From positions 1 through 43,318 of the forward strand of contig CAUYTY010000166.1 in assembly GCA_963575655.1 (NCBI GenBank): a DNA stretch of 43,318 nucleotides, written 5' to 3'. Below, one piece after another: positions 1 to 43,318 of the stretch (position 1 is the first letter of the stretch; each line of letters starts with the position of its first letter). Below the pieces are notes generated by a model. It was not told the DNA's origin. It saw only the letters and a program-made list of their open reading frames with translations, and searched no databases. Both the position numbers and the translations under genes were made by a program. This DNA is from Gammaproteobacteria bacterium (GTDB taxonomy: Bacteria; Pseudomonadota; Gammaproteobacteria; CAIRSR01).

Positions 1-92
1 CAATCTTGAGTAACGGATTGAAAAATATAAGAAAAGTTATTTAGGGGCAAGTCTAATACAAGGCCGCACCCATTAAGAGCAAGAGCGCTATT

Positions 93-1052
93 GTGGCTCA
101 AGGGACGCAAACCATTGGTGCGATTAGCTTTACACCTTCTACCTTGGTTACCGGTGGTACCACAACTGCCAGTGCCACGGCGACTTCTGGTCTTTCGGTG
201 ATTTTCAGTTCGACAACCCCTGCCATCTGTACTACCGGCGGTACCGACGGTAGTGTTGTGACGGCGGTGGCCGCTGGCAATTGTACGGTGGCTGCTAGTC
301 AAGTAGGTGATCTCAATTGGAAGCCTGCTACTCAGGTGACCCAAGGAATTACTATTGCGCAGTCCTATTCCTTTGAGCCGGAGATGCTGTCGATCCCTGC
401 GGGGAGTTTCCGAATGGGGAGCGCGTCGAATGTTAATGGTAATGAACGGCCACATCAGGTGACCGTGGCGGCATTTGGGATAAGTAAATTCGAGATAACT
501 TTTGATGAATACGATTATTTTGCCAATGCCACCAGTCGAAGAATGCCGAATGACCAAGGTTGGGGGAGAGGCAGTCGGCCGGTGGTTGATGTGAATTGGA
601 ATGATGCAACCGCCTATGCCCAGTGGCTGAGCACGCAAACCGGTAGGAGCTATCGCCTGCCAACCGAGGCCGAGTGGGAATATGCCGCGCGAGCGGGGAC
701 GACGAGGGAACATTGGTGGGGAGATTCGCTGGAGAGCAACCGGGCGAATTGCGACAACGGATACTGTGGCGATGCGTGGCAATATACTGCACCGGTAGGT
801 TCCTTTGCGGCCAATCCGTGGGGGTTATACGACACGGTGGGCAATGTATGGGAGTGGACTTGCTCGGCCTACGACAGTTCGTACAGCGGAGGTGAGAAGG
901 TTTGTCAGACAACAGGTGATGCCGATCGGGTGATTCGCGGCGGTAGCTGGGGCAGCGGTGCCAGCAACGCCCGCGTAGCTCTCCGCGACAGCTATGCGCC
1001 CGGCAGCCGCGGCAGCAATGTCGGTTTTCGCCTGGTCAGAACTCCTTTTTAG
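93..1052 (+). CDS. SUMF1 (formylglycine-generating-enzyme fold) domain protein, N-terminus missing
   Basis: Residues about 1-88 are a Thr/Ser/Gly-rich Ig-like surface repeat (FSSTTPAICTT, VAAGNCTVAASQ), of the type found in tandem in secreted bacterial proteins. Residues about 95-319 are a SUMF1/FGE-fold domain with PAGSFRMGS, RLPTEAEWEYAARAG, GLYDTVGNVWEW, RVIRGGSWGS and VGFRLVR. The segment after RGGSW has no cysteine, so the catalytic Cys pair of true formylglycine-generating enzymes is absent, and sulfatase activation is unlikely. The reading frame is open back to 57 but is closed by TAA at 54-56. The GTG at 93 gives no signal peptide, although the Ig-like repeat implies an exported protein. 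I therefore infer a 5'-truncated or frameshifted gene. A strong hairpin follows the stop. The product's role is unknown. Confidence 0.8.
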   Translation: MAQGTQTIGAISFTPSTLVTGGTTTASATATSGLSVIFSSTTPAICTTGGTDGSVVTAVAAGNCTVAASQVGDLNWKPATQVTQGITIAQSYSFEPEMLSIPAGSFRMGSASNVNGNERPHQVTVAAFGISKFEITFDEYDYFANATSRRMPNDQGWGRGSRPVVDVNWNDATAYAQWLSTQTGRSYRLPTEAEWEYAARAGTTREHWWGDSLESNRANCDNGYCGDAWQYTAPVGSFAANPWGLYDTVGNVWEWTCSAYDSSYSGGEKVCQTTGDADRVIRGGSWGSGASNARVALRDSYAPGSRGSNVGFRLVRTPF

Positions 1053-1120
1053 CTTTTGGCTTTTATCCTTTTTACCTTTTTCAGGTTGTTGTTGTTGATT
1101 TTTCTGTTGATTTTGCACTG

Positions 1121-1150
1121 AAGGCCGTTACCTCTTGGGGTAGCGGCCTT
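1121..1150 (+). terminator. Probable rho-independent terminator after the SUMF1 gene
   Basis: A 12-bp stem (AAGGCCGTTACC paired with GGTAGCGGCCTT, one G-T pair) closes a 6-nt loop and is followed by TGGTTTTGG. It lies 69 nt after the stop of the SUMF1 gene. The T tract is short and interrupted, so efficiency is uncertain. Confidence 0.6.
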
Positions 1151-1179
1151 TGGTTTTGGGGGGTAGGGGGTTGATTTTC

Positions 1180-1196
1180 CCGCGCGCAGCGCGCGG
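1180..1196. repeat. GC palindrome CCGCGCGC-A-GCGCGCGG
   Basis: A perfect 8-bp inverted repeat around a single central A. It lies in the non-coding stretch between the SUMF1 gene and the TGTCTGACA array. No function can be assigned. Confidence 0.6.
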
Positions 1197-1229
1197 CGTG
1201 CATTTTTTGTGGTTATTGATAGTGATGGG

Positions 1230-1315
1230 TGTCTGACAATTGTCAGACATCTGTCTGACAAATACCGGGCGGAACAATTGTTTTGTCAGACAGGGTTGAG
1301 GTCTGGTGTCTGACA
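1230..1315. promoter_or_regulatory. Array of five alternating TGTCTGACA / TGTCAGACA words
   Basis: The 9-mer TGTCTGACA or its reverse complement occurs at 1230-1238 (+), 1241-1249 (-), 1252-1260 (+), 1284-1292 (-) and 1307-1315 (+). The first two copies form a 20-bp perfect palindrome (1230-1249). Copies three and four are the arms of a larger inverted repeat (1251-1262 with 1282-1293). Start-to-start spacings are 11, 11, 32 and 23 nt, close to whole helical turns. No gene overlaps. The array could be a protein-binding site or the remnant of a palindromic element. Confidence 0.5.
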
Positions 1316-1336
1316 GATGGGGTGATGGCGGATCAC

Positions 1337-1459
1337 TTACATCGTTCCCACGCTCCGCGTCACTGCCATTAAGTTAAGGGAATCTCTCCTAAAACAAATA
1401 GTTACATCGTTCCCACGCTCCGCGTGGGAATGCATCCCGCGACGCTCCTGCGTCGCGTA
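1337..1459 (+). repeat. 123-bp direct repeat, copy 1 (truncated REP + linker + full REP)
   Basis: The repeat consists of a truncated REP (1337-1360), the linker beginning CACTGCCATTAAGTTAAGG, and a complete two-hairpin REP (1402-1459). The REP hairpins are TTCCCACG/CGTGGGAA and CGCGACGC-TCCT-GCGTCGCG. The same 123 bp recur at 1884-2006 without a difference that I can see. Confidence 0.85.
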
Positions 1460-1489
1460 GCCCCTGTTGGCGCTACCAGGATTCAGTCC

Positions 1490-1883
1490 ATGGGTAGAAG
1501 TCGTTACATCATTACCGAGCCAGCCCAACCACATTTTCTCACTTGCACGGTACTGGAGTGGTTGCCCATATTCACTCGCCCGGATGCCGTTCAAATCCTG
1601 TTCGACACCTGGGACTATCAGCGACGAAATAATGGATTACGCCTATATGGCTACGTGGTGTTGGAAAATCATTTACACTTCGTCGCTCAAGCGCCATGTC
1701 TGGATCACTGTGTGGCCTCGTTTAAATCCTGGACCGCGACACGGCTTATCGAGCTATTGCGGCAACATCAAGTAGAGAGAATTTTGGCACGTTTGAGTTT
1801 CGCCAAGCGGGCGCATAAGACAGATCGGCAATATCAATTTTGGCAAGAGGGATCGCACACGGAAATGATCTTGAGCGAGGAAA
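1490..1883 (+). pseudogene. 3'-truncated copy of REP-associated tyrosine transposase (RAYT)
   Basis: This fragment begins with the same ATG as the intact copy at 2359 and matches it to the sequence encoding MILSEE. There it is cut off by the second 123-bp repeat, so the frame runs into repeat sequence. The duplicated block is 1395-1883 against 2264-2752. I see two base differences, near 1821 and 1858, so the duplication is recent. The HxH motif (ENHLHF) is present, but the catalytic Tyr region (YIHLNPVKRG) is lost. The product should be inactive as a nuclease. Confidence 0.85.
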
Positions 1884-2006
1884 TTACATCGTTCCCACGC
1901 TCCGCGTCACTGCCATTAAGTTAAGGGAATCTCTCCTAAAACAAATAGTTACATCGTTCCCACGCTCCGCGTGGGAATGCATCCCGCGACGCTCCTGCGT
2001 CGCGTA
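1884..2006 (+). repeat. 123-bp direct repeat, copy 2
   Basis: This copy is identical to 1337-1459. Its left edge is the breakpoint that truncates the upstream RAYT copy, which suggests that copies recombined or that a REP unit inserted into the gene. The full REP lies at 1949-2006. Confidence 0.85.
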
Positions 2007-2096
2007 TTGGTGGGGATCACGAACAAGCCGGAAGTCATCGCGCTATATGACCGTATGGAACGCAATCACCACAATGGATGTACCGTGTTTCGAGAC

Positions 2097-2153
2097 ACGC
2101 GACGTGGGAGCGTCGCGGGATGCGTTCCCACGTGGAGCGTGGGAACGATGTAA
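2097..2153 (-). repeat. REP palindrome, inverted diverged copy
   Basis: This is a variant of the REP in inverted orientation (GCGACGTGGGAGCGTCGC then TTCCCACGTGGAGCGTGGGAA). With the forward REP at 1949-2006 it brackets about 90 bp of unrecognised sequence (2007-2096), which could be a short gene fragment. Open frames here that begin MGMHPATLLRR are only REP sequence read as protein. Confidence 0.7.
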
Positions 2154-2192
2154 GTCGGGCCACCAGTGTAAAGCTGTGAGGATGAGGTTTAG

Positions 2193-2235
2193 ACACGCCA
2201 ACGGCGTGTCGGTATATCAGCCCAGGGCAACGCCC
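2193..2235. repeat. Second palindromic repeat family (GACACGCC/GGCGTGTC and GGGC/GCCC hairpins)
   Basis: GACACGCC-AAC-GGCGTGTC (2193-2211) is followed by GGGC-AAC-GCCC (2225-2235). It is cut off at the right by the CACTGCCATTAAGTTAAGG linker seen beside the other REPs. It appears to be a different short interspersed palindrome, truncated by the later REP insertions. Confidence 0.6.
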
Positions 2236-2270
2236 TCACTGCCATTAAGTTAAGGAGATCTATCAAATAG

Positions 2271-2328
2271 TTACATCGTTCCCACGCTCCGCGTGGGAAT
2301 GCATCCCGCGACGCTCCTGCGTCGCGTA
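2271..2328 (+). repeat. REP palindrome, left flank of intact RAYT
   Basis: Two consecutive hairpins (TTCCCACG/CGTGGGAA; CGCGACGC/GCGTCGCG) are joined by TGCATCC. This is the same unit as 1402-1459 and 1949-2006. Confidence 0.85.
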
Positions 2329-2358
2329 GCCCCTGTTGGCGCTACCAGGATTCAGTCC

Positions 2359-2892
2359 ATGGGTAGAAGTCGTTACATCATTACCGAGCCAGCCCAACCA
2401 CATTTTCTCACTTGCACGGTACTGGAGTGGTTGCCCATATTCACTCGCCCGGATGCCGTTCAAATCCTGTTCGACACCTGGGACTATCAGCGACGAAATA
2501 ATGGATTACGCCTATATGGCTACGTGGTGTTGGAAAATCATTTACACTTCGTCGCTCAAGCGCCATGTCTGGATCACTGTGTGGCCTCGTTTAAATCCTG
2601 GACCGCGACACGGCTTATCGAGCTATTGCGGCAACATCAAGTAGAGAGAATTTTGGCACGTTTGAGTTTCGCCAAGCGGGCGCATAAGACGGATCGGCAA
2701 TATCAATTTTGGCAAGAGGGATCGCACGCGGAAATGATCTTGAGCGAGGAAATGATGCGAGAGAAATTGGAATATATCCATCTTAACCCAGTTAAACGTG
2801 GTTACGTGGATTGCCCGGAACATTGGCGTTATTCCAGTGCGAGGAACTACCGGGGAGAGATAGGATTGGTGGAAATTGACCGATGGTTTTGA
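2359..2892 (+). CDS. REP-associated tyrosine transposase (RAYT, Y1 family), intact
   Basis: The product has 177 residues, a usual length for RAYTs. It contains the HxH metal-binding motif in ENHLHFVAQ (about residues 61-69) and the catalytic Tyr in EYIHLNPVKRGYV near residue 140, followed by the WRYSSA motif. RAYTs are single-strand endonucleases that bind and nick REP hairpins. They can mobilise REPs or be maintained as a host-resident function. The ATG at 2359 is chosen because similarity to the family starts there. The frame is open further back to a GTG at 2293 inside the left REP, so a 22-residue REP-encoded extension is formally possible. A near-identical truncated copy lies at 1490-1883. 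Confidence 0.88.
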   Translation: MGRSRYIITEPAQPHFLTCTVLEWLPIFTRPDAVQILFDTWDYQRRNNGLRLYGYVVLENHLHFVAQAPCLDHCVASFKSWTATRLIELLRQHQVERILARLSFAKRAHKTDRQYQFWQEGSHAEMILSEEMMREKLEYIHLNPVKRGYVDCPEHWRYSSARNYRGEIGLVEIDRWF

Positions 2893-2900
2893 GTCTACGA

Positions 2901-2955
2901 TACGCGACGCAGGAGCGTCGCGGGATGCATTCCCACGCGGAGCGTGGGAACGATG
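2901..2955 (-). repeat. REP palindrome, right flank of RAYT (inverted)
   Basis: This is the exact reverse complement of most of the left REP (2271-2328). It starts 9 nt after the RAYT stop and could also act as its transcription terminator. Confidence 0.85.
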
Positions 2956-2964
2956 AATCAGTGG

Positions 2965-3231
2965 GAGCGTTGGGGATGCGGCGTCGAATTGAAATTCCCG
3001 ATCTGTAAATTGATCGATTATCAGAAACGGTGGGCGGAATTGGAGATGAGTTCCAACACTTTCGCTCTAGTGGTCATGGCGCAGTTGAAAGTGTTACGAA
3101 TCCTGTTCGCGGATCAGATTGACGAAATTTTTGGCACTCATTCTCGTCAACCTGTTCCGAATTTCTTGTGGGTATCCGATAATGAGGGCAACGGGTCACC
3201 TCATAATTTCGACGAAGAGCTGGGTGCGTGA
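2965..3231 (+). pseudogene. Remnant of an Rpn/DUF4351-like (PD-(D/E)XK transposase-like) gene
   Basis: The peptide KFPICKLIDYQKRWAELEMS, followed by NTFALVVMAQLK, matches from memory the conserved middle of the Rpn/YhgA-like family (typical form VVKLLDYRxRWxELExSxNPFAVVVMAHLK). The N-terminal nuclease region is absent. After VMAQLK the sequence (VLRILFADQIDEIFG onward) no longer resembles the family. The REP unit at 2901-2955 lies directly upstream, so I infer a gene truncated by REP/RAYT insertion and then frameshifted. The family assignment is tentative. From 3232 to 3307 I see nothing. Confidence 0.45.
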
Positions 3232-3307
3232 GGGGTCAGCAATAGGGGACAGACCACGTTTCTTGTAACTTGACGAATACACCCCATGCGCCGGACGCCC
3301 TCACCAT

Positions 3308-3973
3308 CTAGTTTAGATAAAAGAACTCCACCTGGAATCCTGCAATCTCGATGAGATCGCGATTTTCCAGGAGATGATTGTCATCGGTGAGAGGCAGGTC
3401 GTTGACCAATACCGCCTCCTTGCATTCCGTAGCGGTGACGACATAACCATCGGAGGTTCTAGTAATAACCGCGCTGGCTTTTCCGGGGCGACCCAGCCGG
3501 GTTCGGAGATGTTCTAGCGGCAATTCGGTACCACGGCGCGATCCGTTAAGGACTCGGATAGAGGCGGGTGGTAGGTGTCCCGTGGAGGCCAAGGAGAGCC
3601 CGGAGATGGAGGCATCTCCTGCTGAGACTCGTACCGAGGTGTCTCCCATGGAAGGGATAGAGGGATCGCCCGAAGCAGGGGGGGGAGTCGAGATGCTGTA
3701 GAGAAGTTCGTGCTTACCAATCCGTACCACGTCGCCCGGGCAAAGCAGGTGGTGTTGAATGGGGGCTTCATTGACGAAGGTACCGTTGGTGCTTCCTAGA
3801 TCCTCAAGGATATACCCTTCGTCAGTGCGGTATATTTGGGCATGGTAGCCACTCACCGCCAGATTATCGATATGGAGGTCGTTGTTCGGGCGTCGCCCAA
3901 TCGTTAGACGCTCGCGGTCTAACGGATAGATTCCGACGGTACGTCCAACAAAGGTCAGGGTAAGCTGAATCAT
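3308..3973 (-). CDS. FHA domain protein with a second degenerate FHA-like domain
   Basis: Residues about 5-90 form a forkhead-associated domain, a phosphothreonine-peptide binder, with LTIGRRPNNDLHI, SGYHAQI and LEDLGSTNGTFVN. A Pro/Ser/Gly-rich linker (about 95-135) leads to a second domain with FHA-like spacing (TRLGRPGKAS, VLVNDLPL, LLENRDLIEIAGFQVEFF). The second domain lacks the Gly-Arg/Ser-His binding set, so it is probably non-binding. The gene is the third of a tight operon: it starts 19 nt after the PP2C stop, with an AGAGGTAGG ribosome site. Its natural partners are the Ser/Thr kinase and phosphatase upstream. It probably reads out the kinase's phosphorylation state. Confidence 0.88.
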   Translation of the reverse strand: MIQLTLTFVGRTVGIYPLDRERLTIGRRPNNDLHIDNLAVSGYHAQIYRTDEGYILEDLGSTNGTFVNEAPIQHHLLCPGDVVRIGKHELLYSISTPPPASGDPSIPSMGDTSVRVSAGDASISGLSLASTGHLPPASIRVLNGSRRGTELPLEHLRTRLGRPGKASAVITRTSDGYVVTATECKEAVLVNDLPLTDDNHLLENRDLIEIAGFQVEFFYLN

Positions 3974-3992
3974 GACCTACCTCTGCGGTGTC

Positions 3993-4811
3993 TCATTTTA
4001 CCCAGCCTTGAAGTCGGGCGCGCCAGGTACGTCCGCCCTCCGGCCGGAGCCGGGCTAAGACTACCGAAACATTGTCACGCCCGCCCTGGCTATTGGCCAT
4101 CTCCACGAGGTGGGAAGCCGCTTGTTCCAGATCACCCGAAAGGGTTTTTAACACCAAGGCAATATCGTCGTCCGTCACCATATCAGTCAATCCATCGGAA
4201 CACAGCAGAAAGATATCTGCTGGATCTACCTGTTCCTCTGAGACTTCAACCCGTATCGTGGCCTCCATCCCTAATGCGCGGGTGACCAGATGGCGGTTGG
4301 GAGAGGTTCGTGCCTGCTCCGGGGTATATAGGCCGTGGTCTATCAACTCCTGGATTAATGAGTGGTCTCGGGTCAGTCGTTCCAGGGTACCACCGCGCAG
4401 ACGGTAGATACGTGAATCGCCAACGTGGGCAATGCTCACCCGATCCGTCCAAAACAGGAGCGACACCACCGTCGTTCCCATTCCGGTGAGATTGCTTTGG
4501 CGCGTACCCGCCTCGTAGATGGCCGCATTGGCATGTTCGATACTGCGACGCAGGAGACGGGTGTGAGGGGTCGGTCCGGTATCGGCAAGGGTGGCATCGA
4601 AGAGCTTGGGAATACCAGCGCGAATCTCCCGCATAAGTAAGTCGGTTGCAATACCGCTCGCCACTTCCCCCGCCTGATAGCCACCCATTCCATCCGCCAG
4701 GATGAGCAGTCCTTGCTCGGCATCCACCGCCACGCTGTCTTCGTTATGCGGACGGACGCGGCCCACGTCACTCAGAAACGCGACTTCCAATATCTCATTA
4801 TGATGGGTCAT
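3993..4811 (-). CDS. PP2C-family protein Ser/Thr phosphatase (Stp/PrpC type)
   Basis: The 272 residues cover a full bacterial PP2C domain: SDVGRVRPHNEDS (metal-binding region), LLILADGMGGYQAGE, GMGTTVV, IAHVGDSRIYRLRGG, LTRDHSLIQ, LLCSDGLTDMV and GGRDNVSVVLARL. All the usual metal-coordinating Asp residues appear present. Such enzymes remove phosphate from Ser/Thr in a Mn/Mg-dependent way and usually oppose a cognate Hanks kinase. The ATG lies 4 nt after the kinase stop codon, which implies coupled translation. It is predicted cytosolic, with no membrane segment. The C-terminus (LRPEGGRTWRARLQGWVK) is basic and outside the domain. Confidence 0.93.
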   Translation of the reverse strand: MTHHNEILEVAFLSDVGRVRPHNEDSVAVDAEQGLLILADGMGGYQAGEVASGIATDLLMREIRAGIPKLFDATLADTGPTPHTRLLRRSIEHANAAIYEAGTRQSNLTGMGTTVVSLLFWTDRVSIAHVGDSRIYRLRGGTLERLTRDHSLIQELIDHGLYTPEQARTSPNRHLVTRALGMEATIRVEVSEEQVDPADIFLLCSDGLTDMVTDDDIALVLKTLSGDLEQAASHLVEMANSQGGRDNVSVVLARLRPEGGRTWRARLQGWVK

Positions 4812-4815
4812 AGGA

Positions 4816-7530
4816 CTACGCCTCCGTACCCCCGCGAGCTAACGTCTCGGCGCAACTGGCGATGTCTTGGGCTAGATCGGTACCGTTCTGATAACGCTTG
4901 GAGGCATCCTTTTCGAGTACCTTGTTGATAATGGTTGAGAGGCATGGGGCCAAATCGGTGCGTAATTCTCGGATGTCGCGGTGGGCCACGTTAGCGATGC
5001 GATACATCAACGTAGCCATGGAATCTGCCGTAAAGGGAAGCTCTCCCGTGAGGAGCTGGTAGAACATCACGCCCAAGGAGAACAGGTCAGAACGACCATC
5101 TACCTTCTGGCCAGAAAGTTGCTCAGGAGACATATACGAGGGTGTGCCCATCACCATACCCGTCTTGGTCTTGCTGGAATCTGTAATCCGGGCGATACCA
5201 AAATCAGTGACCTTGATTGTCCCAGTATCGGGTTCGTACATGATGTTGGCTGGCTTGATGTCACGATGAACCACACTCTGGGCGTGAGCGTAGGCCAGGG
5301 CCTCAGCCACCCGACGCACGAGGTCGAGCACTGTGGCTACGGGCAGTAGTCGGTCTTGGGTGGTATAGCCGGCGAGGTCCTTACCCTTGAGTAGTTCCAT
5401 GGCGATGTAAGCCAGGTCATGCTCCTCTCCTGCGTCGTAGATGGTCACAATGCAGGGATGAGACAACCGTCCCGCCGTCTCCGCCTCGCGGAAGAAGCGT
5501 TGTTTGACCTCAATGAGTTCATTTCCGTCGAACTCCTGGGATAGCGCGATTGTCTTGATCGCCACCACGCGGTTGATCTTCGGGTCACGACCGAGATACA
5601 CCGCACCCATCGCACCACGCCCCAATTCCCGCTCGACCTGATAACGACCTAGCATCGGTTTTTGGGTGCCTTCCTCGGACATTACCAAGGTTCCACCCGG
5701 AGAAGTGGCACGTGCTCCGCCCAGGACCATCGTCTCTTCTAGGTTACGATTGCGACGCAGACGGTCCTGAATATCCCGAAATTTTGGTTCGTAATCAGCC
5801 ATATAAGAGAATACGCTGCCGGCCTTTGCGTACTGACGCTTACGTTCGAAGTCCAGGGCTAGGTTGTAGAGCAGTTCCAGGAGTGCGTTGTCCATCGGAC
5901 TCCGGCGGAACTTCTCGAAGGCCATGTCGAGTTGTCCCTGATTCTGGAAGGCCAGCCCCAGCATTCGGTTACTCTCCGAGGCTGCGGAGTCTGCCGCTTC
6001 CTTGCCCTTCTCGGTGACTAGGTAGCGCTTGGTGGTGAGTAACAGATGCCCGGTGATTAGTAATACCACCGGCACCATAAGGTGCAACCACAAGGCCGGA
6101 CCGGTCATCAGTACGAAATGAGCAACCACCAATCCGATCAACAACAGCGCCGTGGCGATTGCCGCAGTGCCGGCCTTGAGGTGGGGCAAACCAAGGGTCA
6201 GGTACAGCACCAACACCAGCGTGATCAACCACTCTACCCAGTTTGCCCACTCGGGGGTCTTGTAGAAGTGGCTCTGTAGGATCGAAGAGACCTCATGGGC
6301 CAGGATCTGCGCTGACGAGGTCGCCGGTGAGGCTGGGGTGGGATAAGCATCACCTACCCCCTTGGCGGTGGTGCCAATAATGACAATCTTGCCTGCGTAC
6401 TTGGTGGGGGAGATTTTGTTGTTGTAGACATCGAAAAAGGAGTCCACCGGAAAGGCTCCACGCCCATCCTTGTCAGGATAAAAGTGTGGATACATTCGTA
6501 GGTAGGAGTCAGTAGGTAGGTTAAGCCGACCGAGTTGTACCCCTTCCCCCAAACGTAGGCGCATATCTTCGGGTTTGAGATTGAGGTACTTGGCGGCCAG
6601 TACCAATGAAATAGATGGGTAATACTCTCCAAAATAGTCCAAAACGATTGGTTCACTCCGCACAGCTCCATCAACGTCACGGTATACGGTGAGATGGCCG
6701 ATAGCGGTGGCCGCGCCCCCGAATTCTGCAAGAGGCGCTAGGAACTGGACTGCGGACAGCGGCATCAACCCGTTATTGGCTGCATCTACCTCATCGCTCA
6801 CCTTGGTGAGGGCATTGCGCCGCAGGTAGTCGGGTAGAATCCGGTCGGGGCGCCCTTCAGGACGACCGAGGTCAAAACCTATCCCCAACACCACATTGCC
6901 TGCTCGGCGAATGGCCTGCGCCAGATAGCGGTCGAGGTCGAGGCGTCCCTCGGTTTGCGTCAGCAACTCGCGTAGGTGCGTGGCGTCTTCGGGTGCGCGC
7001 ACGAGATAACTGGAGGCGGTTAGGAACGTGGCAAGCTGAGTAAGTACCTGATGCTCCCGTTCCTCTGGGGTGCGGGGCTTAGGTGCGGGGTGCCCGGCGA
7101 GACTCGCCGTGGCTTGATCCAGAAGGTTTTTGAGGGTTACCGCCTCGGCGTGTAGACCGGGCAGGCTAGAGTTGTCGTAGCGTTTGTTCAGTTCATCGCG
7201 GATAGCGACCAATCCTCGATCTACCTGGGGCTCGGTGTAGAACACCGTGTTGCCGATTACTTTTGTACCACCTTTGGAAAGGATATCGAGCAACTTTGCC
7301 TGAACATCTCGGGGCCAAGGCCAGCGGCCCAGATTTGCGATGCTTTGGTCGTCAATGGCGATGATCGCCACCTTGTCACTGGGTACGCGGTCGTTGGCCT
7401 GTACGCCGAGGTCGTAGGCCTTACGCTCTAAGCCCTGCAAAAGGTCTGAATTAGTAGTGACAATCACCAACAAACTGACTGCTATGCCGACAAACCAGTC
7501 CTTCTTCCAAAATGCGGTTTTCAAAGGCAT
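4816..7530 (-). CDS. CHASE2 sensor Ser/Thr protein kinase (Hanks type)
   Basis: The 904 residues run as follows. There is an N-terminal membrane segment (about 12-32). An extracytoplasmic CHASE2 sensor domain follows (about 38-410), with AIIAIDDQSIANLGRWPWPR and GKIVIIGTTAKG. Three membrane helices follow (about 425-505), then a helical TPR-like stretch (about 530-600), then a kinase domain (about 630-890). The kinase has the glycine loop LGRGAMGAVYLG, Lys in VVAIKTIA, HRDIKPANI, DFGIAR and GTPSYMSPEQ, so it should be active. It senses an unknown external signal and phosphorylates Ser/Thr targets. It is first in an operon with the PP2C and FHA genes and diverges from a CHASE2 cyclase. Positions 6717-6767 are identical to 8143-8193 of that cyclase on the other strand. 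In the kinase this peptide (LMPLSAVQFLAPLAEFG) sits in a normal CHASE2 position, so the kinase is the likely source. Confidence 0.93.
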   Translation of the reverse strand: MPLKTAFWKKDWFVGIAVSLLVIVTTNSDLLQGLERKAYDLGVQANDRVPSDKVAIIAIDDQSIANLGRWPWPRDVQAKLLDILSKGGTKVIGNTVFYTEPQVDRGLVAIRDELNKRYDNSSLPGLHAEAVTLKNLLDQATASLAGHPAPKPRTPEEREHQVLTQLATFLTASSYLVRAPEDATHLRELLTQTEGRLDLDRYLAQAIRRAGNVVLGIGFDLGRPEGRPDRILPDYLRRNALTKVSDEVDAANNGLMPLSAVQFLAPLAEFGGAATAIGHLTVYRDVDGAVRSEPIVLDYFGEYYPSISLVLAAKYLNLKPEDMRLRLGEGVQLGRLNLPTDSYLRMYPHFYPDKDGRGAFPVDSFFDVYNNKISPTKYAGKIVIIGTTAKGVGDAYPTPASPATSSAQILAHEVSSILQSHFYKTPEWANWVEWLITLVLVLYLTLGLPHLKAGTAAIATALLLIGLVVAHFVLMTGPALWLHLMVPVVLLITGHLLLTTKRYLVTEKGKEAADSAASESNRMLGLAFQNQGQLDMAFEKFRRSPMDNALLELLYNLALDFERKRQYAKAGSVFSYMADYEPKFRDIQDRLRRNRNLEETMVLGGARATSPGGTLVMSEEGTQKPMLGRYQVERELGRGAMGAVYLGRDPKINRVVAIKTIALSQEFDGNELIEVKQRFFREAETAGRLSHPCIVTIYDAGEEHDLAYIAMELLKGKDLAGYTTQDRLLPVATVLDLVRRVAEALAYAHAQSVVHRDIKPANIMYEPDTGTIKVTDFGIARITDSSKTKTGMVMGTPSYMSPEQLSGQKVDGRSDLFSLGVMFYQLLTGELPFTADSMATLMYRIANVAHRDIRELRTDLAPCLSTIINKVLEKDASKRYQNGTDLAQDIASCAETLARGGTEA
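6717..6767 (-). repeat. 51-nt sequence shared with the divergent cyclase gene (probable donor copy)
   Basis: Read on the minus strand, this stretch is identical to 8143-8193 on the plus strand. The match ends abruptly on both sides. It encodes MPLSAVQFLAPLAEFG in frame in the kinase. Confidence 0.9.
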
Positions 7531-7736
7531 GTCCCCCGAATTGTTTGCCTGCTGCGGGCTAAGGAGCTATTCCGATGTACGCAACGGCAGAATTATCCCG
7601 CCGATGGTGCCACATTAAAACAGTTTCGTGCTCTACCACAATGGGTGTATGTTCTCCCCGTCCATCCTGCTGGCCGTAGCCTTCCGGCCTCTAGCGTCCT
7701 GTTGGATGGTTTCTCCCTCACCAATCAAGAATCCCA
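7531..7736. promoter_or_regulatory. Divergent intergenic region between kinase operon and cyclase
   Basis: The 206 bp between the two divergent start codons must hold both promoters. I see a plausible ribosome site (GGGGG) just before the kinase ATG on the minus strand. No clear -35/-10 pair or operator is recognisable. Confidence 0.4.
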
Positions 7737-10038
7737 ATGGTCGCCTCTTCGCAACTTACTCCTACCCAACCTTCTTCACCATCGAAGCTCCCCTCTCGAA
7801 GCGTGCTGGATCTACGCCGTCACGTTCTGCACTATGCCTTGTCTGGGATAGTGTTGGTGCTGTTTCTGCTCCATGCCCTCCACCAGATCCCCATCCCCTT
7901 CCTGGATCGCTTGGAGTTCATCAGCTACGACGCTCGACTCCGCCTGACTATGCCCGGAGGGGTCGATCCACGGATGGTGATCGTAGACATCGACGAGAAA
8001 AGCTTGGCCGAGGAGGGGCAATGGCCTTGGCCTCGGGACCGCGTGGCCACCCTCCTGGACCGTTTGTTTGATCAGTACCATGTTGGTGTGGTGGGTTTCG
8101 ACGTTGTCTTCGCAGAATCTGATCACAACTCGGGATTGAATGTGATGCCGCTGTCCGCAGTCCAGTTCCTAGCGCCTCTTGCAGAATTCGGGGAAACTCA
8201 AGGACGATCGCAGTTTTCAGGCCATGTTGCCGGACCTTCAAACCCAGCTCGACTACGACCAGCGTTTTGCTACTGCCCTGCATGGGCGGCGCGTTGTGCT
8301 TGGTTATTACTTTGGAGACCAGGCACGCACCGTTGGGAAACTTCCTCCGCCGGTATTGGACGCGGCAGCCCTTGGTGGCCATCACATCAACTCGGTGATG
8401 GCTGTCGGGTATGGCGCCAATCTCCCGGTACTCCAGAAAGAAGCCGCCAGCGCTGGTCACTTTACCCCCAGCGCGGATGTCGACGGCATCATTCGGCGCG
8501 TACCACTGCTCGTCGAATACGAAGGAAATTATTACGAATCACTGGGTTTGGCGATGATCCGGGTAGCCTTGGATCAGGGAAAAGGCAAACCTGCGGTTGT
8601 CCCAGAATTTACCAAAGCGGGTTTAGAGTGGTTAAAGGTTGGTAATTTGCAGCTCCCAGTGGATGACCTTGCCCAGGCCCTGATCCCTTACCGGGGTAAG
8701 CGCGGGAGTTTCCCCTACATTTCCGCCAGCGATGTTCTGCACGGTCGGATTGCACCGGAGGTATTGACGCGAACAATAGTTCTGGTAGGTACCACGGCGC
8801 CAGGTTTAATGGATTTAAGGGCCACTCCGGTGGGTGAAATCTATCCTGGGGTTGAGGTTCACGCCAATCTGGTGGCAGGTATCTTTGACCATGTCATCAA
8901 GGAACGCCCCAGTTATACCCTTGCCGCCGACATCATCCAAACTATATTCATCGGGGGGATAGCGGTGATTTTACTACCGCTACTCAATCCCTTGCTTGCC
9001 AGTATTGCCACGACCATCCTAATCATGGCAACGCTGGCCTGGAACTTTGCGGCCTGGCAATGGGGAAACCTAGTATTGCCGCTCGCCCCGGTATTACTGC
9101 TGATCATAATTGTCTATGCCATAGATATGACGCTCGGCTACCTCTTGGAATCTCGAGGTAAAAAGCAGATTACTCATTTATTCGGGCAATATGTCCCCCC
9201 CGAATTGGTCGATGAGATGTCGCGCTACCCGAGTCGTTTCTCTATGGAGGGTACTAGCCGCGAGATGACGGTATTATTTTCGGATGTACGAAACTTTACC
9301 AGTATCTCTGAGGGGCTGGACCCTCCGAGTCTTAGCAAACTTATGAATGCCTACCTCACCCCTATGACGCAGATTATCCACGAAGAACGGGGCACTATTG
9401 ATAAATACATCGGTGACGCGATTATGGCATTCTGGGGGGCACCGCTGGATGACCCCGACCATGCCCTCCACGCCGTACAAGCGGCACTCGCTCTACAGCG
9501 TCGTGCCGTAGAGATCACTGAGGAATTTCGCGCACGGGGTTGGCCAGAAATTCGGATTGGGGTGGGGATTAATACCGGTGTAATGCGGGTCGGTAACATG
9601 GGATCCGAATTTCGTACGGCCTATACGGTGATGGGTGATGCTGTAAATCTCGCCTCACGCCTTGAAGGACTTACTAAGCAATACAAAGTTACCCTCATCG
9701 TCAGTGAACATACCTACCGCTCCCTGCCTCACATGACCTTCCGTGAACTCGATAAGGTCCGCGTCAAAGGTAAACAGGAACCGGTGGTCATCTACGAACC
9801 CCTGGGTAATACCAACGAACTGGATTCGGCGTTGCTCGAGGAACTCAAGAGCTATCGTCAGGCCCTGAATTACTACCGTGCCCAGGATTGGGAGCGGGCC
9901 GCCGTGGCCTTTTACCGCCTACGTGAGAAATCTCCTCAGACCTATCTCTACAGTATGTACATGGAGCGATTAGAATTCTTCCGGGCCAATCCTCCCGGTA
10001 AGGAGTGGGATGGGGTCTTCTCCTTTACCACCAAATGA
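7737..10038 (+). pseudogene. CHASE2 class III adenylate/guanylate cyclase, frameshifted
   Basis: Two overlapping frames together make one gene. 7737 to about 8193 encodes an N-terminal membrane segment (IVLVLFLLHAL) and the start of CHASE2 (MVIVDIDEKSLAEEGQWPWP, VVGFDVVFAESDHNSG). From about 8194 the +1 frame continues with SFQAMLPDLQTQLDYDQRFA, three membrane helices (about 8920-9150) and a cyclase domain. The cyclase domain has both metal-binding Asp regions (LFSDVRNFT, DKYIGDAIMAFWGAP) and YTVMGDAVNLASRLE. The Lys and Asp in these motifs fit adenylate cyclase better than guanylate cyclase. The frame changes at a 51-nt patch (8143-8193) identical to the neighbouring kinase gene. Unless this is an assembly error or is bypassed by ribosomal frameshifting, the full protein is not made. 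A TTG at 8179 could start a C-terminal product that retains the cyclase domain. Confidence 0.85.
8143..8193 (+). repeat. 51-nt ectopic patch causing the cyclase frameshift
   Basis: This stretch is identical to the reverse complement of 6717-6767. In the cyclase it lies just after FAESDHNSGLN, where family members continue with the segment leading into DRSFQAMLPDLQ. It is therefore not at the homologous CHASE2 position. The left junction keeps the frame and the right junction shifts it by one. Confidence 0.85.
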
Positions 10039-10058
10039 TTGATGTTGGCTAAAGGTAA

Positions 10059-10152
10059 TCAATCCAAGTTGCTACCTATGCGGTGAGAAACGAAAAGCCC
10101 CCTCTCTCCGGGGGAGGGGAGAAAAGCGCGTTAGCTAGCAACTTGGGTTAAT
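10059..10152. repeat. MITE-like repeat, short member (family with AAGTTGC termini)
   Basis: The arms AATCCAAGTTGCTA and TAGCAACTTGGGTTAAT enclose a CCCCCTCTCTCCGGGGGAGGGG hairpin-type core. It is related in its ends and core to 14312-14461 and 21761-21885. It fills most of the gap between the cyclase and the permease and may terminate transcription. Confidence 0.65.
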
Positions 10153-10181
10153 CATTTCCCCTTCCAGTGGGAATATGACAA

Positions 10182-10940
10182 ATGGTTATGGGCACCGTTA
10201 TTGAGCTTCTTGGTTTCGCATTCGAGGTACTAGTCGAGAGCACACTTTTTTTTATTACCTTGGTCCAGGGAAAAACTCGATTTGGGGCGCGGGCGTTTCA
10301 TGCGGAACTACGGATGATGGCAATACAACCGTTACTGCTCGTCTCAATCTTTGCGGTCAGTCTGGGGCTAATTCTTTCGAGTCAGGCACTTCAATTGCTT
10401 GATATTATTAACCTGGAAGGACAAGTCAGCGAATTGATCGTATTGGCATTGGTTCGCGATTTTGCGCCGATCGTGGTGGGTATCTTTGTGGCGGGGCGCG
10501 GGGGATTGGCGCTGGCGGTACACCTGGGAGCAATGGTCCGGCGTCGTGAGATTGATGCGTTGATCCTGATGGATATTAGCCGTTTGCGCTTTGTAGTCGC
10601 ACCGACCTTTTGTGTCAATATAATTAGCATGGTGGCGTTGACTCTGTGGTTTTCGATACTGGCGGTGGTAGCGGCTGCTGGATTTCTGGAATATCGGCGC
10701 CAGATCCCCATTACCCTATTCCTGGGGGCGGCACATGAGGTGCTGTCGTGGTCCGATCTAATTATCGGGACGTCTAAAGGAATAGTAATTGGTGCGCTGG
10801 TGGTGATAGTGTCTGCCTTTAATGGCCTCACGATTGACCGTCACGCACGCAGTCTATCACAGGTGGCTACCGCTACTGTCGTCCAATCATTGTTGATCGT
10901 AATTCTAATCCAACTGATATTTTCTTTGGCTCGTGCCTAA
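10182..10940 (+). CDS. MlaE-like lipid ABC transporter permease
   Basis: The 252-residue protein has about five to six hydrophobic helices. The MlaE/YrbE-type core includes LGLILSSQALQLLD, ELIVLALVRDFAPIVVGIFVAGRGG and EIDALILMD. Family members are permeases of MCE-linked ABC transporters that move phospholipids between the inner and outer membranes. The usual MlaF ATPase and MlaD MCE partners are absent here. The next gene starts within about 10 nt and encodes an Aas-like acyltransferase/ligase, so a joint role in lipid uptake and re-acylation is a reasonable inference. ATGs at 10182 and 10188 are both possible starts. The protein must borrow an ATPase from elsewhere or work in a different way. 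Confidence 0.85.
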   Translation: MVMGTVIELLGFAFEVLVESTLFFITLVQGKTRFGARAFHAELRMMAIQPLLLVSIFAVSLGLILSSQALQLLDIINLEGQVSELIVLALVRDFAPIVVGIFVAGRGGLALAVHLGAMVRRREIDALILMDISRLRFVVAPTFCVNIISMVALTLWFSILAVVAAAGFLEYRRQIPITLFLGAAHEVLSWSDLIIGTSKGIVIGALVVIVSAFNGLTIDRHARSLSQVATATVVQSLLIVILIQLIFSLARA

Positions 10941-10949
10941 TCCTTGCAA

Positions 10950-13142
10950 ATGGGGTATGAAATGTTGACGGTGAGGATCGTAGTGCGTTTTCTACTCCGG
11001 TTGTTTTACGGTTACCGCGTCTATAATGATGCAGTATTGAAGGCAGCGGGGCCACTTTTGCTCATTCCCAATCATGTCTCGTGGTTCGATTGGTTGTTCA
11101 TTGCCCTTTGCCTCGATGATGATTGGCGGTTTGTAACTTCTAGTACCACGGCGCAGACATCCTTTCTGCATCGCTGGATCATGATTAATTGTCATACCTT
11201 CCCTATAGACCCAGCCTCACCGTATGCCGTAAAACGTATGGCAGAGTTCCTGAATAAGGGGGGGCGTTTGGTCCTTTTTGCAGAGGGCCGCCTCTCCCGT
11301 ACCGGGGGTCTGATGAAACTCTTCGACGGCTCGGGTTTTCTATTGTTTGAAACGAAGGCCAAGGTAATTACAGCTTATCTGCGTGGGGCAAATCGTTTGC
11401 CGTTTTGCCCGCATCCGGGTTGGCGCAGTTGGTTTCCACGAGTTACGGTACATTTCAGTGAGGTCATTAGCCCTCCCAAGGCGGAGCACCATAGCACTGC
11501 TCAAGCACGTGAGCAGCTTACTCAATGGTTGCGCCACGAACTCGTGAAACAACAATTCGCAACGGAGATGCAATTTGGTCCCGCTACGGTATCTGAGGCA
11601 ATCGCACTCGCGGCACGCCAACAACCCAACAAGGTGATCCTGCAAGATTTCACTGGCCAGGGCATTACCTACCGGCGTTTGATGATCGGGGCGGGGCTGT
11701 TGGCCGGGCAATGGAAAAGACGGCTAAAGAATCTGCCACCGCGTAGTCATGTGGGGGTGTTATTACCGAATACTAACGCCTTTCCCGTGGTGCTGATGAG
11801 TCTCTGGCAATCGGGTTGGGTACCAGCGATCTTGAATTATTCGACCGGTCCGGCGGTGATGTTGAATTGCGTACAACTGGCGGGCCTGCGTCAGATTATT
11901 ACGTCGCGGGCATTTGTTGAAAAGGCCAAGTTGAATCTCGAGGCATTTACCGGTGCGAGTGTGGAACTGCTCTATCTTGAGGAGGTACGCACCAGTATTT
12001 CGAGCCTGGACCGACTCCATGGGATGGTGCGATCATGGTTGCGGGTAGAAACCAAGAGTTTTGAGCTAGCTTCGACCGATACAGCGGTAATTCTTTTCAC
12101 CAGCGGTTCCGAGGGGCTACCCAAAGGCGTTGAACTTACCCACGCCAATCTCATGTCGAACATTCGACAGGTACGTGTTAGCTTTGACGTATACGATACC
12201 GATCGCTTCTTCAATGCCCTGCCGTTGTTTCATAGCTTTGGATTGTCAGTGGGGCTGCTGCTGCCGTTGGTCAATGGAATCTTTATCTATCTCTATCCAT
12301 CACCATTGCACTATCGTATCGTGCCTGCGGCCGTCTATAACCATGACTGCACGGTAATGTTCGGGACGAATACCTTCCTCAATGGTTACGCAAATAAAGC
12401 GCATCCCTACGATTTTCGACAGATCCGTTATCTATTCGCGGGCGCCGAGAAGGTGCAAGAGGCTACCTTTAATCTCTACGCACGAAAGTTCGGTATTGGC
12501 ATCCTAGAAGGCTATGGTGCGACGGAGTGTTCACCGGTATTGTCGGTAAACCTGCCGATGATGCCGTGTTTCGGCTCGGCAGGGCAATTCCTCCCCGGCA
12601 TTGAATGGAAACTAGAGCCAATCGATGGGGTAACGGAGGGCGGTCGTTTGTTTGTGCGTGGCCCTAATATCATGAAGGGCTATTTGAACGTAGACGCCAA
12701 CGCCACTTTCCAGGCCCTCGGTGGTTGGTATGACACCGGTGATATTGTAAAGGTGGATGCAAAAGGTTTTGTTCATATTCTTGGTCGTCTGAAAAGATTT
12801 GCTAAAGTTAGCGGGGAGATGGTTAGTTTAACGGCGGTGGAAGATGCCCTGGCCGGGGCTTTTCCCCAACACCGCCTGCGTTGTCAGGTTGCCGTTGTTA
12901 GCCTGCCGGACGAACAGAAGGGTGAGATACTGATTGCGGTCACCAACGACCCAAAACTACAAATTCATGAAATTCGTGAGGCCGTGAAGGCCAAAGGACT
13001 GAGCAATCTTTGTGTACCTCGTGAACTCCGGGTCGTGAAGGAAATCCCGAAACTGGGGACCGGCAAGATCAATCATCGCGAGTTGGCCAAATTAATGGCT
13101 GCGTCCGCATTGCCAAGTGAGGAAAGCGATCTCCATACTTGA
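10950..13142 (+). CDS. aas: Aas-like bifunctional acyltransferase / acyl-ACP synthetase
   Basis: About 730 residues, close to E. coli Aas (719). The N-terminal part (about 20-200) is a PlsC-type acyltransferase with NHVSWFDW (the HX4D motif) and FAEGRLSRTGG. The C-terminal part is an AMP-binding adenylating domain with VILFTSGSEGLPKGVELTHANL-type A3 (written here without spacing only as its start, ILFTSGSEGLPKG), GYGATECSPVLSV (A5), YDTGDIVKVD, LGRLKRFAKVSGEMV (A8) and GTGKINHREL with the catalytic Lys (A10). Aas re-acylates lysophosphatidylethanolamine at the inner membrane. ATG 10950 is used. ATG 10962, preceded by GGGG, is equally possible, and a TTG lies at 10944. It is in an operon with the MlaE-like permease. 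Confidence 0.88.
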   Translation: MGYEMLTVRIVVRFLLRLFYGYRVYNDAVLKAAGPLLLIPNHVSWFDWLFIALCLDDDWRFVTSSTTAQTSFLHRWIMINCHTFPIDPASPYAVKRMAEFLNKGGRLVLFAEGRLSRTGGLMKLFDGSGFLLFETKAKVITAYLRGANRLPFCPHPGWRSWFPRVTVHFSEVISPPKAEHHSTAQAREQLTQWLRHELVKQQFATEMQFGPATVSEAIALAARQQPNKVILQDFTGQGITYRRLMIGAGLLAGQWKRRLKNLPPRSHVGVLLPNTNAFPVVLMSLWQSGWVPAILNYSTGPAVMLNCVQLAGLRQIITSRAFVEKAKLNLEAFTGASVELLYLEEVRTSISSLDRLHGMVRSWLRVETKSFELASTDTAVILFTSGSEGLPKGVELTHANLMSNIRQVRVSFDVYDTDRFFNALPLFHSFGLSVGLLLPLVNGIFIYLYPSPLHYRIVPAAVYNHDCTVMFGTNTFLNGYANKAHPYDFRQIRYLFAGAEKVQEATFNLYARKFGIGILEGYGATECSPVLSVNLPMMPCFGSAGQFLPGIEWKLEPIDGVTEGGRLFVRGPNIMKGYLNVDANATFQALGGWYDTGDIVKVDAKGFVHILGRLKRFAKVSGEMVSLTAVEDALAGAFPQHRLRCQVAVVSLPDEQKGEILIAVTNDPKLQIHEIREAVKAKGLSNLCVPRELRVVKEIPKLGTGKINHRELAKLMAASALPSEESDLHT

Positions 13143-13170
13143 TTTGCACTTCAAAATCGGATCCGCCGGG

Positions 13171-13295
13171 AAATAATTGTAACTGTTCACTCTTCCCCTA
13201 ACTCTCCGGGCCACCTCACCCCTCGGCCCCCTCTCCTGTTAAGGAGAGGGGGCCGAGGGGTGAGATTAGGGGGAGTGAACGGTTACGAATAATTT
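13171..13295. repeat. Long hairpin element (about 125 bp) after aas
   Basis: The inner stem is perfect: 13215-13236 pairs with 13243-13264 (CTCACCCCTCGGCCCCCTCT and its complement) around TGTTAA. Outer arms (AATTGTAACTGTTCACT and AGTGAACGGTTACGAATAATT) extend the fold imperfectly to about 13171 and 13295. It could terminate aas transcription. It resembles the C-rich core of the MITE at 14102-14265. No coding potential. Confidence 0.8.
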
Positions 13296-13368
13296 TATCT
13301 CTGTCCTCAAGTTTGGACCTTTCGTCAAACTGATGAGATGATGACTCGCTATTTACGAGGATACCCTC

Positions 13369-14101
13369 ATGCGTTTCCCCTACGGTATTGCTGACTTCCA
13401 AAAGATTCATGAGGAGGGTTATTTCTACGTTGATCGTACCGACCGCATCCCATTGATGGAGCGAGCGGGAGATCAACTGCTATTTCTTCGTCCCCGGCGT
13501 TTCGGTAAGAGTCTGTGGCTCGCCACCCTGGAGAATTACTACGACCTGACCAAGGCCGACCATTTCGAGATGCTATTCGGCGGGCTGGCGATTGGCAAAA
13601 ATCCGACGCCACTGCATAACCACTACCTCATGCTCATGCTCAATCTCAATTTTTCGATAGTGGACCCAGGTGGAAACAACGATGTGATTCGACGCTCTCT
13701 GCATCAGCATATCAATAGCTGTATCTATACCTTCTCCGTTCAATACGAGAAATACCTGCCGCGCCCTATCGAACGAGTGGAGGATAATAGCTTTTCCTCC
13801 CTGCATAATCTCCTGACGGTAGTGGCCGAGACCAGTCATAAGATCTATCTGCTCATCGATGAATACGACAATTTCGCCAATGCGGTGATGATGAGTCACT
13901 TGCGTGGTACCGATCGTTATCAGGAATTGGTAGAAGGGGAGGGGGTACTCAAAACGTTTTTCAAGGCAGTAAAGGCTGGGGCCGAGGGGCGGGGGATAGA
14001 CCGGGTATTCATCACCGGTGTTTCGCCGGTGGTGCTTTCGGATGTAACCAGCGGTTATAACGTGGTGAAGAATATTACCCACGACTCAGATTATTACAAT
14101 A
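13369..14101 (+). pseudogene. AAA-ATPase/PD-(D/E)XK protein, N-terminal fragment (piece 1 of 3)
   Basis: This begins a member of the large AAA-ATPase-like + PD-(D/E)XK nuclease family (AAA-ATPase_like with DUF1703 at the C-terminus). It has FQKIHEEGYFYVDRT and the Walker A-like RPRRFGKSLWLATLE near residue 45. IYLLIDEYDNFAN is the Walker B region and ITGVSPVVLSDVTSGYNV follows. Homology ends after NITHDSDYYN, exactly where the terminal repeat of a MITE starts (14102). The frame then reads through MITE sequence to a stop at 14266-14268. The family is expanded in sulfur bacteria and its role is unknown. Piece 2 resumes at 15408, and roughly 50 residues between the pieces are missing. Confidence 0.85.
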
Positions 14102-14265
14102 GACATTATCGGAAACCCAAAACCTCACCCCCCGCCCCCCTCTCCTTAACAGGAGAGGGGGAGATTTTTTGCCTGTTCCGTCCAGGAGTTAAGCATAACA
14201 ACGGAATAATTCTCCCCCCTCCTGTTAAGGAGAGGGGGTTGGGGGGTGAGGTTTCCGATAATGTC
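14102..14265. mobile_element. 164-bp MITE with perfect 15-bp terminal inverted repeats
   Basis: The termini are GACATTATCGGAAAC (14102-14116) and its exact complement (14251-14265). The core carries two C-rich/G-rich hairpin segments around CTCCTTAACAGGAG and CTCCTGTTAAGGAG. It has no transposase and interrupts the AAA-ATPase gene. I see no convincing target duplication because the flanks have been rearranged. Confidence 0.8.
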
Positions 14266-14311
14266 TAATGTGTCCGGACAAAAGTATTTTCGGCGGAGCA
14301 CTCCGTCTTAG

Positions 14312-14461
14312 ATAACCCAAGTTGCCACCTACTTGCCCCCTCCCCAGCCCTCCCCGTAAACGGGGAGGGAGTAGACCGCAGACCTCCCCCCGTTTACGGG
14401 GGGATTGAGGGGGGACGATTGGATGCGATCCCGAATTTTGAATAGGTGGCAACTTGGATTA
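14312..14461. mobile_element. MITE-like element, family B copy (AACCCAAGTTGCCACCT ends)
   Basis: The ends are ATAACCCAAGTTGCCACCT and AGGTGGCAACTTGGATTAT. The core has two hairpins (CTCCCCGTAAACGGGGAG; CCCCCGTTTACGGGGG). It is nearly the same as 21761-21885 through the left end and core, but the right part differs (GACGATTGGATGCGATCCCG is present only here). Confidence 0.8.
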
Positions 14462-14804
14462 TTTAGAACGTTTCCGGCCTCGCTTACGATTTTGTCTTCC
14501 CTTATTCTTATTTCTTATTTTCAATTTCTAATAACGTATTTTTTGCTATTTCAAAAAGTCGGCAGGCAGCGTTAAGGCCAATTCCCTCACTTCGCGCCTG
14601 GAGTACCTTTGCAATCAGGCTTATGGGTTTTTTTATATTCTCCATAAATGTTCCTTTTGTTTCTGAAAAAACATTCCGACAGCTATTGCATTCATAAAGA
14701 TTTCTGCTGCCGTTGCTGGATGTATTATAAGTTTTGGAGATACGGCAGTCTTCAGAATTGCAATGAAGGCAGCGGATTGTGGTCAACATTAAGAGCTTCT
14801 TCAA
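14459..14804 (-). pseudogene. Zinc-ribbon HTH transposase, internally deleted remnant
   Basis: The N-terminal 98 residues have a four-Cys zinc ribbon (CLHCNSEDC and ECNSC) followed by a helix-turn-helix segment (GIGLNAACRLFEIAKNTLLE), as in InsA-like or related transposase N-termini. The frame stops at 14508-14510. A different frame continues downstream with the basic tail GRQNRKRGRKRSK and a stop at 14459-14461, typical of a transposase C-terminus. I infer that the catalytic middle has been deleted. It lies within the debris that separates pieces 1 and 2 of the AAA-ATPase gene. Confidence 0.6.
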
Positions 14805-15042
14805 ATTATCAGGAAATGGGATGATTTTAGCTTAAGATAGAATAGTGTATAATTTTCAATCGATTATAGCAAGAATCAAAATAGACCAGTGCCCTCCCCT
14901 GCGAGCAGCTGGATTAGTGGCCGCTAAGTATACCCTCTAACTTCCTGTGGTCATCAAATTTGGCGAACGTATTGACTAATAATAGATTATTTTTACTTGC
15001 TTGTCCCCTAACCAACGCGCAGGTTAGTAGACCAGTGCCCTG
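14805..15042. other. Non-coding debris with a 14-bp direct repeat
   Basis: I see no gene in this stretch. TAGACCAGTGCCCT occurs at 14882-14895 and again at 15028-15041, the second copy directly at the broken end of the IS630 fragment. This may mark a deletion or insertion junction. Confidence 0.5.
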
Positions 15043-15389
15043 TTCTCTTCATTTGCTTTTGGGTGTGATAGTGTTTTTTTCTTATAGCTGATTCTCATGC
15101 GTTTTAATGCTTGACCAATGCCGCTCCTACTCACCCCTAAACGTTTAGCTCGCTCGAATTGATAGGCGTCAGGGTGCATTTCAACATCACGCGCCAGCGA
15201 TTCCCTATTAATTTTCGTGGCGGGTTTGTCTCGAGTTAGTTTTGGCTCCAGGCGTGAACGCCAACGCGTCAAAGTGGCAATCCCAATTCCAAAGCGGCTT
15301 GCGATTTCTGCGTAGGTGAGCTGTTCTTGTTCTTGTATGGCGAGCACTTTGCGACGGAAATCAATTGAATATGTCATGGGTTTAATCAC
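15024..15389 (-). pseudogene. IS630-family transposase, N-terminal fragment
   Basis: The first 117 residues (MTYSIDFRRKVLAIQEQEQ; HTH region YAEIASRFGIGIATLTRWR) match the second copy at 16256-16825 except for one substitution (DVEM against DAEM, one base). After about 15043 homology is lost and the frame ends in unrelated sequence. The DDE catalytic region is missing. The intact terminal repeat lies at 15391-15407, followed by TA and then piece 2 of the AAA-ATPase gene. Confidence 0.88.
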
Positions 15390-15407
15390 TTTATAATGGC
15401 TTTGCTA
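15043..15407 (-). mobile_element. IS630-family element, one-ended fragment
   Basis: This holds the transposase 5' half and one terminal repeat (TTATAATGGCTTTGCTA). It is nearly identical to the corresponding part of the complete element at 15991-16843. The other end is deleted at about 15043. Confidence 0.85.
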
Positions 15408-15990
15408 TAGTTTACAATCCCACCTTGGCGCTTTATTTCCTCAAATATTTCGGGCGTCACTGTCGTTATCCCGAAAGAATGTTGGACGAGAATCTGGCCA
15501 TGGATCGTAATCGCATTCAATATGTGGTCGCTTTGCCCCATGGTCGAACCTTGGTAACCCAGGCGCTCGCCGTTAGTGAAACTAATTCCGGACAGACTAT
15601 CACCATCGATCAATTGGCCGATCGTTTTGGTGTAGAAGCGATGCTGGAGGCCCCTCGTGATCATACTTTTCTCGCGTCGCTGCTCTATTACTTTGGAGTG
15701 TTGACCCAGGCGGGACGTGATGAATGGGGACGGCTCTGTCTGACTATTCCGAATTTGGTGGTGCGTAAGCTCTACGCCGAACGCCTCCAGGAGGTGCTCC
15801 TCCCTGATTACGAGGATCAAAAGCGACGCCAAGAGGCGGCCTTTCGTTTCTGTGCCAAGGGTGATCTCGTGCCCCTGTGTGATTTCATCGAGCAGCGTTA
15901 CTTCAAGGTCTTCGATAATCGTGACCTGCGTTGGTCCAATGAATTGGTGGTCAAGACGGCATTTCTCATCCTGCTCTTCAACGATACCTA
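15408..15990 (+). pseudogene. AAA-ATPase/PD-(D/E)XK protein, middle fragment (piece 2 of 3)
   Basis: VYNPTLALYFLKYFGRH begins the piece, and DENLAMDRNRIQYVVALPHG, LASLLYYFGVLTQAG and LVVRKLYAERLQEVLLPDYE follow in family order. It ends at FNDTY. The frame enters from IS630 sequence at the left (TA at 15408-15409) and leaves into IS630 at 15991. Joining 15990 to 16846 (one TA kept) restores FNDTYYIVDSETAIERGYAD, the normal family sequence. Confidence 0.88.
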
Positions 15991-16843
15991 TAGCAAAGCC
16001 ACCATAAAATGATTACGCATAATTTGCGAAGACTTCCTCGGTAGTACGGCGTTCTCTTTTGTCAATCGCCTTTAATTGCGCCCACTTATGTTCGATGGGA
16101 TTGAAATCTGGTGAATAAGGTGGTAAATATTCCAGAATATGGCCCGCATTTTTGATGGATTTTTGAATTGGAAAGTTGCGTTATCCATCACAAGAACGCA
16201 ATTGGGAGGAAGTTTTGGGAGTAAATCTTGGGTGATCCAAGAGTAAAACACATTACTATTGATGGTTCCGGTAAAGAGCGTTACACATACCAATCAACGC
16301 TCCAATGGCGTTCACTCGCCCTTTAGCATTCCAATCTTGCTTGCCAACGCAACGCTTGCCAATCGGCGCGTAGCCATTGCGGCGTGGCATATCCACCGCG
16401 AATCCAGCCTCATCGACAAAAACTATGCTTCTCCCTTCTGCTTCATATACTTCCATTCGCTCTTGAAAGGCTGTTCTCTTCTCTTCATTTGCTTTTGGGT
16501 GTGATAGTGTTTTTTTCTTATAGCTGATTCTCATGCGTTTTAATGCTTGACCAATGCCGCTCCTACTCACCCCTAAACGTTTAGCTCGCTCGAATTGATA
16601 GGCGTCAGGGTGCATTTCAGCATCACGCGCCAGCGATTCCCTATTAATTTTCGTGGCGGGTTTGTCTCGAGTTAGTTTTGGCTCCAGGCGTGAACGCCAA
16701 CGCGTCAAAGTGGCAATCCCAATTCCAAAGCGGCTTGCGATTTCTGCGTAGGTGAGCTGTTCTTGTTCTTGTATGGCGAGCACTTTGCGACGGAAATCAA
16801 TTGAATATGTCATGGGTTTAATCACTTTATAATGGCTTTGCTA
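15991..16843 (-). mobile_element. IS630-family insertion sequence with TA target duplication
   Basis: The ends are TAGCAAAGCCACCATAAAA (15991) and TTTATAATGGCTTTGCTA (to 16843), imperfect inverted repeats. They are flanked by TA at 15989-15990 and 16844-16845, the target duplication typical of the IS630/Tc1 group. Excision with one TA exactly restores the interrupted host reading frame. Confidence 0.92.
16013..16825 (-). pseudogene. IS630-family transposase, frameshifted
   Basis: The first 180 residues are intact (HTH N-terminus; catalytic-domain start IVFVDEAGFAVD and KGRVNAIGALIG). The frame then shifts near 16280 to VTLFTGTINSNVFYSWITQD and LPPNCVLVMDNATF. It shifts again near 16165 to SIKNAGHILEYLPPYSPDFN and PIEHKWAQLKAI, ending FANYA with a stop at 16013-16015. 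All three DDE-type catalytic regions are recognisable. Two frameshifts mean that no complete protein is made without recoding, so I regard it as decayed. The start could be GTG 16825 or ATG 16813. Confidence 0.88.
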
Positions 16844-16845
16844 TA

Positions 16846-17173
16846 TTACATCGTAGATTCGGAAACCGCCATTGAGCGTGGTTATGCCGATCTTACTCTC
16901 ATTCTTCGACCGGATATTCGCCGTTATCGTCTACTCGATCATGTACTGGAATTCAAACATCTGCGTTGGGAGGAGCTAGGAATGAAAGGCGAGGAGGGAC
17001 GTGGATTGGCCCGAGAGGTTTTACGAGGATTGCCACCGGTAGCCGCGCGCTTGGCCGAGGCTGAAAGGCAATTGGCCCGTTATCGCCAAGCCCTGGAACG
17101 GGCCTATGGTGAACGACTCAAACTGAGAACCCACGCAGTGGTGTGTATTGAGTTGGAGCGCCTGGTGTGGTAA
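16846..17173 (+). pseudogene. AAA-ATPase/PD-(D/E)XK protein, C-terminal fragment (piece 3 of 3)
   Basis: YYIVDSETAIERGYADLTLI begins the PD-(D/E)XK nuclease-like end of the family. LLDHVLEFKHL carries the ExK motif, and YGERLKLRTHAVVCIELERL closes the protein. An open frame runs in from the IS630 terminal repeat (ATG at 16832), so a short nuclease-like peptide could be translated. It cannot be the intact enzyme. From 17174 to 17375 I see no gene. Confidence 0.88.
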
Positions 17174-17375
17174 ATCAACGCACGAAATGGCGCTGTTTCT
17201 TTGCTGGCCAACCCTTATTTTAGCTACTTGAATACGCCTTGCACGGGATGATATCTTCGGTGGATGTATTTTTCGGGTGGTGATTGATTCTTTGCTTATT
17301 AATCCCAAGACCGTACCATAAAAACCGAAAACACCCAGTTATTGGCAGTGTTAGAAACATACTGGTGAGACCGTC

Positions 17376-19277
17376 ATGATTCTTAGAACACAAACCTCTT
17401 GGCTTACCTTGCCACGTAAATTTCTGGGCATGGGTGGATTAGTGGCGCTTTTGTTTATTACGCCGACTTACCTGCTGATGGAAAGATATACCACGCACCT
17501 GGATGTGCAACAAAATGAGATCGTCGGCTCTCTTTATATCACGCCAGTGCTCCAGTTTATTCAATTTGTCCAGCAGCACCGTGGCATGTCCAGTTTGGTC
17601 CTCAATGGTAAATCGGAAGTCCGACAAAAATGGTTGGCAAAACGTCAGGAAATTGATCATCTGATCGTGCTTATTAATGAAAATAATCTGAAACATCCAG
17701 AACTATCGATGGAGTCTCCCTTTAAGACCCTCGAGCGTCACTGGCGAACGCTGGAAGAGCAGATTGAGCACTGGACTCCCATGGAAAGCTTCCAGCAACA
17801 TACCGACTTGATCGAGAAAACCGTGATGTTTTGCGATCAAGTAGGGGATCGTACCAGCTTGTCCCTTGACCCGACCTTAACTGGGAATTATCTGGCGCGC
17901 ATTACCATTCATCATTTACCCATGCTTACTGAATATTTAGGACAGATGCGGGCATTTGGAGGCGCGATCCTGGCCAAAAGACAGATTACCGACGATGAAC
18001 GATTGCGTATTTCCTCTGGAATCTACCTGGCCCGCCAAGAATATAATTCCTTTCGTCAATCTCTGGATAAGGCGTTTTCTGGAATGCCTGAACTGAAATT
18101 AGCAATGGGAGGTCTATACGGAAATATTAGTAAGACCGAAGAAGCCTTTCATGTGATAGAAAGTGCCATCATTAAGACGGATGTTTTGAGTTATGACCCG
18201 GTTCGTTACTTTGAGGTGATTACCCAGGGGATTGACCCGCTGTTCGTACTGGTGTTCGAGGCCAATACTCAATTGAACCATTTTCTGACTGAGCAGAAAG
18301 CACAGTTGGCGGGCGAACGTAATCTGGTGCTGATCTCCACTATTGTGCTTTTTTCGGTAATTGCCTTGCTGGCCAGTCTCTTTGTGCGCAATCTACTGCG
18401 CAGCCTGGGGGGAGAACCAGAATTTGTCGTCGATTGTGTCCGGCGGGCGGCGGAGGGGGACCTATCCTTTAATATCGTTCTCCAGGTTGGGGAAAAAGAC
18501 AATCTCCTCAGTGCCGTTCAGCAAATGGTGGAGCGTCTTCGCAATGTGATTCGTGAAGTACGTACCACTGCCAATTCCATGGTCACCTCCGCGATGGAAT
18601 TTTCCGCTACCTCTCAATCTTTGTCCCAGTCGAGTACCGAACAGGCGGCAAGCGTTGAAGAGACCTCAGCCTCATTGGAACAGATATCGGCCTCCATTGA
18701 TCAGAATTCAACGAATGCTACAGCTACCGAGGAATCGGCCAAGAAATCGGCCAAGGAAGGCGAAGAAAGTGGCAAGGCCGTGGCCGAAACGGTCGAGGCA
18801 ATGCGCCGCATCGCCGAGCGTATTGGATTTATTGAAGATATTGCCTACAAGACCAATTTGTTGGCATTGAACGCCGCCATCGAGGCGGCACGAGCCGGAG
18901 AACACGGTAAGGGTTTTGCGGTAGTCGCGGCGGAAGTCCGTAAACTCGCCGAAAATAGTCAGATCGCGGCCCGCGAGATTAGTACCCTGGCCAAATCGAG
19001 TGTGGCCGTGGCGGAACAGGCAGGTAAACGGCTGGCCCTGTTGGTCCCAGGAATTAGGAAAACGGCTGAGTTGGTTCAGGAAATCACGACGGCCTCCCGA
19101 GAGCAGGCCTCGGGTGTGGCTCAGGTTAGTGCGGCGATGTCTCAAGTGGATCATGCGGTACAACAAAACGCGGCGGCCTCCGAGGAATTGGCGAGTACAG
19201 CAACCGAAGTAACTAGCCAAGCTGAGATGCTCAACCGATTAATGGCCTTCTTTCGTTTGGATGACTCCCAGACCTAA
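17376..19277 (+). CDS. Methyl-accepting chemotaxis protein with NIT-like sensor
   Basis: The 633-residue transducer has an N-terminal membrane helix (about 18-36). A long periplasmic helical domain follows (about 40-310), in which [18 protein letters not shown] resembles the start of the nitrate/nitrite-sensing NIT domain. A second membrane helix (about 317-338) leads to a HAMP region (about 340-392). The signalling domain has the conserved tip [20 protein letters not shown] followed by [18 protein letters not shown]. It would couple an external signal to CheA/CheW and hence flagellar or pilus motility. No che genes are nearby. It is probably monocistronic. The ATG at 17376 is preceded by GGTGAG. 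The ligand is not established. Confidence 0.9.
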
Positions 19278-19351
19278 CTGTTCATTCTCCTCCCAAAAGA
19301 GTGAGGGCTGGAGGGGGGCGACAAAGAATTACCAATTTAAGCTACTACGTG

Positions 19352-19403
19352 CCTGGTTGAAATCCAGGTTTTGTCTTTTGTAACCCGGAGAATTGCGCGG
19401 GTT
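19352..19403 (+). terminator. Weak terminator-like hairpins after the chemoreceptor gene
   Basis: CCTGG/CCAGG (19352-19368) is followed by TTTTGTCTTTTG, and then AACCCG/CGGGTT (19382-19403). The stems are only 5-6 bp. The rest of 19278-19500 shows no gene. Confidence 0.3.
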
Positions 19404-19500
19404 GTTACCTGTAATCCGTTAGATCGTCACTCCAGCAAGGATTTCTGAAATAACGGGGCGGAATTCCTATCCACTCTTGGATTTTTGTTACCCACTATCC

Positions 19501-20811
19501 ATGCCAGACAACAACAACCAACTTCTATCAAAACACGCGGATTATCTGCTCTACCTGCTCATTATATTCGGTTGCATTATTCGGTTTGTGGAGGTATGGA
19601 CACACAATCCTATCCATCATTTATTCAGCGATCCGATGCGCCACTGGGAACATGCGCGTGCGACCTTATGGGTCCAACCCATGGCCGTTATCGATCCGCC
19701 GCTTTATCAGATCTGGTTATCGGTTGTACAGAAATGGACGCTGGGATTACCGGTGCTCACTGCTACTTATGCAGGTATGTTGTCGGTTATTACCCCCTGG
19801 CTATGGTATCGTTTCCTACGTGAGGCTTTGTATTCAAGAACATTGGCGTTGACGGGATGGGCGCTATTGGCTTGGTTACCAAGCTGGATTGGTATCTTTG
19901 ACTATTTCATGACTGAGACGTTATTGCTACCACTGCTCGGGGCTAGTTTGTGGGCAACGCTACGTGCCCGACGTAAACGTACCGTTGCGGCATTCACTCA
20001 GATGGTTGTGTTCTGGCTGCTGGCTGGCCTAACGCGCACCATTGCCTTCCCATTGGGTGGACTTGCCGGTTTTTGGATATGGATCGGTTATCCGTATAAA
20101 CTGCGTTGTCTTGGTCGAACCATTCTGATCCTTGTCGTTGCGTTGGGGCCGCTGGCCTATCGTAACTACTATTACCTCCACATGCTCTCACCCTTCGGCA
20201 GTGGCTGGCTAAACCAAATCTACGCCGAAAGTGGCAAGAGTGAAATTAAGCTCCACATAGTGCGCGGCAACGTAAAATGGCATTACGGTTTTGGTTCGCC
20301 ATCGATTAATCGTACCCTATTATGGCCTTTCTCTAATTGGGTACCCTCGCGTACCGGTAGAGTCAATGTCTTGATCGATGTCGACAATGGTGAGAAAGAT
20401 TGGCGTGATGCCTATGAGCAATCTCGTGTGGAAGGCGTCGAACGGTGGAAACTTCGCTGGGAGAATATTCTGCTCGCTATGGTTGGAGACTCCTGGCCAG
20501 ACGCTAATCAGGACTATCTATCTGCCCGCGCCTCTATGGATTCTCGTTGGTTGTGGAGTCCATTATTCTTGATAATTGTCGGTGTTGGCATCCGGCGTTG
20601 GCGTGAAACTTGGCAACGTCCACTGTTGCCGATCTTGATCGTCGCCTGGTTTCTTGTACAGGCCTGCTCCCTATTTGTCGTCAATGAAGGTCGTTACCGA
20701 AAACCCTTTGAGGGCCTGCTCATTTCCCAATTAATGGTCATCATTGATCAAAAACGTCAACGCGCTACGCATCTATTACCAACATCACTAGAAATCACAG
20801 CGGCTGTCTAG
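19501..20811 (+). CDS. Multi-pass membrane protein, GT-C glycosyltransferase-like (PMT/ArnT type)
   Basis: The 436-residue protein is predicted to have 9-11 membrane helices. The first extracytoplasmic loop has FSDPMRHWEHARATL, which resembles the acidic D...H/E motif of GT-C lipid-linked sugar transferases. Many aromatic residues and the overall length also fit. The family assignment is by architecture only, so undecaprenyl-phosphate-sugar dependent transfer is an inference. The frame opens at TTG 19477. ATG 19501 is preferred, although neither start has a clear ribosome site. The downstream lectin-like lipoprotein begins 36 nt later, so the two may be co-transcribed and both concern the cell surface. 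Confidence 0.65.
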   Translation: MPDNNNQLLSKHADYLLYLLIIFGCIIRFVEVWTHNPIHHLFSDPMRHWEHARATLWVQPMAVIDPPLYQIWLSVVQKWTLGLPVLTATYAGMLSVITPWLWYRFLREALYSRTLALTGWALLAWLPSWIGIFDYFMTETLLLPLLGASLWATLRARRKRTVAAFTQMVVFWLLAGLTRTIAFPLGGLAGFWIWIGYPYKLRCLGRTILILVVALGPLAYRNYYYLHMLSPFGSGWLNQIYAESGKSEIKLHIVRGNVKWHYGFGSPSINRTLLWPFSNWVPSRTGRVNVLIDVDNGEKDWRDAYEQSRVEGVERWKLRWENILLAMVGDSWPDANQDYLSARASMDSRWLWSPLFLIIVGVGIRRWRETWQRPLLPILIVAWFLVQACSLFVVNEGRYRKPFEGLLISQLMVIIDQKRQRATHLLPTSLEITAAV

Positions 20812-20846
20812 TGCCTGGCCGAAAAGAAAGAAGTAGGGAGTTTGTC

Positions 20847-21752
20847 ATGTTGCAACGAAAAATCGTAACCAAACTAATTATGGTTACCTTAATTCTGCTG
20901 ATCCCCGCCTGCGGTATTCCGCCTTCCCCGGCACCATCATTTGGATGGGGGCGTTGGGAGGATATTGGCGACCAGATCCAGGATGCTCCTGCGGTAGCGT
21001 CGTGGGGTCCCCATCGACTCGATATATTTGCGCGTGGTCGTGATAATGCGCTTTGGCACATGTACTGGGATGGAACCTGGAGCAAATATGAAAGTATTGG
21101 CGGTTTGATTACTTCCAGTCCGGCGGCGGTTTCCTGGGGAAAAAATCGTATCGACATCTTTGCGCGTGGTCAGAATGCTAATGTATGGCATATCTGGTGG
21201 GAAAATGGGTGGGGAACCTGGGAAGACCTCGGTGGTCAGATCAAAGATGCACCCGCCGTCTCCTCATGGGGAAAAGACCGCTTGGATATCTTTGCTCGTG
21301 GTACGGATGATGCGCTTTTGCACAAGTATTTGAGTAATTTCGTCTGGAGCGACTGGGAAAGAATTGAAGGTTCACTTAATTCTGGACCCACTGCGGTGTC
21401 ATGGGGGCCAAATCGTATCGATGTCTTTGCACGTGGACCTGATCGCCAGGTGTTGCATAATTGGTGGGATAATAACTGGAATTCGTGGGAAGATTTGGGT
21501 GGACAGACCGAGGATACCCCCGCTGCCTCTTCGTGGGAATCCGACCGACTTGATCTATTTGTGCGTGGTCTAGACAATTGCCTGTGGCATATCTATTGGG
21601 ATGGTTCCTCCTGGAGCACATTTGAGAATCTGGAGGGGGTAATTACCTCAGGACCTACGACAGTTTCTTGGGATAAAAATCGCATTGATGTGTTGGCACG
21701 CGGGGCAAACAATCGTACCTGGCATAATTGGTGGGGAGCAGTCAACCGATAA
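20847..21752 (+). CDS. Lipoprotein with six PLL-like (DUF346) beta-propeller repeats
   Basis: The N-terminus MLQRKIVTKLIMVTLILLIP followed by AC is a lipoprotein signal with Cys at about residue 22. The mature part is six repeats of about 44-46 residues with the pattern W..(W/F)E..GG.....P..VSWG..R(I/L)D(I/V)FARG.....WH..WW. This is the pattern of PLL-family fucose-binding propeller lectins. Odd repeats (QIxDAPAVxSWGxxRLDIFARG-type) and even repeats (SxPxAVSWGxNRIDIFARG-type) differ consistently, so the array grew by copying two-repeat units. Six blades could close one propeller. ATG 20847 with GTAGGGAG upstream is chosen. The protein is predicted to sit on a membrane surface and bind glycans. 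Confidence 0.85.
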   Translation: MLQRKIVTKLIMVTLILLIPACGIPPSPAPSFGWGRWEDIGDQIQDAPAVASWGPHRLDIFARGRDNALWHMYWDGTWSKYESIGGLITSSPAAVSWGKNRIDIFARGQNANVWHIWWENGWGTWEDLGGQIKDAPAVSSWGKDRLDIFARGTDDALLHKYLSNFVWSDWERIEGSLNSGPTAVSWGPNRIDVFARGPDRQVLHNWWDNNWNSWEDLGGQTEDTPAASSWESDRLDLFVRGLDNCLWHIYWDGSSWSTFENLEGVITSGPTTVSWDKNRIDVLARGANNRTWHNWWGAVNR

Positions 21753-21760
21753 TTAACCAA

Positions 21761-21885
21761 ACTCAAGTTGCCACCTACTTACCCCCTCCCCAGCCCTCCC
21801 CGTAAACGGGGAGGGAGTAGGCCGCAGACCTCCCCCCGTTTACGGGGGGATTGAGGGGGGGTAAGTAGGGGATAACTTGGGTTAA
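21761..21885. mobile_element. MITE-like element, family B copy abutting pilS
   Basis: The left end ACTCAAGTTGCCACCTACTT and the two-hairpin core are nearly identical to 14321-14410. The right end reads AGTAGGGGATAACTTGGGTTA. It ends 3 nt from the pilS stop codon, which lies on the opposite strand. It may serve as a bidirectional terminator between the convergent lectin and pilS genes. Confidence 0.8.
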
Positions 21886-21888
21886 TGT

Positions 21889-23481
21889 CTATTCGCTCGC
21901 GCTATTTCCAGGATTCCGGGCGAAGCGGATGCGAAAACGACTCCCTGTTTCGGGGAGTGCTTGGTAGGTAAGACGAGCGAGATTTGCTTCGCACAGTTCT
22001 CGGGCGAGATATAAACCTAGACCGGTACCATCGTGTCGGGTTGTAAAGAATGGCTCGAAGATTTGACGTGCGGTTTCCGCAGGGATCCCGGGACCATCGT
22101 CTAATACGTCTAACCATGTCCCGTGGTCTACGCTGGTGGCGGCTTCTAGGCGTAGATATAGTGTGCCGTCTTCCCGGCGGGCATGACGTAACGCATTGCG
22201 GCAGAGATTGTCTAAGACTTGGCGGATTTGGCTGCTATCGAAGCGAGCGGTGAGGTCTGGTGGCGAAACGGTAACCGTAACTGTGATCGACTCTGCCTCG
22301 GGACGGGTACGCAAATCCGTCACTATCTCATCCAATAATGGGGTGAGTGGCAGATCATCAAGGCGTGAGGGTCCGCGTCGGGAGAGGAGGAGGACATTTT
22401 CAATCACCCCATTTAGACGCCACGCTTGATCGCAGATAATCCGGGTGAGACGGTGATCCGATTCGCCGAGGTCGGGAGATTCCTCCAGCAGTTGTGCTGC
22501 GTGGCTTACCGCTCCTAATGGATTACGGATCTCGTGAGCAATACTGGCGGTGAGTCGACCGAGTGCCGCAAGTTTCATCTGTTGCGCCTGTTCGGCTAAG
22601 GCTGCGGCATCCTCAAGGGTAATTAATAGACCCGTGCCTGCGGTTTGGCCCAATACCGAAAAACGCGGTAGGACGGCATTCCCCTCGGGTAGGGGACGAA
22701 AAATCCCCGGTTCTATACCGTGGTCAACTCGCCAGGCATTGACCAGGCGTGCCAATTCTGGACAAAGATGGGCGAGGTCGCGATGGGTATCGGCCGGCAT
22801 TCCCAGAAGATACCAGGCAGCGGTATTCAAAAGGCGTACTCGTCCCTGAGCGTCGACCACCACTACCCCGGCGTCCATCTGTTGAATAATGTGCGCATTG
22901 AGTTCGGTGAGATTGGCCAGATCAATTCCGCGTTGATGGGCGAGATCTTCGCTCTCGCGTACCCGTTGGGCGAGTAGGCGGGCGAGTATCGCCGTAGCAA
23001 AGAAACCTGCACCGAGTAATCCAGCTTGTGTATAACTGGATTCTTTCCCCGAACCAATCAATTCACTGACCCCTTGCTCGGCGAGTACTGCCAAAGTAGC
23101 GCTGGCGGCCAATAGGTAGGCCAAGCGTCCTTCCATAAGCAAGGCATCTCCGGCGACCGCAACTACCAGCAGGATCCCCAAACCACTGGAAAGTCCACCG
23201 CTGGCATGTACCAATAGGGTGAGTGCCACGATATCTCCCAAGGATTGCAACTGAACCTGGATCGTAATCTTGGGTTGCTGCCAGTACAGAGTGGCGATAC
23301 TTCCTATGGCAAGCAAGAGATAGCCACTGCTCGTCATTAGGAACAAGATCGGGTCACTCGCCCCCAATGGTTGGAGAGGTTGGGAGGAGGTCCCCAGGGT
23401 AAGTAGAAAAATAGCCAGAGTGAGTCGATAATAATTGAAAAAGCGTAGCGCACGCCACGACTGGAGTAATTGCCTATTCAC
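21889..23481 (-). CDS. pilS: PilS-type membrane sensor histidine kinase
   Basis: The 530-residue protein has about six N-terminal membrane helices (20-190). A PAS-like region follows (about 195-300; MDAGVVVVDAQGRVRLLN). The histidine phosphotransfer helix has LTASIAHEIRNPLGAVSHA with the phospho-accepting His. The ATPase domain has N-box QVLDNLCRNALRHA, G1 DVLDDGPGIP, F-box EPFFTT and G2 GTGLGLYLAREL. PilS senses pilin in the membrane and phosphorylates PilR to control pilA through sigma-54. The upstream PP0621-type gene matches the usual neighbourhood. PilR, normally directly downstream, is absent and a MITE stands in its place. The kinase domain looks complete. Confidence 0.88.
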   Translation of the reverse strand: MNRQLLQSWRALRFFNYYRLTLAIFLLTLGTSSQPLQPLGASDPILFLMTSSGYLLLAIGSIATLYWQQPKITIQVQLQSLGDIVALTLLVHASGGLSSGLGILLVVAVAGDALLMEGRLAYLLAASATLAVLAEQGVSELIGSGKESSYTQAGLLGAGFFATAILARLLAQRVRESEDLAHQRGIDLANLTELNAHIIQQMDAGVVVVDAQGRVRLLNTAAWYLLGMPADTHRDLAHLCPELARLVNAWRVDHGIEPGIFRPLPEGNAVLPRFSVLGQTAGTGLLITLEDAAALAEQAQQMKLAALGRLTASIAHEIRNPLGAVSHAAQLLEESPDLGESDHRLTRIICDQAWRLNGVIENVLLLSRRGPSRLDDLPLTPLLDEIVTDLRTRPEAESITVTVTVSPPDLTARFDSSQIRQVLDNLCRNALRHARREDGTLYLRLEAATSVDHGTWLDVLDDGPGIPAETARQIFEPFFTTRHDGTGLGLYLARELCEANLARLTYQALPETGSRFRIRFARNPGNSASE

Positions 23482-23495
23482 TATGATACTCCGGT

Positions 23496-23747
23496 TTAGT
23501 CATCGCGCTGCTTGTTCTGATCTGCCTCTAGGTGCAAACGGGTGCAGTACCAGTGAGTATCTTTCCTCAGGGCATTTTGTTGCGGTAGATGCAATCCACA
23601 ATGGGCGCAGCGCACCATGTGGAGAGGAGGGGAGGGGGGCTGGTTACTATTGTCGGGGAATGAATCTCGACCGAGTAACCAGCGGCGCAGTAGAATCAAT
23701 CCTAGCCATCCAGTGGTTATCAATAAAATCAGGCGCAATAGATTCAT
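23496..23747 (-). CDS. PP0621-type small membrane-anchored zinc-ribbon protein
   Basis: The 83-residue protein has one N-terminal membrane segment (LILLITTGWLGLILLRRWLL) and a C-terminal Cys pair motif (VRCAHCGLHLPQ...YCTRLHLE) that could bind zinc. This is the small protein usually found just upstream of pilS in gammaproteobacteria. It ends 14 nt before the pilS start, so the two form an operon. Its function is not known. Confidence 0.8.
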   Translation of the reverse strand: MNLLRLILLITTGWLGLILLRRWLLGRDSFPDNSNQPPSPPLHMVRCAHCGLHLPQQNALRKDTHWYCTRLHLEADQNKQRDD

Positions 23748-23788
23748 AAAATGTGCGCTCCTATTAATAAGTCAAGTTGCTGTCGAGT

Positions 23789-23890
23789 CGTCATTCTGGT
23801 GGGGATTGCCGGGATTCAGATGTTATGGATGATTTGGTCGGTAACTTACGTTCTTGTGTTCTGAATTTCTGCAATCCGACTGGAATGACG
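23789..23890. repeat. MITE-like sequence with imperfect CGTCATTC ends
   Basis: CGTCATTCTGGTGGGGATT at the left pairs imperfectly with AATCCGACTGGAATGACG at the right (8 bp perfect, then mismatched). The GGGGATTGCCGGGATTCAGA segment resembles common short interspersed repeats of proteobacteria. It separates the pilS operon from the AT-rich GGDEF gene. Confidence 0.5.
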
Positions 23891-23930
23891 GTTTAACGAT
23901 AAGCTAATCAGTGTGGTTCAATATTGTGGC

Positions 23931-24812
23931 TCAAGACTTTCCTTCACGGTAGGTTGATAACTCTATCGCATTCTTACCCTTGCGTTTTACTGAATACATG
24001 ATTGAATCTGCAATGTTTTTCAACTCTATGGGTGATGATAGCGACTCTCTACATGTTAACACTCCAATACTTAATGTTGCAAAATGGCAACTAATCTTAT
24101 CCATTTCTTCTGTAAAACAATCCAATATTTCTGTGAGGATGGCATAAGATTTATCTTCATCTGTTTCAGGTAGTAATATAATAAACTCATCTCCGCCAAC
24201 TCTTGCTATTACGTCCGTTTCCCTTATTGTACCTTTAATCACATTGACAAAAGTAGACAGAACTGTATCTCCGAAAGAGTGCCCGAATTTGTCGTTAACT
24301 AGTTTAAAATTATCGATATCGATATACGCGATACTGAATACAGATCCGTATCTTTTTGATCTTTTTATTTCATTCCCCAACAAATCATTAAAATAACCTA
24401 AAGTTATTGCCCCGGTCAGCGTGTCTATTCTTGTGAGTTCGACGAGTTTTTCTGTTAGTTTTCTTTGGTTATTAATAAGAACAATAATGATAATAAAAAC
24501 GGAAGATTTAGCTATGAAATTTGTCGCATAATAAATATAAGTATGTTCATGTTTAACGTTTATGTCGTGTATATAATTATATAACCATGATGTAGAGCAC
24601 AGAATTGAGAAAATTATCCCCGATAAATAACTATTGTATAGTGTAACTATATAGATAGGTATTATGTATAGTAACGAGAGTGATAGATAGCTACTGCTAA
24701 TAAAATCAATAGCCCATATTATATATACTAGGAATAATCCAAAGAGGACAATAATATTTTTATTGGTTTTGTTAAGTTTGTTATGTATTCTGCCAGTTAT
24801 AGTAGTGCACAT
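23931..24812 (-). CDS. Membrane GGDEF diguanylate cyclase (AT-rich, probably acquired)
   Basis: The 293 residues include about five hydrophobic helices in the first 120 residues (a compact membrane sensor of unknown ligand). A GGDEF domain follows (about 125-290): RIDTLTGAITLGYFND, AYIDIDNFKLVNDKFGHSFGD and RVGGDEFIILLPE. The active-site GGDEF and the inhibitory I-site RETD five residues before it are both intact. It should make c-di-GMP with product inhibition. The base composition and the Ile/Lys/Asn/Tyr-rich N-terminal half differ sharply from flanking genes, which suggests horizontal transfer. It lies between a MITE and recJ. Confidence 0.9.
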   Translation of the reverse strand: MCTTITGRIHNKLNKTNKNIIVLFGLFLVYIIWAIDFISSSYLSLSLLYIIPIYIVTLYNSYLSGIIFSILCSTSWLYNYIHDINVKHEHTYIYYATNFIAKSSVFIIIIVLINNQRKLTEKLVELTRIDTLTGAITLGYFNDLLGNEIKRSKRYGSVFSIAYIDIDNFKLVNDKFGHSFGDTVLSTFVNVIKGTIRETDVIARVGGDEFIILLPETDEDKSYAILTEILDCFTEEMDKISCHFATLSIGVLTCRESLSSPIELKNIADSIMYSVKRKGKNAIELSTYREGKS

Positions 24813-24861
24813 ATTGTACGCTCTCCTTTGTTGAACTAATTAGCCACTGGAATGCTGTGGA

Positions 24862-26601
24862 TTAATTAGCCAGTTGCAGATATTCCACCACAAGTTGCAG
24901 ATTGCGGTTATCGCGGTATTGATTTATATCCAAACGATAGGCCAGGTGTAGATAGCTTCCTGGGGTGGGGAAGAGGTGTTCGGCGCTATTAAAGGCAATG
25001 GCATCGAAGGAGTTATTTCCTTCGGTTGGACACACCCGTAGCTTGAGGTGACGTTCTCCTACTACGCGACTCCCCAAACACTGAAAGACCCCGTCGAAGG
25101 TCGGTTCTGGAAAGCCCTGCCCCCACGGTCCACCGTTATGTAGGAGTTCGGCCAGTTCCAAAGTAAAGTCGGCGGGGGCGAGCGTACCGTCGGAGAGAAT
25201 TACCCCGCAGAGGTCATCGGGGGTAAGGCGACGATGGACCTCGGCATCAAAGGCGGTGGCAAAAGCGGTGAGGTGATTTTGAGGTAACGATAGCCCTGCG
25301 GCCATGGCGTGACCACCGAAACGGCTGAGTAGTTTGGGCTGTTGGGCCGCGATCGCTTCCAGGGTATCGCGGATATGCAAACCTGGAATGCTACGAGCCG
25401 ATCCGCGTAGCTCTCCCTCCGAACCGGGGGCAAAGGCGATGACCGGACGATTGAGTCGGTCCTTAATGCGTGCTGCAAGAATACCGATCACCCCGGGATG
25501 CCAAGTTTCATCATAAAGCGCCAGTCCCCAGGGCAATTCCATCTCTCCTTCGAGGTCGAGACGTTCCAATTCCTCTAGGGCTTGATCCTGCATCTCTGCC
25601 TCAATGACGCGCCGTTCCCGATTGAGCGTATCCAGCCGTGCCGCGAATCCTTTGGCCTGGATAGCATCGTCCGTGAGTAGACATTCTACGCCAAGGGTCA
25701 TGTCTTCGAGGCGGCCTGCCGCATTGAGTCGTGGTCCCACGAAAAATCCTAGATCGGTACTGTTCACCCGCTCGGGGGTACGTCCTGCCACCGCGAGTAG
25801 TGCTGCGATCCCGGCACACATTGTGCCTGCACGGATACGTGCCAATCCTTGAGCCACCAGGATGCGGTTGTTATGGTCAAGTGGTACTACGTCGGCGACT
25901 GTTCCCAGGGCCACCAGGTCGAGTAGGGTGCCTAGATTAGGTTCGGGTAGGGCTAGCCCAAACCAGCCACGAGCACGCAGACGTGCGCGTAAGGCAAGCA
26001 TTACGTAGAAAATGACTCCAACTCCGGCCAGGTTCTTGCTGGGGAAATCATTTCCCGGACAGTTGGGGTTGACGATCGCGTCCGCGCAGGGCAGTTCCAA
26101 CCCAGGCAAGTGGTGGTCGGTGATCAGCACCTGCATTCCCAGTGCTTTGGCGGCGTTTACTCCGTTGATGCTGGAGATGCCGTTGTCTACGGTTACTAAA
26201 AGATTCGGGGAGAAGGTGGCTGCTACCTCCACAATGGCCGGGGTGAGTCCATAACCATGGATAATGCGATTCGGGATAACGTAGGCGACATTCTGTGTCC
26301 CCATCGCCCGGAGGGCACGTACTGCAACAGTGCAGGAGGTTGCCCCATCGGCATCGAAGTCGGCCACGATTACAATGCGTTGATTTTTTACAACGGCGTC
26401 TTCCAGCAGAGTGACTGCTCTATCTAATCCGTTGAGGCCCTGGAATGGTAAGAGCCCCTTGAGCGACTGTTCCAACTGCGTGGCGTTGGTCAAATTTCGT
26501 GCCAGGTACACCCGGCGTAGGACGGGGTGAAGGGAGTTAGGTAGGCCGTGGATGGCACTGGGGAGGGAACGACGACGAACGGTCTTGTTTGTGGTGTGCA
26601 A
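24862..26601 (-). CDS. recJ: Single-stranded-DNA-specific exonuclease RecJ
   Basis: The 579-residue protein is of normal RecJ length. DHH-family motifs are in order: IVIVADFDADGATSC (motif I), VTVDNGISS (motif II), LITDHHLPG (motif III, DHH) and NLAGVGVIFYVMLALR (motif IV). The C-terminal DHHA1 part has GVIGILAARIKDRLNRPVIA and SRFGGHAMAAGLSL, followed by the OB-like end. RecJ is a Mn/Mg-dependent 5'-3' ssDNA exonuclease used in recombination and mismatch repair. The start at 26601 encodes MHTTNKTVRRRSLPS and fits, although the next residues vary in the family. It follows tusE on the same strand. Confidence 0.95.
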   Translation of the reverse strand: MHTTNKTVRRRSLPSAIHGLPNSLHPVLRRVYLARNLTNATQLEQSLKGLLPFQGLNGLDRAVTLLEDAVVKNQRIVIVADFDADGATSCTVAVRALRAMGTQNVAYVIPNRIIHGYGLTPAIVEVAATFSPNLLVTVDNGISSINGVNAAKALGMQVLITDHHLPGLELPCADAIVNPNCPGNDFPSKNLAGVGVIFYVMLALRARLRARGWFGLALPEPNLGTLLDLVALGTVADVVPLDHNNRILVAQGLARIRAGTMCAGIAALLAVAGRTPERVNSTDLGFFVGPRLNAAGRLEDMTLGVECLLTDDAIQAKGFAARLDTLNRERRVIEAEMQDQALEELERLDLEGEMELPWGLALYDETWHPGVIGILAARIKDRLNRPVIAFAPGSEGELRGSARSIPGLHIRDTLEAIAAQQPKLLSRFGGHAMAAGLSLPQNHLTAFATAFDAEVHRRLTPDDLCGVILSDGTLAPADFTLELAELLHNGGPWGQGFPEPTFDGVFQCLGSRVVGERHLKLRVCPTEGNNSFDAIAFNSAEHLFPTPGSYLHLAYRLDINQYRDNRNLQLVVEYLQLAN

Positions 26602-26644
26602 CGGGGCCTACCTCGGAGTACTCTCCAAAACCACCCGGAGGCGT

Positions 26645-26715
26645 AACTCGGGAAACAGTCGAAACGGTGAGGCGCCAGGATAGCACGCTACTGTTATTCC
26701 ACTGTTTCCCGAGTT
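26645..26715. repeat. Perfect 15-bp inverted repeat between tusE and recJ
   Basis: AACTCGGGAAACAGT (26645-26659) and its exact complement (26701-26715) are separated by 41 nt. There is no T tract, so it is not a classical terminator. It could be an attenuating RNA structure ahead of recJ or a small element's ends. Confidence 0.65.
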
Positions 26716-26740
26716 GAGTACAGGCTACGCACCACAACCA

Positions 26741-27073
26741 TCAACTACAACCCTTGGGGCGTGGTAAACCGGCCACCTTGTTGGCAGATTTGACCAAACC
26801 ATAGGGAAAGAGGTCGTAGATGTATTTGCTGCTGGAGCGATTAACGCCAAACTTCTCCTTCATGATCTTCGAGAAGACCCGAGGCTCGGCCACCGATCCG
26901 TGTTCCTGGAAGTACTCGCGGGCGGTAGAGACGATGTCCCAATGCTCTGCAGTCATCTCGACCTTCTCGTTCTGGGCGATGGCCAGAGCCACCTCTTCAC
27001 TCCATTCGCTCAGGTCTTCCAACCAACCCGCCTCGCTGAGTTGGATGATCTTGTCATTGATTTCGATCTGCAT
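26741..27073 (-). CDS. tusE: TusE/DsrC-family sulfur carrier, single C-terminal Cys
   Basis: The 110 residues include LEDLSEWSEEVALAIAQNE, LTAEHW-type helix region, SSSKYIYDLFPYG and the C-terminal arm NKVAGLPRPKGCS. The penultimate Cys that carries persulfide is present. The second Cys of true DsrC, about ten residues earlier in the arm, is Asn here. With one Cys the protein fits TusE, which accepts sulfur in tRNA 2-thiolation, or a related DsrC paralogue, rather than the dissimilatory DsrC. No dsr or tusBCD genes are in the window. It diverges from an MFS gene and is followed by recJ. Confidence 0.88.
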   Translation of the reverse strand: MQIEINDKIIQLSEAGWLEDLSEWSEEVALAIAQNEKVEMTAEHWDIVSTAREYFQEHGSVAEPRVFSKIMKEKFGVNRSSSKYIYDLFPYGLVKSANKVAGLPRPKGCS

Positions 27074-27277
27074 AATAAACCCTCTTATAAAAGTGTTGTA
27101 CCGCAGCGGCCAGATGAATGGCTTGATGCTGGTGTTGGAGGAACGGTTTGGGGCCGTTCCCAGCTTATTTGTAACGTTACCAAATCCTGACTGTATAGGT
27201 CAACAATGTCGAGCACGGCAATCTTCAGGCAAATCACTAAACTATTGTATATTCTTGGATTTTTCCCGGAGGCACCG

Positions 27278-28471
27278 ATGGAGGTATCTCCATCACTTCC
27301 TGTGACGATTGCGCCCGCCCCGCATGGGATCTACCTGCGCTTGTCCACTTTTTACCTGTTCTACTTCGGGGCGCTTGGGGCATTGGTCCCCTACTGGTCG
27401 GTGTACCTCCAGGCCCAGGGTCTACGCCCTAAAGAGATTGGTGAACTGATCGCCCTCTTTAGCATCACCCGCATAATTGCTCCTAACGTGTGGGGCTATG
27501 TGGCCGACCGTAGCGGTATGCGGATGCCCATTGTGCGCTTGGCTACGGGGCTAGCAGCAGCGAACTTTCTTGTGGTGTTGTGGGTGCATAGTTTTTGGGG
27601 TTTGGCCGTGGTAATGAGTCTATTCACCTTCTTTTGGCATGCGGCCTTGCCTCAGATGGAGACCATCGTCATCGACCATCTCGGGGCAGGCCGTTACGGT
27701 CGGGTGCGATTGTGGGGATCAGTGGGGTTTATTACAGTGGTATTGTTGGTGGGGCCACTTTTGGACCGATTCGGTATTCAAACACTACCTTGGGTGTTGT
27801 TGGTACTTTACACTGGATTGTGGCTAAGTAGCCTCATGGTGCCCGAGGCCCCCGTAGCTAACCGGTCGCTTTCGTCACCGTCTTTTTCTTGGGTAATGGG
27901 GCGCCCCGAGGTTGTGACTTTTCTGGTGGTTTGTTTTCTGATGCAAGCCAGCCATGGTCCCTATTACACCTTCTATTCGATATATCTTGAGACTCATGGT
28001 AATAATCGTACCTTGATTAGCGAGCTGTGGGCATTGGGGGTAATCGCCGAGGTGGGGGCGTTTTTAGTCGTGGGTCGTTGGCTATTGCATTATGGGACCA
28101 ATCGATTATTACACCTCACCCTGGGGCTGGCGACTCTGCGTTGGTTGCTCATCGGTACCGGTGTCGATTACCTCCCCATCTTGATCTTGGCCCAACTTCT
28201 GCACGCCGCCACCTTTGGGGTTTACCACGCCACCGCTATTCATATTGTTCACAATCTTTTTACCGGGAGTCACCAGGTTCGTGGTCAAGCCCTCTATAGT
28301 AGTCTGGGATTTGGCGCGGGTGGGGCCTTGGGGAGCCTCTATGCCGGTTATTTTTGGGATTGGCTCGGTCCGGCGGGAACCTTTGGTATGGCGGCCGCTA
28401 TCAGTGCCAGTGCTTTGGTGATCCTGTATCAGGGGCAAAACCTAGCGGTTAGTAATGAGCGGTTATATTGA
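27278..28471 (+). CDS. MFS transporter, MFS_1-like (HcaT/LacY-related)
   Basis: The 397 residues hold about 12 membrane helices. The N-terminal half has FYLFYFGALGALVPYWSVYL and GLRPKEIGELIALFSITRI, then the loop VWGYVADRSGMRMPIVR. These are typical of the 3-phenylpropionate/galactoside:H+ symporter-like group. GRVRLWGSVGF precedes the middle of the protein. The substrate is unknown. ATG 27278 is chosen because GGAGG lies 5 nt before it. The frame is open to 27206, but there is no ribosome site there. It is divergent from tusE, with about 200 bp between. Confidence 0.87.
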   Translation: MEVSPSLPVTIAPAPHGIYLRLSTFYLFYFGALGALVPYWSVYLQAQGLRPKEIGELIALFSITRIIAPNVWGYVADRSGMRMPIVRLATGLAAANFLVVLWVHSFWGLAVVMSLFTFFWHAALPQMETIVIDHLGAGRYGRVRLWGSVGFITVVLLVGPLLDRFGIQTLPWVLLVLYTGLWLSSLMVPEAPVANRSLSSPSFSWVMGRPEVVTFLVVCFLMQASHGPYYTFYSIYLETHGNNRTLISELWALGVIAEVGAFLVVGRWLLHYGTNRLLHLTLGLATLRWLLIGTGVDYLPILILAQLLHAATFGVYHATAIHIVHNLFTGSHQVRGQALYSSLGFGAGGALGSLYAGYFWDWLGPAGTFGMAAAISASALVILYQGQNLAVSNERLY

Positions 28472-28539
28472 CAGGATTCGTTCGATGTCTCAGTTTGGCT
28501 CACATTTTCTAAATTCCTCGGTAGTCTGGATTTCTTGAT

Positions 28540-30294
28540 ATGCGCGAAAACGCTCCGAGTATTTTGATCGTTGATGACGATTTCATCAATCTCCGGATCC
28601 TTGGCAATGTCCTAGAGGCAGACTACGACGTCCGATGCGCTACTTCGGGGCAAGAGGCGTTTTCTCTCATCGAGCAGCATCCTCCCGATCTCCTCTTGCT
28701 GGATGTCGTGATGCCGGATATGAGCGGACACGAGATTCATCAAAGATTACGCGATAACCCGCGCACCCACGAGATTCCGGTTATTTTCGTTACGGCGGAT
28801 ACCAGCGAGGACAGCGAGCTTCGTGGATTGCGTGAGGGGGCCAATGACTATATCACCAAACCGGTTTCCGTACCGATACTGACGCTGCGCATTCGTAATT
28901 TACTCGAGCGACAACGTCTACGGTGCGAGGTCGAGCAACAACACCGCCAATTGGAGCAGCAACACCATCAATTGGAGCGGGAACGTAGTCAGTTGCGTGA
29001 AGAACACGATTTTGTTAATGCCCTGTTGAATACTACCAGCAGTCTAATTCTGGTGATTAATCACGAGGGCGCGATTGTTCGTTTCAATAGCGCAGCCGAG
29101 GCTTTTACGGGATATACCTTTCATGAGGTCAAGGATCGGCCATTTTTTTGGGAACGGTTTCTGTTGGCGGGGCAGGTGGAAATATTTCGCCAAGTGTTTA
29201 TAAGTTTCCTGAAAAACAAAACGATTCCGCGCTTTCGTAATCATTGGGTGAGTCGAAATGGTGAGCAACGACAGTTCGAATGGAGCAATAGTGTGTTGGT
29301 GGATCAGGACAGTAACGATCGTTATCTCATGGAGATTGGTACTGACATCACCGAGCAGCGCCTCATGGAAAATGCCCTCCAGGAGAGTCTCCATGAGTAT
29401 GCTACCCTGGTTACGATGATTCCGCTAGGAGTCTACAAATTTAGAATGAAGAAGGATGGTCGTTGGCTGTTTGAATTTGTTACCCCGCAATTTTGCGATA
29501 TGCTGGGCGTCTCCGCTGGGGAAATCTATCGAGATGCCCAATGTGCCTTCCAGAAGCTACATGAAGAGGATCGCAAGGAGTTCATTGCACTGAATCATGC
29601 TGCCTACCAGAGTCTCACCAAGTTTGAATGGGAGGGGCGTATCCAGAAGAATGAAAGTGAGATCTGTTGGCTGCACATTGAATCACTACCCGCTGTGCTC
29701 GAGGATGGCGACGTTCTGTGGCATGGGATCCAATATGATATTACCGAGCGTAAGCAATACGAGACTAAGCTGGATAGGATTGCGCATTATGATTCGTTGA
29801 CCGGAGTTCCCAACCGTCGTTTACTCGCTGATCGGTTAGGCCAGGCATTGGCCCGCGCCCAACGGAACCAGACACTATTAGCGGTATGTTATCTCGACCT
29901 CGATGCCTTCAAGCCAGTGAACGACCAGTTTGGTCATGCCGCTGGCGATCAATTGTTAGTGGAAATTACTCGTCGAATGCAATATACCCTACGTGGTGGG
30001 GATACCTTGGCACGATTGGGGGGGGATGAATTTGTTTTGGTCTTGGCTGACTTAACTCGTTCTGAAGAGTGCAATGCGGTTCTCCAACGAGTGCTGGCCA
30101 CAGTAAGTAGTCCGGTTGCTATTGGTGATACGCTGGTAACTGTTTCAGCCAGTATCGGTGTGACCCTCTACCCCTGGGACGATGGCGATGCTGATACCCT
30201 CTTGCGTCATGCGGACCATGCTATGTATCGTGCCAAGGAAATGGGTAAAAATCGCTATGATTTTTTTCTATCCGGGATAGAGTGTGCAACGTAA
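28540..30294 (+). CDS. Response regulator diguanylate cyclase (REC-PAS-PAS-GGDEF)
   Basis: The 584 residues run as follows. The receiver domain (about 8-125) has ILIVDDDFINLRIL and the phospho-acceptor Asp in LLLLDVVMPDMSG, with Lys in YITKPVS. A coiled coil rich in QQH/QLE repeats (about 130-155) follows. Two PAS domains come next (about 158-275 and 290-405). The GGDEF domain (about 415-575) has YDSLTGVPNRRLLADRL, YLDLDAFKPVNDQFGHAAGD and RLGGDEFVLVL. The I-site RGGD lies five residues before GGDEF. Phosphorylation should promote dimerisation and c-di-GMP synthesis. No histidine kinase is adjacent. The next gene encodes an HD-GYP protein with the same N-terminal receiver plan, so the pair probably makes and degrades c-di-GMP in one pathway. 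Confidence 0.93.
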   Translation: MRENAPSILIVDDDFINLRILGNVLEADYDVRCATSGQEAFSLIEQHPPDLLLLDVVMPDMSGHEIHQRLRDNPRTHEIPVIFVTADTSEDSELRGLREGANDYITKPVSVPILTLRIRNLLERQRLRCEVEQQHRQLEQQHHQLERERSQLREEHDFVNALLNTTSSLILVINHEGAIVRFNSAAEAFTGYTFHEVKDRPFFWERFLLAGQVEIFRQVFISFLKNKTIPRFRNHWVSRNGEQRQFEWSNSVLVDQDSNDRYLMEIGTDITEQRLMENALQESLHEYATLVTMIPLGVYKFRMKKDGRWLFEFVTPQFCDMLGVSAGEIYRDAQCAFQKLHEEDRKEFIALNHAAYQSLTKFEWEGRIQKNESEICWLHIESLPAVLEDGDVLWHGIQYDITERKQYETKLDRIAHYDSLTGVPNRRLLADRLGQALARAQRNQTLLAVCYLDLDAFKPVNDQFGHAAGDQLLVEITRRMQYTLRGGDTLARLGGDEFVLVLADLTRSEECNAVLQRVLATVSSPVAIGDTLVTVSASIGVTLYPWDDGDADTLLRHADHAMYRAKEMGKNRYDFFLSGIECAT

Positions 30295-30423
30295 GTGGTC
30301 ACCTGTTTTTGGGGAACCGTGTATTCTCTTCCTATTGAATGGAGAGAACCGGTTACATTTCTGGCTGGTGGGTTTCAGCCGTAGTGCTAAGATATCCCGC
30401 CTGAGGTGGGTTGAGGTCTGGGA

Positions 30424-32439
30424 ATGATTCATAAGAGACCGACTATCCTGATCGTTGATAACGATCCCAATAATGTCCATCTTCTCATCGAAATATTGGA
30501 AGAGGATTACCATATTGAGGTAGCGTGTGATGGCATTGCCGCACTGGAGGTCGTTTCGGCCACTCCTTATCCTGGATTGGTGCTCGTCAATGTTGTGATG
30601 CCGAGATTGAATGGCTATGAGGTCTGTCGGCGTCTGAAGGGGAATCCTGGAACGGAACTGATCCCGATCATCCTTCTTAGCGATTACTCAGAATCTTCTG
30701 CGGAGGTTAAAGGGTTTGAGGTGGGCGCGGTGGATTTCATCACTAAACCGTTCAGTCCACCGATTGTCCGGGCGCGGGTGCGGACCCATCTGACCTTAAA
30801 TCGTCTCTTGTCAGATACCCGTGAGTTGTCGTTTCTGACCTCGGAACAGTTGGTTCATGAGACCTATGCCCACCATCATACCAAAGAGATTCATACCCAG
30901 GTCTATCAAAGTAAGACCGCAGTCATTCGACTTCTGGAAACGGCTCTACAACCGCTTTCTCTTCAGGTCCAATTGCAGGCGATCCTCGATATTGTTTGTG
31001 ATGTCTCGTTTCTAAAGATGGATGGATGGGGGGCGATTTTTCTCATCCAGCCCAATGGTGATCTCGCCATGATGGCGCATAAGAACATGGATGAGCAGTT
31101 TCCCCATTGCTGCGCAAAACTCCCGCAAAGCAACTGTCTGTGCCGACAGGCGGTCAGTGCACGTAAAATTATTTTTACTAGTCATGTCCGTGATTTTACC
31201 TGTTTGGGCGGGCCGAGTTATGGCCATTGTGCAATACCTTTGCTAGAGAAAGAGCGGCTTCTGGGGGTCCTCACCTTCTATCTAACCGATGGATATCAGC
31301 TACGCCCTGAGGAATTACAATTGGTTGAGGAGATGGGACGAGTGGTTAGTGAACTCGTCTCACGGCGGTTGATGGAGGCAATCATCCAGGTCAGAGAATT
31401 TGAGTTAAAAGATACTCAGGAAGATATCGTTCGGAAACTAGGAGTTGCAGCTGAGTACCGCGATACCGAGACGGGATTCCACGCGATCCGCGTTGGCCAA
31501 TACACTGCGCGTATTGCCGCAGAGATCGGCCTCTCCGAAGAAGAGCAAGACTTGTTGAGATTGGCCGCGACGATGCATGATGTCGGTAAGATTGGGATCC
31601 CTGATAGTATTCTGCTCAATCCAGGAACTCTGACAGCCTCTGAATTCGAGATAATCAAGACCCATACTACCATTGGTGCAAAGATCCTGGTGGGTAGTTC
31701 ACATATTGTTGCAACGGCACGGACGATTGCCTTGACCCATCACGAGCGTTGGGACGGTAGCGGTTATCCGTATAGTCTGGTTGGGAAGAATATTCCTTTA
31801 TATGGGCGGTTGTGTGCCGTTGCTGATGTGTTTGATGCTCTAACTATTGAGCGTCCGTACAAACCCGTCTGGTCTACCGACAGGACCTTTTCCTTGATCA
31901 AAGAGCAATCTGGGCAGCATTTTGATCCGGAATTGGTTGATGCCTTTGTGAGATGTTATCCAGATATCTTGGATATCAAAAATACCTATCGTGACGATGT
32001 TACTGACAGCAATGTGTTCACATTGTTGCGTCCCCTAAATATAGATACTTTCGACAATCCTCTCTGGAAAGACGATTATCTAATCGGGGTCGATCTCATT
32101 GATGAGCATCATCGTTATTTATTTAAGTTGATGTACTATCTGGAACATGCCTTGACCGACCGCCAAGACATTCTAAAAATCTGCGTTGCATTGAAGGATA
32201 TGGAAAATTATGCCCTTATTCATTTTTCGGCAGAGGAGGGTCTGATGCGTAAGTATGGTGATCCAGATTATGCGGCGCATCGTGTCGCACACCAAGTCTT
32301 TTTCGAGAAGATACAGGAATTTTGGGCGATGATGCGCTCTAGTCCGCTGTTGGTGCAGAATAATGTTGTTTCATTCTTGGCGGATTGGTTGGTTAAGCAC
32401 ATCGTGGAGGTTGATGCCCGTAGCCTGCATCATCACTGA
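30424..32439 (+). CDS. REC(degenerate)-GAF-HD-GYP-hemerythrin protein
   Basis: The 671 residues start with a receiver fold (about 8-125). The phospho-acceptor Asp is replaced by Asn (LVLVNVVMPRLNG), and the acidic pair is also changed (IVDNDPNN). The Lys of FITKPF is kept. A GAF-like domain (about 180-320) carries a Cys cluster (HCCAKLPQSNCLCRQ). HD-GYP follows (about 335-510), with LAATMHDVGKIGIPDSIL and THHERWDGSGYP intact, so c-di-GMP phosphodiesterase activity is expected. A bacteriohemerythrin domain closes it (about 545-665; DLIDEHHRYLFKL, HFSAEEGLM, HRVAHQVFF, KHIVEVD), which binds a di-iron centre that can sense O2, NO or redox state. Control would therefore be by gas or redox rather than phosphorylation. 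Confidence 0.92.
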   Translation: MIHKRPTILIVDNDPNNVHLLIEILEEDYHIEVACDGIAALEVVSATPYPGLVLVNVVMPRLNGYEVCRRLKGNPGTELIPIILLSDYSESSAEVKGFEVGAVDFITKPFSPPIVRARVRTHLTLNRLLSDTRELSFLTSEQLVHETYAHHHTKEIHTQVYQSKTAVIRLLETALQPLSLQVQLQAILDIVCDVSFLKMDGWGAIFLIQPNGDLAMMAHKNMDEQFPHCCAKLPQSNCLCRQAVSARKIIFTSHVRDFTCLGGPSYGHCAIPLLEKERLLGVLTFYLTDGYQLRPEELQLVEEMGRVVSELVSRRLMEAIIQVREFELKDTQEDIVRKLGVAAEYRDTETGFHAIRVGQYTARIAAEIGLSEEEQDLLRLAATMHDVGKIGIPDSILLNPGTLTASEFEIIKTHTTIGAKILVGSSHIVATARTIALTHHERWDGSGYPYSLVGKNIPLYGRLCAVADVFDALTIERPYKPVWSTDRTFSLIKEQSGQHFDPELVDAFVRCYPDILDIKNTYRDDVTDSNVFTLLRPLNIDTFDNPLWKDDYLIGVDLIDEHHRYLFKLMYYLEHALTDRQDILKICVALKDMENYALIHFSAEEGLMRKYGDPDYAAHRVAHQVFFEKIQEFWAMMRSSPLLVQNNVVSFLADWLVKHIVEVDARSLHHH

Positions 32440-32450
32440 TTAGATTTTGG

Positions 32451-32481
32451 GGTAGTGTCCCAATCTATAGGATCTCATGAG
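32451..32481 (+). repeat. Solo IS1-family terminus
   Basis: GGTAGTGTCCCAATCTATAG and the following GATCTCATGAG match the left end of the IS1 element at 34583. It lies 12 nt after the HD-GYP stop. The rest of that IS copy is gone. Confidence 0.75.
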
Positions 32482-32558
32482 GTAACTGCTCAGGTAGCCG
32501 GGAAATGTACTGTTTTTCCATGTATTAACAACGGCTGAATGATGAGATAAAGGCGGAC

Positions 32559-33795
32559 ATGGAACCAATGCCCGATCTTGACCAACTCAATGCTACGGAG
32601 AAAGACGATCTGCTCCGGTTTTTGTATGCGCGCGTTGTGGAGTTGACGGCGAAGGTAACCGAACTGGAGGGGCGTCTGGCGCTGAACAGTCGGAACGCTA
32701 GTAAGCCGCTTTCGTCGGAGGGTTATGGCAAACCCAAGCCCAAATCGTTGCGCATCGCCGGCAAAAATCCGACCGGTGGCCAGAAAGGGCATAAGGGACA
32801 TACCTTGGAGAAGTCGGAGCATCCCGCCCACCTGGTTCCCCACATCCCGCCGGTAAATTGCGAGTGCGGCATGGAGCTTCCGCCAGGTACGGTGGTTGAA
32901 ACCCGACAGGTGTTTGCTCTGCCACCGATGCGTTACGAGGTTACGGAACACCAGGTATTGAGAGCCGTTGCGCCTGCGGCAAGTGTTACCGTGGTGAGTT
33001 TCCCGAAGACGTGAGAGCGCCAGTGCAATATGAGCCGCGTGTGAAGGCGGCCGTGGTGCATCAGAGTCAACATCACATGCTTCCGGCGCAACGTTCAGCC
33101 AATGTGCTCGGGGACCTCTGCGACTTGCCCCTGTCCGATGCTACCGTTCTGGCTGCGGTGTCCAAAGCCAGCAAACGCTTGGAACCCACCGTTGCCGTCA
33201 TCGCTCAGGCCGTAGTGGCTAGCCCCATCGCTCATGCGGGTGGCCGGCAAACTCCACTGGCTGCATGTGCTTGCCACTGGCCTGCTGACCTGGGTGGGCA
33301 TTCACCCGAATCGGGGAAAACAGACCCTCGACGCCTTTGGCCTGCTGGTCGCTTTTGTCGGCATGCTTGTCCATGACGGTTGGAAGCCTTACCGCGACTT
33401 GGCATGCACGCATGCTCTGTGCAACGCCCATCACTTGCGCGAGCTGACCTATCTCTTCGAGGAAATGGAACAAACTTGGGCCAAGCACCTGATCGAGATG
33501 CTGATTGTGGCTTATCATGAGGTCGCCGCCACAGGTGGCCCGCTGACCACCGAGCGCATTACCTACTTCCGTGCCCTCTATTGGGAGAGCATCGCCGCAG
33601 GCGAAGCCGCCAATCTACGCGTGCCACCCTCGGGAAAGCGCGGCCGCACCCGTCAGACCAAGGCCACCAATCTGCTCCAGCGATTGCGCACCTACGCCGA
33701 CGATGTACTGCGCTTTATGACCGACCACGGCGTGCAACAACCTCGCCGAGCAGGCCGTGCGCATGCCTAAGGTGAAGCAGTTCGGGGCTGTCTGA
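32559..33795 (+). pseudogene. IS66-family transposase (TnpC), multiply frameshifted
   Basis: The N-terminal part has the leucine-rich start (VVELTAKVTELEGRLALNSR, NASKPLSS), the GGQKGHKGHTL motif and zinc-binding CECG. The frame shifts near 33010 to EPRVKAAVVHQSQHHMLPAQ and shifts again near 33230 to KLHWLHVLATG, VGMLVHDGWKPY and LCNAHHLRELTYLFEE. A third shift at about 33735 leads to NNLAEQAVRMPKVKQ, ending FGAV with the stop at 33793-33795. The catalytic-core regions are recognisable but scattered over frames, and the C-terminus (usually KVKQKISGCFR) is lost. No IS66 accessory TnpA/TnpB genes remain. It is an inactive remnant. Confidence 0.88.
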
Positions 33796-34262
33796 TAAAA
33801 TTGAAATCCAACGGGTACAGTCAATTTGGACGTAACCAACACCAGGAAAACTACCGTCTGTCCGTTGGAATATCCTCCCGTCTTTTTGTCAAAAACCTTG
33901 TGTGCTTTCCAGATTCTTTGCGTTCGTTTCGCTCGACGATGATCCGTTTCATCTGCCACCAATACTCCCTCTGAAATCAAATACTTACTCAACGCTTGCG
34001 ACACACTGGCAATCCATAACTTGTTCCAAGCGATCCGTGAATGTCGGAACATCCACGAAATCGCCCCCAACGGGTACTCGCCCAGCCCCGCACGCTTGAA
34101 AGCGGTCCAACACACAGTGTTTGTGAGCAAAGTACCCATCAGGCAGAACTTTAGCCAAGTACGCTGGATGCGGCTCAACCTTTGCCCGGGCGAACACGCT
34201 CCAACCGCTTCATCTAGCCATTCCAGGTAGTTTTCTATGAACGACAGCGCGGCGGTGAACAT
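33796..34262 (-). pseudogene. DDE transposase N-terminal fragment (IS4-like) cut by IS66 remnant
   Basis: The sequence MFTAALSFIENYLEWLDEAV and VLVADETDHRRAKRTQRIWK, with DKKTGGYSNGQTVVFLVLVT and PVGFQFYQ, has the order and first catalytic Asp (VADETD) of an IS4-superfamily transposase. Homology ends at FQFYQ, where IS66 sequence begins. The C-terminal half is not in the window. The family is by resemblance only. I infer that IS66 inserted into this gene and both then decayed. Confidence 0.65.
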
Positions 34263-34582
34263 GGTCGCGTCTACTATTCGTAGAGGGGATCCTCATTCTC
34301 GGTTATCAGGCACGGAAAAACGAGTTATATGATTCACCGATAAGTTTTCATGTGTGTTGGGTAACTGAACCATGCCAACACCAAGCTAAATAGTGGCACC
34401 TAGAAAGCTAAGTTAAACAGCGGGAATAGAAAAATTTAATACCAAATTCTCGACTAAAGCGCTTGGAGAATCGGCCGAAAATAGGATAAAAAGAGCCACA
34501 GGATGATGTAGTCGATTGTGGTAGAAAATACCATATTTTAGGCAGAGATAACTTTGTGACCAAGTAATCGTTTAAATTGCTC
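34263..34582. other. Non-coding stretch between transposase remnants
   Basis: I see no gene, RNA or clear repeat here. It is AT-richer than the flanks and probably holds the 5' end of the DDE element. Confidence 0.4.
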
Positions 34583-34616
34583 GGTAGTGCTCCAATCTAT
34601 AGGATCTCATGAGAAG

Positions 34617-35051
34617 CTATCCATTTTGATTGACAGGAAGCGTGGCATTATAGTGATGGATAAAGTACCAAATTGCTCCAATATGATTGACTAATTTTTT
34701 GAAAATGACAATGATTTTCTCACTAATCTCGAAATTCGTTGACGGAGGGTGCAATTGAATCTTTCAATATGGTTGGTTTGACCGCTTTCCTTGCCAACCG
34801 CGTAATAGCGTTTCGAGGGAAAAATTGCCGCATAGGCGGCCCAGAAATCCGTATAACTCACCGCGCATTGACGATAGACGGGGGGCAAGGAATCCCATAA
34901 GGCGCGTGCGGACTGCTCGCTACGATCGCCAATACAAACTCCAACAATTTTTCGAGTATCCCGATCGATGGCAAGCTAAACCCATTGTTTGTTTTCCTTT
35001 TTTCCAACAAATGGATCAGAGTTCATCGCACTTCATGGTGAGTTTTCCATT
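34617..35051 (-). pseudogene. insB: IS1 InsB-like transposase, broken by stops and frameshifts
   Basis: Expected IS1 motifs are recognisable: LTMKCDEL, QWV, IDRDTRKIVGVCIGDRSEQ, YTDFWAAYAAIFP and TNHIERFNCTLRQRISRLVR. Damage includes a stop or shift just after CDEL, TAG in place of the second Trp codon of WVW, and a one-base loss in an A run at about 34695 that separates SFSK from LVNHIGAIWYFIHHYNATLP. The original stop is at 34617-34619. It is inactive. Confidence 0.85.
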
Positions 35052-35336
35052 TTATTTTTCATCGATTTCCAGGGTACGCGGAGTTTGCGCGTATTTTTCA
35101 TTGATATATTTTTGAAGCCAAGTCTCGGAAACGCCTACTACTCTCGTAATCCCCGCCAGGGAAATTCGCTCCAACAAAAGATGATCAATATAATTATTTT
35201 TCTCATCAGAAATGGATCCCTTTTCTGGGATTAACACAAATTGCCGACCACATTCATTACAGCGATACATCTGTTTGCCAGTTGCATTAAAACCATTTTT
35301 TACAACCATTTCAGATTTGCAATTTGGGCAGCACAT
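35052..35336 (-). CDS. insA: IS1 InsA-like zinc-ribbon HTH protein
   Basis: The 94 residues start MCCPNCKSEMVVKNG and have a four-Cys zinc ribbon (CPNC, CNEC) and an HTH (LLERISLAGITRVVGVSETW). This is the InsA N-terminal regulator/DNA-binding part of IS1. It ends at DEK, where InsAB frameshifting would normally join InsB. Its partner insB is broken, so the element is not autonomous. Confidence 0.85.
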   Translation of the reverse strand: MCCPNCKSEMVVKNGFNATGKQMYRCNECGRQFVLIPEKGSISDEKNNYIDHLLLERISLAGITRVVGVSETWLQKYINEKYAQTPRTLEIDEK

Positions 35337-35744
35337 AGAAAGCTCCTAATTTTGCATGAAAATACCGGAATGGAATGTTAACTCATCCTATAGATTGGGG
35401 CACTACCGCTAGACCTTTTGGTGGATATCCGGTTGCTGTCGTTTAGAGATAGAGATCCGCTTGATTTATTATCGTGGTCCTGTTCATTTGCGGGGCGAGA
35501 ATATCGTCCTAACCATTTGGGATTAGAGAATGAGCACACGGTGATCCTGGTTTTACTTATAACTATTATTTTGAATAAGGGTAGTCGTTGCGTGCACTGC
35601 TCAGTCTGTAACCTTTGGGGCCTCCAACTAGCTTCAAAACCGCGTCCTACCGTAGATGTGGCTGTTGAAGCGCAACGTTACTAGACAGATAGCGGCCTGA
35701 CTGTTGTAGGGATATTCCTAGTAACAGAAGTGAGTTACCACCTC

Positions 35745-35774
35745 TTGACAAAATTATTACAGCGATGTTATAAA
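35745..35774 (+). promoter_or_regulatory. Sigma-70-like promoter (TTGACA-N18-TATAAA)
   Basis: TTGACA (35745-35750) matches the -35 consensus. TATAAA (35769-35774) is a good -10 at 18-nt spacing. The first gene downstream on this strand is apbE, so this is a candidate promoter for the apbE-rnf operon. Confidence 0.55.
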
Positions 35775-35781
35775 TAACATC
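35764..35781. promoter_or_regulatory. 18-bp perfect palindrome over the -10 box (possible operator)
   Basis: GATGTTAT-AA-ATAACATC is a perfect inverted repeat that covers the -10 hexamer and the likely start region. The position suits a repressor. The GATG...CATC ends loosely recall NsrR-type sites, but spacing and sequence differ, so the regulator is unknown. A second 10-bp palindrome (TGCATATGCA) is at 35787-35796. Confidence 0.5.
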
Positions 35782-36094
35782 TATGCTGCATATGCACAAT
35801 TTTGGTTTTTAGTCTATCGATCATTTTTTGTAGATTTAGATCGAGGCGTGTCAAATCCTCCGAATTTTGTGGTGGCCAAGCGGTAACAGTGGCCTCCCAA
35901 ATAGAAAGAACCTAAAACCCGAGCGGTTGCCGTTGCTTCGTGAGGGTGCGGCCTTGTTTCAGATACCAGCGCTGCCGTGCCCACAAAATAATCAAGAGAG
36001 TGGTGGATTCATTGGTGTGGTGATTATGGTGTCTTGTAGATTTTGATGGCGTTGTGCTGTCTGAATTGAGATCACTTTGCTGAGGTTTCACATT

Positions 36095-37093
36095 ATGCCT
36101 GTAACACTGTCACGTCGCCGTTTTATCACCCTCGTGGGGGCTGCGGTAGGTCTGCCACTGCTGGTGAAGGTTGGGGGTACCCAAGCTAGAGCGTTGCGTT
36201 GGGAAGGGACCTGTCTCGGTGCGCCTGCTTCCCTTCAGCTCTATCACACCAATGAAGCACAGGCGCGTACGGCAGTTACTGCAGCATTGGTCGAACTCCA
36301 GCGTCTGGAGTCGATTTTTAGCGTCTATCGTGCGGATAGCGCGATTGCGACCCTCAACCGCGATGGCGTACTGACCAACGCATCAGATGATTTTATCGCG
36401 ATGCTGACCCGAGCCCTGTCATTGGCCGAGGTCAGCAACGGAATTTATGACCCTACCGTGCAGCCAGTGTGGCAGCTTTATTTCCGCCACTTTACTGGGC
36501 CTCACCCCGACCCCGCCGGACCTACCCCGCAGGCTCTTGCTGCGGCACTAGCCCTAGTGGATTGGCGCGCCATTGACGTGGACGCACAGCGTCGGCGCGT
36601 TTCCTTTACCCGACCCGGAATGGGTCTGACTCTGAATAGTGGCGCCCAGGGGTACATTACCGACCGAGTTGCTGATGTACTGCGTGGCCACGGCTTCGAT
36701 CGCATCCTGGTGGATATGGGCGAGCCGCGCGCGCTGTCGACCAAGCCGGACGGTTCCGCTTGGCGTATTAACATCGCCAATCCCGCCGCCCCCAACCATG
36801 CGGTGGCAACTTTAGAGGTGGTGGACCAATGCGTAGCTACCTCGGGTGGTTACGGCACTCTGTTCGATAGTAGTGGCGTTTTTACCCACATTATTGATAC
36901 CCGTACCGGTCGTACCGCGCCGGCATTGTTGGGGGTTTCGGTAGTAGCTGATTCCGGTACTCATGCCGATGGATTAGCGACTGCCATGTTGATGGTCCCG
37001 GTCGAACACCGTCACCGGCTTCTCAAGGCCGCTGGGGGGCTGAAGGCGATCTACGTCACTCCCGATGGGGTGGCCTCCACGGTGGAGGTCTGA
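36095..37093 (+). CDS. apbE: FAD:protein FMN transferase ApbE
   Basis: The 332-residue protein has a twin-arginine-like export signal (SRRRFITLVGAAVGLPLLV). ApbE motifs include RLESIFSVYRADSAIATLNR, LNSGAQGYITDRVADVLRGH and ILVDMGE. The metal/FAD site region has FTHIIDTRTGRTAP followed by VSVVADSGTHADGLATAML. ApbE transfers FMN from FAD to a Thr in target flavoproteins in the periplasm. Its targets here should be RnfG and RnfD, encoded downstream with the required (S/A)GAT motifs. ATG 36095 is chosen because GAGG lies 9 nt upstream and the Arg motif follows at once. It is first in the operon, and the next gene begins 2 nt after its stop. Confidence 0.92.
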   Translation: MPVTLSRRRFITLVGAAVGLPLLVKVGGTQARALRWEGTCLGAPASLQLYHTNEAQARTAVTAALVELQRLESIFSVYRADSAIATLNRDGVLTNASDDFIAMLTRALSLAEVSNGIYDPTVQPVWQLYFRHFTGPHPDPAGPTPQALAAALALVDWRAIDVDAQRRRVSFTRPGMGLTLNSGAQGYITDRVADVLRGHGFDRILVDMGEPRALSTKPDGSAWRINIANPAAPNHAVATLEVVDQCVATSGGYGTLFDSSGVFTHIIDTRTGRTAPALLGVSVVADSGTHADGLATAMLMVPVEHRHRLLKAAGGLKAIYVTPDGVASTVEV

Positions 37094-37095
37094 GC

Positions 37096-37569
37096 ATGGA
37101 CGCACCCGATACCGTCATGGTCGAGGGGTTCGCCCACGTAGTGGCTGTGGATGGTGCCGTGGCTTGGCTCGAACCTGAAGCAACCACCAGTTGTAGTGGT
37201 TGTGCCGCGTCCTTGGCTTGCGAAACTCCGGGTATCGGTACGCTCGCCAGTCGCGTTAGAGCACGTCGTTTTCCCCTTGCCAATCACGAAAACTTCGTCG
37301 TTGGCGAGCGTATCGTGGTGGGTGTTCGTGAAAACACTTTGGTCAGCGCGTCGCTTACCGTCTATGCCCTCCCCATGGTTACCATGCTTGGCGCCGGTAT
37401 TACGGCACAGTGGGCGGTTGGGCGTGATGGAATTACCCTCGTGGCCAGCCTCGTGGGATTACTGCTCGGTTTTGGGATTGCGCATCTCCGTGCCCGTCAC
37501 CTGATTGCCAAAGGCAGTATGGATCTCTCTTTCATCCGCCGTGCGGATGGTGCTTGTCACTCCCAATAA
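37096..37569 (+). CDS. rseC: RseC-like (SoxR-reducing system) membrane protein
   Basis: The 157 residues have the Cys-rich N-terminal motif SCSGCAASLACETPG typical of RseC. Two membrane helices (about 90-110 and 115-135) and a charged C-terminus follow. RseC proteins occur with Rnf/Rsx and act in electron transfer to SoxR in E. coli. In Rnf operons they are thought to aid cluster or complex function. The gene is inserted between apbE and rnfA with 2-nt and 16-nt gaps, so it is co-transcribed. Confidence 0.85.
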   Translation: MDAPDTVMVEGFAHVVAVDGAVAWLEPEATTSCSGCAASLACETPGIGTLASRVRARRFPLANHENFVVGERIVVGVRENTLVSASLTVYALPMVTMLGAGITAQWAVGRDGITLVASLVGLLLGFGIAHLRARHLIAKGSMDLSFIRRADGACHSQ

Positions 37570-37585
37570 TCCAGGGAATTGAACT

Positions 37586-38167
37586 ATGCAAGACTACGTA
37601 ATGCTCATGGTCAGTGCCGCGCTGGTTAACAACGTAATTCTCGCGCGCTTTCTTGGTTTGTGTTCGTTTATGGGGGTGACGACTCGGGTCGATACCGCAG
37701 TTGGTATGGGGCTCGCGACTACCTTCGTCATTACCGTCTCTTCGATATTTGACTGGGCGGTTCAGATTTATCTGTTGGAACCCTTTGGACTGGGTTACCT
37801 GCGCACGGTGACTTTTATTCTGATTATTGCAGCAGCGGTGCAGTTCACCGAGATGACGGTGCGTAAGGTGTCGCCGCCGTTATTCCAGATGCTGGGTATC
37901 TACCTACCATTGATTACTACCAATTGTGCAGTCTTGGGGGTTGCCCTGTTGGTCGTTGAGGGAAAACTTGGTTTAATTGCAAGTGTACTGTTTGCTTTTT
38001 CTTCCGCGCTAGGTTACAGCCTAGTGATGATTATCTTTGCAGGGTTGCGGGAACGACTGGTATTGGCCGAGGTGCCGCGGTTGTTTGCTGGTCCACCGAT
38101 TGGTTTTATCACTGCCAGCCTGTTGGCGCTGGCCTTCATGGGATTCTCCGGGATAGGGGCGAGATAG
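37586..38167 (+). CDS. rnfA: Ion-translocating oxidoreductase subunit RnfA
   Basis: The 193-residue protein has six membrane helices. NNVILARFLGLCSFMGVT and the matching second-half TNCAVLGVALLVVE are the duplicated RnfA/NqrE motifs with conserved Cys that hold the intramembrane iron-sulfur centre. It pairs with RnfE in the membrane core. The ATG is preceded by AGGGA. It heads the rnfABCDGEH part of the operon. Confidence 0.96.
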   Translation: MQDYVMLMVSAALVNNVILARFLGLCSFMGVTTRVDTAVGMGLATTFVITVSSIFDWAVQIYLLEPFGLGYLRTVTFILIIAAAVQFTEMTVRKVSPPLFQMLGIYLPLITTNCAVLGVALLVVEGKLGLIASVLFAFSSALGYSLVMIIFAGLRERLVLAEVPRLFAGPPIGFITASLLALAFMGFSGIGAR

Positions 38168-38228
38168 GAAACTAGACTGGCAAGCGGGCATGGTGCCCAC
38201 TAATTTCTAACCTAAAGAGAGGCTCGAT

Positions 38229-38828
38229 ATGTTAATCGCGGTCGGTAGTCTTACCATCATGGGTGTTGTGTTAGGCGGTATTCTGGGGGCTGCGGCACGT
38301 TTCCTCGCAGTAGAAGAGAATCCGCTGGAAACCGAATTACAGGCCCTGTTACCAGGCTCTCAATGCGGCCAGTGTGGCTACGTGGGTTGCGCCCAAGCGG
38401 CCGCAGCACTAGCACGGGGCGAGGCGTCAGTAACGCTGTGTCCTCCTGGTGGTAAGGCGGTCGCTGAACAATTGGCCCGGCGGCTGGGTGTCAGTGCTGA
38501 TCTATCCGGGCATAAGGAAAAGGTACCGGAATACGCAACCATCATCGAAGAACTTTGCGTTGGGTGCACACGCTGCATTAAAGAATGCTCGGTGGATGGC
38601 ATCGTCGGCGCCAACAAATTGATGCATACCGTTATTATGGATAACTGCCACGGTTGTGGAAAATGTGTGGTGGTCTGCCCCACGGATGCAATTAAGATGA
38701 ATCCCATACCGATTACACTATCGAGTTGGCACTGGCCTAAACCAAAAGTGACTCTCCCCATAATACGGGACAAGGATCAATCCTTCAGCGAAGACAGTGA
38801 CGCTGTGCTGACCACCATAACCGTTTGA
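38229..38828 (+). CDS. rnfB: Ferredoxin-type subunit RnfB
   Basis: The 199 residues have one N-terminal membrane helix. A 4Fe-4S domain follows with CGQCGYVGC and the fourth Cys in TLCPPGG. Two further ferredoxin clusters come next (CVGCTRCIKECSVDG and CHGCGKCVVVCPTD). The first of these has Ser instead of Pro after the fourth Cys. RnfB accepts electrons from soluble ferredoxin. The ribosome site is GAGAGG before ATG 38229. The 61-nt gap after rnfA is the longest within the rnfABC block apart from that before rnfC (58). Confidence 0.95.
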   Translation: MLIAVGSLTIMGVVLGGILGAAARFLAVEENPLETELQALLPGSQCGQCGYVGCAQAAAALARGEASVTLCPPGGKAVAEQLARRLGVSADLSGHKEKVPEYATIIEELCVGCTRCIKECSVDGIVGANKLMHTVIMDNCHGCGKCVVVCPTDAIKMNPIPITLSSWHWPKPKVTLPIIRDKDQSFSEDSDAVLTTITV

Positions 38829-38886
38829 CATAGCAAGTATCTTGATTTGGGCTGCGACCCAAGACACATTGCTGTGTAATTAGGAT

Positions 38887-40383
38887 ATGCGAAGCATGAA
38901 GATTTTCCCGATCCGCGGCGGCATCCATCCTGAATATCGTAAGGAGGAGACCAGCGAAAAGGCCATCGTTACCATGCCGATGCCGGCGGCGCTGTACATT
39001 CCTTTGCAGCAGCATGTCGGTGCATCGGCTGAGACATTGGTGGTGGTAGGTGAACAAGTCAAAAAGGGACAATTGATCGCACGCAACCAGGGGGCCATAT
39101 CAATACCCCAACATGCCCCCACCTCAGGTCGAATTGTGGCAGTTACTGAAGTCACCGCCCCTCACCCCTCGGGATTGGCACAAACCACCATTGTCATTGA
39201 GCCTGATGGTAAAGATGAATGGGTTGACCTCCCTGAACCCATTGCTGACCCCTTTATCGTCGATCCGGATGTAATTCGCCAGCGCGTTGCGCAAGCGGGA
39301 ATTGTCGGTATGGGCGGGGCGGCCTTTCCTGCTGCGGTAAAGTTAAATCTTGGCAACCAATATAAGCTGGAACTTCTTTTAATTAACGGTGCCGAGTGTG
39401 AACCTTATCTGACCTGCGATGATCGAGTCATGCGTGAATACGCCGATGAGATTATCGATGGCGCCCGCATCATGGCCTATGTGCTGGGTGCTCCCAGAAT
39501 TGTCATCGCGATTGAGCGGAATAAACCACAGGCACTTGCTACCATGACCAAGGTGGTAAGCCGCTATGACAATATTGAAGTGGCAGCAGTACCCGCTCAA
39601 TACCCTATGGGATCCGCGCATCATCTTGTCCAGGCTATCACGGGACGTGAAACTCCCGCATTGGGACGTACCGCCGCCGTTGGTGCTGTGGTGCACAATG
39701 TCTCCACCTCCCGTGCAGTACACCACGCTGTCCGTTTTGGTCGTCCACTGATTACCCGCATCGTGACGGTAACCGGTGGCGCGGTGCGTGACCCCCAAAA
39801 TATTGATGCACTTATCGGTACTCGCGTGGCCGATCTCATCCAGTTTTGCGGCGGTCTCAAGGTGCGCGCCGAATATCTGGTCCACGGTGGCCCGCTAATG
39901 GGCGATCCTCTGCCTAGCGACGAGGTACCGTTAGTCAAGGGTATGTTGGGCATCTTGGCGCTTGCTGCCGACGAGGTGAATGAGGGACCTGAGAGTCCCT
40001 GCATCCGGTGCGGTAGTTGTGTAACTATTTGCCCATGTGGCTTGGTGCCGGTCGAGATGGCCGCCTTCATCCGCAAAGATATGTTGGAGAACGCCTCGAA
40101 ATTGGGTGTGGATGGGTGTATTTCTTGTGGCAGTTGTTCGTGGGTATGCCCGTCGCATATCCCGTTGGTACATTATTTCAATTATGCCAAGGGTAAGTTG
40201 TATTCCCTAGATCGCGAGCGTCGTAAGAGTGAACGGATTAAATCTCTGGCGGAGGCACATACCATTCGCGTAGAGAAATTGGAGAAAGCAGCCGCTGCCA
40301 AACGCGCGGCAAAAACCACGGGCGCGACTTCTGTGACGCGTAGTGGAACGCAAGAAACCGTTGATGACAAGGTCAGTGCATGA
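38887..40383 (+). CDS. rnfC: Electron transport complex subunit RnfC
   Basis: The 498 residues include the NAD/FMN-binding Nqo-like part with AQAGIVGMGGAAFPAAVKLN and LLINGAECEPYLTCDDRVM. Two ferredoxin clusters follow (CIRCGSCVTICPCGLVP and CISCGSCSWVCPSHIP). An Ala/Lys-rich C-terminal tail follows (about 445-498). RnfC is the peripheral subunit that reduces NAD or oxidises NADH. It starts at ATG 38887 or 38896. The stop overlaps the rnfD start (ATGA). Confidence 0.95.
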   Translation: MRSMKIFPIRGGIHPEYRKEETSEKAIVTMPMPAALYIPLQQHVGASAETLVVVGEQVKKGQLIARNQGAISIPQHAPTSGRIVAVTEVTAPHPSGLAQTTIVIEPDGKDEWVDLPEPIADPFIVDPDVIRQRVAQAGIVGMGGAAFPAAVKLNLGNQYKLELLLINGAECEPYLTCDDRVMREYADEIIDGARIMAYVLGAPRIVIAIERNKPQALATMTKVVSRYDNIEVAAVPAQYPMGSAHHLVQAITGRETPALGRTAAVGAVVHNVSTSRAVHHAVRFGRPLITRIVTVTGGAVRDPQNIDALIGTRVADLIQFCGGLKVRAEYLVHGGPLMGDPLPSDEVPLVKGMLGILALAADEVNEGPESPCIRCGSCVTICPCGLVPVEMAAFIRKDMLENASKLGVDGCISCGSCSWVCPSHIPLVHYFNYAKGKLYSLDRERRKSERIKSLAEAHTIRVEKLEKAAAAKRAAKTTGATSVTRSGTQETVDDKVSA

Positions 40384-41462
40384 TCATCCCTCCCACAATC
40401 AAGAAAAGCGCTCCATTTACCCACGCGCCTAATAGTGTCCAGCAGACGATGGTGATGGTGTTGCTGGCATTATTGCCAGCTGTTCTTTTTAACGCCTACT
40501 TATTCGGCTGGCCAGGTATTTTGTTATTTTCCGTTACCGTTGGCTCCTGTATGGGTGTTGAGGCGATTTGTCTTATCCTCGGAGACCGGCCCGTTCGCTC
40601 TACGTTAATGGATGGCTCGGCGATATTGACTGGCGCATTGTTGGCGATGAGCCTTCCACCGTGGGCTCCTTGGTGGATTGGGGGATTGGGCGCGGTATTT
40701 GCCATTGCCCTCGCCAAACATGCCTACGGCGGTCTCGGTCAGAATGTCTTCAATCCGGCGATGGTGGCGCGTGTTGCGCTCCTGATATCGTTCCCGGTGG
40801 CCATGACTGCCTGGGTCATGCCTCATCCACTGTTCTCGGCCGATTCCCCTAATCTGGTTGAGTCGATTGCTATCACCTTTGGGGTTGGCCCTCCCGACGC
40901 AATGAGCGCGGCCTCGGCGCTAGGATTGGTCAAAACCGAGCTGTCACGCGGTATTCCCATCTCGGAATCGATCAAGCAAGTCCCGGATCTAATGGACATG
41001 GCACTGGGTTATCGGGCGGGAAGTCTGGGGGAGACCTCGGCGATACTCATCCTGGTGGGGGGGGTGTTCTTGATTATGCGCGGTATCATTTCGTGGCATA
41101 TCCCCGTGGCATTAATGGGTACATTGTTTTTCATGGGGACGATATTTCACACGGTCAATCCCGAGCGGTTTACGAACGGGCTCTTCCATTTAATGTCCGG
41201 TGCTACCTTCCTCGGGGCGTTTTTTATTGCTACTGATTATGTAACTTCTCCGGTCTCCAACGCGGGGAAACTAATATTCGGTATTGGCTGTGGGATCCTT
41301 ACCTGGGTAATTCGGACCTTCGCTGGTTATCCAGAAGGTATGGCCTTTTCGGTATTGCTCATGAATGGGCTAACTCTGATTATCGACCAATATACCCGCC
41401 CCCGCCGCTTTGGGCGTACCCGCAAGGGTGACCCGCTACCAATTAAGGGGCAAGGCAAATGA
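40380..41462 (+). CDS. rnfD: Membrane flavoprotein subunit RnfD
   Basis: The 360 residues have about nine membrane helices. The FMN attachment motif SGATFLGAFFIATDYVTSP supplies the Thr that ApbE would modify. GGLGQNVFNPAMVARVALL is also conserved. It overlaps rnfC by 4 nt at the start and rnfG at the end (ATGA). Confidence 0.95.
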   Translation: MIIPPTIKKSAPFTHAPNSVQQTMVMVLLALLPAVLFNAYLFGWPGILLFSVTVGSCMGVEAICLILGDRPVRSTLMDGSAILTGALLAMSLPPWAPWWIGGLGAVFAIALAKHAYGGLGQNVFNPAMVARVALLISFPVAMTAWVMPHPLFSADSPNLVESIAITFGVGPPDAMSAASALGLVKTELSRGIPISESIKQVPDLMDMALGYRAGSLGETSAILILVGGVFLIMRGIISWHIPVALMGTLFFMGTIFHTVNPERFTNGLFHLMSGATFLGAFFIATDYVTSPVSNAGKLIFGIGCGILTWVIRTFAGYPEGMAFSVLLMNGLTLIIDQYTRPRRFGRTRKGDPLPIKGQGK

Positions 41463-42061
41463 CCCAACGCACGATGCTTGCGCACGCGCTGATCTTAGGG
41501 GCCTTCTGTCTTGGTTTCGGGATGCTGCTTGCCTTCACCGATTTCCTGACCGCCAAGGAGATCGAGGTTCGTGCCTTAGAGGATCGGCAAAACTCGTTGA
41601 GTCAGGTGATCCCGGCCAGCCTCTATGACAACAACCCCGCTACGGACACCACCATTCTCGAAAATGCAGATCATCAGGAGGTCACCATCTATCGTGCCCG
41701 CAAGGCCGGTCAGATTACTGGGGTGGCCTATGAAATGCGCGGCGTGGGATATGCCGGGGAGATAAAGCTCATGCTTGGCGTCAATCCCGAGGGAACTCTT
41801 CTTGGTGTTCGCGTAGTTTCTCACAAGGAAACTCCAGGGCTTGGTGATCGCATCGAAGAGAAGAAGGGTGATTGGATCCTACGCTTTACGGGATTGTCAC
41901 TGGGTAGACCGCCGGTTGAAAAGTGGAAGGTGAAGAAGGATGGGGGCCAATTCGATCAATTTGCCGGTGCTACGATTACGCCGCGTGGTGTGGTCGGGGC
42001 CATTCGTAACGGTCTCGAATTCTTCGGCACACATCAAAAAGAAATGATGGGGAGCCCGTGA
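41459..42061 (+). CDS. rnfG: Periplasmic flavoprotein subunit RnfG
   Basis: The 200 residues have one N-terminal membrane anchor (ILGAFCLGFGMLLAFTDFLT) and a periplasmic FMN-binding domain with GYAGEIKLMLGVNPEGTLLG, VVSHKETPGLGDRIE and FAGATITPRGVVGAI. The Thr of GATIT is the expected covalent FMN site. It overlaps its neighbours on both sides. Confidence 0.95.
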   Translation: MTQRTMLAHALILGAFCLGFGMLLAFTDFLTAKEIEVRALEDRQNSLSQVIPASLYDNNPATDTTILENADHQEVTIYRARKAGQITGVAYEMRGVGYAGEIKLMLGVNPEGTLLGVRVVSHKETPGLGDRIEEKKGDWILRFTGLSLGRPPVEKWKVKKDGGQFDQFAGATITPRGVVGAIRNGLEFFGTHQKEMMGSP

Positions 42062-42735
42062 TGGCAACAAATTATAATCGGATCGTTCGGGATGGTCTGT
42101 GGGACAACAACGGTGTGCTCAGTATGTTGCTGGGCATGTGCCCGACCATGGCCATGACTACCAGTGCCACCAACGGATTTGGTATGGGGTTGGCGACTGC
42201 GCTGGTAATGGCTGCTTCAAGCCTATTGGTGGCACTGTTTCGCGATCAGATTACGCAAGAGGTACGTATCCCGGTCTATATTTTGATCGTTGCCGCTATG
42301 GTCACCGTGGTAGATTTAACGATGAATGCCTGGATGCACGAGTTGTATAAAGTGTTGGGGTTGTTTATTCCCCTGATCGTATCTAACTGTCTACCGCTGG
42401 CACGCCTGGAGGCATTTGCGGCCAAAGAGCCGGTGCTGCCTTCGCTGGTGGATGGAATTTTTATGGGTTTGGGCTTCACCTTGGCACTCACCGTCATTGG
42501 CGCGGTTCGCGAGATTACTGGTTCAGGCACCCTTTTCGCCGATGCCTCACTGTTGTTGGGACCTGCTTTCAAATTCATGGAGATGCGGATATTGCCCGAG
42601 GATATGAGCGTATTGATGATGATTCTACCGCCGGGTGGATTCCTCGCCACAGGTCTTTTAGTAGTAGCCAAGCGTATGATTGATCTGCGTAGCGGCAAGG
42701 CTATCCAAATGGCCGGTGCCCATTCCGTGGGTTGA
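42061..42735 (+). CDS. rnfE: Ion-translocating oxidoreductase subunit RnfE
   Basis: The 224 residues have about six membrane helices. The paralogous Cys motifs to RnfA are seen in LLGMCPTMAMTTSATNGFGM and LFIPLIVSNCLPLARLEAFA. ATG 42061 shares a base with the rnfG stop. The GTG at 42058 is an alternative start. It completes the membrane core with RnfA and RnfD. Confidence 0.95.
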   Translation: MATNYNRIVRDGLWDNNGVLSMLLGMCPTMAMTTSATNGFGMGLATALVMAASSLLVALFRDQITQEVRIPVYILIVAAMVTVVDLTMNAWMHELYKVLGLFIPLIVSNCLPLARLEAFAAKEPVLPSLVDGIFMGLGFTLALTVIGAVREITGSGTLFADASLLLGPAFKFMEMRILPEDMSVLMMILPPGGFLATGLLVVAKRMIDLRSGKAIQMAGAHSVG

Positions 42736-42745
42736 GGAGGAAGCC

Positions 42746-43030
42746 ATGAAAATTAGCGTTAGCTATGCACTACCAAATCGTCAGATTTTGCTCACGGTCG
42801 ACCTCCCCGATGGTGCTATTGTTAAAGAGGCGATTGAACGCTCGGGAATTCTCAAACAGTTCCCCGCGATTGATCTTAAACAGCAGAAGGTCGGTGTATT
42901 TAACAAAGTTACTACGCTAGAGACGGTCTTGGCCGATGGGGACCGCGTCGAGATCTATCGTGCCCTTACGGTTGATCCAAAAACGGTACGCCGCAAGACT
43001 AAATCCGATGGGGCGGATGCCAAGGATTAA
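42746..43030 (+). CDS. rnfH: RnfH family protein (ubiquitin-like fold)
   Basis: The 94 residues read as the RnfH/UPF0125 family (MKISVSYALPNRQILLTVDL, GSGILKQFP-type helix region, VGVFNKVTTLETVLADGDRV, EIYRALTVDPKTVRR). The start is chosen at ATG 42746, with AGGAGG 5 nt before it. The family is small and ThiS/MoaD-like, found at the end of rnf operons or beside ratA. Its function is unknown, and it is not a structural Rnf subunit. Confidence 0.92.
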   Translation: MKISVSYALPNRQILLTVDLPDGAIVKEAIERSGILKQFPAIDLKQQKVGVFNKVTTLETVLADGDRVEIYRALTVDPKTVRRKTKSDGADAKD

Positions 43031-43318
43031 TCGCAGGAATTGGATAACCGTTCCGGTAAGAAACTGCCCCCCCGCCTCATTTCCTGTTAAGGGAAAGGGA
43101 CCGGGAGCTAAGGCGGATTGAACCTTGAAGTGCAATGGATGAGTTAGTCGATTGTAACCCTGATCTCACGGATTTTGCCTTGACACCAAATGCTGATTAA
43201 TGCCGATATTGTTTGTTTAATAACGTATCGTTCGCTTATTTCAAAAACCAGTTCTGAAGAAACTGGGTGGTGTCTTACGTTGACCTAACTGGCAGAGCGG
43301 GAAAGGAAATCCACTCAT
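43031..43318. other. Non-coding region after the rnf operon with a degenerate hairpin
   Basis: An imperfect C-rich/G-rich inverted repeat (about 43067-43116; CCGCCTCATTTCCTGTTAAG and AAGGGACCGGGAGCTAAGGCGG-type arms, the second given only in part) resembles the hairpin family at 13171-13295. It may terminate the rnf transcript. Nothing further is recognised to the window end. Confidence 0.4.

What the first reader, a model, noticed from the sequence alone, without database searches (positions are those of the whole stretch)
8143..8193. 51-nt ectopic patch copied from a divergent CHASE2 kinase gene into a CHASE2 cyclase, causing a frameshift
Positions 8143-8193 are identical, on the opposite strand, to 6717-6767 in the adjacent kinase gene. 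Similarity stops abruptly at both ends. In the kinase the encoded peptide sits at a normal CHASE2 position; in the cyclase it interrupts a different part of the domain and shifts the frame. This looks like templated insertion or template switching between two nearby inverted sequences, a rarely seen route to gene damage. It could also be an assembly join at a k-mer-sized repeat, since the length is 51.
Basis: partly seen in the sequence, partly recalled or inferred. Interest (0 to 1): 0.7.

Follow-up and report, generated by a model that had tools for sequence, protein, structure and literature searches.

The report
Copied DNA patch breaks signalling gene
A 51-base piece of one bacterial signalling gene was copied, in reverse orientation, into its neighbour, replacing about 20 bases and knocking that gene out of frame; this looks like a known but rarely caught kind of copying accident, not a new system.

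Summary
Positions 8143-8193 equal the reverse complement of 6717-6767 over exactly 51 nt, and flanks show no similarity. Orthologous cyclases in the three nearest genomes lack the patch, are intact, and have 28 nt less here. 59 of 61 scored relatives keep the same 32-residue spacing and none carries the peptide. In the kinase the segment lies at its ancestral site. So the kinase is the donor and the cyclase the recipient. About 18-23 nt were replaced by 46-51 nt (net +28), with 2-3 nt of possible junction microhomology. The gene is split in mid-CHASE2 but carries no other damage, so the event is recent. A join at a 51-mer is unlikely: contig ends show k=55, so reads should span each junction. 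Best explanation: a local double template switch, inverted, 1.4 kb apart. Rivals are capture of a short DNA fragment (SPDIR) and an in vitro amplification chimera, which I could not exclude without reads. The cyclase is probably a fresh pseudogene. Known kind of mutation, a clean natural example; moderate interest.

The parts
8143..8193 (+). ectopic patch in the cyclase gene, identical to kinase DNA; TG (8143-8144) and GGG (8191-8193) are shared with the native Val and Gly codons
6717..6767 (-). donor segment in the CHASE2 Ser/Thr kinase gene (encodes LMPLSAVQFLAPLAEFG)
   Evidence: same place and related peptide in kinases of G002 and G003
4816..7530 (-). intact CHASE2 - protein kinase gene, 904 aa, divergent from the cyclase
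7737..8144 (+). 5' part of the CHASE2 adenylate/guanylate cyclase gene, in frame up to the Val codon 8142-8144 (CHASE2 profile positions 6-83)
8191..10038 (+). 3' part of the cyclase gene in the +1 frame from the Gly codon 8191-8193 (CHASE2 profile positions 84-253 and cyclase catalytic domain)
8194..8645 (+). out-of-frame tail read if translation continues from the 5' part, ending at a stop at 8643-8645

Best explanation
A recent local templated replacement. While the cyclase was being copied, the growing 3' end left its template near Val 8142-8144. It paired through about 2 nt with the oppositely oriented kinase sequence 1.4 kb away, copied 46-51 nt, then returned to the cyclase at a GG(G) microhomology about 18-23 nt further on. 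Net change +28 nt, hence a frameshift and very probably loss of the full-length cyclase. Shown: donor, recipient, exact endpoints, net length, absence in relatives. Inferred: that it happened in the cell, at a replication fork or during gap repair. If the + strand is the leading strand here (weak GC-skew support), the donor lies about one Okazaki fragment behind the fork on the exposed lagging template, which would explain the inverted orientation and short distance.
For: Exact inverted copy, the only two copies in the assembly. No flank homology and a target about 70 codons away from the paralogous position, so not homologous gene conversion. Three nearest orthologues intact and 28 nt shorter at this spot; 59/61 relatives with fixed spacing. 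The native Val and Gly codons survive at both edges, expected with microhomology and about 1 in 64 for a blunt random replacement (my estimate). Donor within 1.4 kb: about 0.07% if the donor were drawn at random from 4.2 Mb. Downstream part shows no excess amino-acid change (23 own-specific vs 26 in G001): recent. k=55 means each junction needed read support. GC skew mostly positive over the window.
Against: No reads, no second isolate. A second isolated local inverted copy sits at a contig end in this assembly (55 nt, 2.8 kb apart, C33 start), and two inverted contig-end copies occur in the sister assembly G001. That could mean chimeras made in vitro rather than in the cell. The microhomology is short, and the ancestral bases are inferred from relatives whose proteins differ by about 25-34%.
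Confidence: 0.55

Rival explanations
1. Short-patch double illegitimate recombination (SPDIR): a short single-stranded fragment of the kinase gene annealed by microhomologies to exposed template in the cyclase and was built into a daughter strand.
For: Same product: short intragenomic patch, replacement of a few bases, microhomology at both ends. The process is known to me from memory (Harms et al. 2016, PNAS, listed in the references read; text not held).
Against: A free fragment need not come from 1.4 kb away; locality and inversion favour a switch within one fork or repair intermediate.
Confidence: 0.2
2. In vitro chimera from whole-genome amplification (MDA) or library preparation: the strand switch took place in the tube.
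For: MDA chimeras are mostly inverted (85%), usually <10 kb apart, with 2-21 nt of complementarity (PMC1855051). This and the sister assembly each have contig ends that are inverted copies of nearby sequence.
Against: The MDA chimeras described join two segments; here two switches 51 nt apart return to the original locus. The chimeric version would have to dominate coverage to be assembled. Only 1 of 157 sampled contig ends in this assembly is an isolated local inverted copy, and no other internal pair like it, apart from insertion-sequence debris, was seen in about 0.9 Mb. Whether the DNA was amplified is unknown.
Confidence: 0.17
3. Assembly artefact: join or gap fill at a k-mer-sized repeat.
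For: The 51-nt length resembles a k-mer size.
Against: k is most likely 55 (50 of 157 contig ends match elsewhere over exactly 55 nt, one at 57, next at 69). A repeat shorter than k is traversed unambiguously. A mis-join would swap flanks, not leave cyclase on both sides. No N in the window.
Confidence: 0.06
4. The altered gene is still functional: translation of the C-terminal part alone (Met 8224 or TTG 8179) or +1 frameshifting gives an active cyclase.
For: The 3' ORF of 619 aa stays open with an intact catalytic domain.
Against: No obvious ribosome-binding site close to either start (by eye); the upstream frame runs on to 8645, so no re-initiation is expected; no stop codon at a slippery site as in known +1 frameshifts; the product would lack the N-terminal membrane segment and part of CHASE2. 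The open frame is expected simply because the event is recent.
Confidence: 0.05

Closest known systems
Short-range template-switch mutations, 'four-point' model (PMC7954356)
   Same: Two switches, short inverted copy of nearby sequence, original sequence resumed on the other side, small stretch replaced
   Different: Catalogued there as local events within a fork in ape genomes; here donor and target are 1.4 kb apart, in two bacterial genes
Quasipalindrome template-switch mutations of E. coli (PMC7202029)
   Same: Inverted copying, strand switch and return, can shift frame
   Different: Those perfect an existing imperfect inverted repeat; here no inverted repeat existed before, and the spacer is 1375 nt
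SPDIR in Acinetobacter baylyi (Harms et al. 2016; from memory, title confirmed)
   Same: Short intragenomic ectopic patch replacing native bases with microhomology at both ends
   Different: Donor here is local and inverted; not observed in an experiment
MDA chimeras (PMC1855051)
   Same: Inverted, local, few-base complementarity
   Different: Two-segment products made in vitro; here two junctions 51 nt apart return to the same gene

Membership tests
Switch-and-return (four-point) template-switch mutation | Inverted copy of a nearby segment placed between unchanged flanks | tested here: met
Switch-and-return (four-point) template-switch mutation | Ancestral state without the copy in relatives | tested here: met
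Switch-and-return (four-point) template-switch mutation | Arises during replication within one fork | not testable with these tools
   no experimental system; only locality and orientation fit
SPDIR | Short ectopic patch replacing native bases | tested here: met
   about 18-23 nt replaced by 46-51 nt
SPDIR | Microhomology at both junctions | tested here: inconclusive
   TG and GG(G) fit native codons, but ancestral bases are inferred from relatives
SPDIR | Donor is a free single-stranded fragment | not testable with these tools
   needs experiment
Quasipalindrome template switch | Pre-existing imperfect inverted repeat at the site | tested here: not met
   flank identity 15-17%; relatives show no related sequence at the site
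Homologous (paralogue) gene conversion | Flanking homology and corresponding positions in the two genes | tested here: not met
   no flank similarity; kinase segment aligns about 70 codons downstream of the patch in the cyclase
k-mer assembly join | Repeat length equals assembler k | tested here: not met
   inferred k=55, repeat 51
MDA chimera | DNA was whole-genome amplified before sequencing | not testable with these tools
   origin of the assembly is not disclosed; no reads
CHASE2 - class III cyclase | CHASE2 plus Guanylate_cyc domains, with the profile interrupted only at the patch | tested here: met
   CHASE2 6-83 and 84-253, Guanylate_cyc 7-176

The most novel reading that the evidence does not exclude
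This lineage has a recurrent in vivo process that copies short inverted patches of unique coding DNA from 1-3 kb away. The kinase-to-cyclase patch and the 55-nt inverted copy at the start of contig C33 would be two products of it, and longer ones would be hidden because they break contigs at k=55.
Probability: 0.12. Interest if true: 0.65.

Novelty: new member of a known kind. Interest (0 to 1): 0.36.

Why it matters
Short templated patches are easily misread as clusters of unrelated point mutations and indels, and in bacteria they are known mainly from reporter strains and selection experiments. A natural event with donor, target and both breakpoints readable to the base shows how a gene can be broken by copying its neighbour, and gives a search recipe (isolated local inverted exact matches inside genes) for measuring how often this happens in wild genomes.

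Tried and rejected
Homologous conversion between the two CHASE2 domains: rejected. In-frame peptide insertion shared by relatives: rejected. k-mer join: first suspected because many contig ends overlapped by 51-55 nt (output flooded by masked contigs), then rejected when the peak proved to be 55. Other local inverted pairs as further events: one cluster is IS1/IS30-like transposase debris (named by eye), others look like insertion-sequence ends, REP-like repeats or tandem paralogues. Long-decayed pseudogene: rejected, no excess of changes. Full text of the SPDIR paper not held, and paper searches found no open text describing it.

Full report
WHAT IS THERE. The window holds two divergent CHASE2 genes: a protein kinase (4816-7530, minus strand, 904 aa, CHASE2 plus Pkinase) and a cyclase (from 7737, plus strand, CHASE2 plus Guanylate_cyc). 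Positions 8143-8193 are the exact reverse complement of 6717-6767. It is the only exact pair of this kind in the window outside repeat families, and these are the only two copies found in the 4.2-Mb assembly. The 60-nt flanks are 15-17% identical, no better than random sequence, and a 51-nt match is expected by chance about 4e-22 times in the window.

WHICH WAY IT WENT. The cyclase is broken: the 5' ORF (7737-8645) and the 3' ORF (8179-10038) are in different frames. CHASE2 profile positions 6-83 lie in the first and 84-253 in the second, so the domain is complete except that it is cut at the patch. The orthologues in the three nearest genomes (75, 70 and 66% identical over the 3' part) are intact open frames of 754, 802 and 833 codons between stops. 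At the patch they read Val - six residues - Gly. The window has 46 nt between the same Val (GTG) and Gly (GGG) codons where they have 18, a net +28 nt, which shifts the frame. Among 61 related loci where the motif could be scored, 59 have the same 32-residue spacing and 2 have 29; none carries the peptide. In the kinase, by contrast, the peptide MPLSAVQFLAPLAEFG has recognisable counterparts at the same place in the kinases of G002 and G003 (TPLTAVRIMAPLPALG, MPLTATRVLAPLSDFG). So the kinase is the donor. The corresponding position in the cyclase, by alignment of the two CHASE2 domains, is about 70 codons downstream of the patch, so this is not conversion between homologous positions.

ENDPOINTS. 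If the native Val and Gly codons were retained, the patch shares TG on the left and GG or GGG on the right with the ancestral sequence, the usual few bases of microhomology at illegitimate junctions. That both edges happen to encode the conserved residues has a probability of roughly 1/64 for a blunt random replacement (my estimate: T for the Val codon, GG for the Gly codon). The ancestral bases are inferred, so I call the microhomology likely, not shown.

AGE. Own-branch amino-acid changes in the downstream cyclase part are 23, against 26 on the G001 branch; upstream 5 against 8; kinase 25 against 44. No sign of long relaxed selection, no other stop or frameshift, and a 51/51 match: the event is recent, or not biological.

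IS IT AN ARTEFACT? I read about 1.02 Mb of the same assembly and asked how far each of 157 contig ends matches another place exactly. The distribution peaks at 55 (50 ends) with a shoulder at 50-54 and almost nothing above (smaller sample). That is the signature of a final k of 55, also seen in G001. A 51-nt repeat is shorter than k and is traversed unambiguously, so the junctions should have been present in reads. A wrong join at a repeat would also exchange the flanks, which did not happen. Amplification chimeras are a better artefact candidate. In MDA, 85% of chimeras are inverted, most are less than 10 kb apart, and most prime on 2 or more complementary bases (PMC1855051). Two points cut against it: the sequence returns to the original locus after 51 nt, needing two independent switches, and the product must dominate the local coverage. 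One fact cuts for it: contig C33 begins with a 55-nt inverted copy of coding sequence 2.8 kb away, and two G001 contig ends have inverted copies 257 and 482 nt inside. These contig-end cases may equally be real rearrangements, but they show that local inverted copies are not unique to this site. In 0.98 Mb from related loci of other species, no isolated inverted pair longer than 30 nt was found, though these loci include fewer contig ends.

MECHANISM. The product fits a double template switch: leave the cyclase template, copy the oppositely oriented kinase for about 50 nt, return a little further on (the 'four-point' description, PMC7954356). If the patch was made during synthesis of the plus strand of the cyclase, the template read was the plus strand at 6717-6767. 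If the plus strand is the leading nascent strand here (GC skew is mostly positive; weak evidence, since most genes also lie on that strand), the parental plus strand about 1.4 kb behind the fork is lagging-strand template, single-stranded over roughly an Okazaki fragment (1-2 kb in E. coli; general knowledge). This would account for both inversion and distance. SPDIR, described in Acinetobacter baylyi (known from memory; title seen, text not available), makes the same kind of product from free fragments, but a random intragenomic donor would fall within 1.4 kb only about 0.07% of the time. Quasipalindrome switching (PMC7202029) is excluded as such because no imperfect inverted repeat existed at the site.

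CONSEQUENCE. Full-length cyclase cannot be made without a +1 shift. I see no stop-codon slippery site, no ribosome-binding site just upstream of Met 8224 or TTG 8179 (read by eye), and the first frame runs on to 8645. Loss of this cyclase is the likely outcome; the nearest other CHASE2-type cyclase in the genome is only 31% identical, so there is no close spare copy.

VERDICT. A known kind of mutation, well resolved; moderate interest.

Noticed in passing
L189 (own genome, contig C33) 1-55 and 2803-2857: Contig start is a 55-nt inverted exact copy of coding sequence (737-codon open frame) 2.8 kb inside, followed by what look like transposase remnants; either a second local inverted copy or a chimeric end.
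   Followed up: partly
L145 (G001 C130) 3037-3086 and 3519-3568; L235 (G001 C23), last 55 bases: Two contig ends of the sister genome are inverted copies of sequence 482 and 257 nt inside the same contig.
   Followed up: partly
L104 (own genome, C184 20001-40000) 5589-8277: Nested and partly inverted debris of insertion sequences (IS1-like and IS30-like transposase pieces, judged by eye) with 111- to 303-nt exact repeats.
   Followed up: partly
window 34550-35400: Degenerate insertion-sequence remnant on the minus strand (IS1-like transposase pieces, judged by eye), bounded by related repeats containing CCAATCTATAGGAT.
   Followed up: no
window 1335-2955: Cluster of direct and inverted repeats (427-nt exact direct repeat, several copies of a 55-57-nt inverted unit).
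   Followed up: no
window 15040-15410 and 16476-16846: Direct repeat of about 370 nt, 99% identical, 1436 nt apart.
   Followed up: no
L213 (own genome, C61), 3' end: Contig ends in a run of about 25 C followed by 14 G, which looks like a poly-G sequencing artefact kept at a contig end.
   Followed up: no
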